Shown here in pieces: positions 1-64,000 of a stretch of 64,000 nucleotides of DNA; position 1 is the first letter of the stretch; the number at the start of each line of letters is the position of its first letter. The notes beneath the pieces were generated by a model that searched no databases, was not told the origin of the DNA, and saw nothing but the letters and a program-made list of their open reading frames with translations. A program made the position numbers and the translations under genes. Location: NCBI RefSeq assembly GCF_022809315.2, contig NZ_JAKZJU020000001.1, positions 1,116,001 through 1,180,000 on the forward strand, in the 5' to 3' direction. This stretch comes from Mesosutterella faecium (GTDB lineage: Bacteria > Pseudomonadota > Gammaproteobacteria > Burkholderiales > Burkholderiaceae_F).

Positions 1-255
1 CCCCAGATCGGGTTTCACCTCGACCATGGCGAGCCGCACCGGGCCGTCGCCCATGATCTGCAGCAGCACGGAGCCGGGGAAAGTGATCGAGGAGGCGAAC
101 ATCGCCGCCGCAGCCGTCATTTCGCCAAGCAGCTTCTGCACGGGGGCGGGGTACGCCCTGCGCTCGAGGATCGTCTGCCAGGACTCCTGCAGCCGCACGG
201 CGCTGCCGCGGGCGTTGGCCCTGGGAAAATAGAAATGCTCCAGAGTGTCGAACAT
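1..255 (-). CDS. hslO: Hsp33 redox-regulated chaperone, N-terminal part (cut by window edge)
   Basis: The minus strand reads from an ATG at 255 to the window edge without a stop, giving 85 residues that begin MFDTLEHFYF. The stretch VQKLLGEMTAAAAMFASS, followed by GSVLLQIMGDGPVRL, is the characteristic start of the Hsp33 substrate-binding domain. Hsp33 is a cytoplasmic holdase activated by oxidation of a C-terminal zinc-binding cysteine cluster; that part lies outside the window. The gene is divergent from the PHP-domain gene. Identification is from sequence pattern only, but the match over this region is strong. Confidence 0.85.
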   Translation of the reverse strand, partial: MFDTLEHFYFPRANARGSAVRLQESWQTILERRAYPAPVQKLLGEMTAAAAMFASSITFPGSVLLQIMGDGPVRLAMVEVKPDLG

Positions 256-519
256 GGTGCTCCAGTCCGGGGCGGCCGCGCGCCGCGGCGCCCCGATGAG
301 GGTTTGTCGAGGGGCGGCGGACAAAAGGCCGGGCCGCCCATCAGAGAAAAAGACCTCTATTTTAGGATTCCAGGGCTCCCGCCGTGCGGCGCGCCCGCGT
401 TTCCCGCATTCTTGTCATGCCGCGGCGGCTCCTGGGGGCCGCGCAATGACCTAACATTGTGAACTGTTCGGTTTTTATTGTTTCAAAAGCGGAGCGCCGC
501 ACCCTCTCTCTTTTTGCCC
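256..519. other. Divergent intergenic region, hslO / PHP gene
   Basis: I see no convincing gene in these 264 bases. The region must hold the two divergent promoters. The stretch just before the PHP gene (about 450-490) is AT-richer than its surroundings, as expected of a promoter, but no clear -35/-10 pair stands out. Confidence 0.5.
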
Positions 520-1383
520 ATGAAGATCGACCTGCACACCCATTCAAACGCCTCGGACGGGGGGCTTTCCCCCTCGCAGCTCGTCACCCTTGCCCAGAGC
601 TGCGGCGTCGGGCTGCTCGCGCTCACGGATCACGACACCGTGAACGGTCTTGAAGAGGCCGAGGACGCGGCCGCGAAGGCAGGCATCACCTTCGTGCCGG
701 GCATCGAGGTCTCGACGCTCTGGCGCGGGATCACCATCCATGTGGTGGGGCTCGGCATCAGGCACCGCGACGGCGTGATGCGCAGGATTTTCGAGAGCGT
801 GGGCGAAAAGCGCATCAGGCGGGGCGTGGAAATAGGCCGGCGCTTCGAGGCTCTGGGGTATCCCGGCGCCTACGAGGGGGCGCTGCGCTACAGCTCGAGC
901 CCGGAGTCTCTCGGGCGGGTGCACTTCGCGCGCTGGCTCGTGCGCGAGGGGATCGTGCGCAACCAGCAGGAGGCCTTCGACCGGTTCCTGCGCGACGACG
1001 GCCCGGCCTTCGTGCAGGCCGTCTGGCCGAGCATCGCCCGTGCGGTCGAGGTGATCGGCTCCTGCGGGGGCATCGCCGTGCTCGCCCATCCCGGGCGCTA
1101 CCGCTGCAGGCCGGGCAAGTCCCTGGAGGAGCTGCTCGTCGACTTCAGGGCCGCGGGCGGGCGCGCGATCGAGGTGAGCTCCGGCAGCCAGTCGGCGGAT
1201 TCCGACCGGCTGCTCGCCGCGATCGCCCGCGAGGAAGGCTACTGGGCGAGCCTCGGCTCGGATTTCCACAACCTCGGGGGATCGCGCCCGAGGCCGGGCG
1301 GCGAGAGGCCTCTGCCCGAAGGGCTGGAGCCCGTATGGAAGCACATCCCGGGGCTGCCCGCGCTCGACTGGGACCGGGCCTGA
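520..1383 (+). CDS. rnm: PHP-domain phosphoesterase, RNase AM / YciV type
   Basis: A 287-residue PHP phosphoesterase. The metal ligands are visible in order: HTHSNASDG (residues 6-14), LTDHDT, PGIEVS, LAHPGRY and SDFH. This set and length match RNase AM (YciV), which acts as a 5'-3' exonuclease on RNA and on 3',5'-nucleoside bisphosphates. I chose the ATG at 520 because the protein then begins MKIDLHTHS as family members do; an in-frame start at 478 would add 14 unconserved residues. It is followed 52 bases later by an M50 protease gene, a common Burkholderiales arrangement. Confidence 0.85.
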   Translation: MKIDLHTHSNASDGGLSPSQLVTLAQSCGVGLLALTDHDTVNGLEEAEDAAAKAGITFVPGIEVSTLWRGITIHVVGLGIRHRDGVMRRIFESVGEKRIRRGVEIGRRFEALGYPGAYEGALRYSSSPESLGRVHFARWLVREGIVRNQQEAFDRFLRDDGPAFVQAVWPSIARAVEVIGSCGGIAVLAHPGRYRCRPGKSLEELLVDFRAAGGRAIEVSSGSQSADSDRLLAAIAREEGYWASLGSDFHNLGGSRPRPGGERPLPEGLEPVWKHIPGLPALDWDRA

Positions 1384-1435
1384 GCGGCCTGCCGGGCCCA
1401 CGTCCTCCCCCGCCTCCTGCTAGACTTCGTGCACT

Positions 1436-2095
1436 ATGAACATCAATGCCATTGTCCAGCTCATCACCGTCTGCGCGATCCCGCTCATTTTCGCCATCAC
1501 CATGCACGAAGCCGCCCACGGCTACGTCGCGCGCAGGTTCGGCGACGCGACCGCGTGGGCCATGGGCCGCGTCACTCTCAATCCCGTCAAGCACATCGAC
1601 CCCTTCGGCACGATCATCCTGCCCGCGCTGATGCTGGCCGCCTCGGCCGCGGCCGGAGGCCCGGGCTTTCTCTTCGGATGGGCCAAGCCCGTTCCGGTCA
1701 ATTTCAGCGCGCTGCGCAACCCCAAGCGCGACATGATCTGGGTGGCGCTGGCCGGGCCGCTGTGCAACCTATGCCAGGCGATCCTCTGGGGCATTGTGCT
1801 CAAGCTGCTGCTCGTCGCCGGCGTGCAGGAGGAGTTCTTCCTGCGCATGGCGGTCTGGGGCGTGAACATCAACATCTTCCTGATGGCCTTCAACCTGATC
1901 CCGATCCCGCCGCTTGACGGCGGGCGCGTCGCCGTGGGGGTTCTGCCCTGGAGCATCGGCCGCTACATCGACCGCCTCGAGCCCTACGGGATGTGGATCG
2001 TGATCGCGCTGTGCTTCATCGGCGGGGCGAGCTTCCTGGTCGAGCCGCTCGTGCGGATCGGGCAGGCCGTGGTCTCGCTTTTTGCGGGGATCTGA
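1436..2095 (+). CDS. Site-2 protease family (M50) membrane metalloprotease
   Basis: A 219-residue polytopic membrane protein. HEAAH at 24-28 provides the zinc-binding HExxH within the first membrane segment, and NLIPIPPLDGG (about 153-163) supplies the third ligand, Asp161. This short form, without PDZ domains, is the small soluble-loop type found across Burkholderiales between a PHP gene and housekeeping genes; its substrate is unknown. The next gene starts four bases after the stop codon, so the two are probably co-transcribed. Confidence 0.85.
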   Translation: MNINAIVQLITVCAIPLIFAITMHEAAHGYVARRFGDATAWAMGRVTLNPVKHIDPFGTIILPALMLAASAAAGGPGFLFGWAKPVPVNFSALRNPKRDMIWVALAGPLCNLCQAILWGIVLKLLLVAGVQEEFFLRMAVWGVNINIFLMAFNLIPIPPLDGGRVAVGVLPWSIGRYIDRLEPYGMWIVIALCFIGGASFLVEPLVRIGQAVVSLFAGI

Positions 2096-2098
2096 GCG

Positions 2099-2668
2099 AT
2101 GCCGGCGGCCAGACAGGGCACCGAGCCGCGGCTGTCGGCCTGGGTGGAGAGGTTTCTGCCGCTTGCGCCGCGCTCGGGGGCCCGGGTGCTCGACCTCGCC
2201 TGCGGCCTTGGCAGGCACAGCCTTTACGCCTCGGTGCTGGGCTTTCGGGTGCTTGCGGCCGACCGCGAGCCCGATTTCGGCGTGATGTCGATCGGCATTC
2301 CCGCGATCGAGTTCCGGCGCGCGGACCTGGAGTCGCAGCCCTGGCCGTTCGGAGAGGAGAAGTTCGCGGCCGTGGTGGTCACGAATTACCTCTACCGCCC
2401 CCTGTTCCCCCGGCTCGCCGGGGCGCTCGTTGAGGGCGGACTGCTCATCTGCGAGACCTTCACCGCCCCGCAGGCCGAGGCTTTCGGCAGGCCTTCCAAT
2501 CCCCTGCACTGGCTGCGCAGCGGCGAGCTGCTCGGGCTCGTTCGCCCGCTTTCGGTCGTGGCCTACGAGGAGGGCCGCACCGAGCGCGGCCGCTTCGTGC
2601 AGCGGATCTGCGCGGCAAGGCCCTCGCCCGAACGGGGAGCGCAGCGCTTCGAGCTCGGGGCGCGCTGA
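2099..2668 (+). CDS. Class I SAM-dependent methyltransferase-like protein
   Basis: A 189-residue protein with a Rossmann-type SAM-binding start, VLDLACGLGRHSLYASVLGFRVLAADRE (written here as motif I VLDLACGLGR near residue 35 and the acidic DRE near 56). Later segments (VVVTNYLYRPLF, LVEGGLLICETF) fit motifs IV-VI. It resembles the TehB/YcgJ-like small methyltransferases. The substrate cannot be told from sequence. It lies directly behind the M50 protease gene and 104 bases ahead of dapA. Confidence 0.7.
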   Translation: MPAARQGTEPRLSAWVERFLPLAPRSGARVLDLACGLGRHSLYASVLGFRVLAADREPDFGVMSIGIPAIEFRRADLESQPWPFGEEKFAAVVVTNYLYRPLFPRLAGALVEGGLLICETFTAPQAEAFGRPSNPLHWLRSGELLGLVRPLSVVAYEEGRTERGRFVQRICAARPSPERGAQRFELGAR

Positions 2669-2772
2669 GTCCCCGGGGCCTGCGGCTTTTGCTCTAAAAT
2701 GAAATGAATTTTTGTTTCCTGACCGCGCCGGAAACCCTGCCGCGGCATTGTTCAATTTAACTGGGCTGTCAA

Positions 2773-3654
2773 ATGATTAAAGGTTCAATGATCGCCATCG
2801 TCACCCCGATGAGGGAGGACGGTTCGATTGACTACGACTCTTACCAGAAGCTGATCGACTGGCAGGTCAGCGAAGGCGCCGACGCCATCGTCTCGATGGG
2901 CACGTCGGGCGAGAGCCCCACGGTTTCCTTTCAGGAGCACACCGACGTGGTGAAGGCGGCCGTGGAGGCCGTGGGCGGGCGGGTTCCTGTGGTGGCCGGC
3001 ACCGGCGCGAACAGCACCGCCGAGGCGGTCAGGCTCACGCAGGAGGCCCGCGCGGTCGGAGCCGACTATTCGCTGCAGGTGGTGCCCTACTACAACAAGC
3101 CCACCCAGGAGGGCCTCTTCAGGCACTTCAGCACGGTGGCGAAGGAAGGCGGGCTGCCGGTGATCCTCTACAACGTGCCGGGCCGCACCGGCCGCGACAT
3201 GACCAACGAAACGGTGCTGCGGCTGGCCGAGGTGCCCGGGATCGCGGGGCTCAAGGACGCGACGGGAGACCTCGCCCGCGCCGAGAGCCTGCTCGCCGCG
3301 CTGCCGAAGGACAGCGGCTTCGCCCTTTACTCGGGCAACGACGACTCGGCCCTCTCGCTCATGCTCGCGGGCGGCCAGGGCGTCATCTCGGTCACCGCGA
3401 ACGTCGCCCCCCGGCTCATGCATGAAATGGCCGCCGCCGCGATCGCGGGCGATGTCGCCAGGGCCCGTGAAATCAATGCGCGGCTGCTGCCGCTGCACCA
3501 TGAGCTCTTCTGCGAGTCGAATCCGATTCCGGTCAAGTGGGCTTTGTGGCGCATGGGCCGCATCCCCGCCGGCATCCGCCTGCCGCTCACCTGGCTCTCC
3601 GAGCCCGGCCAGAAGAGGGTCGAGAAGGCGCTTGCCGCTGCGGGCCTGATTTAA
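2773..3654 (+). CDS. dapA: 4-hydroxy-tetrahydrodipicolinate synthase
   Basis: DapA condenses pyruvate with aspartate semialdehyde, the first committed step of lysine and diaminopimelate synthesis. The 293-residue length is standard. Lys161 in GLKDATGD is the Schiff-base lysine, Tyr133 in LYNVPGRTG and Tyr107 in PYYNKP complete the proton relay, and Arg138 is the carboxylate-binding residue. The usual Thr44-Thr45 pair is Thr44-Ser45 here. A perfect 9-bp inverted repeat separates it from bamC, and dapA-bamC adjacency is the usual proteobacterial order. Confidence 0.95.
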
Positions 3655-3670
3655 GGTACACTGATTCGCT

Positions 3671-3697
3671 CCGGGAGCCCTGAGGCTCCCGGTTTCT
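3671..3697 (+). terminator. Hairpin between dapA and bamC
   Basis: CCGGGAGCC at 3671-3679 pairs perfectly with GGCTCCCGG at 3684-3692 around a CTGA loop, followed by TTTCT. This may terminate or attenuate dapA transcription before bamC. The T tract is short, so partial read-through is plausible. Confidence 0.6.
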
Positions 3698-3718
3698 ATG
3701 ACTGGAAGGATCGAACAC

Positions 3719-4900
3719 ATGAATGGAAAAGTGCTGCGCGTAGCGCTGATTGCGGCCCTGCCGGCGGCTCTGGGCGCTTGCTCCTACCTGGGGCAGACCT
3801 TCAACAACGACAAGGTGCAGTACGAATCAAGCAACTCGCGCGCTCCGCTTGAGATTCCGCCGGATCTGTCGCAGCTGCCGAAGGAAAACCGCTACACGGT
3901 GCCCGAGCGGGCCCGTCCCGTGAAGGCCTCGGAGCTGAACAGCAGCCGGGCCGCGGCCTCCTCAGGTGCCTCCTCCGGCGCCTCGAACGTGCTGCCCGAG
4001 ACGGTGACCGCCAAGATCATGAAGGACGGCGACGAGCGCTGGGTGCACGCCAACGTTCCGGCCGAGAAGCTCTGGCCCATCGTGCAGGACTTCTGGGCCT
4101 CCGTGGGCCTCACGATCCGCAGCCAGGATCCGAAGACCGGCTACATTGAAACCGAGTGGGCCGAAAACAAGGCGAGGCTCCCTCAGGACATCATCCGCGC
4201 GACGCTGGGCAAGCTGATCGACGCGGTCTACTCGACGGGCGAGCGCGACCAGTACCGCTGCAGGCTTGAGCGCTCCGACAAGGGTGGCACCGACATCTAC
4301 ATCACGCACCGCTCCATGGTCGAGGTGGTGAAGAACAAGGAAGAGGCGACGATCTGGCAGCCCGGTCCGCGCGATCCGCAGCTTGAGGCCGAGATGGCGA
4401 CCCGCCTCGCTCAGAAGATCGAGCAGGAGTTCAACCCCGGCGTGAAGAAGTCGGACCTGCCCTCCACCAAGGCGGCTGAGGCTGAAAAGAAGGCCGCGGG
4501 GGCGATCGCCACCGCGCCCGTCTACAAGAGCGAGATCGTGAACGGGGCCGACGGCCAGGCCGCGGCGGTTTTGATCAAGGAGCCGTTTGACCGCGCCTGG
4601 AGGCGCGTCGCGCTCGCGATCGACCGCATGAACTTCACCGTGACGGACCGCGACCGCGCGAAGGGCATCTTCCTCGTGAAGTACCTCGATCCGGCCTACG
4701 AAGAGAAGAAGAAGAAGGAGCAGGGCTTCTTCACGAACCTCTTCAGCCGCACCAAGACGGTTGAGCCGCCGGCCTATCAGATCAAGCTCACGGGAGAGGG
4801 CAGCCAGTCGCGCCTCACCGTGACGGGAGCCGACGGGTCGCCTGACAAGACCGGGGTCGCTCCGAAGATCATCACGCTGCTGGGCGAGCAGACCCGGTAA
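3719..4900 (+). CDS. bamC: Outer membrane assembly lipoprotein BamC
   Basis: A 393-residue lipoprotein of the BAM complex, which inserts beta-barrel proteins into the outer membrane. I chose the ATG at 3719: it follows a GGAAGGA ribosome site and gives a short signal peptide ending in the lipobox LGAC, with Cys21 as the lipidated residue. The earlier in-frame start at 3698 would lengthen the signal peptide without benefit. The C-terminal half carries the two repeated helix-grip BamC domains (about 90-210 and 255-393). It follows dapA, as in many beta- and gammaproteobacteria. Confidence 0.9.
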   Translation: MNGKVLRVALIAALPAALGACSYLGQTFNNDKVQYESSNSRAPLEIPPDLSQLPKENRYTVPERARPVKASELNSSRAAASSGASSGASNVLPETVTAKIMKDGDERWVHANVPAEKLWPIVQDFWASVGLTIRSQDPKTGYIETEWAENKARLPQDIIRATLGKLIDAVYSTGERDQYRCRLERSDKGGTDIYITHRSMVEVVKNKEEATIWQPGPRDPQLEAEMATRLAQKIEQEFNPGVKKSDLPSTKAAEAEKKAAGAIATAPVYKSEIVNGADGQAAAVLIKEPFDRAWRRVALAIDRMNFTVTDRDRAKGIFLVKYLDPAYEEKKKKEQGFFTNLFSRTKTVEPPAYQIKLTGEGSQSRLTVTGADGSPDKTGVAPKIITLLGEQTR

Positions 4901-5013
4901 CATCCCGGGCGGCGCGGCACTTTGTGGCCGGCTTTCGAAGGCGCAGCCGTGCGGCCCCGCGGGGGCTTCAGCGCGGACTGCGCCTTCGGCGGCTTTGGAA
5001 AAGGAGTCTGACA

Positions 5014-5529
5014 GTGACAGAAAACGGACGGCGCGGAGCGTTCCTGCGCGACCTCTTCGCGGTGCTGCCCGAGGGGCGGCTGCCGCGGTCGCGCTATGCG
5101 CTGTGCCTGCTCGTGTGGGCCGTGGCGCTGGCGGCCTCGGCGATGGCCGCATCGTGGCTTCTGGCCCGGGGCGGCCCGGCCTGGGCCGCGGCGGGGGCCG
5201 CAGCCGTGAGCGGGTGGTTCGCCCTCACGGCCTCGGTGAGGCGGTTGCACGACATCGGGCGCTCGGGCTGGTGGGTGATCGCTGCGGCGGCCCTTCTGCC
5301 GCTCGGGCTGCTGGTGCTGCTGTCCATGGAGGGCAGGCCCGGCGAGAACCGCTGGGGCGAGAACCCCAAGGGGCTGCTGCGCATCGACGACGAGCGGCTG
5401 CTCGAGCGGCTCGCGCGCGAGTCGAGGCCCGGCTCGGCGATGGACGAGATCCTTTCCGGAAAAGGCGCTGCCGCGCCGCAGGGCGCCGGCAGTCAGAATC
5501 AGGGGGGGTGCAATGGCAAAGACAGTTGA
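5014..5529 (+). CDS. DUF805 family membrane protein
   Basis: A 171-residue inner-membrane protein with the DUF805 signature RRLHDIGRSGWW between hydrophobic segments. I prefer the GTG start at 5014, which follows AAGGAG at 5001-5006, over an upstream in-frame start at 4924 that would add 30 arginine-rich residues without a ribosome site. The function of DUF805 proteins is unknown. The 3' end overlaps the FKBP gene by 17 bases, suggesting translational coupling. Confidence 0.75.
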   Translation: MTENGRRGAFLRDLFAVLPEGRLPRSRYALCLLVWAVALAASAMAASWLLARGGPAWAAAGAAAVSGWFALTASVRRLHDIGRSGWWVIAAAALLPLGLLVLLSMEGRPGENRWGENPKGLLRIDDERLLERLARESRPGSAMDEILSGKGAAAPQGAGSQNQGGCNGKDS

Positions 5530-6160
5530 GGCGGGCAGCCTCGTCACTATTTTCGTCACGGTCTGGGACCTGCGCGGCAACATCGTGGACCAGACCGGCG
5601 AGGAGGGCGTGTCGCTGCGCTGCGGCAGCGAGGACGTCTTCCCGCGCATGGATCAGGCGCTCGTGGGGAAGAAAGAGGGCGAGAGCTTTGACGTCATCCT
5701 CGAGCCCGAGGAGAGCTTCGGGGACTTTGACGAGAACCTGGTCCACCTTGTGCCCGTGGCGAGCCTTGGAGTGAAGAACCTGAAAAAAGGGATGCGCTTC
5801 TCGCACATTCCGGGCGTGCCCGTCGACGAGGGCCGGGCCTACATCGTCACCGACATTGCCGACGGACAGGCGGTGCTCGACGGCAACCATCCTTACGCCG
5901 GCTGGACGCTGCGCTTCTCGGTGAAGGTGCTCCGGGTCGAGTCCCTTGAGGAGGGCGACGTGGACGACAGCGACATCTTCATACCCGATTTCCTCAAGCC
6001 CGCGAGCGCTAGCGTGAAGCGCGAGGCCGAGGAGATGCTCGACGTCGAGCGGGCCCGCAAGAGAATCAGCGAGGCGCTCGACCGCAGGGAGCAGTCCGAG
6101 CCCGCCCATCCGATGGGCAGCGGGCTTTTCACCTCCTTCGTTCCCAAAAAAGACGAGTGA
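5513..6160 (+). CDS. FKBP-type peptidyl-prolyl isomerase, SlyD-like
   Basis: A 215-residue protein with an FKBP fold interrupted by an insert-in-flap domain. FPRMDQALVGKKEGE, EESFGDFDENLV and GNHPYAGWTLRF are the SlyD/FkpB landmarks. It probably assists folding in the cytoplasm, as no signal peptide is present. The C-terminal 60 residues are charged and helical and lack the His/Cys-rich metal tail of E. coli SlyD. It overlaps the DUF805 gene and lies six bases from mutM, so the three are probably co-transcribed. Confidence 0.85.
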   Translation: MAKTVEAGSLVTIFVTVWDLRGNIVDQTGEEGVSLRCGSEDVFPRMDQALVGKKEGESFDVILEPEESFGDFDENLVHLVPVASLGVKNLKKGMRFSHIPGVPVDEGRAYIVTDIADGQAVLDGNHPYAGWTLRFSVKVLRVESLEEGDVDDSDIFIPDFLKPASASVKREAEEMLDVERARKRISEALDRREQSEPAHPMGSGLFTSFVPKKDE

Positions 6161-6166
6161 GGGGCC

Positions 6167-6991
6167 ATGCCGGAGCTGCCCGAAGTCGAAGTGGTCCGCC
6201 GGTACCTGGACGAGCATCTGCCGGGTTCGAGGATCGAGTCGGTTGATGTGAAGCTGCCGAGGCTGCTGAAGAACGCATCGCCCGAAGCCTTCAAGACGGC
6301 GCTCAAGGGGCAGGTCTTTGCCGCCGTGCGGCGCAAGGGCAAGTACCTGGTGCTGGGCCTTGACGGCCCGAAGAGCCTTCTCGTGCATCTGCGGATGACC
6401 GGCCGGCTTGTCTGGAAGGCCGACCCGGCGGCTCCGCTGCCCCCGTACACGAGAATCGTCTTCCAGCTCTCGAGGGGCGTGCTCGCCTACGGCGACGTGC
6501 GCACGCTGGGCGAGCTCTGGCTCATTCCCTCGCAGGGCTCCTCGGGCGTTGCGGGCTTTGACGCGCTCGGGCCCGACGCGCTTGACCCGAAGCTCACGGC
6601 CGAAGGATTCGCGCGGGCGCTGCGGGCGGGCAGAGGCACTGTGAAGTCCTTCCTGCTCAACCAGCGCCATCTCGCCGGGGTTGGCAACATTTACGCCGAC
6701 GAGGCGCTCTTTCTGGCCGGCATCAGGCCGGAGCGATCCTGCGCTGCGGTGTCGGCCCAGGAGGCGGCAAGGCTTCTCAGGGCCGTGAGGCAGGTCTTCG
6801 AGACTTCGATCGAAAGCGGCGGGACCACGTTCCGGGATTTCCTCGACGGCAGCGGCCGCGAGGGCGGCAACGCGGCGAACCTGTATGTCTACGGGCGCGA
6901 GGGAAAGCCCTGCAGGGTCTGCGGGACAGCGATCGAGCTCACGCACATCGCGGGCCGGGGCACGCGCTTCTGCCCGAAGTGCCAGAGCTGA
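6167..6991 (+). CDS. mutM: Formamidopyrimidine-DNA glycosylase
   Basis: A 274-residue base-excision repair enzyme that removes 8-oxoguanine and formamidopyrimidines. The N terminus MPELPEVEVV gives the catalytic Pro after Met removal and the conserved Glu. KGKYLVLGLDG holds the beta-hairpin lysine. The C terminus is a zinc finger, CRVCG followed by CPKC. All expected parts are present and the length is typical. An LysR gene follows 30 bases downstream on the same strand. Confidence 0.95.
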   Translation: MPELPEVEVVRRYLDEHLPGSRIESVDVKLPRLLKNASPEAFKTALKGQVFAAVRRKGKYLVLGLDGPKSLLVHLRMTGRLVWKADPAAPLPPYTRIVFQLSRGVLAYGDVRTLGELWLIPSQGSSGVAGFDALGPDALDPKLTAEGFARALRAGRGTVKSFLLNQRHLAGVGNIYADEALFLAGIRPERSCAAVSAQEAARLLRAVRQVFETSIESGGTTFRDFLDGSGREGGNAANLYVYGREGKPCRVCGTAIELTHIAGRGTRFCPKCQS

Positions 6992-7021
6992 GGTTTTCTT
7001 TGAGAAAGGAGGAGGCGGGAT

Positions 7022-7996
7022 ATGGGCAACAGCGCCGCATCCGACTGCGAGACCGTGCTGATGCGCAGCGCCGAGGCGTTTCTCGCGGTGTGCCGCACGC
7101 GTTCCTTTCACGAGGCCGCGGCCGAGCTCGGCGTGACGCAGAGCGCCGTGAGCCAGAAAATCGCGCTGCTCGAGTCGGCGCTTTCCGTCGAGCTCTTTGA
7201 CCGCACGACCCGGCCTCTCACGGTGACGATCGAGGCGAAGCTCCTGCGCAGCTCGCTCGAGGGCGCCCGCAAGAAGCTGGGCGAGGCGATTCTCGCGATT
7301 CAGGAGGAAAACAGCAAGCTGCCGGACATCAATTTCGGCATGATCGAGTCGTTCACCCAGACCATGGGCGCCGACCTCCTGGTGAGCCTCAAGGGGCGGA
7401 CCCACCGCACCATTTTCCGCCAGGGCTCCTCGGACTACCTCATGCATATGCTGCGGCGGCGCGAAATCGAGACCGTCGTCGTCCTCGACAATTTCCAGAG
7501 GGGCGACGAGTGCATGTGCGAGCCGATCATGGACGAGCCCATGGTGGCCGTCATGCCCGCCTCGTTTGCGGCCGGCTCGCCCTGGACCCTGCAGCGGCTG
7601 TCGCGCTGCGGGCTGCCTGTCCTGTCCTCGCCCCGCGACACCGGCATCGGCCTGCACATCGCGGCGGCCATGGACGCGGCCGGCGTGGACCTGCCCGAGC
7701 AGTACGGCATCGACAACAAGGCGGTTGTGCTCAACCTGGTCGAGAGGGGGTTCGGCTGGTGCCTCACCTTTCCGCTGGGACTGCTCGGCCACCGCCTGGA
7801 CTGGAGCCGCTTCTGCATCAAGCTCGTGAACGAGCCCGGGACGACGCGCCACATCGTGGGGCTTGCCATGCGCAGCAACCCGTCCTCCGCCCTGAAGCTC
7901 ATCGCGGAGAACTGCAGGAGGCTGCTTGTGCCCAAGGTGGGGCAGATCGAGCGCATCTGTCCGGAGCTCAAGGGCCGGATCCGCATTCATTCCTGA
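7022..7996 (+). CDS. LysR-type transcriptional regulator
   Basis: A 324-residue LysR regulator. The winged helix-turn-helix lies at about residues 16-75 (AFLAVCRTRSFHEAAAELG, then TQSAVSQKIALLE), followed by the linker helix and a two-lobed effector domain. Its target is not evident: it stands behind mutM on the same strand instead of divergent to an enzyme gene. The inverted repeat after its stop may be its terminator. Confidence 0.85.
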   Translation: MGNSAASDCETVLMRSAEAFLAVCRTRSFHEAAAELGVTQSAVSQKIALLESALSVELFDRTTRPLTVTIEAKLLRSSLEGARKKLGEAILAIQEENSKLPDINFGMIESFTQTMGADLLVSLKGRTHRTIFRQGSSDYLMHMLRRREIETVVVLDNFQRGDECMCEPIMDEPMVAVMPASFAAGSPWTLQRLSRCGLPVLSSPRDTGIGLHIAAAMDAAGVDLPEQYGIDNKAVVLNLVERGFGWCLTFPLGLLGHRLDWSRFCIKLVNEPGTTRHIVGLAMRSNPSSALKLIAENCRRLLVPKVGQIERICPELKGRIRIHS

Positions 7997-8005
7997 AACG
8001 ATTAA

Positions 8006-8038
8006 ACAGTTCTAATACTATCTATTAGTTTGAACTGT
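8006..8038. repeat. Nested inverted repeat downstream of the LysR gene
   Basis: ACAGTTC at 8006-8012 pairs with GAACTGT at 8032-8038, and nested inside, CTAATA (8012-8017) pairs with TATTAG (8023-8028). The structure sits ten bases after the LysR stop in an AT-rich island followed by TCTTTAT. It could be a terminator or an operator; I cannot distinguish these. Confidence 0.45.
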
Positions 8039-8195
8039 CTTTATCGAACCCTGCACCGGGCGGCAGCTAGAATTTGCAAAGATCCCTTTGAGAATGCAAA
8101 GATTTTTTTCTCTTCAGGGATCGCTGAATCAGACAAGTTCTCAGGCGGGGCCGGACGAATCAGGCTGCCGCCTGTTTTTTTTGAAGTTCAGGGCC

Positions 8196-9134
8196 TTAGG
8201 ACGGGTAGGCTCGGCGGCTGAGGACGGAGCGCGCGAGCGCTTCGTAAAACTCATAGCGCCGGGGGCTGATTTCTCCCCGGTCGAGGGCGGCCTTCACCGC
8301 GCAGCCCGGCTCGGACAGATGCCGGCAGTTGGCGAAGCGGCAGCCCCGGGCGGCTGCCGCGGCGATGTCGGGCATGCCTGAGATCACGTCCTCGAGCGAG
8401 AGGTGCTCGAGCCCGAATTCTTGGAAGCCGGGCGAATCGACGAGCGCGCCGCCGCCCGGCAGGTCGTACCACCGTGCGGCGGTTGTTGTCTGCTTGCCGA
8501 GGTCGAGCGCCTCGGAAAATTCGCGGGTGAGGGCCCGCGCCTCCGGCACGAGCAGGTTCAGAAGAGTGGATTTCCCCATGCCCGACTGTCCGACCAGAAG
8601 CGTTCTGCGGCCGCGCAGCAGCGGCTCGAGAAGGCCGCGCGCCTCTTCGGGGCGGCCCCTGGCGGACACGCTGACGGTGCGCACCCCCAGGCCCTCGAGC
8701 AGCGAGAGCGCCTCGTTCGCTTCAGGGGCGCCTTCCTGCAGATCCGACTTGTTGCGCACCGCGGCCGCCTCGATCCCCGCCTTGCCGGCGGCAAGCAGCG
8801 CCTTCCAGATGAACCAGGGGTTGAAGGTCGGGCGGCTGGCGAATACGACGGCCACGAGGTCGATGTTCGCGGCGAGCTCCTTCACCCGCCACTTGTCGCT
8901 GCGGTAGAGCAGCGAGCTGCGCGGCAGGATGCCCTCGATCGCGGCCAGGCCGCCCGCGATGGAAACCTTCACCCGGTCGCCCACGACCACGTCAGCCTTT
9001 TTGCCCCTGCGGTGAGCTTCGAGAATCCGCCCCTCGCTCGTCCGGACATAGTGATGCCGGCCGTGCGTGGCGATGACCAGGGCCTCTGTGGAATTCAGGG
9101 CCGGAAGCGGGGATTTTTTTTCACCGGGGCGCAT
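8196..9134 (-). CDS. rsgA: Ribosome small subunit-dependent GTPase A
   Basis: A 312-residue circularly permuted GTPase that checks late 30S subunit assembly. The permuted motif order is visible: G4 NKSD first, then G1 GQSGMGKST, then G3 DSPGFQEFGL. An N-terminal OB fold precedes them, and a C-terminal zinc motif follows (GCRFANC, then H and GCAVKAA). It is divergent from orn, a pairing common in proteobacteria. Confidence 0.95.
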   Translation of the reverse strand: MRPGEKKSPLPALNSTEALVIATHGRHHYVRTSEGRILEAHRRGKKADVVVGDRVKVSIAGGLAAIEGILPRSSLLYRSDKWRVKELAANIDLVAVVFASRPTFNPWFIWKALLAAGKAGIEAAAVRNKSDLQEGAPEANEALSLLEGLGVRTVSVSARGRPEEARGLLEPLLRGRRTLLVGQSGMGKSTLLNLLVPEARALTREFSEALDLGKQTTTAARWYDLPGGGALVDSPGFQEFGLEHLSLEDVISGMPDIAAAAARGCRFANCRHLSEPGCAVKAALDRGEISPRRYEFYEALARSVLSRRAYPS

Positions 9135-9331
9135 GCTGTCTCTTCAGGGAAAGCGGTTGAAAATCAAACTGCGGATGAACGCAGACTAGCGCGGACGGTT
9201 TTTTTCTTCAACATCGGAAAGGCAGGCCCCCAGGGTGTCGCCTGCGGCCTGAAAGTGCGAAAATGGCGGAAATTTCAGCCTGCGGCGCCGTCCGCGGGCG
9301 TGAGCTCAATTCAAGCATAAAGGGACAGAAA

Positions 9332-9895
9332 ATGGCAGTGGAACGCGATCCCCGTTTTTCGGAGACGAATCTGATCTGGGTGGACCTGGAAATGACCGGC
9401 CTGCAGCCGGAGGTGAACCGCATCATCGAGCTCGGGGCCGTGATCACTGACGCACAGCTCAACATCATCCACGAAGGGCCCGTGATCGCCATTCACCAGA
9501 GCGACGCGGTGCTCGCGGCAATGGACGCGTGGAACCGCAAGACCCACGGCGAGTCAGGACTCGTGCGCCGCGTTCAGGAAAGCACGATCGACGAGGAGCA
9601 GGCCACGGATCTCTGCCTGGAGGTCTTCTCGCGCTTCGTGCCCCCGGGAAAAAGCCCGATGTGCGGCAATACGATCGGACAGGACCGGCGCTTCATGGCC
9701 CGCTGGATGCCCCGGCTCGAGTCCTTCTTCCACTACCGCTCGATCGATGTTTCGACTCTGAAGGAGCTTGCGAGGCGCTGGGCGCCGGAGGCGGTCTGGC
9801 GCTCCGTGAAGTCGACGAAGCACCAGGCGATTTCAGACATCAGGGAGTCGGTCGAGGAGCTGCAGCACTACAGGAAGCTGCTGATGAAGGTCTGA
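9332..9895 (+). CDS. orn: Oligoribonuclease
   Basis: A 187-residue DEDDh 3'-5' exonuclease that degrades the last two to five nucleotides of RNA and pGpG. LIWVDLEMTGL carries the first Asp-Glu pair, MCGNTIGQDRRF the next Asp, and KHQAISDIRES the catalytic His and final Asp. I chose the ATG at 9332 after AGGGAC instead of the start at 9263, because homologues begin a few residues before LIWVDLEMTG. Confidence 0.95.
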   Translation: MAVERDPRFSETNLIWVDLEMTGLQPEVNRIIELGAVITDAQLNIIHEGPVIAIHQSDAVLAAMDAWNRKTHGESGLVRRVQESTIDEEQATDLCLEVFSRFVPPGKSPMCGNTIGQDRRFMARWMPRLESFFHYRSIDVSTLKELARRWAPEAVWRSVKSTKHQAISDIRESVEELQHYRKLLMKV

Positions 9896-10009
9896 GGGCG
9901 GCTTTTCGCTCCTGAAGCAGAAAAAATCGAAGGCCCGGAAGTCCCCGGGCGTCAGGGGAGGCTTCCAGGCCTTTGCGTCGGACGCCCCTTGCGGGGCGGG
10001 GCGCCGCTT

Positions 10010-10648
10010 TTAGAGCTCGTGGATCACAAGATCGCGAGCAAGCCTTGACTTCGGGCGGATCGCGTTGCCGTCGTTGTCGGCGTGGTAGCCGAAGCTCACG
10101 ACGAGCACCGAGGCGAGGCCTTTTTCCCCGAGGCCGAGCTCGCGGAAGTCAAATCCTTCCATGATGGTGGAGTCAATGCCGGCCCCGGCGGTCGCCATGA
10201 CGACGAAGCCGCAGGCGAGGTAGGCCTGGCGGGTGAACCATTCCGTGATTTCGGCCGGGCTGATCTGGTGCAGGCCGACGAAGTGCCGGCGGCCCTGGTC
10301 CTGGGCGCTCTTCAGCTCCGTGTTCGCGTAGCGCCCGTCGAGATCCTCCTTCTCGAGCACGGCCTTCAGGTGCGATTCACGCGCAGCAAGGGGCACCGTG
10401 AAGACCACGACGTGGCTCGCCTTGAGAACCCTCTCCGCATTGAAGCTGAGGACGGCCTTGGCCACTTTGGCCCGGGCCGCCTCCGTCGAGGCGACGAAAT
10501 ATTCAACGGGCTGGTAGTTCACGGAGGAGGGGGCGAGCCGCAGGATTTCCTCAACCTTCGCCCAGTCTTCGGGAGTGATTTTCCGGCTGGGGTCGTAGTG
10601 CTTGGCGGTGTAGCGCTTCTGAACGGTTTCCAAAACGTTGCTGATCAT
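10010..10648 (-). CDS. NfsB-like nitroreductase family protein
   Basis: A 212-residue FMN-dependent NAD(P)H oxidoreductase of the NfsB group. VQKRYTAKHYDPSRKIT near the N terminus holds the FMN-binding Arg and Lys, and LRLAPSSVNYQP is the Ser/Asn FMN loop. The later WFTRQAYLACGFVVMAT and DFRELGLGEKG segments also match. Such enzymes reduce quinones, nitroaromatics or dihydropteridines; the substrate here is unknown. It stands alone, convergent with orn. Confidence 0.85.
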   Translation of the reverse strand: MISNVLETVQKRYTAKHYDPSRKITPEDWAKVEEILRLAPSSVNYQPVEYFVASTEAARAKVAKAVLSFNAERVLKASHVVVFTVPLAARESHLKAVLEKEDLDGRYANTELKSAQDQGRRHFVGLHQISPAEITEWFTRQAYLACGFVVMATAGAGIDSTIMEGFDFRELGLGEKGLASVLVVSFGYHADNDGNAIRPKSRLARDLVIHEL

Positions 10649-10769
10649 GTGTTCCTGTCCTGAAAAAAAGCGGGCCGCGGGACCGCGGCGGCAGGATAAG
10701 TGTAGCGGCGGGGGCGAAACCCCGTCAGGCCGCTCCCGCCCTCTTCCCTGAAAAAGGGCGGCTCGTTTT

Positions 10770-11909
10770 TCAGCCGGCTTTCTTCTGCCCGTCGTCTCCG
10801 TCTTCAGCCGCCTCGCTCACAATTTCCAGCGTCTGCGGGGACTTGGACACGGGCTTGGCGAGCCAGGCCGTAAACAGCGTGGTGCCGAGCGACAGCAGGA
10901 TCGGCCCGAGCAGGATCCCGAGGAAGCCGAAGGCGATGAGGCCGCCGAACACGCCGAGGAAGACGAGCGCCATCGGCAGCGGGGTGCCCCGCGAGATCAG
11001 CAGGGGCTTGAGGAAGTTGTCGACGCTTGAGACCACGCAGGATCCCCAGATCGCGAGGAAGACCGCATAGCCCACCTCCCCCTTGAGGTAGAGCGCGACG
11101 GCAAGCGGCCCCCACACGAAGGGGGGCCCCATCGGAACCATCGAGAGGATGAACACCATGAAGGCGAAGAGCGTCTTGTTGTCGATGCCGCAGATCCAAA
11201 AGCCGATGTAGGCGAGCAGCGCCTGGCCCAGAGCCGTGCCGAAAATCCCGAACACCACCGAGCGGGTCGTGTTCACGAGGATGTTCTGGAACGAGGAGGA
11301 GAGGTTGCCGCCCACTTTTTCAAGAAGGCTCTGGACTTTTTTCGCGAGCGTTTCGCCGTTCCTGTAGAAGATGAAGGCGACGGCCGCGATAAGGAGCAGC
11401 TGCACGATGATGTTCACCACCGAGGCGCTCGAGCTGATCACTCCGCGCGTGAGGGCGGTGCCGGCCTGCTTGATGGCCGAGGCGACTTCGGGGTATTTGA
11501 CTATTTTCCCGAGCGGCTCGTGCAGGTAGGAGCCCACCCAGGGCAGAGAGCTTGCCCAGGCCGGCAGCGGCATGCCCTCGCTCACCCACTCGCGGATGAG
11601 GATGAGGGCGCTCGAGAGCTGCTGCATCGCGAAGATGACGATGAAGGTGAGCGGCAGGATCACCATCACGCCGATGATCAGCACCATGATGGCCGAGGAG
11701 AGCGTCCTGCGGCCCTTCACCAGCGCGTCGACCCGGAGGAAAAAGGGCCAGGTGACCACGCAGAGCATGGCGGAAATCAGGATGGCGGTGGCAAAGGGCG
11801 CGACCACCATGTAGCAGCCGATCGCGATCAGCACGCCGAAGGCGATCTTGATCAGCAGGTCGATGCGGTCGGCCAGGTTTTCCCTGAGTGAATTTAAGGG
11901 GATTCTCAT
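10770..11909 (-). CDS. AI-2E family (UPF0118, PerM/YdiK-like) membrane transporter
   Basis: A 379-residue protein of about eight membrane segments in the AI-2E family. The long periplasmic region after the third segment and the C-terminal block FILSMVPMGPPFVWGP, then VVSSVDNFLKPLLIS, are diagnostic. I chose the ATG at 11909 (MRIPLNSLRENL) because the frame extends upstream into the tRNA-Arg gene and homologues begin just before the first membrane segment; no strong ribosome site marks it. The substrate is uncertain: family members have been linked to quorum signal export, Na+/H+ exchange and others. Confidence 0.8.
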   Translation of the reverse strand: MRIPLNSLRENLADRIDLLIKIAFGVLIAIGCYMVVAPFATAILISAMLCVVTWPFFLRVDALVKGRRTLSSAIMVLIIGVMVILPLTFIVIFAMQQLSSALILIREWVSEGMPLPAWASSLPWVGSYLHEPLGKIVKYPEVASAIKQAGTALTRGVISSSASVVNIIVQLLLIAAVAFIFYRNGETLAKKVQSLLEKVGGNLSSSFQNILVNTTRSVVFGIFGTALGQALLAYIGFWICGIDNKTLFAFMVFILSMVPMGPPFVWGPLAVALYLKGEVGYAVFLAIWGSCVVSSVDNFLKPLLISRGTPLPMALVFLGVFGGLIAFGFLGILLGPILLSLGTTLFTAWLAKPVSKSPQTLEIVSEAAEDGDDGQKKAG

Positions 11910-12049
11910 GAGAGGGCTTTTAGAAATGCACGCGCTTGTTTTTCCGCCCATGGTATCGCGAAACACCGCTTTCGGGGGTCCGGCAAGCAAAGTTCTTTCA
12001 TTTTGAGTAGAATCTATTCCTCGTTTCCGATCGAGGTCGGAAACCGGGC

Positions 12050-12125
12050 GTCCCCGTAGTTCAACTGGATAGAACAAGCCCCTCCTAAGGGTTAGATCCG
12101 GGTTCGAGTCCCAGCGGGGGCACCA
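12050..12125 (+). tRNA. tRNA-Arg (anticodon CCU)
   Basis: A complete 76-nt cloverleaf with encoded CCA. The acceptor stem pairs GTCCCCG with CGGGGGC, the anticodon loop is CTCCTAA giving CCT (CCU), and the T loop TTCGAGT is normal. A hairpin with a T6 tail follows about 70 bases downstream. I found no sign of an integrated element at its 3' end. Confidence 0.95.
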
Positions 12126-12192
12126 TTATTTTTAATAAAATCAATGTGTTAGAAGCACATTTGATTGTGCCCCTTTGTGGGCCGCTTAAGAG

Positions 12193-12228
12193 GCACCGCT
12201 AGGACAATGAGTCTTGGGGTGCTTTTTT
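12193..12228 (+). terminator. Terminator downstream of tRNA-Arg
   Basis: GCACC (12193-12197) pairs with GGTGC (12218-12222), with a weaker inner AGGAC/GTCTT stem, followed directly by a run of six T. This is a likely intrinsic terminator for the tRNA transcript. Confidence 0.6.
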
Positions 12229-12305
12229 ATTGTCCGGCCCCAGGCGTCCGGACGTTCAGCGGCGTGCAGGGGAGAAGGCCCCGGGCCCTGAGGCAGAAAA
12301 GGGCT

Positions 12306-13460
12306 TCAGCCCTCGGACCTGTCCCTGAAGTGCACCAGAAGCGCCGAGCCTCCCATGAGGGCGGCCTGCGCGATGAAGATCCAGAAAACGCCGATCGCGG
12401 CGGTGATCGCGCCAAAGCACACGGGGACGATCGTGTGGGCGGCGTTCCGCATCATGGTGCGAATGCCGAGCGCCTCGCCCACGCGGCCGGCCGGAGCGTT
12501 GTTGTGCAGCAGGGTCATCACGTTGGGCTGGCTCGCGCCCAGTCCGAGGCCGAGCACGAACGCGACGGCCAGCAGCGGCGGCAGGGAAGTGAAGAAGGGA
12601 AAGGCGGCGTAGGCCGCCGCGCCCGCGGAAAGCACGAAGACCATGAACGACCAGGGGCCGATGCGCCTTGACAGGACCGGCATCAGGAAGCGGACGATGA
12701 AGGTCGCGGAATAAAACGACCCGATCAGCCAGCCGATCTGGGTGGCGGAAAGCCCGATTTCATGGCCGTAGACCGGGAACATGAAGTTTTCGAGCTCCCA
12801 GGCCACCGAGACAATGGCCGAGACGATGAGCACTACCCTCAGCTTCGGGTGGCCGAGCAGCTCGAAGGCGCCGCCCCTGCGGTTCCTTTTCTTCACTTCG
12901 CCCCAGGAGGCGGGCACGACCTTCAGGTTGAGGACGAATAAGGAAAAGCCCAGCGCAATGGCCAGCAGCGCCAGCGCGTAAGCCCAGCGGTGGCCGAAGA
13001 GGTCGATGGTGTAGCCCGACAGGACCGGAGCGCACAGGCCCGAGGCGGCGAACCCGACCGCGAGCCAGGAAAAGGCGTCGGTCCTGTGCTCGGGCCGCGA
13101 CAGGCTGCCCATCATCTGCAGCGAGGCCATCTGGATGCACATGAACCCGATGCCGTCCAGAATGCAGCACAGATACAGGGGAACGATCCCGCAGCGGGCC
13201 ATCGGAAAGGAAAAGGGAATGAGCGCTGCCGCGGCGAGGCAGGCCGCGCCCGCCAGAATCGGCTTTCTCGCCCCCGCCCGGTCCATCCACCGCCCGAAGG
13301 GCATGGCGAGGAAGGTGGGGAAAAGCGCGAGCAGGCTCATCATGACGCCGACCTGGAACGCCCCGCCCTGATGCACGAGCGCGTCCAGGCTCACGGTGAC
13401 GCGCATGCAGGCGTAGCCGAACTGCAGCAGCACGCAAAAGGCAATGATGCGGAAGATCAT
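12306..13460 (-). CDS. Major facilitator superfamily transporter
   Basis: A 384-residue MFS permease with twelve predicted membrane segments. The loop between segments 2 and 3 reads GRWMDRAGARKP, the classical MFS signature, and a basic central loop (EVKKRNRRGG) divides the two halves. The substrate cannot be inferred. Its stop lies 180 bases from the tRNA-Arg gene; upstream, 17 bases away on the same strand, is a secreted Ntn-hydrolase gene, so the two may be co-transcribed. Confidence 0.85.
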   Translation of the reverse strand: MIFRIIAFCVLLQFGYACMRVTVSLDALVHQGGAFQVGVMMSLLALFPTFLAMPFGRWMDRAGARKPILAGAACLAAAALIPFSFPMARCGIVPLYLCCILDGIGFMCIQMASLQMMGSLSRPEHRTDAFSWLAVGFAASGLCAPVLSGYTIDLFGHRWAYALALLAIALGFSLFVLNLKVVPASWGEVKKRNRRGGAFELLGHPKLRVVLIVSAIVSVAWELENFMFPVYGHEIGLSATQIGWLIGSFYSATFIVRFLMPVLSRRIGPWSFMVFVLSAGAAAYAAFPFFTSLPPLLAVAFVLGLGLGASQPNVMTLLHNNAPAGRVGEALGIRTMMRNAAHTIVPVCFGAITAAIGVFWIFIAQAALMGGSALLVHFRDRSEG

Positions 13461-13477
13461 GGCGGGCCGCCTTTGCC

Positions 13478-14350
13478 TTATTTCTCAGGCCCTGCCGGCC
13501 GGGCGGTTCCGGCCGGAGCCCCGGGGAAGGGCGTTTCGTCGGCGGACCTGAGCGACTTTGGGTCGTCCTTCCGCTCTTCCCACTCGAGATGCAGCTGCGG
13601 GGCGCCCGAGGCCGGAATCCTCACGGCCATGAAGGCGATCGTCCTCTCCCTGCGCGCTTCGCCCGTGCGCCAGATGCTGTCGTCGGGGCCGGCCGAGCGG
13701 TCGTGGCCCATGGCGATGAAGTCCTGGAGGCTGAAGGCCTTCCGAGAGGCGAGCAGGCTGCGGATGCGGCTCAGCCTCGCGGCGCTGCTTTCTCCGATTT
13801 TTTCGTTGAAGCGCTCCGAGCCGGGCTCGATGTAGTGGTTGGTGTGCGCGGCGGTGCCGTTTTTCACCCGCCGCACCGTGCGCGTAAGGTCCGGCAGCAC
13901 TTCCACGATGGCCACCTCCGTGCGGTCGGCCAGGATGAAGTTCGCGGGATGGTCGAACACCTCCTTTGCCGCAAGCGCCTCCTCGACCGTTGCGCAGCGC
14001 TCCATCAGGTACTCCAGAGGTCGCTCGCCCGCGGGGCCCCTGAAGCGGGGGTAGGAAAGCCGCTTTTTCTTCGGGACGGATCCGGCGGTGGAAAGCCCTG
14101 CGGCCAGCCCCGCGCTGTTGATCCCCATATTGAAGGTGGGGCGCTTCCCGACAAAGAGCCCCCGGTATGCGTATCCCTTTTCGGGGACGACGGTGCGCAG
14201 CACCTGGCTGCCCGGCAGCTGGTCGCGGACCTTGGCCATGAGCGTGCCGCCGCCTGCGGCTGCGCCCGCGGCTCCGTAGAGCGTGCAGGGCAGAGCCGCG
14301 GGCGAGGCGGCGAGAAGGAAGAGGGATAAAAGAGCGGGTTTCATTCTCAT
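13478..14350 (-). CDS. Exported Ntn hydrolase, C45/acyl-CoA:6-APA acyltransferase-like
   Basis: A 290-residue exported protein. A signal peptide (residues 1-21, ending PAALP) is followed by Cys22 in CTLYGAAGAAAGGGTLMAKVRD (motif CTLYGAAG), the pattern of an N-terminal cysteine nucleophile exposed by signal cleavage. Downstream NMGINSAGLAAGLST and the TNHY segment fit the C45/linear amide C-N hydrolase fold. It probably hydrolyses or transfers an acyl group from an amide in the periplasm; the substrate is unknown. It lies just upstream of the MFS gene on the same strand. Confidence 0.7.
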   Translation of the reverse strand: MRMKPALLSLFLLAASPAALPCTLYGAAGAAAGGGTLMAKVRDQLPGSQVLRTVVPEKGYAYRGLFVGKRPTFNMGINSAGLAAGLSTAGSVPKKKRLSYPRFRGPAGERPLEYLMERCATVEEALAAKEVFDHPANFILADRTEVAIVEVLPDLTRTVRRVKNGTAAHTNHYIEPGSERFNEKIGESSAARLSRIRSLLASRKAFSLQDFIAMGHDRSAGPDDSIWRTGEARRERTIAFMAVRIPASGAPQLHLEWEERKDDPKSLRSADETPFPGAPAGTARPAGPEK

Positions 14351-14518
14351 GGCGCATCGTTTCCGAGAGGGGCTCAGCCCATCATAGTCCCGGTCCGTCC
14401 GCTTCAGGGCCTCCGGGAGCCGTTAAACTAAAGTTTTTAGCAATGAGAGGGCAGGGTGCGCGCGGACGGCCCGCGCAGAAGCACTCCGGGCCCGTGGCAA
14501 GAGAAGGGCAGCACAGCA

Positions 14519-17309
<2,791 letters not shown>

Positions 17310-17331
17310 TGCCGGCCAAGGACAAACGCTT

Positions 17332-19842
<2,511 letters not shown>

Positions 19843-19899
19843 GCAGAGGGGTCCGGGCGGCGGGCCGCCCCGCACCGCCCGGCAAGGTGAATTGGACAG

Positions 19900-21798
19900 A
19901 TGAAAAACGGCCAGATCAAATTTCGCAGCCTCTCGATGAGGCTGCTCGCGCTCACGGCTCTGTGGGTGTCCTTTGTGGTGGGGGTGGTGGGCTATACGAT
20001 GCTGCTCAGCTGGAACTCGGAGTCTTCGGCGGCGGCTGTGAACCAGATCTATGAAATCAAGCTGAGTTTCCACAAGGCAGGGGTCTTCGCCAACCCCGGC
20101 TATTCGCCCGAGATGCTCAACGAGGAGATCAGCCATACGGAGAAGCTGCTCGACGGCCTGAGCGAGGAGAACTTCTGGAAGCCCTTCAAGCTGCCCAACA
20201 CGCCGCAGGTGAAGGAGGGAATCGACCGCGTGCGCCTCATCTGGCTCAATGAGGTGAAGACGCGGCTGGTCAACAAGCAGCGCACGGGCCTGGTTTTCAA
20301 CTCCTCCGCCTTCCACGAGTACATCGGCGCGCTCGATTACCTGAAGAACATCATCGAAAGCTACCGGCAGAGCTACATCGAGCAGATGCGCTACCTGCAG
20401 GTGCTCATCATGCTGCTGGCGATCGGCAGCCTCTTTGTCATCCTCTACCTGCTTAACGTCTGGGTGATCCGCCCGGTGCAGGCGCTGGGCAAGGTGATAG
20501 GCCAGGTGACGGCCGGAGACCTGTCGGCGCGCGTGCACATCGGCCGCAGCGACGAATTCGGGCAGATCGGCGAGGGCTTCAACCGGATGACCGCGAGGCT
20601 CGAGGACCTGTACAACAACCTCGAAGAGAAGGTGGCCGAAAAGACCGCCTCGGTGCAGGAAAAGAACACGAATCTTGCCCAGCTCTACGAGATGACCACC
20701 TTCCTGAGCCAGTCCAACGGGATTGAGGACATGGCCGAAGGGTTCCTCGAGCGCATCCGCAGCTACACCAAGGCCGACGCCTGCGCCGTCCGGCTCTTCG
20801 ACAGCGCGAGCGACAGGCTGCCGTTCGCCGCCTCGATCGGGCTCTCCGGCCAGTACCTCGACGTCGCCACCCGGGAACCCAACGAAAACAATCCGGTGCG
20901 CGAGGCCTTCTCCAAGCCTCTGCCCACGCGCTTCGAGCTTTCCTCCATCAGCACCGACGGGGCGAGGCTGCTCATGAGCGAGGGTTTTGCCTGCGCCTAT
21001 ATCTTCCACCTGAGAAACGGGCAGAACAACCTCGGCATCTTTGAGCTCGAGTTCAAGGATGACCGTGACATTCCTTCGCCCGCCTTCCGTCAGCTCGAAT
21101 CCTTCGGCACGCATCTGGGAATCGCGGTCGAAAACTACCGGCTCAACGAGCGCGAGCGCCAGTTCGCCGTGGTCCAGGAGCGCACATTCATGGCCCAGGG
21201 GCTGCACGATTCGATCGCGCAGACGCTCTCCTTCCTCAACATGCAGGTGCAGCTGCTCGAGTCGTCGCTCGCGAGCAACGACCGTCCGATGGTGGCCGAG
21301 TGCGTGAAGCAGATCAAGGCCGGCGTTCAGGAGAGCTACGAGAATGTGCGTGAGCTGCTGCTCAACTTCCGGGAAAAGATCCACAAGGAGGACTTCAAGA
21401 CCGCGCTGCTCACGGTGACCCGGCGCTTCGAGGCGCAGTCCGGCGTCGAGGCCCGCGTCGTGATCAACGGCAGCGGCCCGCACCTCACGGAAAAGCAGAA
21501 GCTGCAGATCACCTTCATCGTTCAGGAGGCGCTGTCCAACGTGCGCAAGCATGCGAAGGCGAAGCATGCGGAGGTGAGGGTGGAGAACCACGAGGATTTC
21601 ACCGCCTCAGTGACCGACGACGGGGTCGGCATCGACCGCAGGCTGGCCGAGGCGCGGCGCGCGAGGCACGTGGGCCTGTCGATCATGGAGGAGCGGGCGA
21701 AGAAGATCGGGGCGAAGCTCACGATCGAGTCCGAGCCCGGGCGCGGCACCTGCGTGAAGGTCTTTCTGCCCGCCGCGGCGCGGGCAGCGGCTTCTTAA
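19900..21798 (+). CDS. NarX/NarQ-like sensor histidine kinase (orphan)
   Basis: A 632-residue membrane kinase. Two membrane segments (about residues 14-34 and 168-190) flank a periplasmic helical region of about 130 residues. A HAMP domain, a coiled coil, a GAF-like domain (about 265-420), the HisKA_3 box with the phospho-acceptor in QGLHDSIAQTLSF, and an ATPase domain (EALSNVRKHAKAKHAEV, DDGVGIDRR, GLSIMEERAKKIGA) follow. This is the NarX architecture. The N-terminal periplasmic helix lacks an obvious nitrate P-box. No NarL-like regulator is adjacent: parC is upstream and gluQ is convergent. Confidence 0.85.
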   Translation: MKNGQIKFRSLSMRLLALTALWVSFVVGVVGYTMLLSWNSESSAAAVNQIYEIKLSFHKAGVFANPGYSPEMLNEEISHTEKLLDGLSEENFWKPFKLPNTPQVKEGIDRVRLIWLNEVKTRLVNKQRTGLVFNSSAFHEYIGALDYLKNIIESYRQSYIEQMRYLQVLIMLLAIGSLFVILYLLNVWVIRPVQALGKVIGQVTAGDLSARVHIGRSDEFGQIGEGFNRMTARLEDLYNNLEEKVAEKTASVQEKNTNLAQLYEMTTFLSQSNGIEDMAEGFLERIRSYTKADACAVRLFDSASDRLPFAASIGLSGQYLDVATREPNENNPVREAFSKPLPTRFELSSISTDGARLLMSEGFACAYIFHLRNGQNNLGIFELEFKDDRDIPSPAFRQLESFGTHLGIAVENYRLNERERQFAVVQERTFMAQGLHDSIAQTLSFLNMQVQLLESSLASNDRPMVAECVKQIKAGVQESYENVRELLLNFREKIHKEDFKTALLTVTRRFEAQSGVEARVVINGSGPHLTEKQKLQITFIVQEALSNVRKHAKAKHAEVRVENHEDFTASVTDDGVGIDRRLAEARRARHVGLSIMEERAKKIGAKLTIESEPGRGTCVKVFLPAAARAAAS

Positions 21799-21833
21799 AA
21801 AAAGCGGAGGCCGCAGGCCGGGGGCTCTGTCCT

Positions 21834-22700
21834 TCAGCCGCCCCAGCGGCCGGCCCAGATCGGGATGGCCGCCCTGAGGAAGGCCTGGGGCGAGCCGGCT
21901 CCGATTCTCGGAAAGTCCAGCCCCGCCCAGGCCCGCTCGAGGCAGCCCATGGTGTCGTCCTCGGGCAGGGGCGCGGCCCCCGCCTGCTTCGAGAGCTTTT
22001 CCCCCCTTTCGTTCAGGACAAGCGGAAGGTGCAGGTAACGCGGCTGCGGCAGCCCGAGCGCCCTCTGCAGCGCGATCTGGCGTGGCGTGTTGTCGAGCAG
22101 ATCCTCGCCCCGCACGATATCGGTGACGCCCTGGAAGCCGTCGTCCACCACCACTGCGAGCTGGTAGGCGGGCAGGCCGTCCGCGCGGCGGATGATGAAG
22201 TCTCCCAGCTCGCTTTCCAGCCTCTGGACAAAGGGGCCGCGGCGCCGGTCCGTGAACGCGACCGGTTCGTCGTCGACCCTCAGGCGTATCGAGCGCACGG
22301 GGCGCCCCCCTGTGCCGTTCCTGCACAGACCGGGATAGACCGCGGGATTGCCGCCGTGGATGCGATGCCAGTCAAGGATTTCATGGCGCGAGCAGGCGCA
22401 GCCGTAAGCCATTCCTTTTCCAAGCAGGCGGCTGAGTGCCTCCCGGTAGGCCCCGAGCCTGTCGTGCTGCCAGAGCACGGGCTCGTCCGAGGCCAGGCCG
22501 AAGCGGGCAAGCGTCTGCAGGATCTTCTCGCCCGCGCCCGGGATGTCGCGGAAGGGATCGATGTCCTCGATCCGCACAAGCCAGAGGCCGCCGTGGGCCC
22601 GGGCATCCAGCCACGAGGCGAGGGCGGCAAGGAGGCTGCCCGCGTGCAGCAGCCCCGTGGGCGACGGGGCGAAGCGGCCCCGGTAGGCCGGCTGCGCCAT
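21834..22700 (-). CDS. gluQ: Glutamyl-Q tRNA(Asp) synthetase
   Basis: A 288-residue truncated glutamyl-tRNA synthetase paralogue that glutamylates queuosine in tRNA-Asp. RFAPSPTGLLHAGSLLAAL holds the HIGH-equivalent, KLSKQ is the KMSKS-equivalent, and a cysteine cluster (YGCACSRHEI, then YPGLCRNG) binds zinc. The anticodon-binding domain is absent, as expected. Its start codon overlaps the stop of the upstream gene (TGATG at 22702-22698 on the minus strand), so they are translationally coupled. Confidence 0.9.
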   Translation of the reverse strand: MAQPAYRGRFAPSPTGLLHAGSLLAALASWLDARAHGGLWLVRIEDIDPFRDIPGAGEKILQTLARFGLASDEPVLWQHDRLGAYREALSRLLGKGMAYGCACSRHEILDWHRIHGGNPAVYPGLCRNGTGGRPVRSIRLRVDDEPVAFTDRRRGPFVQRLESELGDFIIRRADGLPAYQLAVVVDDGFQGVTDIVRGEDLLDNTPRQIALQRALGLPQPRYLHLPLVLNERGEKLSKQAGAAPLPEDDTMGCLERAWAGLDFPRIGAGSPQAFLRAAIPIWAGRWGG

Positions 22701-23110
22701 CAGAGGCGAGCCGCCCCGAAGCGGCCGAGGACGTAAAGAGCGACGCTGGCGGCCGCGACCTCCGCCACTGCGCCCGGAAGGTCTTCGGCCTCGAGCACGG
22801 GAATGCCGAATTCGCCCGCCTCGTTCATCATGAGCACGCTTTCCTCGTAGGAAGCCTTGAGAAAGGCTGTCACGGCCGCATCGGAGGGATCCGCCCCAGC
22901 TTCGTCAAGGAGCCCCGAGGCGCCGCCTCCGTCGTCAACCTTCCAGCCGCCGGTCTCCGAGTCCGGTGCCACGTACACCATCACCTCTTCGCCCGTGCCG
23001 GGGTAGGTGTTCGGGAACCGAAGGGCGAGCGTCTCGTTTTCTTCATCCCAGAGGGACTGCGCGGGAATGCCGCCGGCGGCGAGTCCGGCTAAGGGTTCGG
23101 GCATGGCCAT
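22700..23110 (-). CDS. Small acidic hypothetical protein, DUF1828-like
   Basis: A 136-residue acidic protein without signal or membrane segments. The segment VMVYVAPDSETGGWKVDDGGGASGLLDEA (key part WKVDDGG, near residue 57) resembles the DUF1828 pattern, in which a beta hairpin is followed by a Asp-Asp-Gly turn. I am not sure of the family. It is coupled to gluQ by a TGATG overlap, and its function is unknown. Confidence 0.55.
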   Translation of the reverse strand: MAMPEPLAGLAAGGIPAQSLWDEENETLALRFPNTYPGTGEEVMVYVAPDSETGGWKVDDGGGASGLLDEAGADPSDAAVTAFLKASYEESVLMMNEAGEFGIPVLEAEDLPGAVAEVAAASVALYVLGRFGAARL

Positions 23111-23151
23111 GGCTGAAAGGCTCCTTTTTTGGCTCGGGCAGGCAGGAAAAG

Positions 23152-24150
23152 TCAGAAGCGGGCGAAGAGCGCCTGAAGGCTCTCCCGGGAGGCATCGGGC
23201 CGCGCGAGCAGCGCGAGCTGCAGCAGCACGCGCGCCTGGGCCGGCGACAGCGACCCGCCGCAGACAAAGCCGTGCTGCGCGTCATCGATTTCTCCGGCCG
23301 CGAGGACCGCGCCGAAGGGCGAGCGGCTCGCCCGCACGACGGCGATTCCTTCGGAGGCCGCGGCATCGGCCGCGTGCATGAGGCCCGAGGGGACGTTGCC
23401 GTCGCCCATGCCTTCGATCACGATGCCGCGGCAGCCCGCCTGCGCGCAGGCATCCAGGGCCACGCCGTCGACGCCCGCCCAGGTCGCGATGACCGCGACC
23501 CGCGGCAGCCCCTTCGATTCGTCCAGGTCGGCGCTCGAGGCAAGCGGCAGGCCGGGCACGCGCGCGGGAGCGGCTGCGAAATACACCTCTCCGTTCTGCG
23601 TCCAGCCCACCGGGCCCGTGATGCGGGCGCGGAACGTGGCCACGGAGGTCGTGTGCGACTTCAGCAGCCCGCGGGCGGCGTAAAGCTCGCTGTTCATCGC
23701 GACAAGCACGCCGTAGGCCGCGGAGGCGGGACAGGCGGCCGTGCAGACCGCATTGAAGATGTTTCTCGGGCCGTCGGCCGAAATGGCGGTCGAGGGCAGC
23801 ATCGCGCCGGTGAGAACGACCGGGCGGCCGGGCTTGAGCACGAGGTCGAGGAAAAAGGAGGTTTCCTCCATCGTGTCGGTGCCGTGCGTCACCACGAACC
23901 CGTCAAACCGGTCCCGGTCCTCGTCGATGGCGCGGGCGAGCCGGATCCAGACCGTCTCGTTCATGTCCTGGGAGGGGATGTTCGCGATCTGGCGCACGGA
24001 AACCTGGGCTACGCGGCCGAGGTCGGGCACCGAGGCGAGCAGCTGCTCGCCGGAGAGCTCGCCCGAGTGATAGGCCGAGCCCGAGGCCGAGTCGCCGGTT
24101 CCGGCGATGGTGCCTCCGGTGGTGAGCACTTCAATGCGTGGAAGAGTCAT
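23152..24150 (-). CDS. L-asparaginase
   Basis: A 332-residue asparaginase/glutaminase. LTTGGTIAG (residues 9-17) holds the nucleophilic threonine, THGTDTMEET the second catalytic threonine with Asp, and the KSHTT segment the lysine. No signal peptide is present, so this is probably the cytoplasmic enzyme although its sequence is like type II. It releases ammonia and aspartate, which could feed fumarate and succinate metabolism. An aminotransferase gene lies 26 bases upstream on the same strand. Confidence 0.85.
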   Translation of the reverse strand: MTLPRIEVLTTGGTIAGTGDSASGSAYHSGELSGEQLLASVPDLGRVAQVSVRQIANIPSQDMNETVWIRLARAIDEDRDRFDGFVVTHGTDTMEETSFFLDLVLKPGRPVVLTGAMLPSTAISADGPRNIFNAVCTAACPASAAYGVLVAMNSELYAARGLLKSHTTSVATFRARITGPVGWTQNGEVYFAAAPARVPGLPLASSADLDESKGLPRVAVIATWAGVDGVALDACAQAGCRGIVIEGMGDGNVPSGLMHAADAAASEGIAVVRASRSPFGAVLAAGEIDDAQHGFVCGGSLSPAQARVLLQLALLARPDASRESLQALFARF

Positions 24151-24176
24151 GGTCTTAAAGGCCTCCGAAAAATGGG

Positions 24177-25379
24177 TCAGAGATGGAGCTCGTCGCGGAT
24201 GAGCGAGGACAGGCGCTTCACGCCTTCCCGCATCAGGTCCTTGCGCACCGTCACAAAAGCGAGCCGGATGCAGTTCACGTCGGGCCGCAGGGCGTAGAAG
24301 AACTGGCCGGGCAGGTAGAGTATCTTCTTTTCAATGGCGCGCTGCATCATCGCGAAGGTGTCGAGCTGCTTCGGCAGGTGCAGCCAGATGAACATGCCCC
24401 CTTCGGGGTGCGTCCAGTGAATCTCTGGGTGCCGGGGCATCAGCTCCTCGAGCGCGGAGAGCATCGCCTCGGCGTGCTCGCGGTAGATCGCGCGGACTTC
24501 CGGAAGGTGCGTTTCCATGAGCCCTGAGGAAAGAACCCGGGCGGCCGCGAGCTGGTTCACGGCAGGCGTGGAGAGCACCGCGAAGCTCTGGATGAGCGTG
24601 AGGATGCGGATCACCCTGGCCGGTCCCGTGATGTAGCCCAGGCGGATCCCCGGGGCGAGGATCTTGGAGAAGGAGCTCATGCGGATCGTGCGCTCCGGGG
24701 CGAGCGAGCGGATGGTGCACGGCGGCGCCTTGCGGTACCAGAGTTCGCCGTAAGGGTCGTCCTCCAGGATCCAGAAATCGAGGCTGCGCGCCCGCTCGGC
24801 AAGCGCCTCGCGCGCTGCGCGGCCGAGCGTGCGGCCCGTCGGGTTGGAGAACGTGGGCAGAATGTAGGCAAAGCGTGCGCCGCGGGCCTCCTCGCCGATG
24901 GCCTCGGGCTCGAGCCCGTCGGGGCCTTCGGGCAGCTCGACGTAAGCGGGCCGCGACAGATTGAAGGCCTCGAGAGCGCCGATGTAGGTCGGGCGCTGGA
25001 CGAGGATGCGGGAGCCCGGGTCGCAGAAGGCCCTCGCGCACAGATCAAGCCCCTGCTGGCTGCCGGAGGTGATGAGCACTTCATCGGGCGTCGTGGGGGT
25101 TCCGCGCTGCTCGGTCTCATAGCGCGCGACCGCCTCGCGCAGTTCAATCTCGCCCTGCGGGCCGGAGTACTGGAGGGCGCGCTGGGCGCTGCTGCGCAGC
25201 ACCTCGTCGCAGGCCTTTCGCATCGCTTCGACCGGTAAGCCCTCGGGGCAGGGCAGGCCGCCGCCGAAGGAGATGAAGGAGGGATCCGTGCCCTCGGCGA
25301 GAATGGGGCCGAGGATGTCGTCGGGAATGCTCTGCGCCGTCAGCGAGAGGCGCGGCATGGTCTGAATGTTCTCAGTCAT
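24177..25379 (-). CDS. PLP-dependent aminotransferase (fold type I, LysN/2-aminoadipate type)
   Basis: A 400-residue aminotransferase. The PLP lysine is in SSFSKILAPGIRLGY; LPTFSNPTGRTL and LEDDPYGELW carry the PLP-contacting Asn, Asp and Tyr. The closest pattern is the group of MocR-like C-terminal domains and 2-aminoadipate/aromatic aminotransferases without the GntR head. The substrate is not determinable. Its ATG overlaps the stop of nth by four bases (25376-25379), indicating coupling. Confidence 0.8.
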   Translation of the reverse strand: MTENIQTMPRLSLTAQSIPDDILGPILAEGTDPSFISFGGGLPCPEGLPVEAMRKACDEVLRSSAQRALQYSGPQGEIELREAVARYETEQRGTPTTPDEVLITSGSQQGLDLCARAFCDPGSRILVQRPTYIGALEAFNLSRPAYVELPEGPDGLEPEAIGEEARGARFAYILPTFSNPTGRTLGRAAREALAERARSLDFWILEDDPYGELWYRKAPPCTIRSLAPERTIRMSSFSKILAPGIRLGYITGPARVIRILTLIQSFAVLSTPAVNQLAAARVLSSGLMETHLPEVRAIYREHAEAMLSALEELMPRHPEIHWTHPEGGMFIWLHLPKQLDTFAMMQRAIEKKILYLPGQFFYALRPDVNCIRLAFVTVRKDLMREGVKRLSSLIRDELHL

Positions 25380-26116
25380 GAGTCCTGTTTCTTCGTTTTA
25401 TTTTTCAGTGATGGGGACGCAGTCCCGCGCTTCCTGCGCGCCGGGCCTTTGGGAAGGATGTGCCTCACGGGCTCGGGCTCGGGCTTCGGGGTCTTTTCCG
25501 TGAACTCGCACAGAGCCTGGATCGGGCACTCCCAGCAGCGGGGGCGCCGCGCCGTGCAGCAGTACCTGCCGTGCAGCAGCAGCCAGTGGTGGGCGTTGCG
25601 CAGCAGCTCCTTCGGGCATGTCCGGCGGATTTTCTCCGAGACCTCGTCGGGAGTCGAGCCCCGGGCGAGTCCCGTGCGGTTCGCGACGCGGAAGATGTGG
25701 GTGTCGACCGCGACCGTCGGGTGCCCGAAGGCGACGTTGAGGACGACGTTTGCGGTCTTGTGCCCCACGCCCGGCAGCGAGCACAGCGCGTCGAAGTCAT
25801 CGGGGACCTGGCCGCCGAAGCGCTCGATCAGCTCCCGGCACAGCCCGATCACGTGCTTTGCCTTGGAGCGGTAGAGCCCGATGCGGCTGATGTAGGGAAT
25901 GAGCCCGTCTTCGCCCAGGGCGAGAATCGCCTCCGGAGTGTTCGCCCGGGGGTAGAGCACCGCGGTGGCTTCGTTCACGCTCCTGTCGGTCGCCTGCGCG
26001 GAAAGCACGACGGCCACCAGCAGCTCAAAGGGGGTGCTGTATTTCAGTTCGCTCTGCGGATTGGGCCTCGCGGCTGCGAGCGCGCGGTAAATGGCCTCTC
26101 TTTTTTCCTTGTTCAT
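25376..26116 (-). CDS. nth: Endonuclease III
   Basis: A 246-residue DNA glycosylase/AP lyase for oxidised pyrimidines. LPGVGHKTANVVLN carries the helix-hairpin-helix and the catalytic Lys, VDTHIFRV the catalytic Asp. The [4Fe-4S] ligands follow the C-x6-C-x2-C-x5-C pattern in CTARRPRCWECPIQALC. I start it at the ATG at 26116; the longer frame is low-complexity and overlaps rnfB. A basic C-terminal tail of about 35 residues is unusual but common in Burkholderiales. Confidence 0.9.
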   Translation of the reverse strand: MNKEKREAIYRALAAARPNPQSELKYSTPFELLVAVVLSAQATDRSVNEATAVLYPRANTPEAILALGEDGLIPYISRIGLYRSKAKHVIGLCRELIERFGGQVPDDFDALCSLPGVGHKTANVVLNVAFGHPTVAVDTHIFRVANRTGLARGSTPDEVSEKIRRTCPKELLRNAHHWLLLHGRYCCTARRPRCWECPIQALCEFTEKTPKPEPEPVRHILPKGPARRKRGTASPSLKNKTKKQDS

Positions 26117-26144
26117 GGACGTCCTCGAAAGGCGGGAGCGGTTC

Positions 26145-26735
26145 TCAGTTTTTTTTCGGGGCGAGCCCCAGAAGGGCGAGGATGGCCTCTTTTCTTCGGG
26201 CTTCGTCGCCTTCGCCCAGCGACCGGTAGAGCTCGGCGGCCCTGGCGCGCTCGCCTTCGAGGCGGCTGAGCTTCTGCTCGTGGCGGCGCCTTGCAAGGCG
26301 GGCGTCCTCCCGGCTCCAGGCGCGGCCGGCCTCGACCATGTCGATGCAGGCAAGCGGGCAGGCGCTCTGGCAGAGGGCGCATCCCGTGCAGACGCTCTCG
26401 ATCACGGCATGCAGCCTCTTTTGCCCCCCGATCACGGCGTCGACCGGACAGACTCGGACGCAGCGCCCGCAGCCGATGCATTCCGAAGAGCGGATGCGGG
26501 CGACCGCAAACGGCATCTCCCTGCCGTACTCCGGGTCGAGGGGCAGGGGCTTTGTGCCCAGGATCCGGGCGAGCTGCCGGATGCCCGCCTCGCCCCCGGA
26601 GGCGCAGCGGTTGATTGGGGCGCGGCCTTCGGCCATGGCCCGCGCGTAGGCGGCGCAGCCCTCAAAGCCGCACTGCCGGCACTGGGTCTGGGGCAGGGCG
26701 TCCTCGAGGGCCTCGAGAAGTTCGGGCTGAGCCAT
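26145..26735 (-). CDS. rnfB: RnfB-like ferredoxin protein
   Basis: A 196-residue iron-sulfur protein. An N-terminal Fer4-type cluster motif (QCRQCGFEGCAAYARAMAEG) is followed by two [4Fe-4S] motifs (CIGCGRCVRVCPVDAVIG and CTGCALCQSACPLACID). The N-terminal membrane anchor of true RnfB is missing if translation starts at 26735. No rnfA, C, D, G or E is nearby. In Burkholderiales this gene commonly sits next to nth, where it may help supply the cluster of endonuclease III; that role is inference. Confidence 0.8.
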   Translation of the reverse strand: MAQPELLEALEDALPQTQCRQCGFEGCAAYARAMAEGRAPINRCASGGEAGIRQLARILGTKPLPLDPEYGREMPFAVARIRSSECIGCGRCVRVCPVDAVIGGQKRLHAVIESVCTGCALCQSACPLACIDMVEAGRAWSREDARLARRRHEQKLSRLEGERARAAELYRSLGEGDEARRKEAILALLGLAPKKN

Positions 26736-26749
26736 GGGGCGCGGCCCGC

Positions 26750-27073
26750 TCAGCGCTTCAGGTACTTCAGCTTGTCCTGGACGTTGGACCACTTTTCCCA
26801 GCCTTCCATCGGCGGCTTGCGGCGGGTGATCGAAGGCCACTGCTTTGAGAGCTCCGCGTTGATCTGGATGTACTGCTCCTGGCCCGCGGGAACGTCCTCC
26901 TCGGAGAAGATGGCCGCTTCGGGGCACTCGGGGATGCACACGGCGCAGTCGATGCACTCGTCGGGATCGATCACGAGGAAGTTGGGGCCTTCGCGGAAGG
27001 CATCGACCGGGCAGACGTCCACGCAGTCGGTGTGCTTGCAGTTGACGCAGCCGTCACAAACAACATGAGCCAT
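26750..27073 (-). CDS. fdxA: 7Fe/8Fe ferredoxin FdxA
   Basis: A 107-residue ferredoxin. [17 protein letters not shown] at residues 6-22 supports a [3Fe-4S] or [4Fe-4S] cluster and [13 protein letters not shown] at about 40-52 a [4Fe-4S] cluster. The C-terminal half ([13 protein letters not shown]) is the typical FdxA tail. It is a low-potential cytoplasmic electron carrier. Fifteen bases separate it from rnfB, on the same strand, so the two are probably one transcript. Confidence 0.9.
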
Positions 27074-27280
27074 GAAAATTACCTCTGGCAGTCAGTAAGA
27101 CAAAAGCGGCAGGATCTGCCGTTCACTTAAGGAAAACTATTATTTTACTCCCGGAGGAAATTTGACAACGGGAAATCGGTATGTATAATTTCAAGTCTCG
27201 CTGATCGCTTGCGATCGCGTCCGGAGACGTAAACCTTTATCCGGGCCGGGCCTGAAAGGCTTGAGCGAAACCCATCCCAT

Positions 27281-27371
27281 GGAAGGGTGGCAGAGTGGTT
27301 GAATGTACCGCCCTGGAAAGGCGGCATAGGGCCTCGCCCTATCGAGGGTTCGAATCCCTCCCCTTCCGCCA
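27281..27371 (+). tRNA. tRNA-Ser (anticodon GGA)
   Basis: A complete 91-nt class II tRNA with encoded CCA. GGAAGGG pairs with CCCTTCC in the acceptor stem, the anticodon loop gives GGA, and the long variable arm (AGGGCCTCGCCCT) identifies serine. It is followed eight bases later by a terminator hairpin. Confidence 0.95.
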
Positions 27372-27378
27372 GTTTAAG

Positions 27379-27416
27379 CGCCCGGACGAGCAGAAGCCCG
27401 CCCGGGCGTTTCGTTT
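27379..27416 (+). terminator. Terminator of tRNA-Ser
   Basis: CGCCCGG (27379-27385) pairs with CCGGGCG (27402-27408) and is followed by TTTCGTTTCT. Confidence 0.6.
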
Positions 27417-27489
27417 CTGAAAAAAAACGCGGGTCCGCGCCGGCAGTCCGTCCGTTTTCGCAGATGCCCGGCTCGTCCGGCCTTCGCTT

Positions 27490-28452
27490 TCAGAAGACGT
27501 GCTTCAGGGCTGTCACGACAAGCGGCACCGTAAGGGCCGACACGAGGGTCGTGATCACCATCGCGTTGGCGATTTCCGCCTCGATCACCCGGAACTGCTT
27601 GGCCATCAGGTAGACGTTCACGCCGCAGGGCAGCGACCCCAGAAAGACCACGGCGGTTGATTCGACGGGCCCGAGCCCGATCAGCCGGGTGAGGAGAAAA
27701 ACGACCAGGGGCTGCACCGCGAGCTTTCCGAAGCTCACGATCGCGCCCGTGCGAAGGCCTTTGCCGATGCCGTATTCCGCAAGCCCCATGCCGACCACGA
27801 CGAGCGACAGGGGCGTGGCCGCGTTGCCGAGAAGCCTCAGAGGCTCATCCACGGCGTACGGCAGCTCGATTCGCGTGAGGTTCCAGATCGCGCCGGCGAA
27901 AATCGACAGGATGAGCGGGTTCTTAAAGACGATTCTGGCGGTGTGCGCGAAAGCCGAGAGCGACAGCGCGCCGGTTCTCTGGGAGAGCTCCGCGGAGAAG
28001 GTCGCCAGAGTCCACAGCACCATCGCGTTAAGAGAGAGCACCGCGGCGACCGACGGGATGTACTGGTCGCCCAGCATCACCATCGCCAGCGGCAGCCCCA
28101 GCAGCCCGTTGTTGGAGAACACGCAGGCCGTCCCGAAGACCGAGGCGCCGACCGGTCCGATTTTGAGAGCCTTCTCCGCGAAAACATGGCCGATTGAAAA
28201 GACGATGAGGCAGGCGCCGAAGAAAGCGACGAGCAGCATCGGGTCGGCGCTGTTCTGGCTCTTGAACTGCTGGGAAAGCAGCCGGAAGAGGAGCGCGGGC
28301 AGCGCGACCGAAAAGGCGAATTTCGCGAGCCCGTCGCTCGCGCTTTTCGGGAACCGCCCCCAGCGGGACAGCGCAAAGCCCGCGGCAATCAGGATGAAAA
28401 GAGGAATGCTTTTGGAAAACTGGAGCGCGAACTGTCCGAGAAATGCATCCAT
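27490..28452 (-). CDS. AEC (auxin efflux carrier) family transporter
   Basis: A 320-residue protein with about ten membrane segments in two halves. The signature GTACVFSNNGLLGLPLA in the first half and LSLVVVGMGLA in the second match the AEC family, which in anaerobes often moves organic acids such as malate. The substrate here is unknown. It stands alone, divergent from the dcuC gene across 345 bases. Confidence 0.85.
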   Translation of the reverse strand: MDAFLGQFALQFSKSIPLFILIAAGFALSRWGRFPKSASDGLAKFAFSVALPALLFRLLSQQFKSQNSADPMLLVAFFGACLIVFSIGHVFAEKALKIGPVGASVFGTACVFSNNGLLGLPLAMVMLGDQYIPSVAAVLSLNAMVLWTLATFSAELSQRTGALSLSAFAHTARIVFKNPLILSIFAGAIWNLTRIELPYAVDEPLRLLGNAATPLSLVVVGMGLAEYGIGKGLRTGAIVSFGKLAVQPLVVFLLTRLIGLGPVESTAVVFLGSLPCGVNVYLMAKQFRVIEAEIANAMVITTLVSALTVPLVVTALKHVF

Positions 28453-28797
28453 GGCCTGTCCTCTTGTTTCCTGCCGCTGCCCGCGGGCTGATCTTTCGGT
28501 CTATTCTCCGGCGGATTTCCGCTGCCTTCGGGCGGCAGGATCCATTCATATATATGACTTTTCCTGGCGCTTCGCCGGCCGGTCCGGGGCCCGCCCGGGG
28601 CCGGGATGGCGCGCTGGCAGGCCTAAAGTCAATTCCGCCTTAGTGATATTTCGCCGGGCCGAAGGATAGAAAAACGTTTTGTCCGGGCTTATAGTAGCAG
28701 GGTCTGAAGCCGGCTGGACCGGAGGCCGGGACCCGAAGTCGGGCGGCCAGCCCGGTTCGCGCGCGTCAGGCGCAACAAAAAAACAGAGAGTAAAAAA
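28453..28797. other. Divergent intergenic region, AEC carrier / dcuC
   Basis: No gene is seen. The region is GC-rich and structured. Close to dcuC a long leader contains GGCTGG (around 28710) that can pair with CCAGCC (around 28750), so the dcuC mRNA may carry a folded 5' leader. An AT-rich patch at about 28540-28560 (ATATATATGA) may belong to the AEC promoter. I cannot name a regulator. Confidence 0.4.
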
Positions 28798-30090
28798 ATG
28801 CAGACTTTCACTACGATTGTTGCCATAGTCGGGGTGATCGGCGTCATCTGGGGCCTTGTGAAGCGCTACGAGACCCGACTGGTGCTGATTGCCGGCGGCC
28901 TGTTCATGGCTTTCCTGTCATTGAAGCCGATGGTGGCCTTCCACCAGTTCGACAAGTCGATGACGAACCCCAACCTGATCATCGCCATCTGTTCGGCCAT
29001 GGGCTTTGCTGCTGTTGTGAAGCTCACCGGCTGCGACGTGCACCTGGTCGGCCTTCTCACCAAGCCTCTGAAGAAAATCGGCATCTTCCTGCTGCCCGCC
29101 TGCGGGCTCGTCACGGCTCTGGTCAGCATCGCGCTGCCCTCCACCGCCGGCTGCTCGGCCGCAGTCGCCCCGACCATCATTCCGCTGCTGATCCGCGCGG
29201 GCTTCAAGCCCGCGGTCGCGGGCGCCGTGGTGGTGGCCCCGATTTCGACCTTCGCCTTCTTCAACCCCGGCGTCTCGCATAACGCCTTCATCGCGAAGAT
29301 GGCGAACATGGACGTGATGGACCTGATCGGCCTCAACGCGAACAGGCTCCTGATCCTGGGCTTCCTCACGATCATTCTCCTCACGGTGGTGTGCGTGGTC
29401 TACAAGGATTACAACAAGCATCAGACCAAGGAGGAAATGGAAGCGAACCTCGCCCTGGGCGGAGCGGGCGGAAAGGTGGAACTGCCCGAGCACCCGAGCG
29501 TGCTGCGCGGCATCACCCCGCTGCTGCCGGTCGTGATCCTCGTGGTCTGCTCCATCTGGTTCAAGGAGCTCAAGGTCTCGGTGGCCACGGCCATGCTGAT
29601 CGGCACCATCTACTGCTTCCTCGTCACCCGCGCGAATCCTGCTGAGATCACGAAGAAGTTCTTCGACGGCATGGGCTCCGGCTACGCGAAGATCATGGGC
29701 ATCATCATCGCGGCCGGCGTGTTCGCCGCCGGACTCCGCGCCGCGGGCGTGATCGACCAGCTCGTGGACTTCCTGAAGCACGCCCAGGCCGTTGCGAAGC
29801 TGGGCGGCTCCCTTGGGCCGTTCCTGCTCGGCCTGATCACGGGTTCGGGCGACGCTGCGGCCTTTGCCTTCAACGAGGCCGTGACGCCGCATGCTGCTGA
29901 ATTCGGCATGACCATTCCTTCTCTGGGCATGCTCGCCGCCATCGCAGGCGGCCTTGGACGCCAGATGTCGCCTCTGTGCGGCGGCCTGATTCTTGTGGCC
30001 GGCGTCGCTGGGGTCTCGCCGATGGACATCGTGCGCCGCACGGCGCCGGTGATGACGATTCTGCTCATCGTGCTTTACGTCATTTCCTAA
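28798..30090 (+). CDS. dcuC: Anaerobic C4-dicarboxylate transporter, DcuC family
   Basis: A 430-residue inner-membrane protein with about twelve membrane segments. Landmarks are the repeated helical-hairpin motifs ALPSTAGCSAAVAPT in the first half and ITGSGDAAAFAFNEAVTPH in the second, as in DcuC. Family members exchange or export succinate and fumarate in anaerobic growth. An ACAGAGAG ribosome site precedes the ATG. It ends in a clear terminator and is followed by an LysR effector-domain gene. Confidence 0.85.
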   Translation: MQTFTTIVAIVGVIGVIWGLVKRYETRLVLIAGGLFMAFLSLKPMVAFHQFDKSMTNPNLIIAICSAMGFAAVVKLTGCDVHLVGLLTKPLKKIGIFLLPACGLVTALVSIALPSTAGCSAAVAPTIIPLLIRAGFKPAVAGAVVVAPISTFAFFNPGVSHNAFIAKMANMDVMDLIGLNANRLLILGFLTIILLTVVCVVYKDYNKHQTKEEMEANLALGGAGGKVELPEHPSVLRGITPLLPVVILVVCSIWFKELKVSVATAMLIGTIYCFLVTRANPAEITKKFFDGMGSGYAKIMGIIIAAGVFAAGLRAAGVIDQLVDFLKHAQAVAKLGGSLGPFLLGLITGSGDAAAFAFNEAVTPHAAEFGMTIPSLGMLAAIAGGLGRQMSPLCGGLILVAGVAGVSPMDIVRRTAPVMTILLIVLYVIS

Positions 30091-30160
30091 GAAACGGAAA
30101 TTTCCCCGGCGTCAGGGCCTGCCTGAGCGCAGGCCTTCACGCGGGGAGCCTTCTGAAGAC

Positions 30161-30192
30161 CCGGACGGAGCAGGACTCCCTCCGGGTTTTTC
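30161..30192 (+). terminator. Terminator of dcuC
   Basis: CCCGGACGGAG (30161-30171) pairs with CTCCCTCCGGG (30177-30187) with one mismatch, followed by five T. Confidence 0.75.
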
Positions 30193-30272
30193 GTCTCCTG
30201 CAGCGCGAGCGGGCGAAGCGATTCAGGCCGTGCTAATTTACTTCCACGGCTTTTTTCTTCCAGGAGACAGCG

Positions 30273-30863
30273 ATGGCTGGCAAAACCTTTCGGCTGGGCA
30301 TTCTCGAGAGCGTGCTCAGGACCCGGCTCGAGCCCGTGCGAGTGCGGCTTGAGGCGGCCTGCCCGATGACGGTCGCGGTCGGGCACAGCCGCGACCTTTT
30401 CAGGCGCCTGAAGGCGGGCGAATTCGATGCGGTCTTTGCAATCGACTGCCCGGAGGATCCGGAGATCAGGCGGGCGAAGGCCTTCGGCGAGGACGTGATG
30501 CTGATCTATCCCGACTCGCACTGCCCGGTGGAGGGCGCCGCCGATCTCGAAGACCTGCCGATGGCGGCCCTGCCCGAGGGCTGCTCCTACAGAAAGCGGC
30601 TTCTGGCCTGGATGGACAGACAGGGAGTGAAGCCTCTTTTAATTGAGGATCAGCCCGATTACGCCTCGATTCTGCGGACGGTCGCCTCGGGCGGCGGCTT
30701 CGCTCCGGTGCCGGCCTCGGTGCTGTCGGCTTCGGGCGTGAAAAGCGAGATTCAGGCCGACCGGCTCGAGGGGCCCGAGGGGCGCGTGTGGGTTGAGCTG
30801 CTGTGGCGGCCCGAGGCTCCCGCGCAGGGTATCGCGGCCCTGCGCTCGGCGCTTGGGTTTTGA
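30273..30863 (+). CDS. LysR substrate-binding domain protein lacking the DNA-binding domain
   Basis: A 196-residue protein that begins directly at the LysR effector fold (FRLGILESVL at residue 6) and continues through two alpha/beta lobes (FDAVFAID; VMLIYPDS; ILRTVASGGGFAPVPASV). The winged helix of LysR regulators is absent. The ATG at 30273 has a good CAGGAGA ribosome site, and the 80 bases between it and the dcuC terminator code for no HTH, so this is not simply a wrong start. It may sense a ligand, or act on another LysR protein as a dominant partner. The IS target duplication begins three bases after its stop. Confidence 0.75.
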   Translation: MAGKTFRLGILESVLRTRLEPVRVRLEAACPMTVAVGHSRDLFRRLKAGEFDAVFAIDCPEDPEIRRAKAFGEDVMLIYPDSHCPVEGAADLEDLPMAALPEGCSYRKRLLAWMDRQGVKPLLIEDQPDYASILRTVASGGGFAPVPASVLSASGVKSEIQADRLEGPEGRVWVELLWRPEAPAQGIAALRSALGF

Positions 30864-30865
30864 GG

Positions 30866-30882
30866 AAATTTGTCAGCGGCTT
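30866..30882 (+). repeat. Target-site duplication, left copy
   Basis: AAATTTGTCAGCGGCTT, identical to the copy at 32687-32703. The two copies flank the insertion sequence exactly; a 17-base duplication is long, as known for the IS1202 group. Confidence 0.85.
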
Positions 30883-32686
30883 TGTTAGAGCAAAGGGAAA
30901 ATGTCACATGCCAGCACAACGGGACTATGTCACACCCTAGCAAAGCGATTATGACACCAAAAATTCTCCGCCAAAGACAGAAATTGAGAGCCCCCTGGGG
31001 CCCTTTATCGTCTTCATGGAGAACACCCTGCCCACGCTCTGTCGGGCGCTCGCCTCAAATGGGCTGAAGCCCGTGCGGGCTGTGGGCAGGTTGGGAAAAA
31101 AGATCTTCTGAGAGCCTGTGTTGATTTCATTATTTGCCAGATCTGTTTTTCCGCTGCTTCAGCTTTTCTTCGAGTTCACGGGCCTTTTGGTCACGCTCTT
31201 TTCTCTGGGCCTGCCGTTGCTTCGCTTCAGCCATTTCGCATTCCAGCTTCATGACGAAGCCGTTGGGTCGCAAATCTTCCTTCTCAATGATTCGATCCAG
31301 GCATGCGTCTATGGTCTTCGATGACTCAAGGTATTCCGTGCGCTCGAGCGTTTTTCTTTTCCGGGCTTCAAAGCAGAGCAGATGTTCTTTGCCCCGTGCA
31401 TCCCGGTAGACCATTTCCGGCGCACGGCCATCCGGGTACTCGATGACGCTGACTTTCTTGCCCATCAGCTCAAACTTCCGAGCGCTCGCATTCTTGAGCT
31501 GCAGGATCGACCCCCCGAAGGAGACGCTCAGAGATTTGCTCAGAACGCGTTCGTGCCACCAGGCGCATATGCGTTCAATCTCGGGCATACTTTCTTCAGC
31601 CACCGCACAGTTTGCGCTCAGGGGTTCTCTTGGGTCGATTCCAAACCGCTGATTGAAATCCCTGATCAGTTCGTCCATGCGCTGATTGGCGGTGGCCATG
31701 TCTTCGATTCCCATGACCCTGAACTCATGCGGCCAGCGCCCCTGCAGCGTCTTGAACAGGCGTTCTATCCGGCCTTTTGCCTGCGGGCTCTGAGCGAATA
31801 TCTGCTCGATCTGAAGCTTGTCGCAGACTCTCTGAAACTGTGTGCCCTCTACATTTTTGGACCGGCCCTGAGCCAACGCGCGGAAAGTGCCGTGCCGATC
31901 GCTGTATAGCGCAAGGGGGATTCCGTGCGCCCTGATGTATTGGAGCAGCACGGTCATATAGCCCGCCGCGGTCTCCGAGGGAAAGAACCCGGCAGCGGCG
32001 ATTCTGCCGGTCGCATCGTCAATGAACGCGATTAATGAGCACTCTTTCTGACCGGGGCCGAACCATCTGTGCGGGCTGCCGTCGATCTGAACCAGCTCGC
32101 CGAACCTTGACCTTCTGCGCCTCAGAAAATGACCGGCTCTTCTGAGCCCCTGCTCTGAGGCCTGAGGGCTGAGTTCTCTCAGAATCTTTCGAACAGTTTC
32201 CTTCGACACTTTGATCCCTTCGTTTTTCACAAGGTACTGAGTCAGGAGCGTCGGAGGGAAATCCTGATATTTTGTAACTGCCAGTTCTATGATTTTTAAA
32301 CGAATATCGTCTGGCAGGCGGTTGCTCGGGGGCCGCCCTTTGTTGCCATGGGGCGGATCTGCGGCTTCGCCCCTTTTCCAGGCGGCCAGCCTGCGATAGA
32401 ACTGGCGAATGCTCAGCTTCATCGCTTTGGCTGCCTCCGGCACCGAGAGCAGGCCGTAGGCGACCTGTTCGAAAATCTCCTCTGTGCCGGTCTGGGACTT
32501 CGGGGCTCTTTCAGGAAGCGAGTTTTTCATGTGCGACTCCTAAAAAACAGGCTCTCTGAAGTGATTGTGTGACAAAATCGCTTTGCCGGGGGCTGTCATG
32601 CAGATTGCCGGCTTATGACAGAGTCGCGTTGCCGGACCATGACATAGTCCCGTAGTTTTCCGTGACATTATCGCGTTGCTCTAACA
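30883..32686 (-). mobile_element. Insertion sequence, IS1202/ISNCY type, 1,804 bp
   Basis: The element is bounded by terminal inverted repeats beginning TGTTAGAGCAA at 30883 and ending with its complement TTGCTCTAACA at 32686; the match extends to about 25 bases with three mismatches. It carries one transposase gene and is flanked by a 17-base direct duplication. Both ends hold iterated 18-base motifs resembling GTGACAnnnTCGCnTTGC: three at the left (30890-30907, 30916-30933, 30940-30957, on the reverse strand) and four at the right (32569-32586, 32615-32632, 32639-32656, 32662-32679). These are probably transposase-binding sites. Intact ends and an intact gene suggest a recent insertion. Confidence 0.9.
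31130..32530 (-). CDS. ISNCY family transposase
   Basis: A 466-residue DDE transposase. An N-terminal helix-turn-helix (LSVPEAAKAMKLSIRQFYRRL, within residues 28-50) is followed by an integrase core with Asp150 in VQIDGSPHRWF, Asp211 in LYSDRHGTF and Glu256 in SPQAKGRIERLF. The C-terminal end is a charged coiled coil. The pattern QIDGSPHRWF and length are those of the IS1202 group. The start at 32530 follows TAGGAGT. The frame is intact. Confidence 0.9.
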   Translation of the reverse strand: MKNSLPERAPKSQTGTEEIFEQVAYGLLSVPEAAKAMKLSIRQFYRRLAAWKRGEAADPPHGNKGRPPSNRLPDDIRLKIIELAVTKYQDFPPTLLTQYLVKNEGIKVSKETVRKILRELSPQASEQGLRRAGHFLRRRRSRFGELVQIDGSPHRWFGPGQKECSLIAFIDDATGRIAAAGFFPSETAAGYMTVLLQYIRAHGIPLALYSDRHGTFRALAQGRSKNVEGTQFQRVCDKLQIEQIFAQSPQAKGRIERLFKTLQGRWPHEFRVMGIEDMATANQRMDELIRDFNQRFGIDPREPLSANCAVAEESMPEIERICAWWHERVLSKSLSVSFGGSILQLKNASARKFELMGKKVSVIEYPDGRAPEMVYRDARGKEHLLCFEARKRKTLERTEYLESSKTIDACLDRIIEKEDLRPNGFVMKLECEMAEAKQRQAQRKERDQKARELEEKLKQRKNRSGK

Positions 32687-32703
32687 AAATTTGTCAGCGG
32701 CTT
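32687..32703 (+). repeat. Target-site duplication, right copy
   Basis: Second copy of AAATTTGTCAGCGGCTT. It ends within the likely -35 region of ssrA, so the insertion rebuilt the sequence next to the promoter instead of removing it. Confidence 0.85.
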
Positions 32704-32730
32704 TGCTCCTTGCTTCAAAACGGGTAAAAT
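32702..32730 (+). promoter_or_regulatory. Predicted ssrA promoter
   Basis: TAAAAT at 32725-32730 is a good -10 box, 11 bases before the mature tmRNA 5' end at 32742. TTTGCT at 32702-32707 is a weak -35 with a 17-base spacer. Everything upstream of the -35 is now insertion-sequence DNA plus the duplicated target. Confidence 0.55.
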
Positions 32731-32741
32731 AAATTCTCTTT

Positions 32742-33105
32742 GGGGCTGCCTTGGTTTCGACGTGGGTCACGAAGCGGCACAATGCATGTCGAGGTCCGGA
32801 ATCCTCGTTAAACAGTTCGGAAAGTAATAAACGCCAATAACGAGCGTTACGCTCTCGCGGCTTAATCCCGCGGGATGATGCACCGGCTTGTCTGAGGGCC
32901 GGGTCAGGCAACTGACAGCATCACCATATACTCAGGCTGGATCTGCGCGGAGTCGTGACGCGCAGGTTGAGATCAAGCGACTGGCTTTCGAAGGGCCCGC
33001 CGACGGGCATGAGCGAAAGTGAGACTTTAAAATCCGCCGGCTAAGCATGTAGATTTGTACGGGGACGATTTGCGGACGCGGGTTCGACTCCCGCCAGCTC
33101 CACCA
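32742..33105 (+). ncRNA. ssrA: tmRNA (ribosome rescue RNA)
   Basis: A one-piece tmRNA of 364 nt. The 5' end GGGGCTG pairs with CAGCTCC before the encoded CCA at 33103-33105; the T arm GGTTCGACTCC is standard. The tag reading frame at 32833-32865 encodes ANNERYALAA followed by TAA, a betaproteobacterial-type degradation tag ending in ALAA. With SmpB it releases stalled ribosomes. Confidence 0.95.
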
Positions 33106-33114
33106 GACACATAT

Positions 33115-33146
33115 CCCAGGCTGCTTCAGGGCGCCTGGGGTTTCAT
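33115..33146 (+). terminator. Terminator of ssrA
   Basis: CCCAGGC (33115-33121) pairs with GCCTGGG (33133-33139), followed by GTTTCATTT, ten bases after the tmRNA CCA. Confidence 0.65.
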
Positions 33147-33266
33147 TTGCCCCAAGCCGGCGGACGAGCCCCGGCCCCGGGCGTTTAAGGGCAGCCTTTT
33201 ATATTTTCCGCCGGGGCGGAGAAAAGAAAACTTCGCGGCAGCAAAGTCGGCCGGGCCGCCGGGCCT

Positions 33267-33654
33267 CTAGCTTTCCCACCACTCCAACATTTCCAGATCC
33301 GTTTCCGTGGGATTGAGAAGCGTCGGATCCCCCGAGGCTGTGGCGAGCAGGCTGCCCAGGTCGTCGAGCGACAGCTTTTCCAGCTCAGGGCCTCCGTTTT
33401 CCAACTGATGCCGGCCGGGCGGCAGTCACTTCCTGCCGCTGCTGCGGCGTCAGTCTTGAAGAAAGGGCGTATTCGCCCGGAGACGGGGCTTCCTGGAAAG
33501 CCTCCTCGCCCGGGCTGCCCGCTTTGCCTGAAGCGCTCTCTGGCTGCGTCTCTGAGCCGCCGGAGGCGCTCCCGCCGATGATCAGCGTCGCTCCCGGCCG
33601 GCCGTGCCTGCGGTCGAACTCTTCCAGCTCCTTCGGATCCGTTATCCCTGGCAT
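33267..33654 (-). pseudogene. Small hypothetical gene broken by a frameshift
   Basis: An ATG at 33654 follows AAGGAG and starts MPGITDPKELEEFDRRHGRP. The frame runs through LTPQQRQEVTAA and then loses sense. In the next frame an acidic tail of family-like composition, ending EMLEWWES, runs to a TAG at 33267-33269. The open part of that frame begins in the GC run at about 33405-33435, so a single-base change there would join the two. The joined product would be about 129 residues, acidic, without signal or membrane segments. I do not recognise the family. It may be decaying, or the base may be a sequencing error. Confidence 0.45.
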
Positions 33655-33797
33655 CTGCGGTCTCCTTGTCCGTAAAGACTCCGGGATTTTTCCGCCCTGC
33701 TTTGAATTCACCAGCGCGAGCTTTAAAAGAGCCTGAAACGTCAGCCCTGGTCCCGCAGAGCGCAGCCGGAGCGGTCCGTGCGGGCCTCCGGGACGTC

Positions 33798-34451
33798 CTA
33801 GGGGAGCTCAAGCAGCAGGGCCATCTGAAAGCCGGAAGGAGCCCCCACGCTGTGCCTGCCCCCTGCCGCAAACTTGAAGTTTTCCCCCGCCCGGATCGGA
33901 TGCCTTTCGCCTTCGTAGCCGATCACGCCCTCGCCCGAGAGCGCGAAAACCAGGGCGTCGCCCGGCGCGGCGTGCTCGGAAAGGCCCGTCCCGGCGCCAA
34001 AGCTCATCAGGGCGAACTTAAGCGCGGGGCTTCCCACGAGATCGAGGTTCACAATCCGGCCGGGCTGCAGAGGCAGGATGCCGGAAATCTGCGCGGCGGC
34101 CCCGGGCCTGAGGACCGGATTCACCCGGGCCGGGCCTTTAAGCGCGATTTCCAGATAGACCGCCCCCTGGGCGCTTCGGATGCCGACCGGTTTTCCGACC
34201 GGTGTGAGGAAAATGTCTCCCGCCTTCAGCCCCACGGGATCGGCCCCGGCCAGGGCCTCGGCCTTGCCCTCCAGCAGAAGCCAGATTTTGGGCTGCTCGT
34301 AGAGCTCGGAGCCGATGTCCGTTCCGGCGGCAAGAGAAAAGCAGGAAATGGCGTAGTGCCCGGTCTCCGAAAGGGAGGTTGAGATCGTGCAGCCCGCGGC
34401 CGGCACGTTTTCCCCGGCCAGTGAGAAGACTTTTCCAGCGGTGCCTTTCAT
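33798..34451 (-). CDS. Two-cupin domain protein
   Basis: A 217-residue protein with two cupin barrels: one at about residues 25-110 (TGHYAISCFSLAAGTDIG, then WLLLEGKAEAL and GDIFLTPVGKP) and one at about 130-215 (LKFALMSFGAGTGLSEHAAPGDALVFALSGEG). Only some of the usual metal-binding histidines are present. I start it at 34451, after GGAGGAG; the longer frame crosses the regulatory region. It is divergent from the DUF438 gene with an NsrR-like site between them, which suggests a link to nitric oxide stress. Its exact role is unknown. Confidence 0.7.
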   Translation of the reverse strand: MKGTAGKVFSLAGENVPAAGCTISTSLSETGHYAISCFSLAAGTDIGSELYEQPKIWLLLEGKAEALAGADPVGLKAGDIFLTPVGKPVGIRSAQGAVYLEIALKGPARVNPVLRPGAAAQISGILPLQPGRIVNLDLVGSPALKFALMSFGAGTGLSEHAAPGDALVFALSGEGVIGYEGERHPIRAGENFKFAAGGRHSVGAPSGFQMALLLELP

Positions 34452-34488
34452 TTCGAGGATTCTCCTCCAAAAAGGGTTGATGTTTTTA

Positions 34489-34511
34489 AATATGTATTTA
34501 GAATACATCTT
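34489..34511. promoter_or_regulatory. NsrR-like nitric oxide response site
   Basis: Read on the minus strand, the 23 bases are AAGATGTATTC followed by TAAATACATATT. This matches the known NsrR half-sites AAGATGYATTT and AAATRCATCTT with about two differences. It lies 38 bases upstream of the cupin start and 49 bases upstream of the DUF438 start, so it can control both. No nsrR gene is in the window. Confidence 0.65.
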
Positions 34512-34559
34512 TAAAAATCGAAATGCGAATTTCTTTTCCCAAAGCTCAGCAGGACTGCC

Positions 34560-35915
34560 ATGACCGATTTGAAAGACATCAGGGGACTTGACGATAGGAA
34601 ACTTGAAGCGGCGCTTGCCATTCGCAGGGCGTACGAAGAGGGGAGGCTTTCGCTTGAAGAAGCCCACCGGCGCCTGAAAAGCGAAGTCCGGTCCCTGAAG
34701 CCCTGGGAGATCGCCAGGATCGAACAGGACCTCACGGCGGAGCAGGGCGGCGACGACTGCCGCTCCCGCAGGATTTCAGAACTCTTTCTGATCTACGGCC
34801 CGGTGCTCGACCGCAGCCGCCCCGAGCTTCCGGCCGACCACCCGATCGCCCGCTACTATCAGGAAAACGACCGCGAGCGCGGCATCGTGCAGGAAATCGA
34901 GGATCTTCTCCAGTACCCCGTGATCCGAAACCAGTGGCTCGAGCTCTACGACAGGCTCTCCGAGATCCGCAGGCATTTCTCCCGCAAGCAGAACCAGCTC
35001 TACTCCGTGCTGGAGAAGAAAGGATTTGACCATCCCTCCACCCGCATGTGGCTTTTCGACGATGCGGTCCGGGACGAGATCCGGGAAAACCGCAGGCTGC
35101 TGGAGGCCGGGCAGGATGATGAATTCATCGCCCGCCAGGCCTCCCTCCTCGAAGACCTGAAGGACCTGATGGCAAAGGAAGAGCAGGTGCTGCTGCCGAC
35201 CTCGCTCATGCTGGTGAACCGCCGCGAGTTTGAAGAAATGCGCCGGGGCGACGCGGAAATCGGCTACGCCTGGCTCGGCGAGGGGGCTGACCCGGAGCGC
35301 GGAGCTCAGGCCGCGCCCGCCGCCTCGGACGTCAGGGAAGGATTCTCGGCCGATCTCCAGAAGCTGCTTGTGCGCTACGGCCTCGGCTCCGGCGCCTCGG
35401 CCGACGGGAAGCTCGAGATGAGGAACGGCAGGCTCACGCTCGAGCAGGTGAACCTCGTGCTGCGGAACCTGCCGCTCGACATTTCCTTCGTGGACGAGAA
35501 CGACCTTGTCGCCTACTACTCGGACACCGAGCACCGTATTTTTCCTCGGAGCCGCAATGTGATCGGCCGCCAGGTGCGGAACTGCCACCCCAGGACGAGC
35601 GTGAAGTACGTGGAGGAAATCCTCGCGAAGTTCAAGTCCGGAGAGGAGGACACTGCGGATTTCTGGATCGACGGGAAGGACGCTTTCGTCTACATCCGCT
35701 ATGTCGCCGTTCGGGACGAGAAGGGAAAGTTCCGCGGCGTGCTCGAGACCATGCAGGACTGCACCCGCATCCGCGAGCTCACCGGATCCCGCACCCTGCT
35801 CACCTGGAGCAGCGAAACGCACGCCCCGGAGCGCCTCTACGGGATTTCGGAACCGGGGACAAGCGAAGGTACGCCAGTCACAAAGGACGGCTGTTTCACT
35901 GGAAAGGCTTCTTAA
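34560..35915 (+). CDS. DUF438 / hemerythrin HHE / PAS domain protein
   Basis: A 451-residue cytoplasmic protein. DUF438 occupies about residues 1-70 (LAIRRAYEEGRLSLEEAHRR). A hemerythrin-like HHE region follows at about 90-235 (DHPIARYYQEN, RHFSRKQNQLYSVLEKKGFDHP, LMAKEEQVLLPTSLML). A PAS domain fills about 290-415 (DISFVDENDLVAYYSD, GRQVRNCHP, FRGVLETMQDCT). The order matches DUF438 proteins linked to di-iron and NO chemistry. The last 30 residues are unconserved in appearance. The NsrR-like site upstream supports a nitrosative-stress role. Confidence 0.8.
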   Translation: MTDLKDIRGLDDRKLEAALAIRRAYEEGRLSLEEAHRRLKSEVRSLKPWEIARIEQDLTAEQGGDDCRSRRISELFLIYGPVLDRSRPELPADHPIARYYQENDRERGIVQEIEDLLQYPVIRNQWLELYDRLSEIRRHFSRKQNQLYSVLEKKGFDHPSTRMWLFDDAVRDEIRENRRLLEAGQDDEFIARQASLLEDLKDLMAKEEQVLLPTSLMLVNRREFEEMRRGDAEIGYAWLGEGADPERGAQAAPAASDVREGFSADLQKLLVRYGLGSGASADGKLEMRNGRLTLEQVNLVLRNLPLDISFVDENDLVAYYSDTEHRIFPRSRNVIGRQVRNCHPRTSVKYVEEILAKFKSGEEDTADFWIDGKDAFVYIRYVAVRDEKGKFRGVLETMQDCTRIRELTGSRTLLTWSSETHAPERLYGISEPGTSEGTPVTKDGCFTGKAS

Positions 35916-36172
35916 CTGTCAGGTCCGTGCCGAGCTCTGTTTTGCTCCGGGCGGGATTTTGAGCGGCATGCAGGCGCCTGCTGATGGATTCTCCCGATGT
36001 TTGTTCGGGTTCTTCGCTGTGCTGACAGTAGCAGAGCGGCAGGCTCGTTGTGACGGCCAGCGGCTGACAGGCTTTGGCGCCTTGTCTGCCAGCCCTCTCC
36101 TGTTGGAGAGGGCAAAGGGGGGTTTCAAGAGGGAAGCCGTCAGGGGCAGGTTCCGCCGTCAGCCCGATCCTG

Positions 36173-38305
36173 TCAGTTGATGATGTTTTGTTTCCTGGGC
36201 ATCCGGGCCAGCAGCCACAGCGCACAGCTGATGCTGTCGCCTGCCTTCACTGGCTTTTTGAAAGCCTTTTTATTGGCGTAGAGCCTTATCAAGAAATCAC
36301 GGGCCCCGCTTTTGGAAATGGGCGTAACCATGGAGTAAAGAGGAGTGCCAAAAAGGTCGCAGTCCGACACGGAAAGGACAGGGCCTGTGAAGCTGTACCA
36401 GCAGCTCGTTTCCGAAGATGAAAGAATAACCATCTGATCGGTCAGGACTTTCGCACCTTTGAAATCAGCCTTCGTTTTCCCGGGGTTTTGCTCCAAAAAG
36501 TTTTTGAGGTCCATCTCGTAAAGGGGGCCTTCGGTGATCAGCAGTGGTTCTGTGTCGCGTATTGACGGATCAAAAGCCAGCCCGAAGAGCTCAAAATTTT
36601 CTTTAAAGCCAGGCTCACGGGCGAATGAATGAGCAAAGGAGCTCAGCCCCGGCACAAAGCAGGCGAAGGCGTTGGGCTCCAGTTCATTTAAAAGGGCGAG
36701 CTCGCCGTTCGCGCAGCCTTTGGGGAGGAAACTCGCCCTGACCTCCATGGAGTGGATCTGCCCGGGCAGGACAGGAACCGTTTCCTCGACATTCAGCGTG
36801 TTCTCCGCAGCGGTTTCGTCAGAGGGCCGGGCCGGGAGGGATAATCCCGGCCGGTCCTCGGCGTCCAGTAGAATCATCCCGCCAGGCATGTTTTCGGTAA
36901 TTGTTGACGCCTCAATGGCGGCCTTGATGCAGTCCGACGCCGCGTCGGATGTCCCGATGAATTCGACAAGCGGTTCTTCTGTCAAACGATCGTGGCTTCT
37001 AAATTCCCAGAAGTCGCCTTCCGTGGACGCAAGGTCGTCGAATTGACCGGGATCCATACCCTTCCAGGCTTGGTCAATTTGTTCTCTGCTGGTCTTCTTC
37101 ACCCAGCACCCTGAAAATTCTCCCGGATAAGCAGTCCAGTAGGAAAACCCAAGAAACATATCAATGTCTTCCGGGGCAGGCGCTGAAACCTCAAGCCGGT
37201 CGATTCGTCCTGCCGGGTCGCAGCGGCCTTCGAATAGCATGCAGATATTTTGCTCTTTGGCATCCACAAGCCCGATCCCCAGCCCTGTCGTGTTTTTCTG
37301 AGGATTTCTCCGCCTGACGTATGCACACCTTGACGCAAGCGAGGTGTTTTTTTTGTAATCGGTGTTCGCTCTGAGCCAGTCAAGCACAGGCTCAACGCCC
37401 TGGGCTTGCAGTTTGCCGTTGACGTTCAGTGAGATGTCAGGGGTGAAAACGGCATGCAGCGGCTTGTAAGCCCGGTGAGCCTGAGCAACTGCCAGCAGCC
37501 GCAGGTCATGTGCTTCGTCAAGAATGAGGGAGTTCCGGAACCGTCCCGTTGCCACGTCACCGACGAGCCAACCTTCAGCTTCCAGGACGCATTCGCTTTC
37601 TCCGGCTGTTTTGCAGAGCTGCGTCATTTCCTTCGAATCGGCCGCCGTATAAAACACCTCCAGGCACCCGAACGGGGTAGCGGCCCAGGCGTGGAAAAAG
37701 CCGGGAACCCGGCCAAGGGCAGTTTCGGTTTCAGGACGCACATCCCATTTGATCATGGGGGCTCTGATCTGGCAAAGAGGGGCAGGCGAAAAAGCAGTTT
37801 TAACGCTTTCAAATGAGGCGCGCATGCTGAGAGGCCCGCCGAGTTGGGATTTCGGGATGATCTTGAGCGAAGCGGCAATGAATGAAACTTGGACTGTCAG
37901 CTCATCCCAGGGCATGATCGGGCCCATGACGTTGTCGTGCAGCAGCGTCAATGGGATGCTGGACCCTGCCGTGTCGCGTTCCATCAGGGGACATGCGATG
38001 ATCCATACCGCATAGAGTGAGGACGGGTCTTTTCCTCCCAGCACGAACGATTGTGAGACGAAATGCCAGAAGCTGTCGCTCTGGATCCCGAAGCTTAAAG
38101 AGGTCTCTTTAAAGCCGGAGGGCGTTCCGTCCTCATTCCATTTCGTTGCGGTCTCGCCGAGGCTTACTTTCACGGACCCAAGGTCCAGGCAACGGTATCG
38201 GATGAAATAGCCGCAAAAAGCAACAGGCTTTTCTCGAGTGGCCTCTGTCAGAGTCTGCACGCTGAAGCTCTGAAGTCCAACAGCTTCCCTGATCGTGGAA
38301 TGCAT
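36173..38305 (-). CDS. Large orphan protein of unknown function
   Basis: A 710-residue protein starting at an ATG at 38305 after CAGGAG. I recognise no known family. It has no signal peptide or membrane segments, and is rich in Trp, Cys and aromatic beta-strand-like stretches. Short segments that look alike recur: CGYFIRYRCLDLGSVKVSL near the start, and WYSFTGPVLSVSDCDLFG near the end. That hints at a repeated beta-domain, but the similarity is weak. Base composition is clearly more AT-rich than its neighbours. Together with the nearby IS, tmRNA and frameshifted genes, this points to acquired DNA. Confidence 0.6.
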   Translation of the reverse strand: MHSTIREAVGLQSFSVQTLTEATREKPVAFCGYFIRYRCLDLGSVKVSLGETATKWNEDGTPSGFKETSLSFGIQSDSFWHFVSQSFVLGGKDPSSLYAVWIIACPLMERDTAGSSIPLTLLHDNVMGPIMPWDELTVQVSFIAASLKIIPKSQLGGPLSMRASFESVKTAFSPAPLCQIRAPMIKWDVRPETETALGRVPGFFHAWAATPFGCLEVFYTAADSKEMTQLCKTAGESECVLEAEGWLVGDVATGRFRNSLILDEAHDLRLLAVAQAHRAYKPLHAVFTPDISLNVNGKLQAQGVEPVLDWLRANTDYKKNTSLASRCAYVRRRNPQKNTTGLGIGLVDAKEQNICMLFEGRCDPAGRIDRLEVSAPAPEDIDMFLGFSYWTAYPGEFSGCWVKKTSREQIDQAWKGMDPGQFDDLASTEGDFWEFRSHDRLTEEPLVEFIGTSDAASDCIKAAIEASTITENMPGGMILLDAEDRPGLSLPARPSDETAAENTLNVEETVPVLPGQIHSMEVRASFLPKGCANGELALLNELEPNAFACFVPGLSSFAHSFAREPGFKENFELFGLAFDPSIRDTEPLLITEGPLYEMDLKNFLEQNPGKTKADFKGAKVLTDQMVILSSSETSCWYSFTGPVLSVSDCDLFGTPLYSMVTPISKSGARDFLIRLYANKKAFKKPVKAGDSISCALWLLARMPRKQNIIN

Positions 38306-38712
38306 GGCGCTCTCCTGAAGGCGAGAAGAGAAAATATAAGCAGGCAACAACATGGGCAGGGCGGCCTTGATTCAATCTTAGTCCTAAGCCCCAGCGTGGG
38401 AATTGCGGGACTTTGTTCAGCCGGGCGAAGCGGTACTCCCGGTCATCATTTCTCACGGCCGTTCAGGAAGATCGCTTTGCGGCTGGGGTCCCGATCTACG
38501 GCACAGCCGGGTTCCGCCGGGTTCCGGAGGGATGCGGCCCGCAGCACGGGCTGGGGAACAGGGCTCCGGCGAACCAGTTCTAAAGCATAAATTGAGAATT
38601 ATTCCGTAGAGTCAGGCCGCGCCGCCCCGGAGAAGTTTCTGAGGCGGGGCCGGCTCTTTTTTCCGGTGTTCAAGGACAGCGGGGCCGGTGCTCCCGGCCA
38701 GGCGTCGTCACA
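38306..38712. other. Intergenic region between the orphan gene and the acetyltransferase
   Basis: I see no convincing gene in these 407 bases. The left part must hold the promoter of the minus-strand orphan gene. At about 38620-38665 a hairpin (GCCCCG pairing with CGGGGC) is followed by CTCTTTTTT, a terminator-like structure on the plus strand with no obvious gene to end. This may be the remnant of a lost gene. Confidence 0.4.
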
Positions 38713-39245
38713 ATGAAATTGAAGGATATGGAACTCGTTGCGGTAGAGAAACAGGACCTGACCGGCTACAAGGCGGCCATGCAGGAGGCTTTCCAAAAGG
38801 GCTTTGAGGCGAAATACGGCCCGAGTGAAAAAAGGTCCTTCCCGACATGGATATAGAAGAGTCGCTGAACGCGAAGGGCTCTGCGGCCTACAAAGCCGTC
38901 GTGGACGGAGAAATGGTGGGCGGCGCGGTCGTGGCGATCGACCGGAAGACGGGGCACAATCACCTGGACCTGCTTTTTGTCAAAAACGGCTGTCAGAGCC
39001 ACGGAATAGGCAAGAAGATCTGGTTTGCGATCGAGAAGATGTATCCGGACACGGTCGTCTGGGAAACGTGCACGCCCTATTTCGAGCAGCGGAACATCCA
39101 CTTTTACGTGAACGTCTGCGGCTTCACCATTACGGAATTCTTTAACGCCAGACACCCGATGCCGGACGTGCCGGCCGACTTTATCGGCGACGGCGGAGAA
39201 GGGCTCTTTAAGTTCCAGAAATGGATGAAGCCGCTTCCGCATTGA
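38713..39245 (+). pseudogene. GNAT family acetyltransferase split by a frameshift in an A6 tract
   Basis: An ATG at 38713 starts MKLKDMELVAVEKQDLTGY and reads to a TAG after GPSEKRSFPTWI. From 38847 another frame continues the same fold: GEMVGGAVVAID, LDLLFVKNGCQSHGIGKKIW (the acetyl-CoA loop is QSHGIGKK) and NVCGFTITEFF. Adding one A to the A6 run at 38828-38833 joins them as GPSEKKVLPDMDIEESL. The joined product would be 177 residues, a normal GNAT length. The cause may be decay, phase variation by slippage, ribosomal slippage, or a sequencing error; the sequence alone does not decide. Confidence 0.75.
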
Positions 39246-39288
39246 CCGGTCTTCCGGGGCTGCAGACCTGGGCCGCGGCACCGAGGGG

Positions 39289-40113
39289 TCAGAAGGCGGC
39301 GAGGACCGAGCCCTTGTACTTGTTGTTCACGAAGTCCTTTACCTCCGGACTCTGGAAGGACTCGAGCAGGATCTTGAACTCCGGGCGGTCCTTGCTGTCG
39401 GTCTGAACCACCAGCACATTGGCGAAGTCCGAATCGGCCCCTTCCAGAAGGAAGGCGTCCCGGGAGGGCGTAAGGTTGGACTTCACGGCCCAGCTGCCGT
39501 TGATGACGGCAAATTCCACGTCCGGCAGAGTGCGCCCGAGGTTGGCGCTTTCGACTTCGCGGAACTTCAGGTGCTTCGGGTTGTCCACGATGTCGTGAAC
39601 CGTGGCATGGGAGCCCGTCCCCTCCCTGAGCCTGATGATCCCGTTGCGCTCGAGCAGCTGCAGGCCCCGCCCCTGGTTCGCGGCGTCCGAAGGCACCGTG
39701 ACGAGCCCGCCGTCATGGATTTCATCCTTGCTGTGGATCTTGAGGGAGTACACGCCGATCGGGAATATCACGGTTTTCCCGAGAGCCGTGAATTTGTAGC
39801 CCTTGCTCTGGATGGCCTTGTTGAGGTAGGGGACGTGCTGGAAGGCGTTCGCGTCTATGTCGCGCGCGTTAAGCGCCTCATTGACCTGGGCGTAGTCGGA
39901 AAATTCAACCACCTGGACTTTGAGTCCCTTTTGGGCCGCGACTTTTGCCGCCACTTCGGCCACTTCGGCATGGGGGCCTGAAAGCGTCCCGAGCTTGACG
40001 GGCTTGAGACCGCCCTCCGCCGCGCCGGAGTCCTGCTCCTTTTTGCCGCAGGCCGACAGGGCTGCGGCCGCGGCAGCCGTCAGGCCGAGGGCTAGAAATG
40101 TTCTGCGATTCAT
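39289..40113 (-). CDS. metQ: MetQ/NlpA family substrate-binding lipoprotein
   Basis: A 274-residue lipoprotein with lipobox LSAC (Cys22). KLGTLSGPHAEVAEVAAKVA, NEALNARDIDANAFQHVPYL and VPSDAANQGRGLQLLERNG are hallmarks of MetQ, the D/L-methionine receptor of the MetNI ABC transporter. No ATPase or permease gene is adjacent, so it must use a transporter encoded elsewhere or bind another ligand. It is divergent from the isocitrate-lyase family gene. Confidence 0.85.
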   Translation of the reverse strand: MNRRTFLALGLTAAAAAALSACGKKEQDSGAAEGGLKPVKLGTLSGPHAEVAEVAAKVAAQKGLKVQVVEFSDYAQVNEALNARDIDANAFQHVPYLNKAIQSKGYKFTALGKTVIFPIGVYSLKIHSKDEIHDGGLVTVPSDAANQGRGLQLLERNGIIRLREGTGSHATVHDIVDNPKHLKFREVESANLGRTLPDVEFAVINGSWAVKSNLTPSRDAFLLEGADSDFANVLVVQTDSKDRPEFKILLESFQSPEVKDFVNNKYKGSVLAAF

Positions 40114-40341
40114 GGCGTTCTCCTTTGGTAATGTCGTGCCCGCCCGCAGATCCCGGGGAGAGGGCGCCCGGGGCGGCGGTGTGATCTTTCCCTTTGTAAA
40201 TTATCAGTTTTAAGAAAGGATGGACTCTTTATCTGCGGCCCGTCTGAGGTATTACCGCGAAGGGAGCGGATAAAGCCTCGGGATCGCTTTCCGCCCGGGG
40301 CCGCGGCAGTACACTGAAGTCTCATTTTTGGGACATCCGCC

Positions 40342-41238
40342 ATGACCTCAGCACACGACAAGCGCCTTCAGTTTCGCAGCAACCTGAAAAACGGGCAGTT
40401 TATGACCGCCCCTGGCATCTACGACGCCCTTTCGGCCAAAATCGCGCAGGAGGCGGGCGTGAACTGCCTCGCGATGGGCGGCTACGCGATTTCAGCCTCG
40501 CGGCTCGCGCGCCCCGACGTGGGCTTTCTCTCCCAGACCGAGATGGCCCAGGCGCTCAAGGAGATCTGCGACGCGACGGACCTGCCCGTCATCGGAGACG
40601 GCGACACGGGCTACGGCAACGCGATGAACGTGCTGCGCGTCGCGCGCGAATACGAGCATGCCGGTGCATCGTGCATTTTCTTTGAGGACCAGGTCTGGCC
40701 CAAGCGGTGCGGCCACATGGATGGCAAGCAGGTGATCTCCGCCGAGGAGCACGCGCAGAAAATCCGCGCGGCGTGCGACGCGCGCGAGGATCCGGCCACC
40801 GTCATCATGGCCCGCACGGACACCAGGGCCGTCCACGGGCTCGATGACGCCATCCGCCGCGGCAGGCTCTATGCCGAGGCCGGCGCGGAGGTGCTTTTCA
40901 TCGAGGCGCTCCGGGACCGCGCCGAGATGGAGACTGTGGCCCGGGCGTTCAAAGGAACGGGCGTCGCGCTGTTTGCCAACATGATCGAGGGCGGAAAGAC
41001 CCCTATCCTCAGCAACCGGGAGATCCGGGACATGGGCTTTGCCGGCGTCTTCTGGTCGTGCACGTCGCTTTATCTGGTGGCAAGCGCCCTGTACCGGGGG
41101 TTCCGGACTCTGGTGGAGGAAGGCACCACCGATTCCCTGAAAGACCGGATGATCGAGTTCTCGCAGTTCAACCGCTTCGTCGGGCTGGACGCCTACCGGG
41201 AGCTTGAAAGGAAATACCGGGTCGACCGGGACGACTGA
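40342..41238 (+). CDS. Isocitrate lyase/PEP mutase superfamily lyase
   Basis: A 298-residue enzyme of the PEP mutase/isocitrate lyase superfamily. DGDTGYGNAMNV carries the metal-binding Asp, EDQVWPKRCGHMDGKQV the loop with catalytic Cys in KRCGH, and IMARTDTRA the Arg and Asp substrate contacts. The pattern is closest to the methylisocitrate or 2,3-dimethylmalate lyase group, or oxaloacetate decarboxylases. I cannot tell which. It has no prp genes around it. A septoil-knot gene follows 47 bases later on the same strand. Confidence 0.8.
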   Translation: MTSAHDKRLQFRSNLKNGQFMTAPGIYDALSAKIAQEAGVNCLAMGGYAISASRLARPDVGFLSQTEMAQALKEICDATDLPVIGDGDTGYGNAMNVLRVAREYEHAGASCIFFEDQVWPKRCGHMDGKQVISAEEHAQKIRAACDAREDPATVIMARTDTRAVHGLDDAIRRGRLYAEAGAEVLFIEALRDRAEMETVARAFKGTGVALFANMIEGGKTPILSNREIRDMGFAGVFWSCTSLYLVASALYRGFRTLVEEGTTDSLKDRMIEFSQFNRFVGLDAYRELERKYRVDRDD

Positions 41239-41285
41239 GGACGCGTGCGGTCCGGGCTTAAAGAGGGAGACCAAGGAGGAGCGCG

Positions 41286-41624
41286 ATGAGATTTCAAAGC
41301 ATGGCCGGGGCGGTGGTTCTGGGCGTTTTGCCCCTGCTTTTCATTTTTCCGGACCCGGCCTGGGCCGGGGGAGTCTCGGGAGACTGCAGCTGGAACGGCA
41401 TCCCGCTTTACGGAAACGTCAAAGTGGTCAATTCATTCCCGGACATCAAGGTGAGGATCGTCTCGAGCTTTCCCGACCTGAAGGTGAAAGAGGTCGATTC
41501 GTTCCCGGACTCCTGCGGAAAGTGGCGCTTCGTCGATTCGTTTCCCGACTTCAAGGTGAAGTTCGTGGATTCCTTTCCGGACATAGAAATCAAGTACGTG
41601 GACTCCTTTCCGGGGCTGCCCTGA
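41286..41624 (+). CDS. Small periplasmic SFPD-repeat protein, 7(1) septoil-knot type
   Basis: A 112-residue exported protein. A signal peptide (1-27, ending PAWA) is followed by CSWNGIPLYG and six copies of an 11-residue unit, typically KVKFVDSFPDI, with a CGKW insertion after the third copy. Two cysteines (34 and 77) could form a disulfide. This matches my memory of the 7(1) septoil-knot family, whose chain is threaded into one of the most complex knots known in proteins. The ribosome site AAGGAGG is strong. Function is unknown. The repeats are visible as 33-base units in the DNA. Confidence 0.75.
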   Translation: MRFQSMAGAVVLGVLPLLFIFPDPAWAGGVSGDCSWNGIPLYGNVKVVNSFPDIKVRIVSSFPDLKVKEVDSFPDSCGKWRFVDSFPDFKVKFVDSFPDIEIKYVDSFPGLP

Positions 41625-41638
41625 GAGGGGCGGCTCTT

Positions 41639-42409
41639 TCAGAGATCGAAGGACAGCTGCACCTTGAGGAAGTTCACCTTCATGCGCCGCATTTCAACCG
41701 GCACGTGCCCGTAGGTCTTTGAAATGCGCCGGCAGCAGCAAAGCGGCGTGCCCTCGGCGATGGGGTTTCCGATCGCCTCGAGCGTGTCGCGGCCGCACAC
41801 CTCGCATGAGACGTAGTTGGCGGTCTCCGTGATGACGACTCCGAAGGCCCGTTCGTAAAAGGCGTAGAGCGATTCGTGGGGATCGAGGTTTGCCTTGAAG
41901 AACTCCAGCGTGAGGCCCGGGAAATACCTGGCCGGCAGAAAGAGCTCGTCAAGCCCCAGGGAGCAGTCCGGGTTCGTGATCCGGCGGGTGATGTGCAGGA
42001 CCCGCTCGCCGGGCGGCAGCTGCAGGCTCTCGGCGAGCTCGCCCTGCGCCGGAAGCTCTTCAAAGCGCACGGGAACGCGCTCCTTCAGGTGCAGGGGCCT
42101 GCCGTCAAGCGTCTGGAAGGGCTGGAAGCGGTTCCAGTAGCGCCCGGCTCCGAAGCTGCCCACGTACGTTCCCGAGCCCTGGAGCCGCAAGAGCACGCCT
42201 TCGTCCACAAGCTCGGAGACCGCGCGGCGCAGCGTACCGACGGAAATGCCGATTTCGTGGGCGAGCACGGGCTCGGCGGGAATCCTCTCGCCGGGCTTCC
42301 ACTGCTTGGCAAGCAGCCGCCCGATGATGGTCCTTTTGGCGGCCATGTAGCGGGGAATGCGGCGCCTGCTGCCCGGCGGGTTCCTGCGGTCGATTGATTC
42401 GCTAGGCAT
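41639..42409 (-). CDS. GntR family regulator, HutC/UTRA subgroup
   Basis: A 256-residue regulator. The winged helix lies at about residues 20-90 (GERIPAEPVLAHEIGISVGTLRRAVSELVDEGVLLR in part), followed by a UTRA ligand-binding domain (about 105-250; HITRRITNPDCSLGLDELFLP). It is divergent from the M20 amidohydrolase gene and probably controls it through the palindrome between them. The cysteine-rich CCCRR segment near the end is unusual but within the UTRA fold. Confidence 0.85.
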   Translation of the reverse strand: MPSESIDRRNPPGSRRRIPRYMAAKRTIIGRLLAKQWKPGERIPAEPVLAHEIGISVGTLRRAVSELVDEGVLLRLQGSGTYVGSFGAGRYWNRFQPFQTLDGRPLHLKERVPVRFEELPAQGELAESLQLPPGERVLHITRRITNPDCSLGLDELFLPARYFPGLTLEFFKANLDPHESLYAFYERAFGVVITETANYVSCEVCGRDTLEAIGNPIAEGTPLCCCRRISKTYGHVPVEMRRMKVNFLKVQLSFDL

Positions 42410-42429
42410 GATGTCCTGTGTTCCATCAA

Positions 42430-42446
42430 ATCATATACATGATATG
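42430..42446. promoter_or_regulatory. Palindrome, likely GntR operator
   Basis: ATCAT (42430-42434) mirrors ATGAT (42439-42443), and overlapping it CATAT (42432-42436) mirrors ATATG (42442-42446). The palindrome lies 21 bases upstream of the gntR start and 106 bases upstream of the amidohydrolase start, in an AT-rich island of a GC-rich region. This is the expected place for an autoregulatory operator. Confidence 0.55.
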
Positions 42447-42551
42447 AGAAGAAGCGGGCCGACGAGCTTTGCCGCGTACAAAATAATCCCATGGGCAGAG
42501 CGGATCGCACAGGCGCGCCCGCCCCTGCCGGTTGAAAAAGGAGAAAGCAGC

Positions 42552-43844
42552 ATGGCAGATGAATACGACGCTTACGTGCCGGAGATGGTCGAGACCCGGC
42601 GCAGGCTTCACGCTCACCCCGAGCTCGGCTGGACTGAATTCGAGACGACGGCTCTCGTGGCGCAGAGGCTGCAGGCTCTCGGCTTTGAGATCCATCTGGG
42701 CACCGAGGTGGTGAATCCCGAGGCGGTCCTCGGGCGCGATCCGAAGGCCGCGAAGGCGGCCGAGGAGCGGGCTCGCGCGCACGGAGTTCCCGAAGAGATC
42801 CTGCAGCGCATGGGCGGCTACACCGGCTGCGTGGGCATCCTCGACACCGGCCGCCCCGGTCCCACGCTCGCGTTCCGCCACGACATGGACGCGCTTCCCA
42901 TTCAGGAGATCACCGATCCGAAGAGCGGCCACCTGCCGGCCGTCGAGGGCTTCGCCTCCACGGTGAAGGGCGTGATGCACGCCTGCGGGCACGACTCGCA
43001 CACGGCCACGGGCCTCGGGGTTGCGCACTGGCTCTCCGACCACAAGGCGGAGCTCTGCGGGCGCATCAAGCTCATCTTCCAGCCTGCCGAAGAGGGCACG
43101 AGGGGAGCGGGTGCGATGGTGGCCGCGGGCGTCGTCGACGACGTCGACTGGTTCTTCGGAGCGCACGTCGGCACCGTGGCGAAGCCCGGCGAAATCGTGA
43201 TCCAGCCCGACGGCTACATGGCGACCACGAAATTCGACGTGAACTACACGGGCGTGCCCTCGCACGCGGGCGGCAATCCCGAGAAGGGCCGCAGCGCGCT
43301 CATCGCCGCGGCCGACGCCGCCGTGATGCTCACCGCGATCACGCGCACCTCCGAGGGCGACACGCGCGTGGCCGTGGGGCGGCTTGACGCAGGCGAGGGC
43401 CGCAACATCACCCCGGTGCACGCGCACATGGAGTGCGAGGTGCGCGGCTCGACCTTTGCGGCGAACGACTACATGTTCTCCCGCGCTCAGGAGGTGGTGA
43501 AGGGCTCGGCCGAAATGATGGGGGTGAAGTACGAGATCATCAAGACGGGCCAGGCCGGCGTGATCGAGACCACGGATGCGGCGCTAGCCGCAATGCACAA
43601 GGCGGCCGGGGAGATCCCCGGCATCAAGGTGCGCGATTACCACAACGCGGGCGGCAGCGAGGACTGCACGCTGTTCATGCACCGCGTGGCCGAGCACGGC
43701 GGCAACCCCGGGTTCTTCCTCTTTGGCTGCAACCATCACGGCCATCATCGCCCTGACTTCGACATTCAGGACACGAAGAATATGAAACCCGCGTTCCTGG
43801 TTTTCGTGAACCTCGCGCGCGACATCTGCGGGCGCAGGGCCTGA
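42552..43844 (+). CDS. M20 family amidohydrolase (AbgB/hippurate hydrolase-like)
   Basis: A 430-residue zinc amidohydrolase. HDMDALP and MHACGHDSHTA give the first metal ligands, PAEEGTRGAGAM the catalytic Glu pair, GAHVG and the final HRPDFD segment the remaining ones. The length and the insert near residues 50-85 resemble AbgB-type p-aminobenzoyl-glutamate hydrolases and related N-acyl amino acid amidases. The start at 42552 follows AAAAGGAGA. The divergent GntR regulator suggests substrate-inducible expression. Confidence 0.85.
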   Translation: MADEYDAYVPEMVETRRRLHAHPELGWTEFETTALVAQRLQALGFEIHLGTEVVNPEAVLGRDPKAAKAAEERARAHGVPEEILQRMGGYTGCVGILDTGRPGPTLAFRHDMDALPIQEITDPKSGHLPAVEGFASTVKGVMHACGHDSHTATGLGVAHWLSDHKAELCGRIKLIFQPAEEGTRGAGAMVAAGVVDDVDWFFGAHVGTVAKPGEIVIQPDGYMATTKFDVNYTGVPSHAGGNPEKGRSALIAAADAAVMLTAITRTSEGDTRVAVGRLDAGEGRNITPVHAHMECEVRGSTFAANDYMFSRAQEVVKGSAEMMGVKYEIIKTGQAGVIETTDAALAAMHKAAGEIPGIKVRDYHNAGGSEDCTLFMHRVAEHGGNPGFFLFGCNHHGHHRPDFDIQDTKNMKPAFLVFVNLARDICGRRA

Positions 43845-43863
43845 CGTCTCCTGACGTAAAAAA

Positions 43864-43904
43864 GGCGCGCGGGCGGCGGAGCACCTCCCGCTGCGCGCCC
43901 TTTT
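43864..43904. terminator. Bidirectional terminator
   Basis: GGCGCGC (43864-43870) pairs with GCGCGCC (43893-43899), with further inner pairing. It is preceded by a run of A and followed by CTTTT, so it can stop transcription from the amidohydrolase and from the minus-strand regulator. Confidence 0.6.
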
Positions 43905-44012
43905 CCGCGCCGGTGCTTTTGCTTAAGCGGCGGAAAGAAGAAGGCCAAAGCCTGTCCTCTTTCCGCTTTTTTTCTTCCGCGGCCGCCCGATGCGCGGCCC
44001 TGACGCGCCCGC

Positions 44013-45569
44013 TTAAAGGAGTCCGAGCTTCGAGAGCCGGCTGCGCAGTGTGTTGGGATGCATTCCGGCGCGTTCGGCGGCGCCGCCCGGGCCCGAGATT
44101 TTGCCGTAGCAGCTTTTCAGCAGGGCCGCGAAATAGGCTTTCTGCAACCCCTCCCAATCGTAGGCCGCGAGATCCGGGGCGGCCGGCTCCGCGCGCTGCG
44201 GCAGGGGCCTTGCCAGGGCGGCGGGCGCGGGGCGGGGCCCCGGGCGCTGCACGAGGTGCCGGATGATGGGGCCCTCTTCAAGCGCGGCGCGCTCCGTCGA
44301 GTTCTCAAGCTCGCGGACGTTGCCGGGCCAGCGGTAGCGGACCGCCTCCTCCAGGGCCTGGGCTGTCAGCCTGGGAATTTCGGAGAGGTGGTACTTCGCG
44401 GCGATCCGCTTTAAGAACAGCCTCGCGAGCAGCCCGATGTCCCCCGGTCGGTCCCGAAGCGGGGGGAGCTTGATCGGGAAGACGTGCAGCCGGTAATAAA
44501 GATCCGTCCGGAAAAGCCCCTTTTCAACCATTTCCTCCAGGCTTCGGTTCGTGGCCGCGATGATCCGGACGTCGACGGGAATTGAGCTCTCGCCGCCCAC
44601 CCGGGTGATGGTGCGCTCCTGCAGCACGCGCAGTAGCTTCACCTGCGCAAGCGCGGACAGCTCCTCGATTTCGTCCAGGAAAAGCGTTCCGCCTTCAGCC
44701 TGCTCGAAGTAGCCTGCGTGGCGGTTTTTAGCATCCGTGAAAGCGCCTTTTTCATAGCCGAAGAGCTCGCTTTCAATGAGCGAGGCGGGGATTGCGCCGC
44801 AGTTGATTGCGATGAAGGGGGCATTGCGCCGGGAGGACATCTGCACGAGGGTGCGCGCCGTCACCTCCTTGCCGGTGCCGGATTCGCCCTCGATCAGGAC
44901 CGTGACGTCGGTGTCGGCAATCCGGCGCATTTTCTGCGCGACCTGGTAGAGCCCGGGCGAGGCGGCAAGGAACCGCTCGAGCGGCTCGGACTTTTCCTGC
45001 CGGAGCTGCCGCCTGAGGGCCTCGTTCTCCCGGCCGATGTGGGCGGCCCAGGCGCGGGCGACCCAGGTGGACAGCGGCTGGGCGAGCGATGCGATGAGCG
45101 CCGCCTGCGACTCAAGCCAGGCTTTCTCCCTCAGGCTGTAAAAACAGATGACGCCGACATGCTGCCCGTCGAGTTCGAGGCGCTGCATGACGTAGGAGCC
45201 TATGCCGGTAATGACGTTTCGGGTCGCCCATGCCGTGACGGGGTCCTCCGAGAGCGATCTTACGAGTAGCGTCTCCGGCCGGTGCTCGTAGGAGAGTTCG
45301 CCCACGAGCCCCTCGGGGATCTTCACCTCGATGTCGAGCCTCAGGCTCTCCGTGGCGTCGGCCCGGGCGAAGAACCGGATGCTTCGGGTCTCGGAGAAAA
45401 AGGTGTTCACGAAGATGCCGCTCACCGGCAGCCCCTGCTGCTGCAGCAGCCTCACGAGCCGCCGCAGAGCCTGCAGGGGGCTGGCGAGGCTGCAGACCTC
45501 GCTCACCGACTCGTAGAGCTCACGGGGAGCCTGGCCCGGGCCCTCAAGGCCTTTCTGATGATTGTCCAT
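44013..45569 (-). CDS. Sigma-54 enhancer-binding regulator (GAF-AAA-Fis)
   Basis: A 518-residue transcription activator. A GAF-like sensor domain covers about residues 25-170, followed by a short coiled coil. The AAA+ domain has Walker A GESGTGKE (228-235), Walker B GGTLFLDE (293-300) and the sigma-54 loop, which reads GAFTDA (275-280) instead of GAFTGA. A Fis-type HTH (about 488-516) ends the protein. It is divergent from the reductase operon. Three palindromes lie just in front of its own start codon, and a -24/-12 promoter precedes the reductase. It is probably the inducer-sensing switch for that operon and may repress itself. The ligand is unknown. Confidence 0.88.
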
Positions 45570-45574
45570 TGTTA

Positions 45575-45624
45575 ACGAAATGTCGTAATTTAACGAATAT
45601 TCGTAATTTTATACGAAATATCGT
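45575..45624. promoter_or_regulatory. Three palindromic enhancer sites for the adjacent regulator
   Basis: ACGAAATGTCGT (45575-45586), ACGAATATTCGT (45593-45604, a perfect palindrome) and ACGAAATATCGT (45613-45624) share the form ACGAnnnnTCGT. They start 18 and 20 bases apart, about two helical turns, so they face the same side. They lie about 140-190 bases upstream of the predicted reductase transcription start, the classical distance for a sigma-54 enhancer, and directly in front of the regulator's start codon. Confidence 0.85.
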
Positions 45625-45739
45625 TTCAGTAGTTAGTTCAAAAAGTGTGGATTCAGTCTTTGATACGTCGAGAGAATTAGTTCTAAAAGCCCCGCCGGAC
45701 GGTGGATTACGCGCTGCGGGAGGTACTGCGTCTCAAAGC

Positions 45740-45755
45740 TGGCACGGTTTGTGCT
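45740..45755 (+). promoter_or_regulatory. Sigma-54 (-24/-12) promoter of the reductase operon
   Basis: TGGCACGGTTTGTGCT matches the consensus TGGCAC-N5-TTGCA at nearly all positions. The invariant GG (45741-45742) and GC (45753-45754) are correctly spaced. Transcription would start near 45766, 35 bases before the reductase start codon. Confidence 0.85.
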
Positions 45756-45800
45756 TTGAGTCTCTGTGAAAAAATGAAAGAGCCTTTTTTTGAGGTCAGC

Positions 45801-47330
45801 ATGAAAAAAAACATCATCCAGAAGGAGACCAGCCGCCGCAGCCTGATCAAGGCCGGCGCCGCCGTCATCTGCGCCGGGGCCGCAGCCTCGCACGCCGCCC
45901 CCGCGCCAGCGAAGGCGCGGTTTGACAAGATCTATGACGTGATCGTCGTGGGCTCGGGCTTTGCCGCCCTCGCCGCGGCGCTGCGCGCCCGCGAGCAGGG
46001 CGCTCATGTCCTGCTCATCGAAAAGATGCCGGCCTTCGGCGGCAACTCTGCAATTAACGGCGGGGCTTTTGCCGTGGCCGGCTCCCCCCTGCAGGAGAAG
46101 TCCGGCATCAAGGACTCCCCGGAGTTGATGCTCAAGGACATGATCCGCTCGGGCCGCGGTCTCTCGCACGTCGACCTTCTCAAGATGATCGTGGAGGGCA
46201 CCCGCCCCGCCTTCGACTGGGTCGTGAGCTACGGGGTGAAGTTCAAGCCCTTCGTGCAGCACTTCGGCGGGCACAGCGTCCCGCGCATCATGCAGACCGT
46301 GGAGTCCACGGGCGGCGGCATCACTCGGCCGCTTGCCGAGGCCTGCCTTAAAAAAGGCGTCGAGATGCACAGGCGCGCGATGATGCGCGACTTCATCCGC
46401 AGCGCCGACGGCCGCGTGATCGGTCTGAAGGTGCGCGAAGGCTACATCTTCCCCAAGGAGGATTCCGGGGTGGACGTCACCTACGGGGCTCGCCGCGGCG
46501 TTGTGATGGCGACCGGGGGCTTTTCACGCAACATCTGGTTCCGCAGCCAGCAGGATCCGCTGCTTGATTCCCGGCTTGACTCCACGAATCAGCCCGGGGC
46601 GACGGGCGAGGGCCTTCTCAAGATGCTCGCGATCGGCGGCGCTCCCGTCCAGCTCGACCAGATCCAGCTCGGCCCCTGGAGCTCGCCCGAGGAAAAGGGC
46701 TTCGGCCTTGTCTCCCAGTTCAACACGATCGCCGGCTTCCCGATGGGCATCATGGTGGATCCGCGCACGGGCCGCCGCTTCTGCAACGAGCTTGCCGACC
46801 GAAAGGAGCGCGCCGACAAGATCCTCACCATGATTGAAAACGGCAAGCCCGTCTACCCCATCTGCTTTACCGACACGAAGGGCGTCGCGAAGGCTCAGAC
46901 CCTCAAGAACGGCCTCAAGTACGGCGTGATCCACAAGTTCGACTCGCTTGAGGCGATTGCCCGCGGTTTCCACATGCCGGTCGAGGCTTTCGTCGCTCAG
47001 GTGAAGGAGTTCAACGGCTATGTCCGCGCGAAGGACGACAAGCAGTTCCACCGCCCGCTGCAGCTCGCGATCGTCCTGGACAAGCCCCCGTTCTACGCCG
47101 TGAAGGTCTGGCCGAAGGTCCACTACTGCATGGGAGGCGTCGGCATCAATCCGAAGGCCGAGGTGCTCGACGTGATGGGCCGTCCGATTCCCGGACTCTT
47201 CGCCGCGGGCGAGGTGACCGGCGGCGCCCACGGGGCGAGCCGCCTCGGGGGCTGCGCGATTGCAGACGGCCTGTGCTTCGGCCGCATCGCCGGACTGTCC
47301 GCGGCCAGCAGCACCCCTGTTGATCTTTAA
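45801..47330 (+). CDS. Periplasmic FAD-dependent enoate reductase (flavocytochrome c / urocanate reductase family, no haem domain)
   Basis: A 509-residue exported flavoprotein. A Tat signal (SRRSLIK, 11-17) precedes the FAD site GSGFAALAAALRA (51-63). In the fumarate-reductase fold, Arg334 in RFCNELADR fits the proton-donor arginine, His441 in HYCMGGVG and Arg481 in GGAHGASRLGG the substrate-binding residues. The histidine of the fumarate-reductase IQAHP motif is replaced (IQLGP, 288-292), so fumarate is unlikely to be the substrate. The N-terminal tetrahaem domain of Shewanella enzymes is missing; the next gene supplies it. I chose the ATG at 45801, which lies behind TGAGGT and leaves a Tat signal at the N terminus. 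A likely role is reduction of urocanate or thiourocanate as a terminal electron acceptor. Confidence 0.85.
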   Translation: MKKNIIQKETSRRSLIKAGAAVICAGAAASHAAPAPAKARFDKIYDVIVVGSGFAALAAALRAREQGAHVLLIEKMPAFGGNSAINGGAFAVAGSPLQEKSGIKDSPELMLKDMIRSGRGLSHVDLLKMIVEGTRPAFDWVVSYGVKFKPFVQHFGGHSVPRIMQTVESTGGGITRPLAEACLKKGVEMHRRAMMRDFIRSADGRVIGLKVREGYIFPKEDSGVDVTYGARRGVVMATGGFSRNIWFRSQQDPLLDSRLDSTNQPGATGEGLLKMLAIGGAPVQLDQIQLGPWSSPEEKGFGLVSQFNTIAGFPMGIMVDPRTGRRFCNELADRKERADKILTMIENGKPVYPICFTDTKGVAKAQTLKNGLKYGVIHKFDSLEAIARGFHMPVEAFVAQVKEFNGYVRAKDDKQFHRPLQLAIVLDKPPFYAVKVWPKVHYCMGGVGINPKAEVLDVMGRPIPGLFAAGEVTGGAHGASRLGGCAIADGLCFGRIAGLSAASSTPVDL

Positions 47331-47359
47331 CCCAGGCGAAGAAGAGGAAGGAGACTGAA

Positions 47360-47725
47360 ATGATGAAAAAACAGATGCTGGCCGCGATGTCTGCAGCCGT
47401 CCTCGGCGCCTTCGCCCTGAACGCCTGGGCGGCCCCTGCGGTTCCGATGGGAGCCCACCACGCGAAGATGAAGTGCGAGACCTGCCACACGAAGGACAAC
47501 GCCGTGAAGGGCAACGCCTTCGTGCCGCCTTCGGACAAGACCTGCGAGGGCTGCCACGGCAGCTACGCGGCGCTTGCGAAGAAGACCGCGGGCGGCTCCG
47601 AGCCCAACCCCCACTATTCGGCCCATTACGGCGAGTCGCTGTCTTGCAGCGCCTGCCACAGGCAGCACGAGAAACCGCAGTCCTACTGCAACAACTGCCA
47701 CGACTTCAGGCACAAGATGCCCTGA
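47360..47725 (+). CDS. Small tetrahaem cytochrome c
   Basis: A 121-residue periplasmic cytochrome. A Sec signal (1-24, ending AWA) is followed by four CxxCH haem sites: CETCH (39-43), CEGCH (62-66), CSACH (96-100) and CNNCH (110-114), with additional His residues for axial ligation. It corresponds to the haem domain that is fused to the flavoprotein in Shewanella FccA and UrdA. It lies 29 bases after the reductase gene and most likely passes electrons to it from a quinol-oxidising membrane cytochrome that is not encoded nearby. Confidence 0.92.
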   Translation: MMKKQMLAAMSAAVLGAFALNAWAAPAVPMGAHHAKMKCETCHTKDNAVKGNAFVPPSDKTCEGCHGSYAALAKKTAGGSEPNPHYSAHYGESLSCSACHRQHEKPQSYCNNCHDFRHKMP

Positions 47726-47808
47726 AACCGAACACTGGGTCGAAAATAAAACTTTTTTTCAAGGGCACCGCTTGAGCGGGCCCGACTTACCACTGGAGAG
47801 AACTAAAA

Positions 47809-49461
47809 ATGGCAAAAACTAGGATCATTGCCGCCGCCGTCGCCCTTGCCTTCGCCGGCAGCGCTTACGCCGGCGTCGTCACTCTGGACGGACACCACCT
47901 CACGATGGATCAGGCCTGGGAGGTCGCCAACGGCCAGTCCACCGTCGAGATCGCCCCGAGCGCGAGGCAGAATCTGATCCTGTCGCACAAGCTCGTGATG
48001 GAAGCCGCCGCTCAGGGCAAGCCCGTGTACGGCCTCACCACCGGCGTGGGCCTCAACAAGGACAAGAAGCTATTTGACGCGAACGGCAAGCTCACCAAGG
48101 AGGTGCTCGACGCCTCCCGCGCCTTCAACTACAACGCCTTCCGCGCGCACTCGGCCGGCATCGGCCCGATGATGCCGGAAAACCTCGCCCGCCTGTCCAT
48201 GGTGATCCGCCTGAACACCATGCTTGCGGGCCAGTCCGGCGCCCAGGTCCGCGTGGCTGACCTCTACCGCGAATTCCTCAACAAGCACATCACCCCCGAG
48301 ATCCCCTCGCGCGGCACGATCGGTGAGGCCGACATTCTGCTCGCCTCGCACGTCGGCTCCGTGATGATCGGCGAGTGGCGCGCCCGCGTCGACGGCCGCC
48401 TGATGAGCGGCGCCGAAGCCCTCAAGGCAAAGGGCATTACCCCTCTGGTTCCCGAGGGCAAGGACGCCCTCGCGGTCCTTTCGAACAGCTCGGTCGCCAT
48501 GGCCTATGCGCTTGACGGCTACAAGAAGGCCCTGCAGGTCACGAAGACGACTCCTGTTGTCTTCGGCCTTTCCCTCGAGGGGCTCAACGGCAACGTCGCC
48601 CCGTTCCTGCCTCAGACGGTCGCCGTGCGTCCGTTCCCCGGCCTCGACAAGGCGGCCGAGTCCCTGAGGCTCTCGCTCAAGGGCTCCTACCTCTGGCAGC
48701 CCGCGAAGGATCGTCCGCTGCAGGATCCGCTCTCCTACCGCACCACGGTCTACGCGCTGGCTGAAGCGAACAACGCGCTTGCCGACCTGAAGAAGGTGAT
48801 CGACGTCCAGATCAACGCGGGCGACGACAACCCCGCCACGATTCTCAATGCGAAGCAGGACTACCGCTCCGAGAGCAAGCAGGTCGCCAATTACTTCATC
48901 GACGGCAAGGAAGTGAACGGCGCGATCATTCCGAGCGCGAACTTCGAGGTCCTGCCGGTTGCGCTCGCCCTGCAGCGCGCCTCTCTCGCGGTGGCCCACC
49001 TGTCGCACAACGCCGTGCAGCGCACGATCCACCTCTCCGATGAGCACTTCACGGGCCTCACCCGGTTCCTTACCGCCCCGGGCAACAAGGGCCACGCCTT
49101 CGGCGCGATCCAGAAGGCCTTCATGGGCATGCACGTCGACACGATGGCGCTCGCCCAGCCCGTGTCGCTCTACGGCATGCCGGTCGCAGGCGACATCGAG
49201 GATACGTTCACGCAGCTGCTGCAGGCCGGACAGCGCCTGGGCCAGATTGCCGAGAACACGCGCTACGTCTACGGGCTTGAGCTGCTGCACGGCGCCCAGG
49301 CAATCGACCTTCGCCGCCAGAAGAGCGGGAACTTCGCCATGTCCTCCGACACCGCGAAGCTCTACAACGCCTTCCGCAAGGTTTCTCCCTATGTCGACCG
49401 CGACCGTCAGTTCACCGACGACATTGAAAACGCCGCGAAGCTGATCGGCAGCTGGAATTAA
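47809..49461 (+). CDS. Exported HAL/PAL-fold lyase lacking the MIO triad (ergothionase-like)
   Basis: A 550-residue member of the aromatic amino acid lyase family with a Sec signal (1-21, ending SAYA), which ordinary cytoplasmic histidine ammonia-lyase lacks. Family landmarks are Tyr74 in VYGLTTGVG, Asn226 in LSNSS, Arg311 in DPLSYR and GDDNPAT. The MIO-forming triad is gone: GASGDL is replaced by GEADI (172-176), one residue shorter. The NQED glutamate position holds Lys436 (AIQKAF). Without MIO it should not deaminate histidine. Ergothionase, an MIO-free relative that eliminates trimethylamine from ergothioneine, is the best precedent. Its product, thiourocanate, would suit the neighbouring reductase. 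Assignment of substrate is inference. Confidence 0.8.
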   Translation: MAKTRIIAAAVALAFAGSAYAGVVTLDGHHLTMDQAWEVANGQSTVEIAPSARQNLILSHKLVMEAAAQGKPVYGLTTGVGLNKDKKLFDANGKLTKEVLDASRAFNYNAFRAHSAGIGPMMPENLARLSMVIRLNTMLAGQSGAQVRVADLYREFLNKHITPEIPSRGTIGEADILLASHVGSVMIGEWRARVDGRLMSGAEALKAKGITPLVPEGKDALAVLSNSSVAMAYALDGYKKALQVTKTTPVVFGLSLEGLNGNVAPFLPQTVAVRPFPGLDKAAESLRLSLKGSYLWQPAKDRPLQDPLSYRTTVYALAEANNALADLKKVIDVQINAGDDNPATILNAKQDYRSESKQVANYFIDGKEVNGAIIPSANFEVLPVALALQRASLAVAHLSHNAVQRTIHLSDEHFTGLTRFLTAPGNKGHAFGAIQKAFMGMHVDTMALAQPVSLYGMPVAGDIEDTFTQLLQAGQRLGQIAENTRYVYGLELLHGAQAIDLRRQKSGNFAMSSDTAKLYNAFRKVSPYVDRDRQFTDDIENAAKLIGSWN

Positions 49462-49483
49462 CGCTTTTCTCTCTCCGGACAGG

Positions 49484-49517
49484 GCGGCCCGGCGCCTTTT
49501 TGCGGGCGCCGGGCCGC
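49484..49517 (+). terminator. Strong 13-bp hairpin between lyase and porin genes
   Basis: GCGGCCCGGCGCC (49484-49496) pairs perfectly with GGCGCCGGGCCGC (49505-49517) around TTTTTGCG. There is no T tract after it, so it may be a processing or stabilising structure that sets different levels of lyase and porin, and not a full terminator. Confidence 0.55.
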
Positions 49518-49551
49518 ACCTGTCTCTCTCTGCTATTCAAAGGAAAAAACC

Positions 49552-50673
49552 ATGAATTCCAACAAGATTGCTGCGGCGCTCGCCGCCGCGGCCCTGTCCG
49601 GGGCGGCCGCAGCCGCCCCCTCGGTCACGATGTACGGGGTCGTTGACACGGGCCTGCAGTACACCCACGTCTCAAACCGGGGCGTCGACACGTTCGAGAT
49701 GAATTCCGGCAACTATGCGGGCTCGCGCTGGGGCGTGAAAGGCGAGGAGAAAATCGGCTCCTCCAGCGTGGGCTTCATTCTGGAGTCGGGCTTCGCAAGC
49801 GATACGGGCGCGCAGGGCAAAAGCGGCAGCATCTTCAACCGCGAGTCCCAGATCTATGTGAAGGGCTCCTGGGGCCGGATCGGCGCGGGCCGGGTCGGGG
49901 CCTTCACCTCGGGCTCTTCGTCCCTTTCCCGCTACTGGGACTTTGAGCCCTTCGAGACCGGGTACTACGACGCGGGCGTGCAGGGCACGCAGGTGAACGT
50001 CTGGAGGCTCAACAGCAACACCCTCTACTACGTCTCCCCGAAGATGAACGGCTTTGAGTTCGGCGGCCAGTATTCGTTCACGGGCAGCACGTCCGACAAA
50101 GAGACGAACGGGATGGCCCGCGACAGCCACTTCGGGAACATCTACGCGCGCTGGGACGGAAAGAATGCGCGGGTGATCGCCGGGGTTGAGGCCGACTTCA
50201 TCGGCCACGACTACCGGGACACCGACCCGAACAAGACGAGGTGGTCGGCGAAGCTTGCCGGCGCCTGGACCCCGAACGCGGGCCCGGTGACGCTGTTTGC
50301 GGGCTACAACTATTACAAGAACCAGAACCGCTTCACCGACTCGACCTGGGACGACGACTACAAGGTGGTCTATGACGGCAGCGGCCGCGGGCTCGAGGGA
50401 CATGCCTTCTTCCTGGGCGGCCGCTACAGCGTTGGAGCCGCGAGCTTTCTCGGGCAGTTCCAGTTCCTCACGGGCAAGAACAAGGGCGCCGTGAAGGGCG
50501 ACGAGGACGACTACAAGCGCTACGTGGGGTCGCTCGGCGTGCACTACTACTTCAGCAAGCGCACGATGGGCTACGGCGTCGTCTCCTACGCGAAGGGCAC
50601 GGGGCTGCTTGACACCGACACGACCGAAACGAACCGGGTCGTGACGACCGTGGGCGTCACGCACTGGTTCTGA
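49552..50673 (+). CDS. Gram-negative general porin (Burkholderiales type)
   Basis: A 373-residue outer-membrane porin. A signal peptide (about 1-22, AAAAAPS) is followed by SVTMYGVVDTGLQYTHVS, SRWGVKGEEKIGSSSVGFILESGF and a C-terminal strand ending VTHWF, where the terminal Phe is the BAM recognition signal. This is the porin_4/OmpC-like family of trimeric 16-strand barrels. It is the last gene of the reductase-cytochrome-lyase cluster, 90 bases after the lyase, and could admit the substrate to the periplasm. Confidence 0.9.
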   Translation: MNSNKIAAALAAAALSGAAAAAPSVTMYGVVDTGLQYTHVSNRGVDTFEMNSGNYAGSRWGVKGEEKIGSSSVGFILESGFASDTGAQGKSGSIFNRESQIYVKGSWGRIGAGRVGAFTSGSSSLSRYWDFEPFETGYYDAGVQGTQVNVWRLNSNTLYYVSPKMNGFEFGGQYSFTGSTSDKETNGMARDSHFGNIYARWDGKNARVIAGVEADFIGHDYRDTDPNKTRWSAKLAGAWTPNAGPVTLFAGYNYYKNQNRFTDSTWDDDYKVVYDGSGRGLEGHAFFLGGRYSVGAASFLGQFQFLTGKNKGAVKGDEDDYKRYVGSLGVHYYFSKRTMGYGVVSYAKGTGLLDTDTTETNRVVTTVGVTHWF

Positions 50674-50718
50674 CAGACAAGCGACTCTTTTTTCCGGTCT
50701 TTCTTTTTAAGCCGGAAG

Positions 50719-50742
50719 TCTCCGGGGCGAAAGCCCCGGAGA
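50719..50742 (+). terminator. Hairpin after the porin gene
   Basis: TCTCCGGGGC (50719-50728) pairs perfectly with GCCCCGGAGA (50733-50742) around a GAAA tetraloop, 45 bases after the porin stop. It lacks a T run, so it may protect the 3' end instead of ending transcription alone. Confidence 0.5.
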
Positions 50743-50795
50743 TTCACTGGCCCTGTTTCCGAAGGGCCCTGGCGCGGGCGCTGTCCCGCGCCTTT

Positions 50796-52157
50796 TTAGT
50801 TGAGAATACGGCCGCCGCGCCTGAAGCCTGAGCTGGAGCCGGAAGCCGGCGCAGGCATCTGCGCGAGGTTGTATTTAGCCGTGACGCTGCCCTGGTCCGC
50901 CGCCCTCCCGAACCATTCCCGGGCCTTCTCCAGGTCCCGCGGGACGCCCCGGCCGTGGTAGTAGCAGGACCCGAGGCTGCACTGGGCCGGGGCGTCGCCC
51001 TGCAGGGCTGCCTTCAGGTACCACAGGGCGGCCTGCTCGTAGTCGAGCTCGGTCCCAATGGCGCCCTCGTAGCAGCCTCCGAGGTTGTTCTGTGCGACGG
51101 CAAGCCCCTGCCGGGCGGCCTTTTCATACCATTTGAACGCTTCCTTGTCGTCCGGGGCGACGCCCCGTCCCTCCTCATAGAAGACGCCCAGCGAGTTCTG
51201 CGCGTCGGCAAGGCCCTGCAGGGCCGCCTTCCTCACCCATTCGAAGCCCAGCGTCTCGCTTTGCTCGACTCCCGTGCCCTCGGAGTAGAGCAGCCCCAGG
51301 CTGTACTGGGCCTCGGCCACTCCCTGATCGGCCGCTTTTTTATACCAGCGGGCGGCAAGCTTCGGGCTGCGGGGCAGGCCCCGGCCCCATTCGCGGCACA
51401 GCCCCAGGAAATACTGGGCGTCGGGCTGGCCCTGCGAGGCGGCTTTTTTCGCCCAGTACACGGCTTTTTTCTCATCCTGCTCGACGCTGATGCCATGGTC
51501 GTAGGAGGCCGCGAGCTCGTACTGGGCCTCCCGGTCGCCCTGCTCGGCGGCCTTCGTGAACCACTCGAAGGCCTTCATTCCGTCCCGGGGCACCCCCGTG
51601 CCCTCGTCGAAGCAGACTCCGAGCTCGTACTGCGCAACGGGCAGCCCCTGCAGAGCCGCCATGGCGATCCACTGCGCCCCGTACGCTTCGTTTTTTTCTA
51701 TCCCCCTGCCGTCGAGGCACAGGCAGCCGAGCAGGTACTGGGCCTTGGGTTCGCCCTGCAGGGCCGCCTTGAGCGCCCAGCGAGCGGCCCGGGCGCTGTC
51801 CTTCGGGACACCTCGCCCCTCGTCGAGCATCAGCGCGACTTCGTACTGCGCCAGCGCGAGCCCCTGCTCGGCCGCCCTCTCGTACCACTTGAAGGCCTCG
51901 GGGTAGTCCTGGCCGATGCCCGAGCCTTCGTAAAGGCAGTCGGCGAAATTGAACTGCCCGGAGGCACTTCCGCCCTCGGCCGCCTTCCTGTACCACTCGA
52001 GCGCGGTCTTGAGGCTGCGGCTCACGCCCCGGCCCGTTTCGAACCTCAGGCCGAGCTCGGACTGCGCGTCGGCGTCTCCCGCGAGGGCTCTCCTTTTGAC
52101 TTCTTCGATGTCGGAGCCGCCCTCGGCGTCCTTCGGCTTTTCTCCGCTTCTTTTCAT
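50796..52157 (-). CDS. Sel1-repeat protein
   Basis: A 453-residue protein built of eleven consecutive 36-residue Sel1-like repeats from about residue 28 to 425, each of the form AQYxLGxxYxxGxGVxxDxxxAxxWYxKAAxQG, plus a partial twelfth. No signal peptide is visible, so it is probably cytoplasmic. The ATG at 52157 is preferred over a TTG at 52217; neither has a strong ribosome site. Sel1 arrays mediate protein-protein contacts; the partner is unknown. The C-terminal end is a short basic glycine-serine tail. Confidence 0.85.
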   Translation of the reverse strand: MKRSGEKPKDAEGGSDIEEVKRRALAGDADAQSELGLRFETGRGVSRSLKTALEWYRKAAEGGSASGQFNFADCLYEGSGIGQDYPEAFKWYERAAEQGLALAQYEVALMLDEGRGVPKDSARAARWALKAALQGEPKAQYLLGCLCLDGRGIEKNEAYGAQWIAMAALQGLPVAQYELGVCFDEGTGVPRDGMKAFEWFTKAAEQGDREAQYELAASYDHGISVEQDEKKAVYWAKKAASQGQPDAQYFLGLCREWGRGLPRSPKLAARWYKKAADQGVAEAQYSLGLLYSEGTGVEQSETLGFEWVRKAALQGLADAQNSLGVFYEEGRGVAPDDKEAFKWYEKAARQGLAVAQNNLGGCYEGAIGTELDYEQAALWYLKAALQGDAPAQCSLGSCYYHGRGVPRDLEKAREWFGRAADQGSVTAKYNLAQMPAPASGSSSGFRRGGRILN

Positions 52158-52232
52158 TGCTGTGTCTGTCGTTTTTTCTGAAAAACTAGATTCTGCACCC
52201 TGGCGCGGATTCCGCAAGCGCCCGCCCCGGGA

Positions 52233-53165
52233 TCAGCCGGCCTCAGAGCGCATCAGGTCGCAGAAAGTCTGCGCCGCGCGCGAGAGCTCTTCGCCCTCGC
52301 GCTTGAAAAGTACGAACCGCCCGCGCTCGAGCGGCTCCCTGAGCTCCACCTCGAAAAGATCCGGGTTCTTCAGGTGCCCGGGGGAGGGATCGCATTTGAT
52401 CATGGCCCCGAGGCCGAGCCCCGCCTGCGTGAGGTCCTCGATGATCGCCGAGGTGTCGCAGTCGAAGGCCGCATTGAGCTCGAGCCCCGCCGCGGCGAAG
52501 GTCCGGCTGAGGAATGAGCGCGAGTCGCTGCCCTCGCGCAGCACGATGAGCGGATAGCGGTTCAGCTCGGAGAGCGCGAGCCTGCGGCCCTCGATCGTCC
52601 CGAAGCGCCTGCGGCTGGCCGCGAAGAAGTTTCGGTACGGACGCAGCGGCAGCGCCTCGGTTCCAGCCGGAGCGGGCCCGTCGCCGTGCACGGCGTCGAG
52701 GAAGAAATCGATCCGGTCCGCGGCAAGCAGCCGCACGAGTTCCCCGCGCCGGTTCTCGCACTTCAGGTGCACGCGCACCCGCGGGAACGCCTCGGCGAAG
52801 CGCCCGAGATGCGGCATCAGGTAATAGTGCAGCAGAAGGAAAGGAAATGCGATCGAAAGCTCGCCCTCCTCGAGGTTGCGCAGGCCCGCGAGACGCCCCT
52901 GCCCGCGGGCGAGGGCCGACTCGATGTCCCGGGTTGTCGCAAAAAGCGCCTCGCCTTCGGCGGTGAGCGCAATTGAGCGGCCCCTGCGCGAAAAAAGTTG
53001 ACAGCCCAGCCTCGACTCGAGCAGCGCGATCGAGCGCGAGACCGCGGGCTGTGTGATGAAAAGCGCGCGGGCGGCGAGCGTCATGCTGCCGGTTTTGGCT
53101 ACCTGGCCGAAGACCCGCAGCAGGTCAAGGCTGATGTCGCTGAGATTTTGCATGATGAAAGCCAT
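52233..53165 (-). CDS. LysR-type transcriptional regulator
   Basis: A 310-residue LysR regulator with the winged helix at about residues 12-70 (FGQVAKTGSMTLAARAL, then TQPAVSRSIALLE) and an effector domain. It is divergent from an AEC transporter gene. A perfect 14-base palindrome of the T-N11-A type lies 17 bases upstream of its start. Regulation of the AEC carrier is the likely job. An in-frame ATG at 53153 is an equally possible start. Confidence 0.85.
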   Translation of the reverse strand: MAFIMQNLSDISLDLLRVFGQVAKTGSMTLAARALFITQPAVSRSIALLESRLGCQLFSRRGRSIALTAEGEALFATTRDIESALARGQGRLAGLRNLEEGELSIAFPFLLLHYYLMPHLGRFAEAFPRVRVHLKCENRRGELVRLLAADRIDFFLDAVHGDGPAPAGTEALPLRPYRNFFAASRRRFGTIEGRRLALSELNRYPLIVLREGSDSRSFLSRTFAAAGLELNAAFDCDTSAIIEDLTQAGLGLGAMIKCDPSPGHLKNPDLFEVELREPLERGRFVLFKREGEELSRAAQTFCDLMRSEAG

Positions 53166-53181
53166 TTTGCATCAGTTCTGT

Positions 53182-53195
53182 TTATGCATGCATAA
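53182..53195. promoter_or_regulatory. LysR-type operator palindrome
   Basis: TTATGCATGCATAA is a perfect palindrome with the T-N11-A form of LysR sites. It sits in the AT-rich divergent region between lysR and the AEC gene. Confidence 0.6.
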
Positions 53196-53311
53196 GCAAA
53201 TATCACTATTTTCTCTAGGTATTTTTACTTAAAATCTTTTTCAAGAGGAAGGCCGCACACCCGCCCCGCCACCTGCGCGCGGGGCCCGGGCGCCGGCAAG
53301 GGGAGGCTCGA

Positions 53312-54229
53312 ATGCCGTTTTTTGCCGTCATTGTTCAGCCCTTCATCCTGATCGCGCTGGGGTTCGCTTTGTCGAGAAGCCGCATGTTCCCCCGCTCGCT
53401 CTGGGAGGGCGTTGAAAAGCTGGTGTTTTACGTGCTGTTTCCGCCGCTGCTCTTTAACAGCGTCGCCAACGCTCAGCTCACGGTTTCCCAGACGGGGCTT
53501 TTCCTCGCCTGCGGCGTCGGTTCGATGACGATCGGCATGGCGCTCGCCTGGCTCGTCTCGAAGATCGCCCCCATGGGGCCGATGACCGACGCGAGCCTCC
53601 GGCAGTGCGGCTATAGGTTCAATTCCTACATCGGGTTTGCGATCGTCTTTGCGCTCTTCGGAGCAAAGGGGCTCGCGCTTTTTGCGCTGCTCATGGGCGT
53701 CTGGGTGCCGATTTCAAACGCTGCGGCCGTGGCGGACCTCGCTGCCGCCTCGCGCTCGAAGGGGGAGGGCGCGCGGGGCATTCTCCGCTTGATTGTGAAG
53801 AACCCCCTCATCATCGGCACCGCCGCGGGCCTCTTCTTCAACGTGACGGGGCTGCACATGCCGGAGCTGGTCACCTCGGTCTTCAAAAGCCTTGGCTCGG
53901 CCTCGCTCGCGCTCGCTCTGATGTCGATCGGCTCGGGGCTGCAGCTCGGGAAATTCAGGCAGGAGGCGGTTCCCCTGTCGCTTGCCACGATCGAGCGGCT
54001 TGTCTGCGTGCCGGCCGCAGCGCTTGCGATCGGGCTCTTTTTCGGGCTCTCCCCGGTGGAGCTCGGGGCGCTCATGAGCTTTGCGGCGCTTCCCACGGCG
54101 AACTCCTGCTACATTCTCGCGGTCCGCATGGGCGGCAACGGCCCGGCGGTGGCGAATCTCACGACGCTGCAGACCGTGTGCGCGCTGTTCACGATTCCGT
54201 TCTGGATGGGGCTGCTGCAGTCGCTCTGA
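53312..54229 (+). CDS. AEC family transporter
   Basis: A 305-residue AEC carrier with about ten membrane segments. QCGYRFNSYIGFAIVFALFG is the first-half signature and LALALMSIGSGLQL the second-half one. It is a second AEC carrier in the window, distinct from the one at 27490-28452. A threonine-aldolase-like gene follows in the same direction, and an LysR gene is divergent. The transported compound may therefore be an amino or hydroxy acid, which is inference. Confidence 0.85.
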   Translation: MPFFAVIVQPFILIALGFALSRSRMFPRSLWEGVEKLVFYVLFPPLLFNSVANAQLTVSQTGLFLACGVGSMTIGMALAWLVSKIAPMGPMTDASLRQCGYRFNSYIGFAIVFALFGAKGLALFALLMGVWVPISNAAAVADLAAASRSKGEGARGILRLIVKNPLIIGTAAGLFFNVTGLHMPELVTSVFKSLGSASLALALMSIGSGLQLGKFRQEAVPLSLATIERLVCVPAAALAIGLFFGLSPVELGALMSFAALPTANSCYILAVRMGGNGPAVANLTTLQTVCALFTIPFWMGLLQSL

Positions 54230-54393
54230 CCCGGGGGCTGCGTCCTGCGGGGTTAGGGGAGCAGGAGGCGGCTCTTCCCGTTTGTCTGTCAGACAATTTC
54301 TGCGGGCGCATAGCCGGAAAAAAAATACAATGGGTTCCATCCGGCGGAGCCCTCCGCCCGTTTTTCCCTTCACACAAGACAGGACCCCTTCGA

Positions 54394-55428
54394 ATGATCC
54401 GATTCAACAACGACTACTGCTGCGGCGCGCACCCGCTGATCCTCAAGGCTTTCGAGCGGACCAACCCGGAGCGTTACCCGGGCTACGGCGTGGACGACTG
54501 GTGCGCGAAGGCGGCCGGCATGATCCGGGAGGCCGCCGGAGTCCCCGAGGCGGCGGTTTTCTTCTTTCCCGGTGCGACTCAGGCCAATTTCGTCGTCGCC
54601 GCCGCTGCCCTCGCCTCCACCGAGAGCGTGATCGCCGCCGACACGGGCCACATCAGCTGTCACGAATGCGCCTCGGTGGAAAACACGGGGCACAAGGTGC
54701 TCACGCTGCCCAACGCCGACGGGAAGCTCACGGCGGAGGCGGTCGAGTCCTGCGCCCGCCGCTACGTGGAAAGCGGGGAGGCCGAATACATCACGCGCCC
54801 GGCGATGGTCTACCTGTCGTTTCCGACCGAGAGCGGAACGCTTTACAGCCGCGCCGAGCTTGAGGCGATCTCCGCGGTCTGCCGACGCTACGGCATGCTG
54901 CTTTTCGTCGACGGGGCGCGGATGAGCTACGGGCTCATGTCGGAGGCGAACGACCTCACGCTCAAGGATTTCGGGCGCCTTGCCGATGTCTTTTACCTCG
55001 GGGGGACCAAGTGCGGCGCGATGTTCGGCGAAGCCGTGGTGATCACGCGCCCCGCGCTCGCCCGCCGCTTCAAGGCCCGCATGAAGCAAAACGGCGCCGT
55101 GCTGGCGAAGGGCTGGGTGCTCGGGCTGCAGTTCTGCACGCTGCTCGAAGGAGGGCTTTACTTCGACATCGCGAAGAAGGCCGATGAACAGGCGATGCGC
55201 ATTCGCCGGGCGTTTCTCGGCCGCGGGTTTGCCATGTCGGGCTCAAGCCCCACGAACCAGCAGTTCGTGCTGCTGGGAGAGGAGCAGAAGCGGGCCCTCG
55301 CCCGGAAGTACATCTTCGAGGACGAGGGAGCAGTCCGCGGGGGGCTCAGCGTAGTGCGCTTCTGCACGTCCTGGAGCACGTCGGACGCGGAGGTGGATGA
55401 GCTCGTCGCGGACATCGCGGGGCTCTGA
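54394..55428 (+). CDS. PLP-dependent threonine aldolase-like lyase
   Basis: A 344-residue fold type I enzyme. Lys206 in YLGGTKCGAMFGE binds PLP, Asp173 in LFVDGARMSYGL contacts its ring nitrogen, and FPGATQANFVVAAAAL is the phosphate-side loop. The pattern is that of low-specificity L-threonine aldolase (LtaE), which splits threonine to glycine and acetaldehyde, or of related beta-eliminating lyases. I chose the ATG at 54394 (MIRFNNDYCCG), since homologues begin there; an upstream in-frame start overlaps the AEC gene. Confidence 0.8.
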   Translation: MIRFNNDYCCGAHPLILKAFERTNPERYPGYGVDDWCAKAAGMIREAAGVPEAAVFFFPGATQANFVVAAAALASTESVIAADTGHISCHECASVENTGHKVLTLPNADGKLTAEAVESCARRYVESGEAEYITRPAMVYLSFPTESGTLYSRAELEAISAVCRRYGMLLFVDGARMSYGLMSEANDLTLKDFGRLADVFYLGGTKCGAMFGEAVVITRPALARRFKARMKQNGAVLAKGWVLGLQFCTLLEGGLYFDIAKKADEQAMRIRRAFLGRGFAMSGSSPTNQQFVLLGEEQKRALARKYIFEDEGAVRGGLSVVRFCTSWSTSDAEVDELVADIAGL

Positions 55429-55459
55429 AGCCCGCCCTGGCTGCCTCCGGGATCTCCCG

Positions 55460-56971
55460 CTAGTCGTTGTCCTGGAAGGCGACCTCGCGCTTTTTGCGCA
55501 CGGCCGGCGCGAGCACAACGATAAGGAGGACTGCGGCCGCGATCAGCAGCCCGCAGGAGATCGGCCGCGTGAAGAACACGCTCGGGTCGCCCCGCGAGAG
55601 CAGCAGCGCGCGCCTGAGGTTTTCTTCCATCATCGGCCCCAGGATGAAGCCAAGCACGAAGGGCGCCGCCTCGCACCCGAGCTTGATGAAGACGTAGCCC
55701 AGAAATCCAAAGGCGATCGACACCCAGATGTCAAACACGTTGTTGTTGATCGAGTAGGTGCCGATCACGCAGAAGGCAATGATCGCCGGGAACAGCCACC
55801 GGTACGGCACCCGCAGCAGCTTCACCCAGACGTTGATCATCGGCAGGTTGAGCACGATCAGCATCAGGTTGCCGATCCACATCGAGACGATGAGGCCCCA
55901 GAAAAGCCCGGGGTCGGTGCTCATCACGAGGGGGCCGGGCTGGATGTCGTGGATCATCATCGCGCCGATCATGAGCGCCATCACGGCGTTGCTGGGGATG
56001 CCGAGCGTGAGCATCGGGATGAAGGAGGTCTGCGCGCCCGCGTTGTTCGCGGTCTCGGGGCCCGCGACGCCGCGGATGTTGCCCTCGCCGAAAGGCGGGT
56101 TCGCGTTCTTGCCTGCGATCTTCTTCTCCATCGTGTAGGAGGCGAAGGAAGACAGAAGCGCTCCGCCCCCGGGCAGCACTCCGAGCAGCGACCCCACGGC
56201 CGTGCCGCGCAGGATCGGGCCCACGCAGTTCTTGATGTCGCTCCAGGTGGGCAGCACCTTGCCGACCGGAGCCGTGCTGAAGGACCGGGTGCTGCGCTGC
56301 TCGAGGTTGTTCATGATCTCGGCGTAGCCGAAGATGCCCATCGAGATCGCCACGAAGCTCAGCCCTTCCTGCAGGTCTTCGAGCCCGAAGGTGAAGCGCA
56401 TGGCCCCGGAGTTGATGTCGGTGCCGGTGAGTCCCACGAGAAGGCCGAGCAGCACCATGCAGAACGCCTTGATGAGCGAGCCATTCGCGAGCACCACGGC
56501 CCCCACGAGGCCGAGCGCCATGAGGCTGAAATATTCCGCGGCCTCGAACTTGAAGGCGATCGAGATCAGGGGCGGCGCGAAGGCCGCGATCAGGAACGTC
56601 GCCACGCACCCGGCGAAAAACGACCCGATGGCCGCGATGCCGAGGGCGGCTCCCGCGCGGCCTTTTTTGGCCATCTTGTGGCCGTCGAGGCAGGTGATCA
56701 CCGCGGAGGCGTCGCCCGGAATGTTCACGAGAATCGCGGTGGTGGAGCCGCCGTACTGCGCTCCGTAGTAGATGCCCGCGAGCATGATGAGCGCGGCCGA
56801 GGGCTGCAGCGTGTAGGTGATCGGCAGCAGCATCGCGATGGCGGCCACGGGCCCGAGCCCCGGCAGCACCCCGATCAGCGTGCCCACGGTGACGCCTGCG
56901 AAGCAGTAAAGGAGGTTCGCAAGCGACAGGGCTTCTTCGAAGCCCGTTGCGAGATTATTCAGAAAGTCCAC
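55460..56971 (-). CDS. tctA: Tripartite tricarboxylate transporter large permease TctA
   Basis: A 503-residue membrane protein with about twelve segments. GVLPGLGPVAAIAMLLPITY, YYGAQYGGSTTAILVNIPGDASAVITCLDGHKMAKKGRAG (parts thereof) and GVLPGGGALLSSFASYTMEK are the typical TctA loops. It starts at a GTG (56971) after AAGGGGGC. With TctB and the TctC receptor it imports carboxylates using a cation gradient; the substrate is unknown. tctB ends ten bases upstream. Confidence 0.92.
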   Translation of the reverse strand: MDFLNNLATGFEEALSLANLLYCFAGVTVGTLIGVLPGLGPVAAIAMLLPITYTLQPSAALIMLAGIYYGAQYGGSTTAILVNIPGDASAVITCLDGHKMAKKGRAGAALGIAAIGSFFAGCVATFLIAAFAPPLISIAFKFEAAEYFSLMALGLVGAVVLANGSLIKAFCMVLLGLLVGLTGTDINSGAMRFTFGLEDLQEGLSFVAISMGIFGYAEIMNNLEQRSTRSFSTAPVGKVLPTWSDIKNCVGPILRGTAVGSLLGVLPGGGALLSSFASYTMEKKIAGKNANPPFGEGNIRGVAGPETANNAGAQTSFIPMLTLGIPSNAVMALMIGAMMIHDIQPGPLVMSTDPGLFWGLIVSMWIGNLMLIVLNLPMINVWVKLLRVPYRWLFPAIIAFCVIGTYSINNNVFDIWVSIAFGFLGYVFIKLGCEAAPFVLGFILGPMMEENLRRALLLSRGDPSVFFTRPISCGLLIAAAVLLIVVLAPAVRKKREVAFQDND

Positions 56972-56981
56972 GGCCGCCCCC

Positions 56982-57452
56982 TTACTTCACGAGAAACGCC
57001 GGAATGACCGGGATCGTCATGCCGAGCAGGTAAACGAAGACCACCCAGCAAAGCGCCGCGAGGATCACGATGAGGGCGATCACCTCCTTCGCCCGGAACT
57101 CTTCGCTTGCGGCCGAGCAGACGGTGATCATGACGGCCAGTGCGATCACGAACCCGGTGAGGTCGAGCAGCAGGCAGAACAGCACGATGCCGCCCAGCAC
57201 GAGGCCGAGTACCTTCCAGTTGAAGCGCGTGACGCGGCCCCCGTCGGGTGAGTCTCCGGCAAAGAAGAACCCTTTGACCGCGCAGACGGTGCCCAGCAGC
57301 GCGAGGCACCCCCCGAGCAGCGTCGGGAAGTACGCGGGCCCCATGCGCTCGGCGGTGCCCAGTTCATTTTCCTGGGCCGTGACGATGAAAAAGATTCCGA
57401 AGGCCGCAAACAGGATGCCGGCCCAGAAATCCCTCTGATTTTTGATGCTCAA
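56982..57452 (-). CDS. tctB: Tripartite tricarboxylate transporter small subunit TctB
   Basis: A 156-residue protein with four membrane segments. RDFWAGILFAAFGIFFIVTAQENELGTAERMGPAYFP (part) is the DUF1468/TctB signature, where a Gly and Pro-rich loop follows the first segment. It lies between tctC and tctA in one transcription unit. Confidence 0.88.
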   Translation of the reverse strand: MSIKNQRDFWAGILFAAFGIFFIVTAQENELGTAERMGPAYFPTLLGGCLALLGTVCAVKGFFFAGDSPDGGRVTRFNWKVLGLVLGGIVLFCLLLDLTGFVIALAVMITVCSAASEEFRAKEVIALIVILAALCWVVFVYLLGMTIPVIPAFLVK

Positions 57453-57594
57453 GGTGTAGTCCTTCGTTGAAGGAAGCAGAGGTGGGGGAGAAAAGGCGGC
57501 GGGAGGCAGCCTCGCTTTGGCTCGAAGCCAGTCTCCCGGTTCGGCGTGCGGGCCCTCTGATTCTCAGGCAGCAGGGGCCCGCGGCGGGAGTTTC

Positions 57595-58575
57595 TCAGTC
57601 GACCCGGGCGCCCGAGATCTTCACGATGCGGGCGTACTTCGGGATTTCTTCGCGGATGAGGGCCGCGAACTCCTCGGAGGTGGTGGGCGAAGCTTCGCCG
57701 CCCTGACGGGCGAGCCGCTCGACCACAGGCTTGGAGCGCAGGGCCTTGGTGAAGGCGGCGTTGAGGCGCTCAACCGTCGCCCTGGGGGTCTTTGCCGGGA
57801 CGAAGAGCCCGTACCAGGTCGAGATGTTGAAGTTTTTCACGCCGCACTCGATCATGGTGGGCACCTTCGGCAGCGCCTTGGCGCGCTTCGCGGTGGTCAC
57901 CGCTAGCGGCACGAACTTGCCCGCGTTGATGTTGGAGGTGGCCGAGGCGAGGTTGTCGAAGATGAGCTGCGTCTGGCCTGAGAGCACCGACATCTTGGCC
58001 GGACCCGCGCCCTGGAAGGGGACGTGGACCATGTTGATGCCGGCCTCGGCCTTGAAGAGCTCGCCCGCCATGTGGCCGGCCGAACCGTTTCCGCCCGAGG
58101 CGTAGTTGAGCTTGCCCGGGTTCTTCTTCGCGTAGGCGATGAGGTCCTTCACGCTCTTGATCCCCGTCTTCTTCTGAAATTCGGGGGTGATCACGAGGAC
58201 ATTGGGAACGTGGGCGATCAGCGTGATCGGGGTGAAGTCCTTCACGGGGTCATAGGGCAGCTTTCTGAAAAGCGACGGATTGATGGCGTGCGTGGCGACT
58301 GCGCCCACCACGAGGGTGCGGCCGTCGGGCTTGGCCTTCGCCACGGAGCTCACACCGCGGTTGCCGCCCGCGCCGGGGCGGTTTTCAACAATGACGTTGC
58401 CGAGATCGGGCGCCACGGCTTCGGCGAGCGTGCGGGCCGCCACGTCAAGCGGGCCGCCGGCAGGCCAGGGAACCACGATGGTAATTGGCCTCTCGCCAAT
58501 GGCAAGGGCGCTGGGGGAGACTGCGGAGAGGGCGGCTGCAGCGGCTGCTGCGCCAAGGAGGGTGCGACGATTCAT
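57595..58575 (-). CDS. tctC: Tripartite tricarboxylate transporter receptor TctC (Bug family)
   Basis: A 326-residue periplasmic binding protein. A signal peptide with MNRRTLLG (1-24, ending ALA) is followed by ITIVVPWPAGGPLDVAAR and VIVENRPGAGGNRGVSSVAKAKPDGRTL, both classical Bug motifs. I start it at 58575, where the signal begins; the longer frame adds an unconserved 42 residues. Bug proteins bind organic acids or amides. The gene heads the tctC-tctB-tctA unit and is divergent from an aldehyde dehydrogenase, which may act on the imported compound. Confidence 0.9.
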   Translation of the reverse strand: MNRRTLLGAAAAAAALSAVSPSALAIGERPITIVVPWPAGGPLDVAARTLAEAVAPDLGNVIVENRPGAGGNRGVSSVAKAKPDGRTLVVGAVATHAINPSLFRKLPYDPVKDFTPITLIAHVPNVLVITPEFQKKTGIKSVKDLIAYAKKNPGKLNYASGGNGSAGHMAGELFKAEAGINMVHVPFQGAGPAKMSVLSGQTQLIFDNLASATSNINAGKFVPLAVTTAKRAKALPKVPTMIECGVKNFNISTWYGLFVPAKTPRATVERLNAAFTKALRSKPVVERLARQGGEASPTTSEEFAALIREEIPKYARIVKISGARVD

Positions 58576-58813
58576 GCGGACCACGATGATCTTCCTTTTG
58601 TTCGCCCGCGGGGCCTCGGATGACGCCGGCCGCCGCGCGCTGGTTGATGCGAAAAAATCGGAATTGCCTTCCATTAGAAAGGTTTGTCGCCTCAAGTGCA
58701 ACTAAAATAAACGTCAACAAAGGGAAAACCCCTGTGCTTTCTTCAGGCCGCGCGCCGTCAGCCCTTTTTTCCCAGGGGCGGCAGAGGCGGCTTGTGCAAA
58801 AGGAGAACCGCAG

Positions 58814-60238
58814 ATGGATTTTGGAAAGATTTTCATCGCCGGGCGCTGGAGCGAGCCTGCCTCGAAGGACTGGATTGTGGTGGAGAATCCCGCCACCCGC
58901 GAGGAGATTGCGCGGGTGCCCGCCTGCTCGTCCGAGGACGTCGACCGGGCCGTGAAGGCCGCCTCGGCCGCTTTTCCGGCCTGGGCGGCCATGCCGCTTG
59001 AGGGCCGCATGGCGCTCATGGAGCGCTTTCTCGAGCAGTTTCGGGCCCTCGAGCCGCAGCTGGTCGACATCACCGTGCGCGAGCTTGGCTCGCCGGTCGC
59101 CTTCACGACGAAGTCCCAGGTCGAGTACCAGTACGTGCGCACCCGCTCCTACATCGACCTTGCGCCGAAGGTGCCGCTGTTTGAAAAGATGGCAGCCTCC
59201 TCGGTTTACCGCGAGCCCGTGGGGGTCGTGGGCTGCATCACGCCCTGGAACTATCCGCTCGGGCAGGTGATTCAGAAAATCGTGCCGGCGCTGCTCATGG
59301 GCAACACGGTTGTCCTTAAGCCGAGCCAGCACACGCCGCTTTCCTCCTATTACCTCACCGAGGCGATCGAGCGCGCAGGCTTCCCCGAAGGGGTCTTCAA
59401 TCTCGTCACGGGCCGCGGCAGCGAGATCGGCACGGCGCTTTCCACGCACCCGCTGGTCGCGATGGTCTCATTTACCGGCTCGACGAGCGGCGGCATCACC
59501 GTGGCGACGAATGCGCTGCGCTCGGTCAAGCGCGTGAGCCTCGAGCTCGGCGGCAAATCCCCCTACATCATTCTCCCGGGGCTTAAAAACTGGGACGAGC
59601 CGATTCACATTCTCTTTAATTCGATCTTCCTTAATTCCGGACAGACCTGCACCGCCTTCTCCCGGCTTCTCGTGCCGAGGTCGGAGGCTTCCGCGATCGA
59701 GCGGCGGCTGGCCGAGATCAGCCGCGAGTACACCGTGGGCGATCCCCGGGATCCGGCTGTAAAGCTCGGGCCGGTGTCTTCCGAACGTCAGTTCAGGAAA
59801 ATCCGGAGCTACATTGAAAAAGGCATCGAAGAGGGGGCGAAGCTGCTCGTCGGGGGCGTTCCGTCCGAGCCGGGCCCGAAGGAGGGCTGGTACGTCCATC
59901 CCGTGATCTTCACGGGGGTGAGCAACAAGATGACGATTGCCCGCGACGAGATCTTCGGGCCGGTGCTGTGCGTCATAGCCTACGACAGTGCCGAGGAAGC
60001 GGTCGCGATCGCGAACGACACCACCTACGGGCTCAACGCCGGCGTCTACGGCGAGAAGTCCCTTGCGCTCAAGGTCGCGCGCCGCATCGAGGCGGGCAAC
60101 GTCTACGTCAACTCGAGTCCGCGCGACACTTCGGCGCCCTTCGGCGGCTTCAAGGCGAGCGGCATCGGGCGTGAGGGCGGCGTCTACGGCATGCTCGAGT
60201 TCACGCAGCAGAAGGCTCTCTTCGACACGAAGCTCTGA
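58814..60238 (+). CDS. Aldehyde dehydrogenase
   Basis: A 474-residue NAD(P)-dependent aldehyde dehydrogenase. Asn146 in TPWNYPLG, Lys169 in VLKPSQ, Glu244 in LELGGKSPY and Cys279 in NSGQTCTAFSR are the expected catalytic set. It is of the broad-specificity group that includes betaine and vanillin dehydrogenases. The ribosome site AAAAGGAG lies ahead of the start. It is divergent from tctC by 238 bases, suggesting shared regulation with the carboxylate transporter. Confidence 0.9.
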   Translation: MDFGKIFIAGRWSEPASKDWIVVENPATREEIARVPACSSEDVDRAVKAASAAFPAWAAMPLEGRMALMERFLEQFRALEPQLVDITVRELGSPVAFTTKSQVEYQYVRTRSYIDLAPKVPLFEKMAASSVYREPVGVVGCITPWNYPLGQVIQKIVPALLMGNTVVLKPSQHTPLSSYYLTEAIERAGFPEGVFNLVTGRGSEIGTALSTHPLVAMVSFTGSTSGGITVATNALRSVKRVSLELGGKSPYIILPGLKNWDEPIHILFNSIFLNSGQTCTAFSRLLVPRSEASAIERRLAEISREYTVGDPRDPAVKLGPVSSERQFRKIRSYIEKGIEEGAKLLVGGVPSEPGPKEGWYVHPVIFTGVSNKMTIARDEIFGPVLCVIAYDSAEEAVAIANDTTYGLNAGVYGEKSLALKVARRIEAGNVYVNSSPRDTSAPFGGFKASGIGREGGVYGMLEFTQQKALFDTKL

Positions 60239-60460
60239 AAGAGCGCCTGTTCCAAAAGCCAGGGGGAGGAGCGCAGGGCCGCCTCTCCCCGGAAGGTCCC
60301 CGGAGCCTCTGAATCTTTTTTGGGGAAAAAAGGGGATTGGGATTTTTTTCCGCGGGCTTTTGGTGGATAATGTCGCAGTTTCAAATTTTTAACTGCGAGC
60401 GGCGGGGCCTCCGGCAGGTCGCCTCACGCTTCCGATTCAATCCAAAGGGAGAGTTCCTCT

Positions 60461-61240
60461 ATGGTTCTCAAGCGCTTCCTCATCGCGGCCGCTGCTGTGG
60501 CCGCCATGACCGCCGGCCAGGCCTATGCGGCGGCCGTTGAATACACGGTTGGCACCGGCGCCACCTATCGTCCGTTCGAATTCCAGAATGCGAAAAAGGA
60601 ACTCGTCGGCTTTGACATCGACCTCGTCAAGGAAATCGCCAAGGCCCAGGGCTTCAAGGTGAAGTTCGTGAACACCGCCTGGGGCGTGATCTTCGAGTCG
60701 CTCAAGAACGGCGACCGCGACTTCATCATCAGCGGCATCACGATCACTCCGCAGCGCAAGGAGACGATCGACTTCTCCGCCCCGTACTTCGCTGCCCACC
60801 AGCTCATCCTCACGCAGAAGAACGTCAAGGTGAAGGGGCTGGCCGACCTGAAGGGCAAGAAGGTGTCCGTGGTGGCCAACTCCGCGGGCGACATCGCCTG
60901 CAGCAAGATGTTCGGCAAGGCGAGCACCTCGATCAAGCGCTTTGACAACACGCCGCTTGCGCTCGAGGAGCTCAACGCCGGCGGCGTTGACGCCGCCGTG
61001 GGCGACGTGGGCGTGTTCGCGTATTACGCCCAGCAGAATCCATCCAAGCACTTCAACATGGTCCGCGACCCGTCCTTCGAGGATCAGTACTTCGGCATCG
61101 GAGTGAGGAAGGGCAACACCAAGGTCCTCAAGGATGTGAACGAAGGCCTGAAGAAGGTGATCAAGTCCGGCGCCTACGCGAAGGTCTACCACAAGTGGTT
61201 CGGCGCCAAGGCCCCTGTGCCGAAGCTGCCGACCAAGTAA
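60461..61240 (+). CDS. Polar amino acid ABC transporter substrate-binding protein
   Basis: A 259-residue periplasmic protein. A Sec signal (1-23, ending AYA) precedes the SBP_bac_3 fold: YRPFEFQNAKKELVGFDIDLVKEIA (part), the Arg-bearing ISGITITPQRKETIDFSAPYF, and DLKGKKVSVVANSAGD. The ligand is probably a polar or acidic amino acid. It heads a three-gene set with permease and ATPase. Confidence 0.9.
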   Translation: MVLKRFLIAAAAVAAMTAGQAYAAAVEYTVGTGATYRPFEFQNAKKELVGFDIDLVKEIAKAQGFKVKFVNTAWGVIFESLKNGDRDFIISGITITPQRKETIDFSAPYFAAHQLILTQKNVKVKGLADLKGKKVSVVANSAGDIACSKMFGKASTSIKRFDNTPLALEELNAGGVDAAVGDVGVFAYYAQQNPSKHFNMVRDPSFEDQYFGIGVRKGNTKVLKDVNEGLKKVIKSGAYAKVYHKWFGAKAPVPKLPTK

Positions 61241-61411
61241 GAGGCTGCTGCAAAGCTGCAGCGAGGCCCCGGCCCGAGTTGACGCAGAGACTCCGCCGGG
61301 GCTGATTTTGCCGGGAGCCCGCTTTCCCTCGCCCCTTCCCCGCGGTGCGCGCGGCCCGAAGGACGGCAGGAGCTTCCGGCATTCAACCCGCATTTGTCCC
61401 ATAGGCATTCA

Positions 61412-62161
61412 ATGACAGCATTTAGATTTGACGTGGTGGGTGAATACTGGCCCCTTTTCCAGGAAGGCGCCGGTATGACAATCAAGCTCACGCTCGCCTG
61501 CGTGTTCTGTGGCGTGATTCTCGGCATGCTGCTCGGCCTGGCCCGCATGGCCTCGGCGCGGCACGCTCCGTGGAAAGGCATCCTGCACTACGGCGTGCGA
61601 TGGCCCGTGACGGTCTGGGTCAGCTTTTTCCGCGGGACCCCGCTCTTCGTCCAGATTTTCCTCATGTACTTTGCCGTGATGCCGGTGTTCATCCACCCGG
61701 TCGACGGGCTGCTGGTGAGCGGCGATCTCGCCCGGGAGCTAAGGAGCGAGTACGGAGCCTTCATCGCGGGCTTCATCGCCATTTCACTTAACGCCGGAGC
61801 CTACATGTCGGAGGTCTTCCGTGCAGGCATCCAGTCGCTCGACAAGGGGCAGGCCGAGGCCGCCCGCTCGGTGGGCATGACTTACTGGCAGTCGATGCGC
61901 TACATCGTCCTGCCGCAGGCCTTCCGCCGGATGCTGCCTGCCCTGGGCAACAACGCCATTGCCATCCTCAAGGATTCCTCGCTCGTGTCGGCGATCGGCC
62001 TTACCGAGCTCGCCTACGCGGCCCGCACGGTGGCCGGCGCTTCGGCGCGCTACTGGGAGCCGTACCTCACGATTTCCGCCATGTACTGGGTGATGACGCT
62101 CGGTCTGGCCTGGCTGATCCATGTGCTTGAGGCCCGGATGGGCAGAGGAGACCAGAAATGA
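61412..62161 (+). CDS. Polar amino acid ABC transporter permease
   Basis: A 249-residue permease of the HisM/GlnP type with five membrane segments. [19 protein letters not shown] near residue 75 is the family signature, and [23 protein letters not shown] is the EAA loop that docks to the ATPase. I start it at 61412, the internal ATG nearest the first membrane segment. The stop overlaps the ATPase start codon (ATGA). Confidence 0.9.
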
Positions 62162-62892
62162 GCGACGTGATGATTTCGATCCGCGGCCTGAAAAAGAGCT
62201 ACGGAAAGCTCGACGTGCTCAAGGGCATCGACCTCGATGTGCACAGCGGCGAGAAGGTCGTGGTGATCGGCCCCTCGGGTTCGGGAAAGTCGACGATGCT
62301 GCGCTGCATCAACGGACTCGAGGATCCCGACGAGGGCACGATCACGATGAACGGCGTGGAGATCACCTCGAGGCGCACGAACATGAACAAGGTGCGCGAG
62401 CGCCTCGGCATGGTCTTTCAGCGCTTCAACCTCTGGCCCCACAAGACCGTGGCCGAGAACGTGATGCTCGGCCAGATGGTGGTGGGGCACCGCACGAAGG
62501 CCGAGGCCCGCGCGAGGGCTCTGGAGATGCTGCGCCGCGTGGGGCTCGAGGAGAAGGCCGATGTCTATCCGGTGACCCTTTCGGGCGGGCAGCAGCAGCG
62601 CGTCGGCATCGCCCGGGCGCTTGCAATGAACCCCGATGCGATCCTCTTTGACGAGCCCACCTCGGCGCTCGACCCCGAGCTCGTGGGCGAGGTGCTCTCG
62701 GTGATGAAGAAGCTCGCCGAGGAAGGCATGACGATGATCGTGGTCACCCATGAGATCGGATTCGCCCGCGAGGTCGCCGACCACGTGATTTTCATGGACG
62801 GCGGCGTGATCGTTGAGCAGGGGACTCCCGAGGAGGTTCTTGAGCACCCGAAGGAAGAGCGCACCCGGGGGTTCCTCAAGCGTGTGCTCTGA
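62158..62892 (+). CDS. Polar amino acid ABC transporter ATP-binding protein
   Basis: A 244-residue ATPase of the GlnQ/HisP type: Walker [11 protein letters not shown]-loop [10 protein letters not shown], signature LSGGQQQR, Walker [12 protein letters not shown] and the H-loop VTHEIG. It overlaps the permease gene by four bases. The three genes form one importer. Confidence 0.92.
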
Positions 62893-63178
62893 GGCTGTGC
62901 CCCGGTCTTTTTTAAGCTAAACTCGGCTCTGCCTTCCGGCGGCGCCGGGTTTTTTGTGTGCATGACCGCGCGCGTTTCCCGGGGGCGCGTTCCGCGCGGA
63001 AGGTGAAGAAGAATAAGAAAGGATACTGACAACCCCCGGAAACAAGGGTGCCGAAGGAGACGCACCCGCCCGCGGCTTGCGGCCGCGCCGCCCCTTTTTT
63101 GCTGCGCCGGGGCGGCCGGGCGCGCGGCCCTGCGGGTTCCGGCCGGCGGCCGCTCGTGCCGCAGGCCAGTTGAATTTC

Positions 63179-64000
63179 ATGCGAAAAATACTCTATGGAG
63201 TCTGGAAGGGCGTCAAGTACGACAACACCCAGGGCGGGCACGCCGCCCCGAAGGATCTGCCGCTTGACAAAATCAACAACTTCAATCCCGGCAATCCGAT
63301 TGACGCCCTCATCAGCAACTTTGGCTTTCTCGTCTTTGACGAGTCGGTGTCCCTCGCCGGCATTCTCGCCCGCTACTATTCCTACGTGCATGAGATCTCC
63401 TGCGGACGCTGCACGCCCTGCCGCACGGGCTCGATCCTGATCGAGATGGCGCTGCGGGATGCACACGCCGGGCGGGCCGCCGAGGTCGACTGGGACCACA
63501 TCCTGGAGTCTGCCGAGCAGATGGAGCAGACGAGCCTGTGCGGCATCGGCCGCACCACCGCCGTGGCGATGATCGGTGCGCTCACCTTCTTCAAGGATCG
63601 GCTGCTCGCGCCCGCCAAGCCGATGAAGGGCGACATGTACCTCACGATGACCGCGAAGTGCATCGAGGCCTGCCCGGCCCACGTGAACATTCCGCGCTAC
63701 ATCGACTACGTGCGCGACGGGCATCCGGAGCTCGCGGCCGGGGTGCTGCTGCACCACTACCCGCTCGTGTCTACCTGCGGGCGCGTGTGCGTGAAGCCCT
63801 GCGAGAAGGCCTGCAACAGGAACGCCGTCGACGCCCCGGTGGCCATCAAGGAGATTAAGCGCTATATCTCCGACCACTCGGGAATGCCCATTTCCGAGCT
63901 TTTCAAGGGCATGGACCCGATGACCGACTACACGAAGGCCCGGGTCGCAGTGGTGGGGGCCGGGCCCGCGGGCCTGAACTGCGCCTACCACCTGCTCATG
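63179..64000 (+). CDS. NuoF-like iron-sulfur domain fused to GltD-like oxidoreductase (partial, cut by window edge)
   Basis: The frame from the ATG at 63179 runs open to the window edge (274 residues). An N-terminal region with SCGRCTPCRTG and, about 45 residues on, QTSLCGIGRTT is the [4Fe-4S] domain found at the end of NuoF. It is followed by a GltD-like domain: KCIEACPAHVNIPRYID, CGRVCVKPCEKACNR and the start of a FAD site, VAVVGAGPAGLNCAYHL. Such fusions link NAD(P)H to iron-sulfur carriers, for example beside formate dehydrogenases. No clear ribosome site is seen, so the start is tentative. The partner subunits would lie beyond 64000. Confidence 0.75.
   Translation, partial: MRKILYGVWKGVKYDNTQGGHAAPKDLPLDKINNFNPGNPIDALISNFGFLVFDESVSLAGILARYYSYVHEISCGRCTPCRTGSILIEMALRDAHAGRAAEVDWDHILESAEQMEQTSLCGIGRTTAVAMIGALTFFKDRLLAPAKPMKGDMYLTMTAKCIEACPAHVNIPRYIDYVRDGHPELAAGVLLHHYPLVSTCGRVCVKPCEKACNRNAVDAPVAIKEIKRYISDHSGMPISELFKGMDPMTDYTKARVAVVGAGPAGLNCAYHLLM

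Follow-up and report, generated by a model that had tools for sequence, protein, structure and literature searches.

A predicted all-periplasmic module for ergothioneine respiration in Mesosutterella faecium and related loci

Known systems for ergothioneine and enoate metabolism

Ergothioneine is a mushroom-derived dietary antioxidant. Its conversion to thiourocanate is known to support anaerobic growth when two species share the work: according to the part of a 2026 report on which we draw (PMC13405746), thiourocanic acid obtained by cross-feeding sustains anaerobic growth and ATP synthesis in Bacteroides xylanisolvens, and Zhou et al. (2025), as cited there, assigned the separate steps to Clostridium symbiosum and B. 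xylanisolvens. The structurally described ergothionase, from Treponema denticola (PDB 6s7j), has the histidine ammonia-lyase (HAL) fold without the MIO triad. Amongst enoate reductases, the nearest PDB match of the enzyme considered here is the urocanate reductase UrdA of Shewanella (PDB 6t85), for which the roles of Arg411, His520 and Arg560 have been set out (PMC7921117, consulted in part). Finally, the methacrylate reductase Mrd and cytochrome Mcc of Geobacter provide a precedent for a separate periplasmic flavin reductase and tetraheme cytochrome that are encoded in one operon and carry signal peptides of different types; an enoate-making lyase goes unmentioned in the part of that account available to us (PMC4427408).

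The M. faecium locus described below resembles each of these systems in part. As in the two-species case, it would take ergothioneine to thiourocanate and use the latter for anaerobic growth, but both steps are encoded together and are predicted to be exported. The arrangement of reductase and cytochrome, including the different signal types, is that of Mrd and Mcc, with a lyase added. The earlier note on this DNA had considered an inducible, all-periplasmic lyase and reductase unit to be undescribed. Thiourocanate-supported growth as such was already known from the two-species work. Among the open-literature matches listed, which cover the closest work incompletely, the one-cell, all-periplasmic module was not found, and an exported ergothionase-reductase module appeared in none of the titles and abstract openings; we provisionally regard it as new.

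The M. faecium locus

The module spans positions 44013-50673 of the window, by which we mean the whole 64-kb stretch of DNA that was analysed. Its features are as follows.

44013..45569, (-) strand: sigma-54-dependent activator, facing away from the operon (PF00158, E 2.1e-70)
45575-45586, 45593-45604 and 45613-45624, no strand: three near-palindromes resembling ACGAAATNTCGT, possible activator sites, in the activator/reductase gap
45740..45755, (+) strand: candidate -24/-12 sigma-54 promoter TGGCACGGTTTGTGCT (pattern match 45739-45755, 2 mismatches)
45801..47330, (+) strand: hemeless FAD enoate reductase of the UrdA/Fcc family (PF00890, TIGR01813)
47360..47725, (+) strand: standalone tetraheme cytochrome c with four CXXCH motifs (PF14537, Cytochrom_c3_2)
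47809..49461, (+) strand: MIO-free HAL-fold lyase, a predicted ergothionase, exported as judged by eye (PF00221, E 3.5e-115)
49552..50673, (+) strand: Gram-negative porin (PF13609, Porin_4, E 6.6e-32)

All five genes lie where the earlier note had placed them, and coordinates and profile matches together confirm its description of a regulator divergent from a reductase, a tetraheme cytochrome, a lyase (exported as judged by eye) and a porin.

The lyase

The best PDB match of the lyase is ergothionase 6s7j (E 1.4e-82, 281.1 bits), the best HAL match standing at E 8.8e-50 and 172.9 bits. The protein belongs to PF00221, with the Ala-Ser-Gly triad that would form MIO replaced by EAD (in GEADI), which at the level of sequence agrees with its earlier description as a MIO-less HAL-fold lyase; the triad is likewise absent from the T. 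denticola enzyme. The two proteins agree at 11 of 13 surveyed sites, including a leucine in place of HAL Tyr280 and a lysine (Lys436) in place of a HAL valine, and differ at the other two (EAD versus EGD, and Asn226 versus Cys). The lysine, absent from HAL, is of the type that we take to be catalytic in ergothionase. On these grounds the window protein is a predicted ergothionase.

A Sec-type signal is recognizable by eye at its N-terminus. Residue 4 of the T. denticola chain aligns with window residue 25 and, because the alignment begins there, the T. denticola construct shows no signal peptide; the window lyase thus differs from it both in having a signal-like N-terminus and in lying within a reductase operon. 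In the lyase tree, which was built with the columns of the trait itself retained, the T. denticola enzyme sits on a long branch (1.59) with an unlike composition, and its placement near the root is unsure.

The reductase and cytochrome

Since translation has to begin downstream of the promoter, we take ATG 45801 as the start of the reductase rather than GTG 45702, where the longest reading frame opens. Its product scores 480.4 bits against the flavocytochrome c family TIGR01813 (cut-off 285.45) and carries a TAT-like signal, SRRSLIKAG, identified by eye. No CXXCH motif was counted in it, as against four in the neighbouring cytochrome, so that the proposal of a hemeless enoate reductase with a separate tetraheme cytochrome holds. 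The closest PDB match of the cytochrome is 1qo8 (residues 4-88, E 1.5e-11); it resembles the heme domain of flavocytochrome c3, but as a free-standing protein. The host genome encodes one NapC/NirT protein.

UrdA 6t85 is the closest PDB match of the reductase (E 5.1e-77), and the equivalents of the catalytic Arg411, His520 and Arg560 are kept. The window enzyme differs from UrdA in its separate cytochrome, in the N-terminal FMN domain, none being found by Pfam profile search, and in its pocket (signature IQLGPWSSP...SQFNT), where Glu177 is replaced by Ala, Phe243 by Gln, Tyr373 by Gly and Asp388 by Gln. UrdA positions 373 and 388, the latter as Asp, Asn or Gln, are those expected near the imidazole; with glycine at 373, the pocket might accommodate the sulfur of the thione group in thiourocanate.

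The sigma-54 switch

The window promoter match on its own means little, since the loose pattern gives 49 matches in the window against 70.9 expected. The weight of the call comes from a similar element, a GG-N10-GC site scoring at least 9/11, in 40 of 41 homologous gaps between activator and first gene. Exact copies of ACGAAATNTCGT number just two in the window, both inside the activator/reductase gap; with up to two mismatches allowed there are 15, no more than chance could give (mean 9.3; at least as many in 10 of 100 shuffles). The host genome has one RpoN match (PF04552), so that activator, -24/-12 promoter and RpoN are all present. The sigma-54 switch proposed earlier is therefore supported at the level of sequence, with the enhancer sites as candidates.

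Related loci

The comparison set comprises 78 related loci. A reductase without a hydratase accompanies the lyase in 57, a thiourocanate-hydratase relative without a reductase in 11, and neither in 10; since no locus has both, the fate of the product appears to be exclusive. Lysine-type lyases with a reductase within 5 kb account for 52 rows, from Shewanella (27), Ferrimonas and relatives (10), Enterobacterales (8) and Sutterellaceae (7, taxa being taken from record titles), and the loci include Sutterella wadsworthensis, Parasutterella and Turicimonas. All 52 reductases have Ala, Gln, Gly and Gln at UrdA positions 177, 243, 373 and 388, all 52 loci have a tetraheme cytochrome nearby and 49 have an activator-like gene, and gene order varies amongst them. 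Seven lysine-less lyases also have a reductase within 5 kb; this paralogue, which has lost the lysine, pairs with canonical urocanate reductase (6/7). The Arg411, His520 and Arg560 equivalents are retained in 59/59 lyase-reductase rows. It should be noted that the 52 rows are not independent, that a common pocket within one reductase clade may reflect descent alone, and that the residues have switched independently only one to three times. Lyase and reductase distances are correlated over the 59 pairs (Mantel r 0.87, 0/2000 permutations as high), shared species history contributing.

The 11 hydratase loci have a lysine-type lyase in a thiourocanate-degradation (Ert) cluster that lacks a reductase. 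The example from Serratia grimesii (L069) has a wider-clade lysine-type lyase, again with a signal-like N-terminus by eye, but its neighbours are a hydratase, a desulfurase and a hydantoinase, which pass the NCBIfam cut-offs for thiourocanate hydratase (1014.5>930), thiohydantoin desulfurase (597.7>440) and hydantoin-5-propionate amidohydrolase ErtD (666.5>600). The M. faecium genome gave no urocanase match and thus lacks the thiourocanate hydratase that, with the lyase, marks an Ert cluster.

Distribution within the host family is uneven: matches occur in 14 of its 67 genomes covered, and in one of these the match is just an ordinary HAL. A class-wide search of 369 genomes with a Shewanella lyase (L071) gave two matches, the host itself and one other (L118), at which no reductase- or cytochrome-like frame was seen by eye in 17 kb of open reading frames. 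Amongst reductase-linked lysine-type loci, a porin of the window's kind, the type covered by the search, occurs only in some Sutterellaceae. An old report of an E. coli ergothionase is mentioned in PMC13405746; the module from Escherichia sp. (L010; lyase plus most of the reductase) had no megablast match in 20,395 E. coli records, nor did its lyase alone match plasmids. One apparent lyase-cytochrome fusion (P0076) was rejected and is taken to be a chimeric or damaged gene, because the cytochrome breaks off after two heme motifs and runs into the lyase.

Proposed pathway and alternatives

The cluster is probably an inducible, wholly periplasmic module for ergothioneine respiration. Ergothioneine would enter the periplasm, perhaps through the porin, and be cleaved by the exported lyase to thiourocanate and trimethylamine. 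The TAT-exported flavin reductase would then reduce the double bond of thiourocanate to give 2-thioimidazole propionate, with electrons presumably passing from quinol through the NapC/NirT-type quinol dehydrogenase and the tetraheme cytochrome; the sigma-54 activator would turn the operon on in response to a putative inducer. Gene content, residue conservation, co-occurrence and promoter conservation can be read directly from the sequences, the export signals of lyase and reductase being assigned by eye. The core of the earlier proposal, an exported ergothionase-type lyase coupled to an enoate reductase in inducible respiration with release of trimethylamine, is supported to that extent by active-site residues, by phylogeny, by gene neighbourhood across the 78 loci and by the hydratase clusters that form the alternative setting of the lyase.

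The same two-step logic might serve hercynine, S-methyl-ergothioneine or ergothioneine sulfonate, the reductase taking the matching urocanate. NCBIfam has a separate S-methyl thiourocanate hydratase family, the Serratia hydratase also exceeds the cut-off for ordinary urocanate hydratase (686.8>375), and Asp388 to Gln is amongst the natural substitutions named in gut urocanate reductases in the part of PMC7921117 seen. We nevertheless consider this unlikely: canonical urocanate reductase goes with the lysine-less lyases and not with the 52 lysine-type ones, and the Serratia protein that passes as a thiourocanate hydratase falls below the S-methyl cut-off (738.3<880). Respiration of histidine, with a periplasmic histidine ammonia-lyase feeding a urocanate reductase, would fit the HAL fold and the kinship with UrdA, but is very improbable given the missing MIO triad, the Leu and Lys replacements, a lyase score of 265 bits against the hutH cut-off of 539.15, and the absence from the window reductase of Tyr373, Asp388 and Arg390, all kept by a UrdA-type reductase at another locus (L057).

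It might also be that lyase and reductase are mere neighbours, the former a scavenging enzyme and the latter respiring an unrelated enoate such as fumarate or cinnamate. The 2.6-Mb host genome has 56 PF00890 matches, some of them fragments (some 50 reductases), so a reductase near any given gene is not improbable. Against this, the pairing is retained in 52 rows from four taxon groups with differing gene orders, and the distances of the two proteins are correlated, even with shared species history adding to the value. The equivalent of the fumarate-binding His365 is moreover Gly and the hemes are on a separate protein, which is not the arrangement of a flavocytochrome c fumarate reductase. Chance association is therefore a poor prospect, and ergothioneine respiration is the reading retained below.

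Significance

In our view it is about as likely as not that the module exemplifies a wider class of eliminate-then-respire units in the periplasm, each joining an exported MIO-free HAL-fold lyase to a specificity-matched enoate reductase. Lyase residue and reductase pocket would then form a substrate code with Lys-, Asp- and Gln-type pairings. On such a reading, Lys-type lyases with Gly/Gln reductases would handle ergothioneine and thiourocanate; Asp-type lyases with canonical UrdA, hercynine (or histidine), with urocanate reduced to imidazole propionate outside the cytoplasm; and Gln-type lyases (AND motif, Gln at 436) with Gly/Phe reductases, seen at two Sutterellaceae loci (L111 and L112), an aryl or indole betaine.

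Ergothionase has been described as limited to a few bacterial genera by BLAST, with the proviso that divergent homologues could escape (PMC13405746). The exported lyases would be such homologues; those that carry a name in their source are called histidine, HAL/PAL/TAL-family or aromatic amino acid lyases. Imidazole propionate has been linked to type 2 diabetes (PMC7921117), and the sister modules would put its formation downstream of a periplasmic lyase. Animals have a selective ergothioneine transporter (PMC7653990, seen in part). In the part of PMC11630256 consulted, Sutterella was more abundant in colitic octn1-/- mice than in other groups, other taxa shifting too; OCTN1 carries other substrates besides ergothioneine, and the link is circumstantial only. 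If the proposed pathway is correct, gut Sutterellaceae, Shewanella and some Enterobacterales would respire a dietary antioxidant and give off trimethylamine, and the pairing of lyase and reductase residues would make the substrates of such modules predictable.

The module and its lyase

The five genes that the earlier note had proposed, and their order, were borne out by the open reading frames of the window and by Pfam and NCBIfam, which assign them as a sigma-54 activator, a flavocytochrome-c-type FAD reductase without a haem domain of its own, a Cytochrom_c3_2 tetrahaem protein, a PF00221 lyase and a Porin_4 porin. The reductase carries a TAT-like signal (SRRSLIKAG), and the lyase, cytochrome and porin carry Sec-type signals, all read by eye rather than by a predictor. 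The genome collection contains an identical lyase (100% over residues 1–550) in Mesosutterella porci (L003), so the window belongs to that species or to a very close one. A small exported-looking ORF with repeated VDSFPD-like units lies at 41286–41624 of the window.

Among PDB entries, the lyase matches Treponema denticola ergothionase with 281.1 bits (E 1.4e-82), compared with 172.9 bits for the best histidine ammonia-lyase (HAL). Thirteen sites were surveyed from an alignment with the stretches of the PDB matches. The window lyase agrees with ergothionase at 11 of them, including Leu for HAL Tyr280 and Lys (window residue 436) for a HAL Val, and differs at two, with EAD rather than EGD replacing the MIO triad and Asn226 rather than Cys; Tyr, His, Gln, Arg, Phe and Glu are common to all three enzymes. 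The lysine is reportedly among the catalytic residues of T. denticola ergothionase; it is used here as a sequence marker only.

A scan of the genome collection with the lyase alignment gave 297 candidate stretches encoding a relative, of which the best 80 were kept, a sample of 78 loci that omits more distant members. The Tyr/His/Gln/Arg/Phe/Glu set is complete in 80 of their 81 lyase rows (one has Thr for His), and residues 435–436 of these rows read Gln-Lys in 62, Glu-Lys in nine, Glu-Asp in six, His-Val in three and Gln-Asn in one. In a tree of 53 rows, with the trait columns left in, HAL lies outside and T. denticola ergothionase is the next to split off, on a long branch. The Asp and Gln types are nested among lysine-type rows, so the lysine is probably ancestral.

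The three His-Val rows are close MIO-free relatives from Enterococcus (L047, L051 and L056) with no evident signal peptide; that of L047 adjoins a CoA-transferase. No reductase is present in any of these three loci, and it is likely that the enzymes act on a different substrate.

Possible electron path, and regulation

The best PDB match of the tetrahaem cytochrome is the haem domain of flavocytochrome c3, so that the reductase and cytochrome look, by homology, like a split flavocytochrome. Such a separation is known from the methacrylate reductase system, which likewise has a tetrahaem cytochrome apart from its reductase (PMC4427408). The host genome encodes one NapC/NirT-family protein, which could pass quinol electrons to the tetrahaem cytochrome. 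This sole match (L110, host C1:818325–818864) has three CXXCH motifs, and its first haem position has CX3CH spacing (CGTFCH). There are 56 PF00890 matches in the host genome, some of them fragments.

The host has one RpoN. Promoters were sought on the coding strand of the gaps that separate the first gene of a module from a divergently oriented activator scoring above 250 bits. Of the 41 gaps that qualified, none comes from Enterobacterales, and some, up to 2.3 kb long, include a further gene. An element of the form GG-N10-GC matching at least nine of 11 consensus positions occurs in 40 of the 41, the miss being locus L058. Each gap was also shuffled 200 times at the mononucleotide level; between 0 and 17 of these shuffles, for most gaps 0 to 4, scored at least as high as the real sequence.

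Gene neighbourhoods of the lysine-type lyases

Four arrangements recur among the 78 loci (best 80 of 297 stretches).

Recurring arrangements of reductase-linked lyases
Sutterellaceae: activator / reductase-cytochrome-lyase, some with a porin like the window's
Shewanella: activator / reductase-lyase-cytochrome
Ferrimonas, Paraferrimonas and one record labelled Marinobacter: activator / lyase-reductase-cytochrome
Enterobacterales (8 loci): lyase-reductase-cytochrome and a seven-haem protein; the activator-like gene is weakly similar

Within this sample, a reductase lies within 5 kb of 52 lysine-type lyases in 51 loci (L058 has two). All 52 have a tetrahaem cytochrome nearby, and an activator-like gene scoring above 100 bits is present in the loci of 49. 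Among the three exceptions, L033 and L059 start at a contig end close to the reductase, and the L028 gene is split in two. Ala, Gln, Gly and Gln occupy UrdA positions 177, 243, 373 and 388 of the reductase in all 52 rows. By record title these are 27 Shewanella, 10 Ferrimonas and relatives, eight Enterobacterales and seven Sutterellaceae, and, being concentrated in few taxa, they are far from independent. Equivalents of Arg411, His520 and Arg560 are present in all 59 lyase–reductase rows, which represent 57 distinct reductases, since the reductases of L008 and L058 each appear in two rows.

The extra protein of the enterobacterial modules (L009, L010, L011, L012, L014, L020, L028 and L030) has about 540–560 residues and seven CXXCH motifs. 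P0206, a close reductase relative from a protein search, carries an Escherichia albertii label; megablast with the Escherichia sp. module (L010) matched no complete E. coli genome.

Residue switches and partner reductases

Two further kinds of MIO-free lyase module lack the lysine.

Lysine-less modules
L001, host C1:2034079–2035557, and L057, in a Mesosutterella porci record: second lyase, divergent from a canonical UrdA-type reductase, with a porin near
L111:5655–10421 and L112:5964–11500, Sutterellaceae: third type (AND motif, Gln at 436), in the order reductase-tetrahaem cytochrome-lyase

The second lyase, found in the host and other Sutterellaceae and exported as judged by eye, has DAD for EAD and Glu-Asp for Gln-Lys. 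The partner reductase is extended at its N-terminus by about 130 residues that look FMN-type by eye, and its pocket (Glu177, Phe243, Tyr373, Asp388, Arg390, Phe391) is of the canonical UrdA type; the pair may provide a route from hercynine or histidine to imidazole propionate. The Asp-type clade is firm (100/100) and groups with the Sutterellaceae lysine type (98/94), itself weak as a clade (86/69), and may be its sister or nested in it. L003 and L057 share 52% identity in the lyase and 32% in the reductase, while L003 and Shewanella sp. ANA-3 (L027) share 56% in both, so the reductase partner was probably exchanged.

Seven lyases without the lysine have a reductase no more than 5 kb away (best 80 of 297 stretches), and for six of them this partner is of the UrdA type. 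One of the six, Shewanella L071, has Asn for Lys and a reductase 4.1 kb away with other genes between. The seventh, L008_812, has its own reductase truncated at the end of the locus and was therefore scored against the lysine-type module beside it; a copy in L099, with the same N-terminus, has the UrdA residues as far as it is readable. In the third-type reductases, Gly occupies position 373 and Phe position 388. These modules lie near a gene that looks TetR-like by eye; the L111 module includes a porin-like gene, and L112 has two Gln-type lyases in tandem.

The tree places L071 with the Gln type (88/80), and the lysine may have been lost once for both. The switches thus amount to between one and three independent changes, and in each the reductase pocket has changed as well.

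Two proposed fates for the product

Eleven of the 78 loci (Burkholderia, Caballeronia, Serratia, Paracoccus, Photobacterium and Comamonas) combine a lysine-type lyase with genes related to a urocanase-like hydratase and to a desulfurase; all but L078 also have relatives of a hydantoinase and a carbamoylase. The NCBIfam scan of these clusters covered Serratia L069, where the hydratase exceeds the equivalog cut-off for thiourocanate hydratase (1014.5 > 930), the desulfurase that for thiohydantoin desulfurase (597.7 > 440) and the hydantoinase that for ErtD (666.5 > 600); the hydratase also exceeds the cut-off for ordinary urocanate hydratase (686.8 > 375) and falls below the S-methyl one (738.3 < 880). 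Signal-like N-termini were seen by eye in the lyases of L068, L069, L070, L074 and L078; the Burkholderia frames stay open far upstream. Across the 78 loci (best 80 of 297), 57 have the reductase only, 11 the hydratase only, 10 neither and none both. No urocanase match was found in the host genome.

Ergothionase, thiourocanate hydratase clusters, urocanate reductase and two-species cross-feeding of thiourocanate are already known (NCBIfam family names; PMC13405746). The open-licence literature, which leaves out key subscription papers, yielded no description of an ergothionase that is exported and shares a sigma-54-controlled unit with a cytochrome and an enoate reductase of its own. We consider it rather likely, on sequence grounds, that the module acts on ergothioneine, the periplasmic lyase giving thiourocanate and trimethylamine and the reductase respiring thiourocanate through the cytochrome; counting slightly against it, a surveyed lyase site is unlike that of ergothionase and the independent residue switches may number only one. 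On the simplest interpretation, thiourocanate is the product of a single kind of lyase and is then either hydrated and degraded or reduced.
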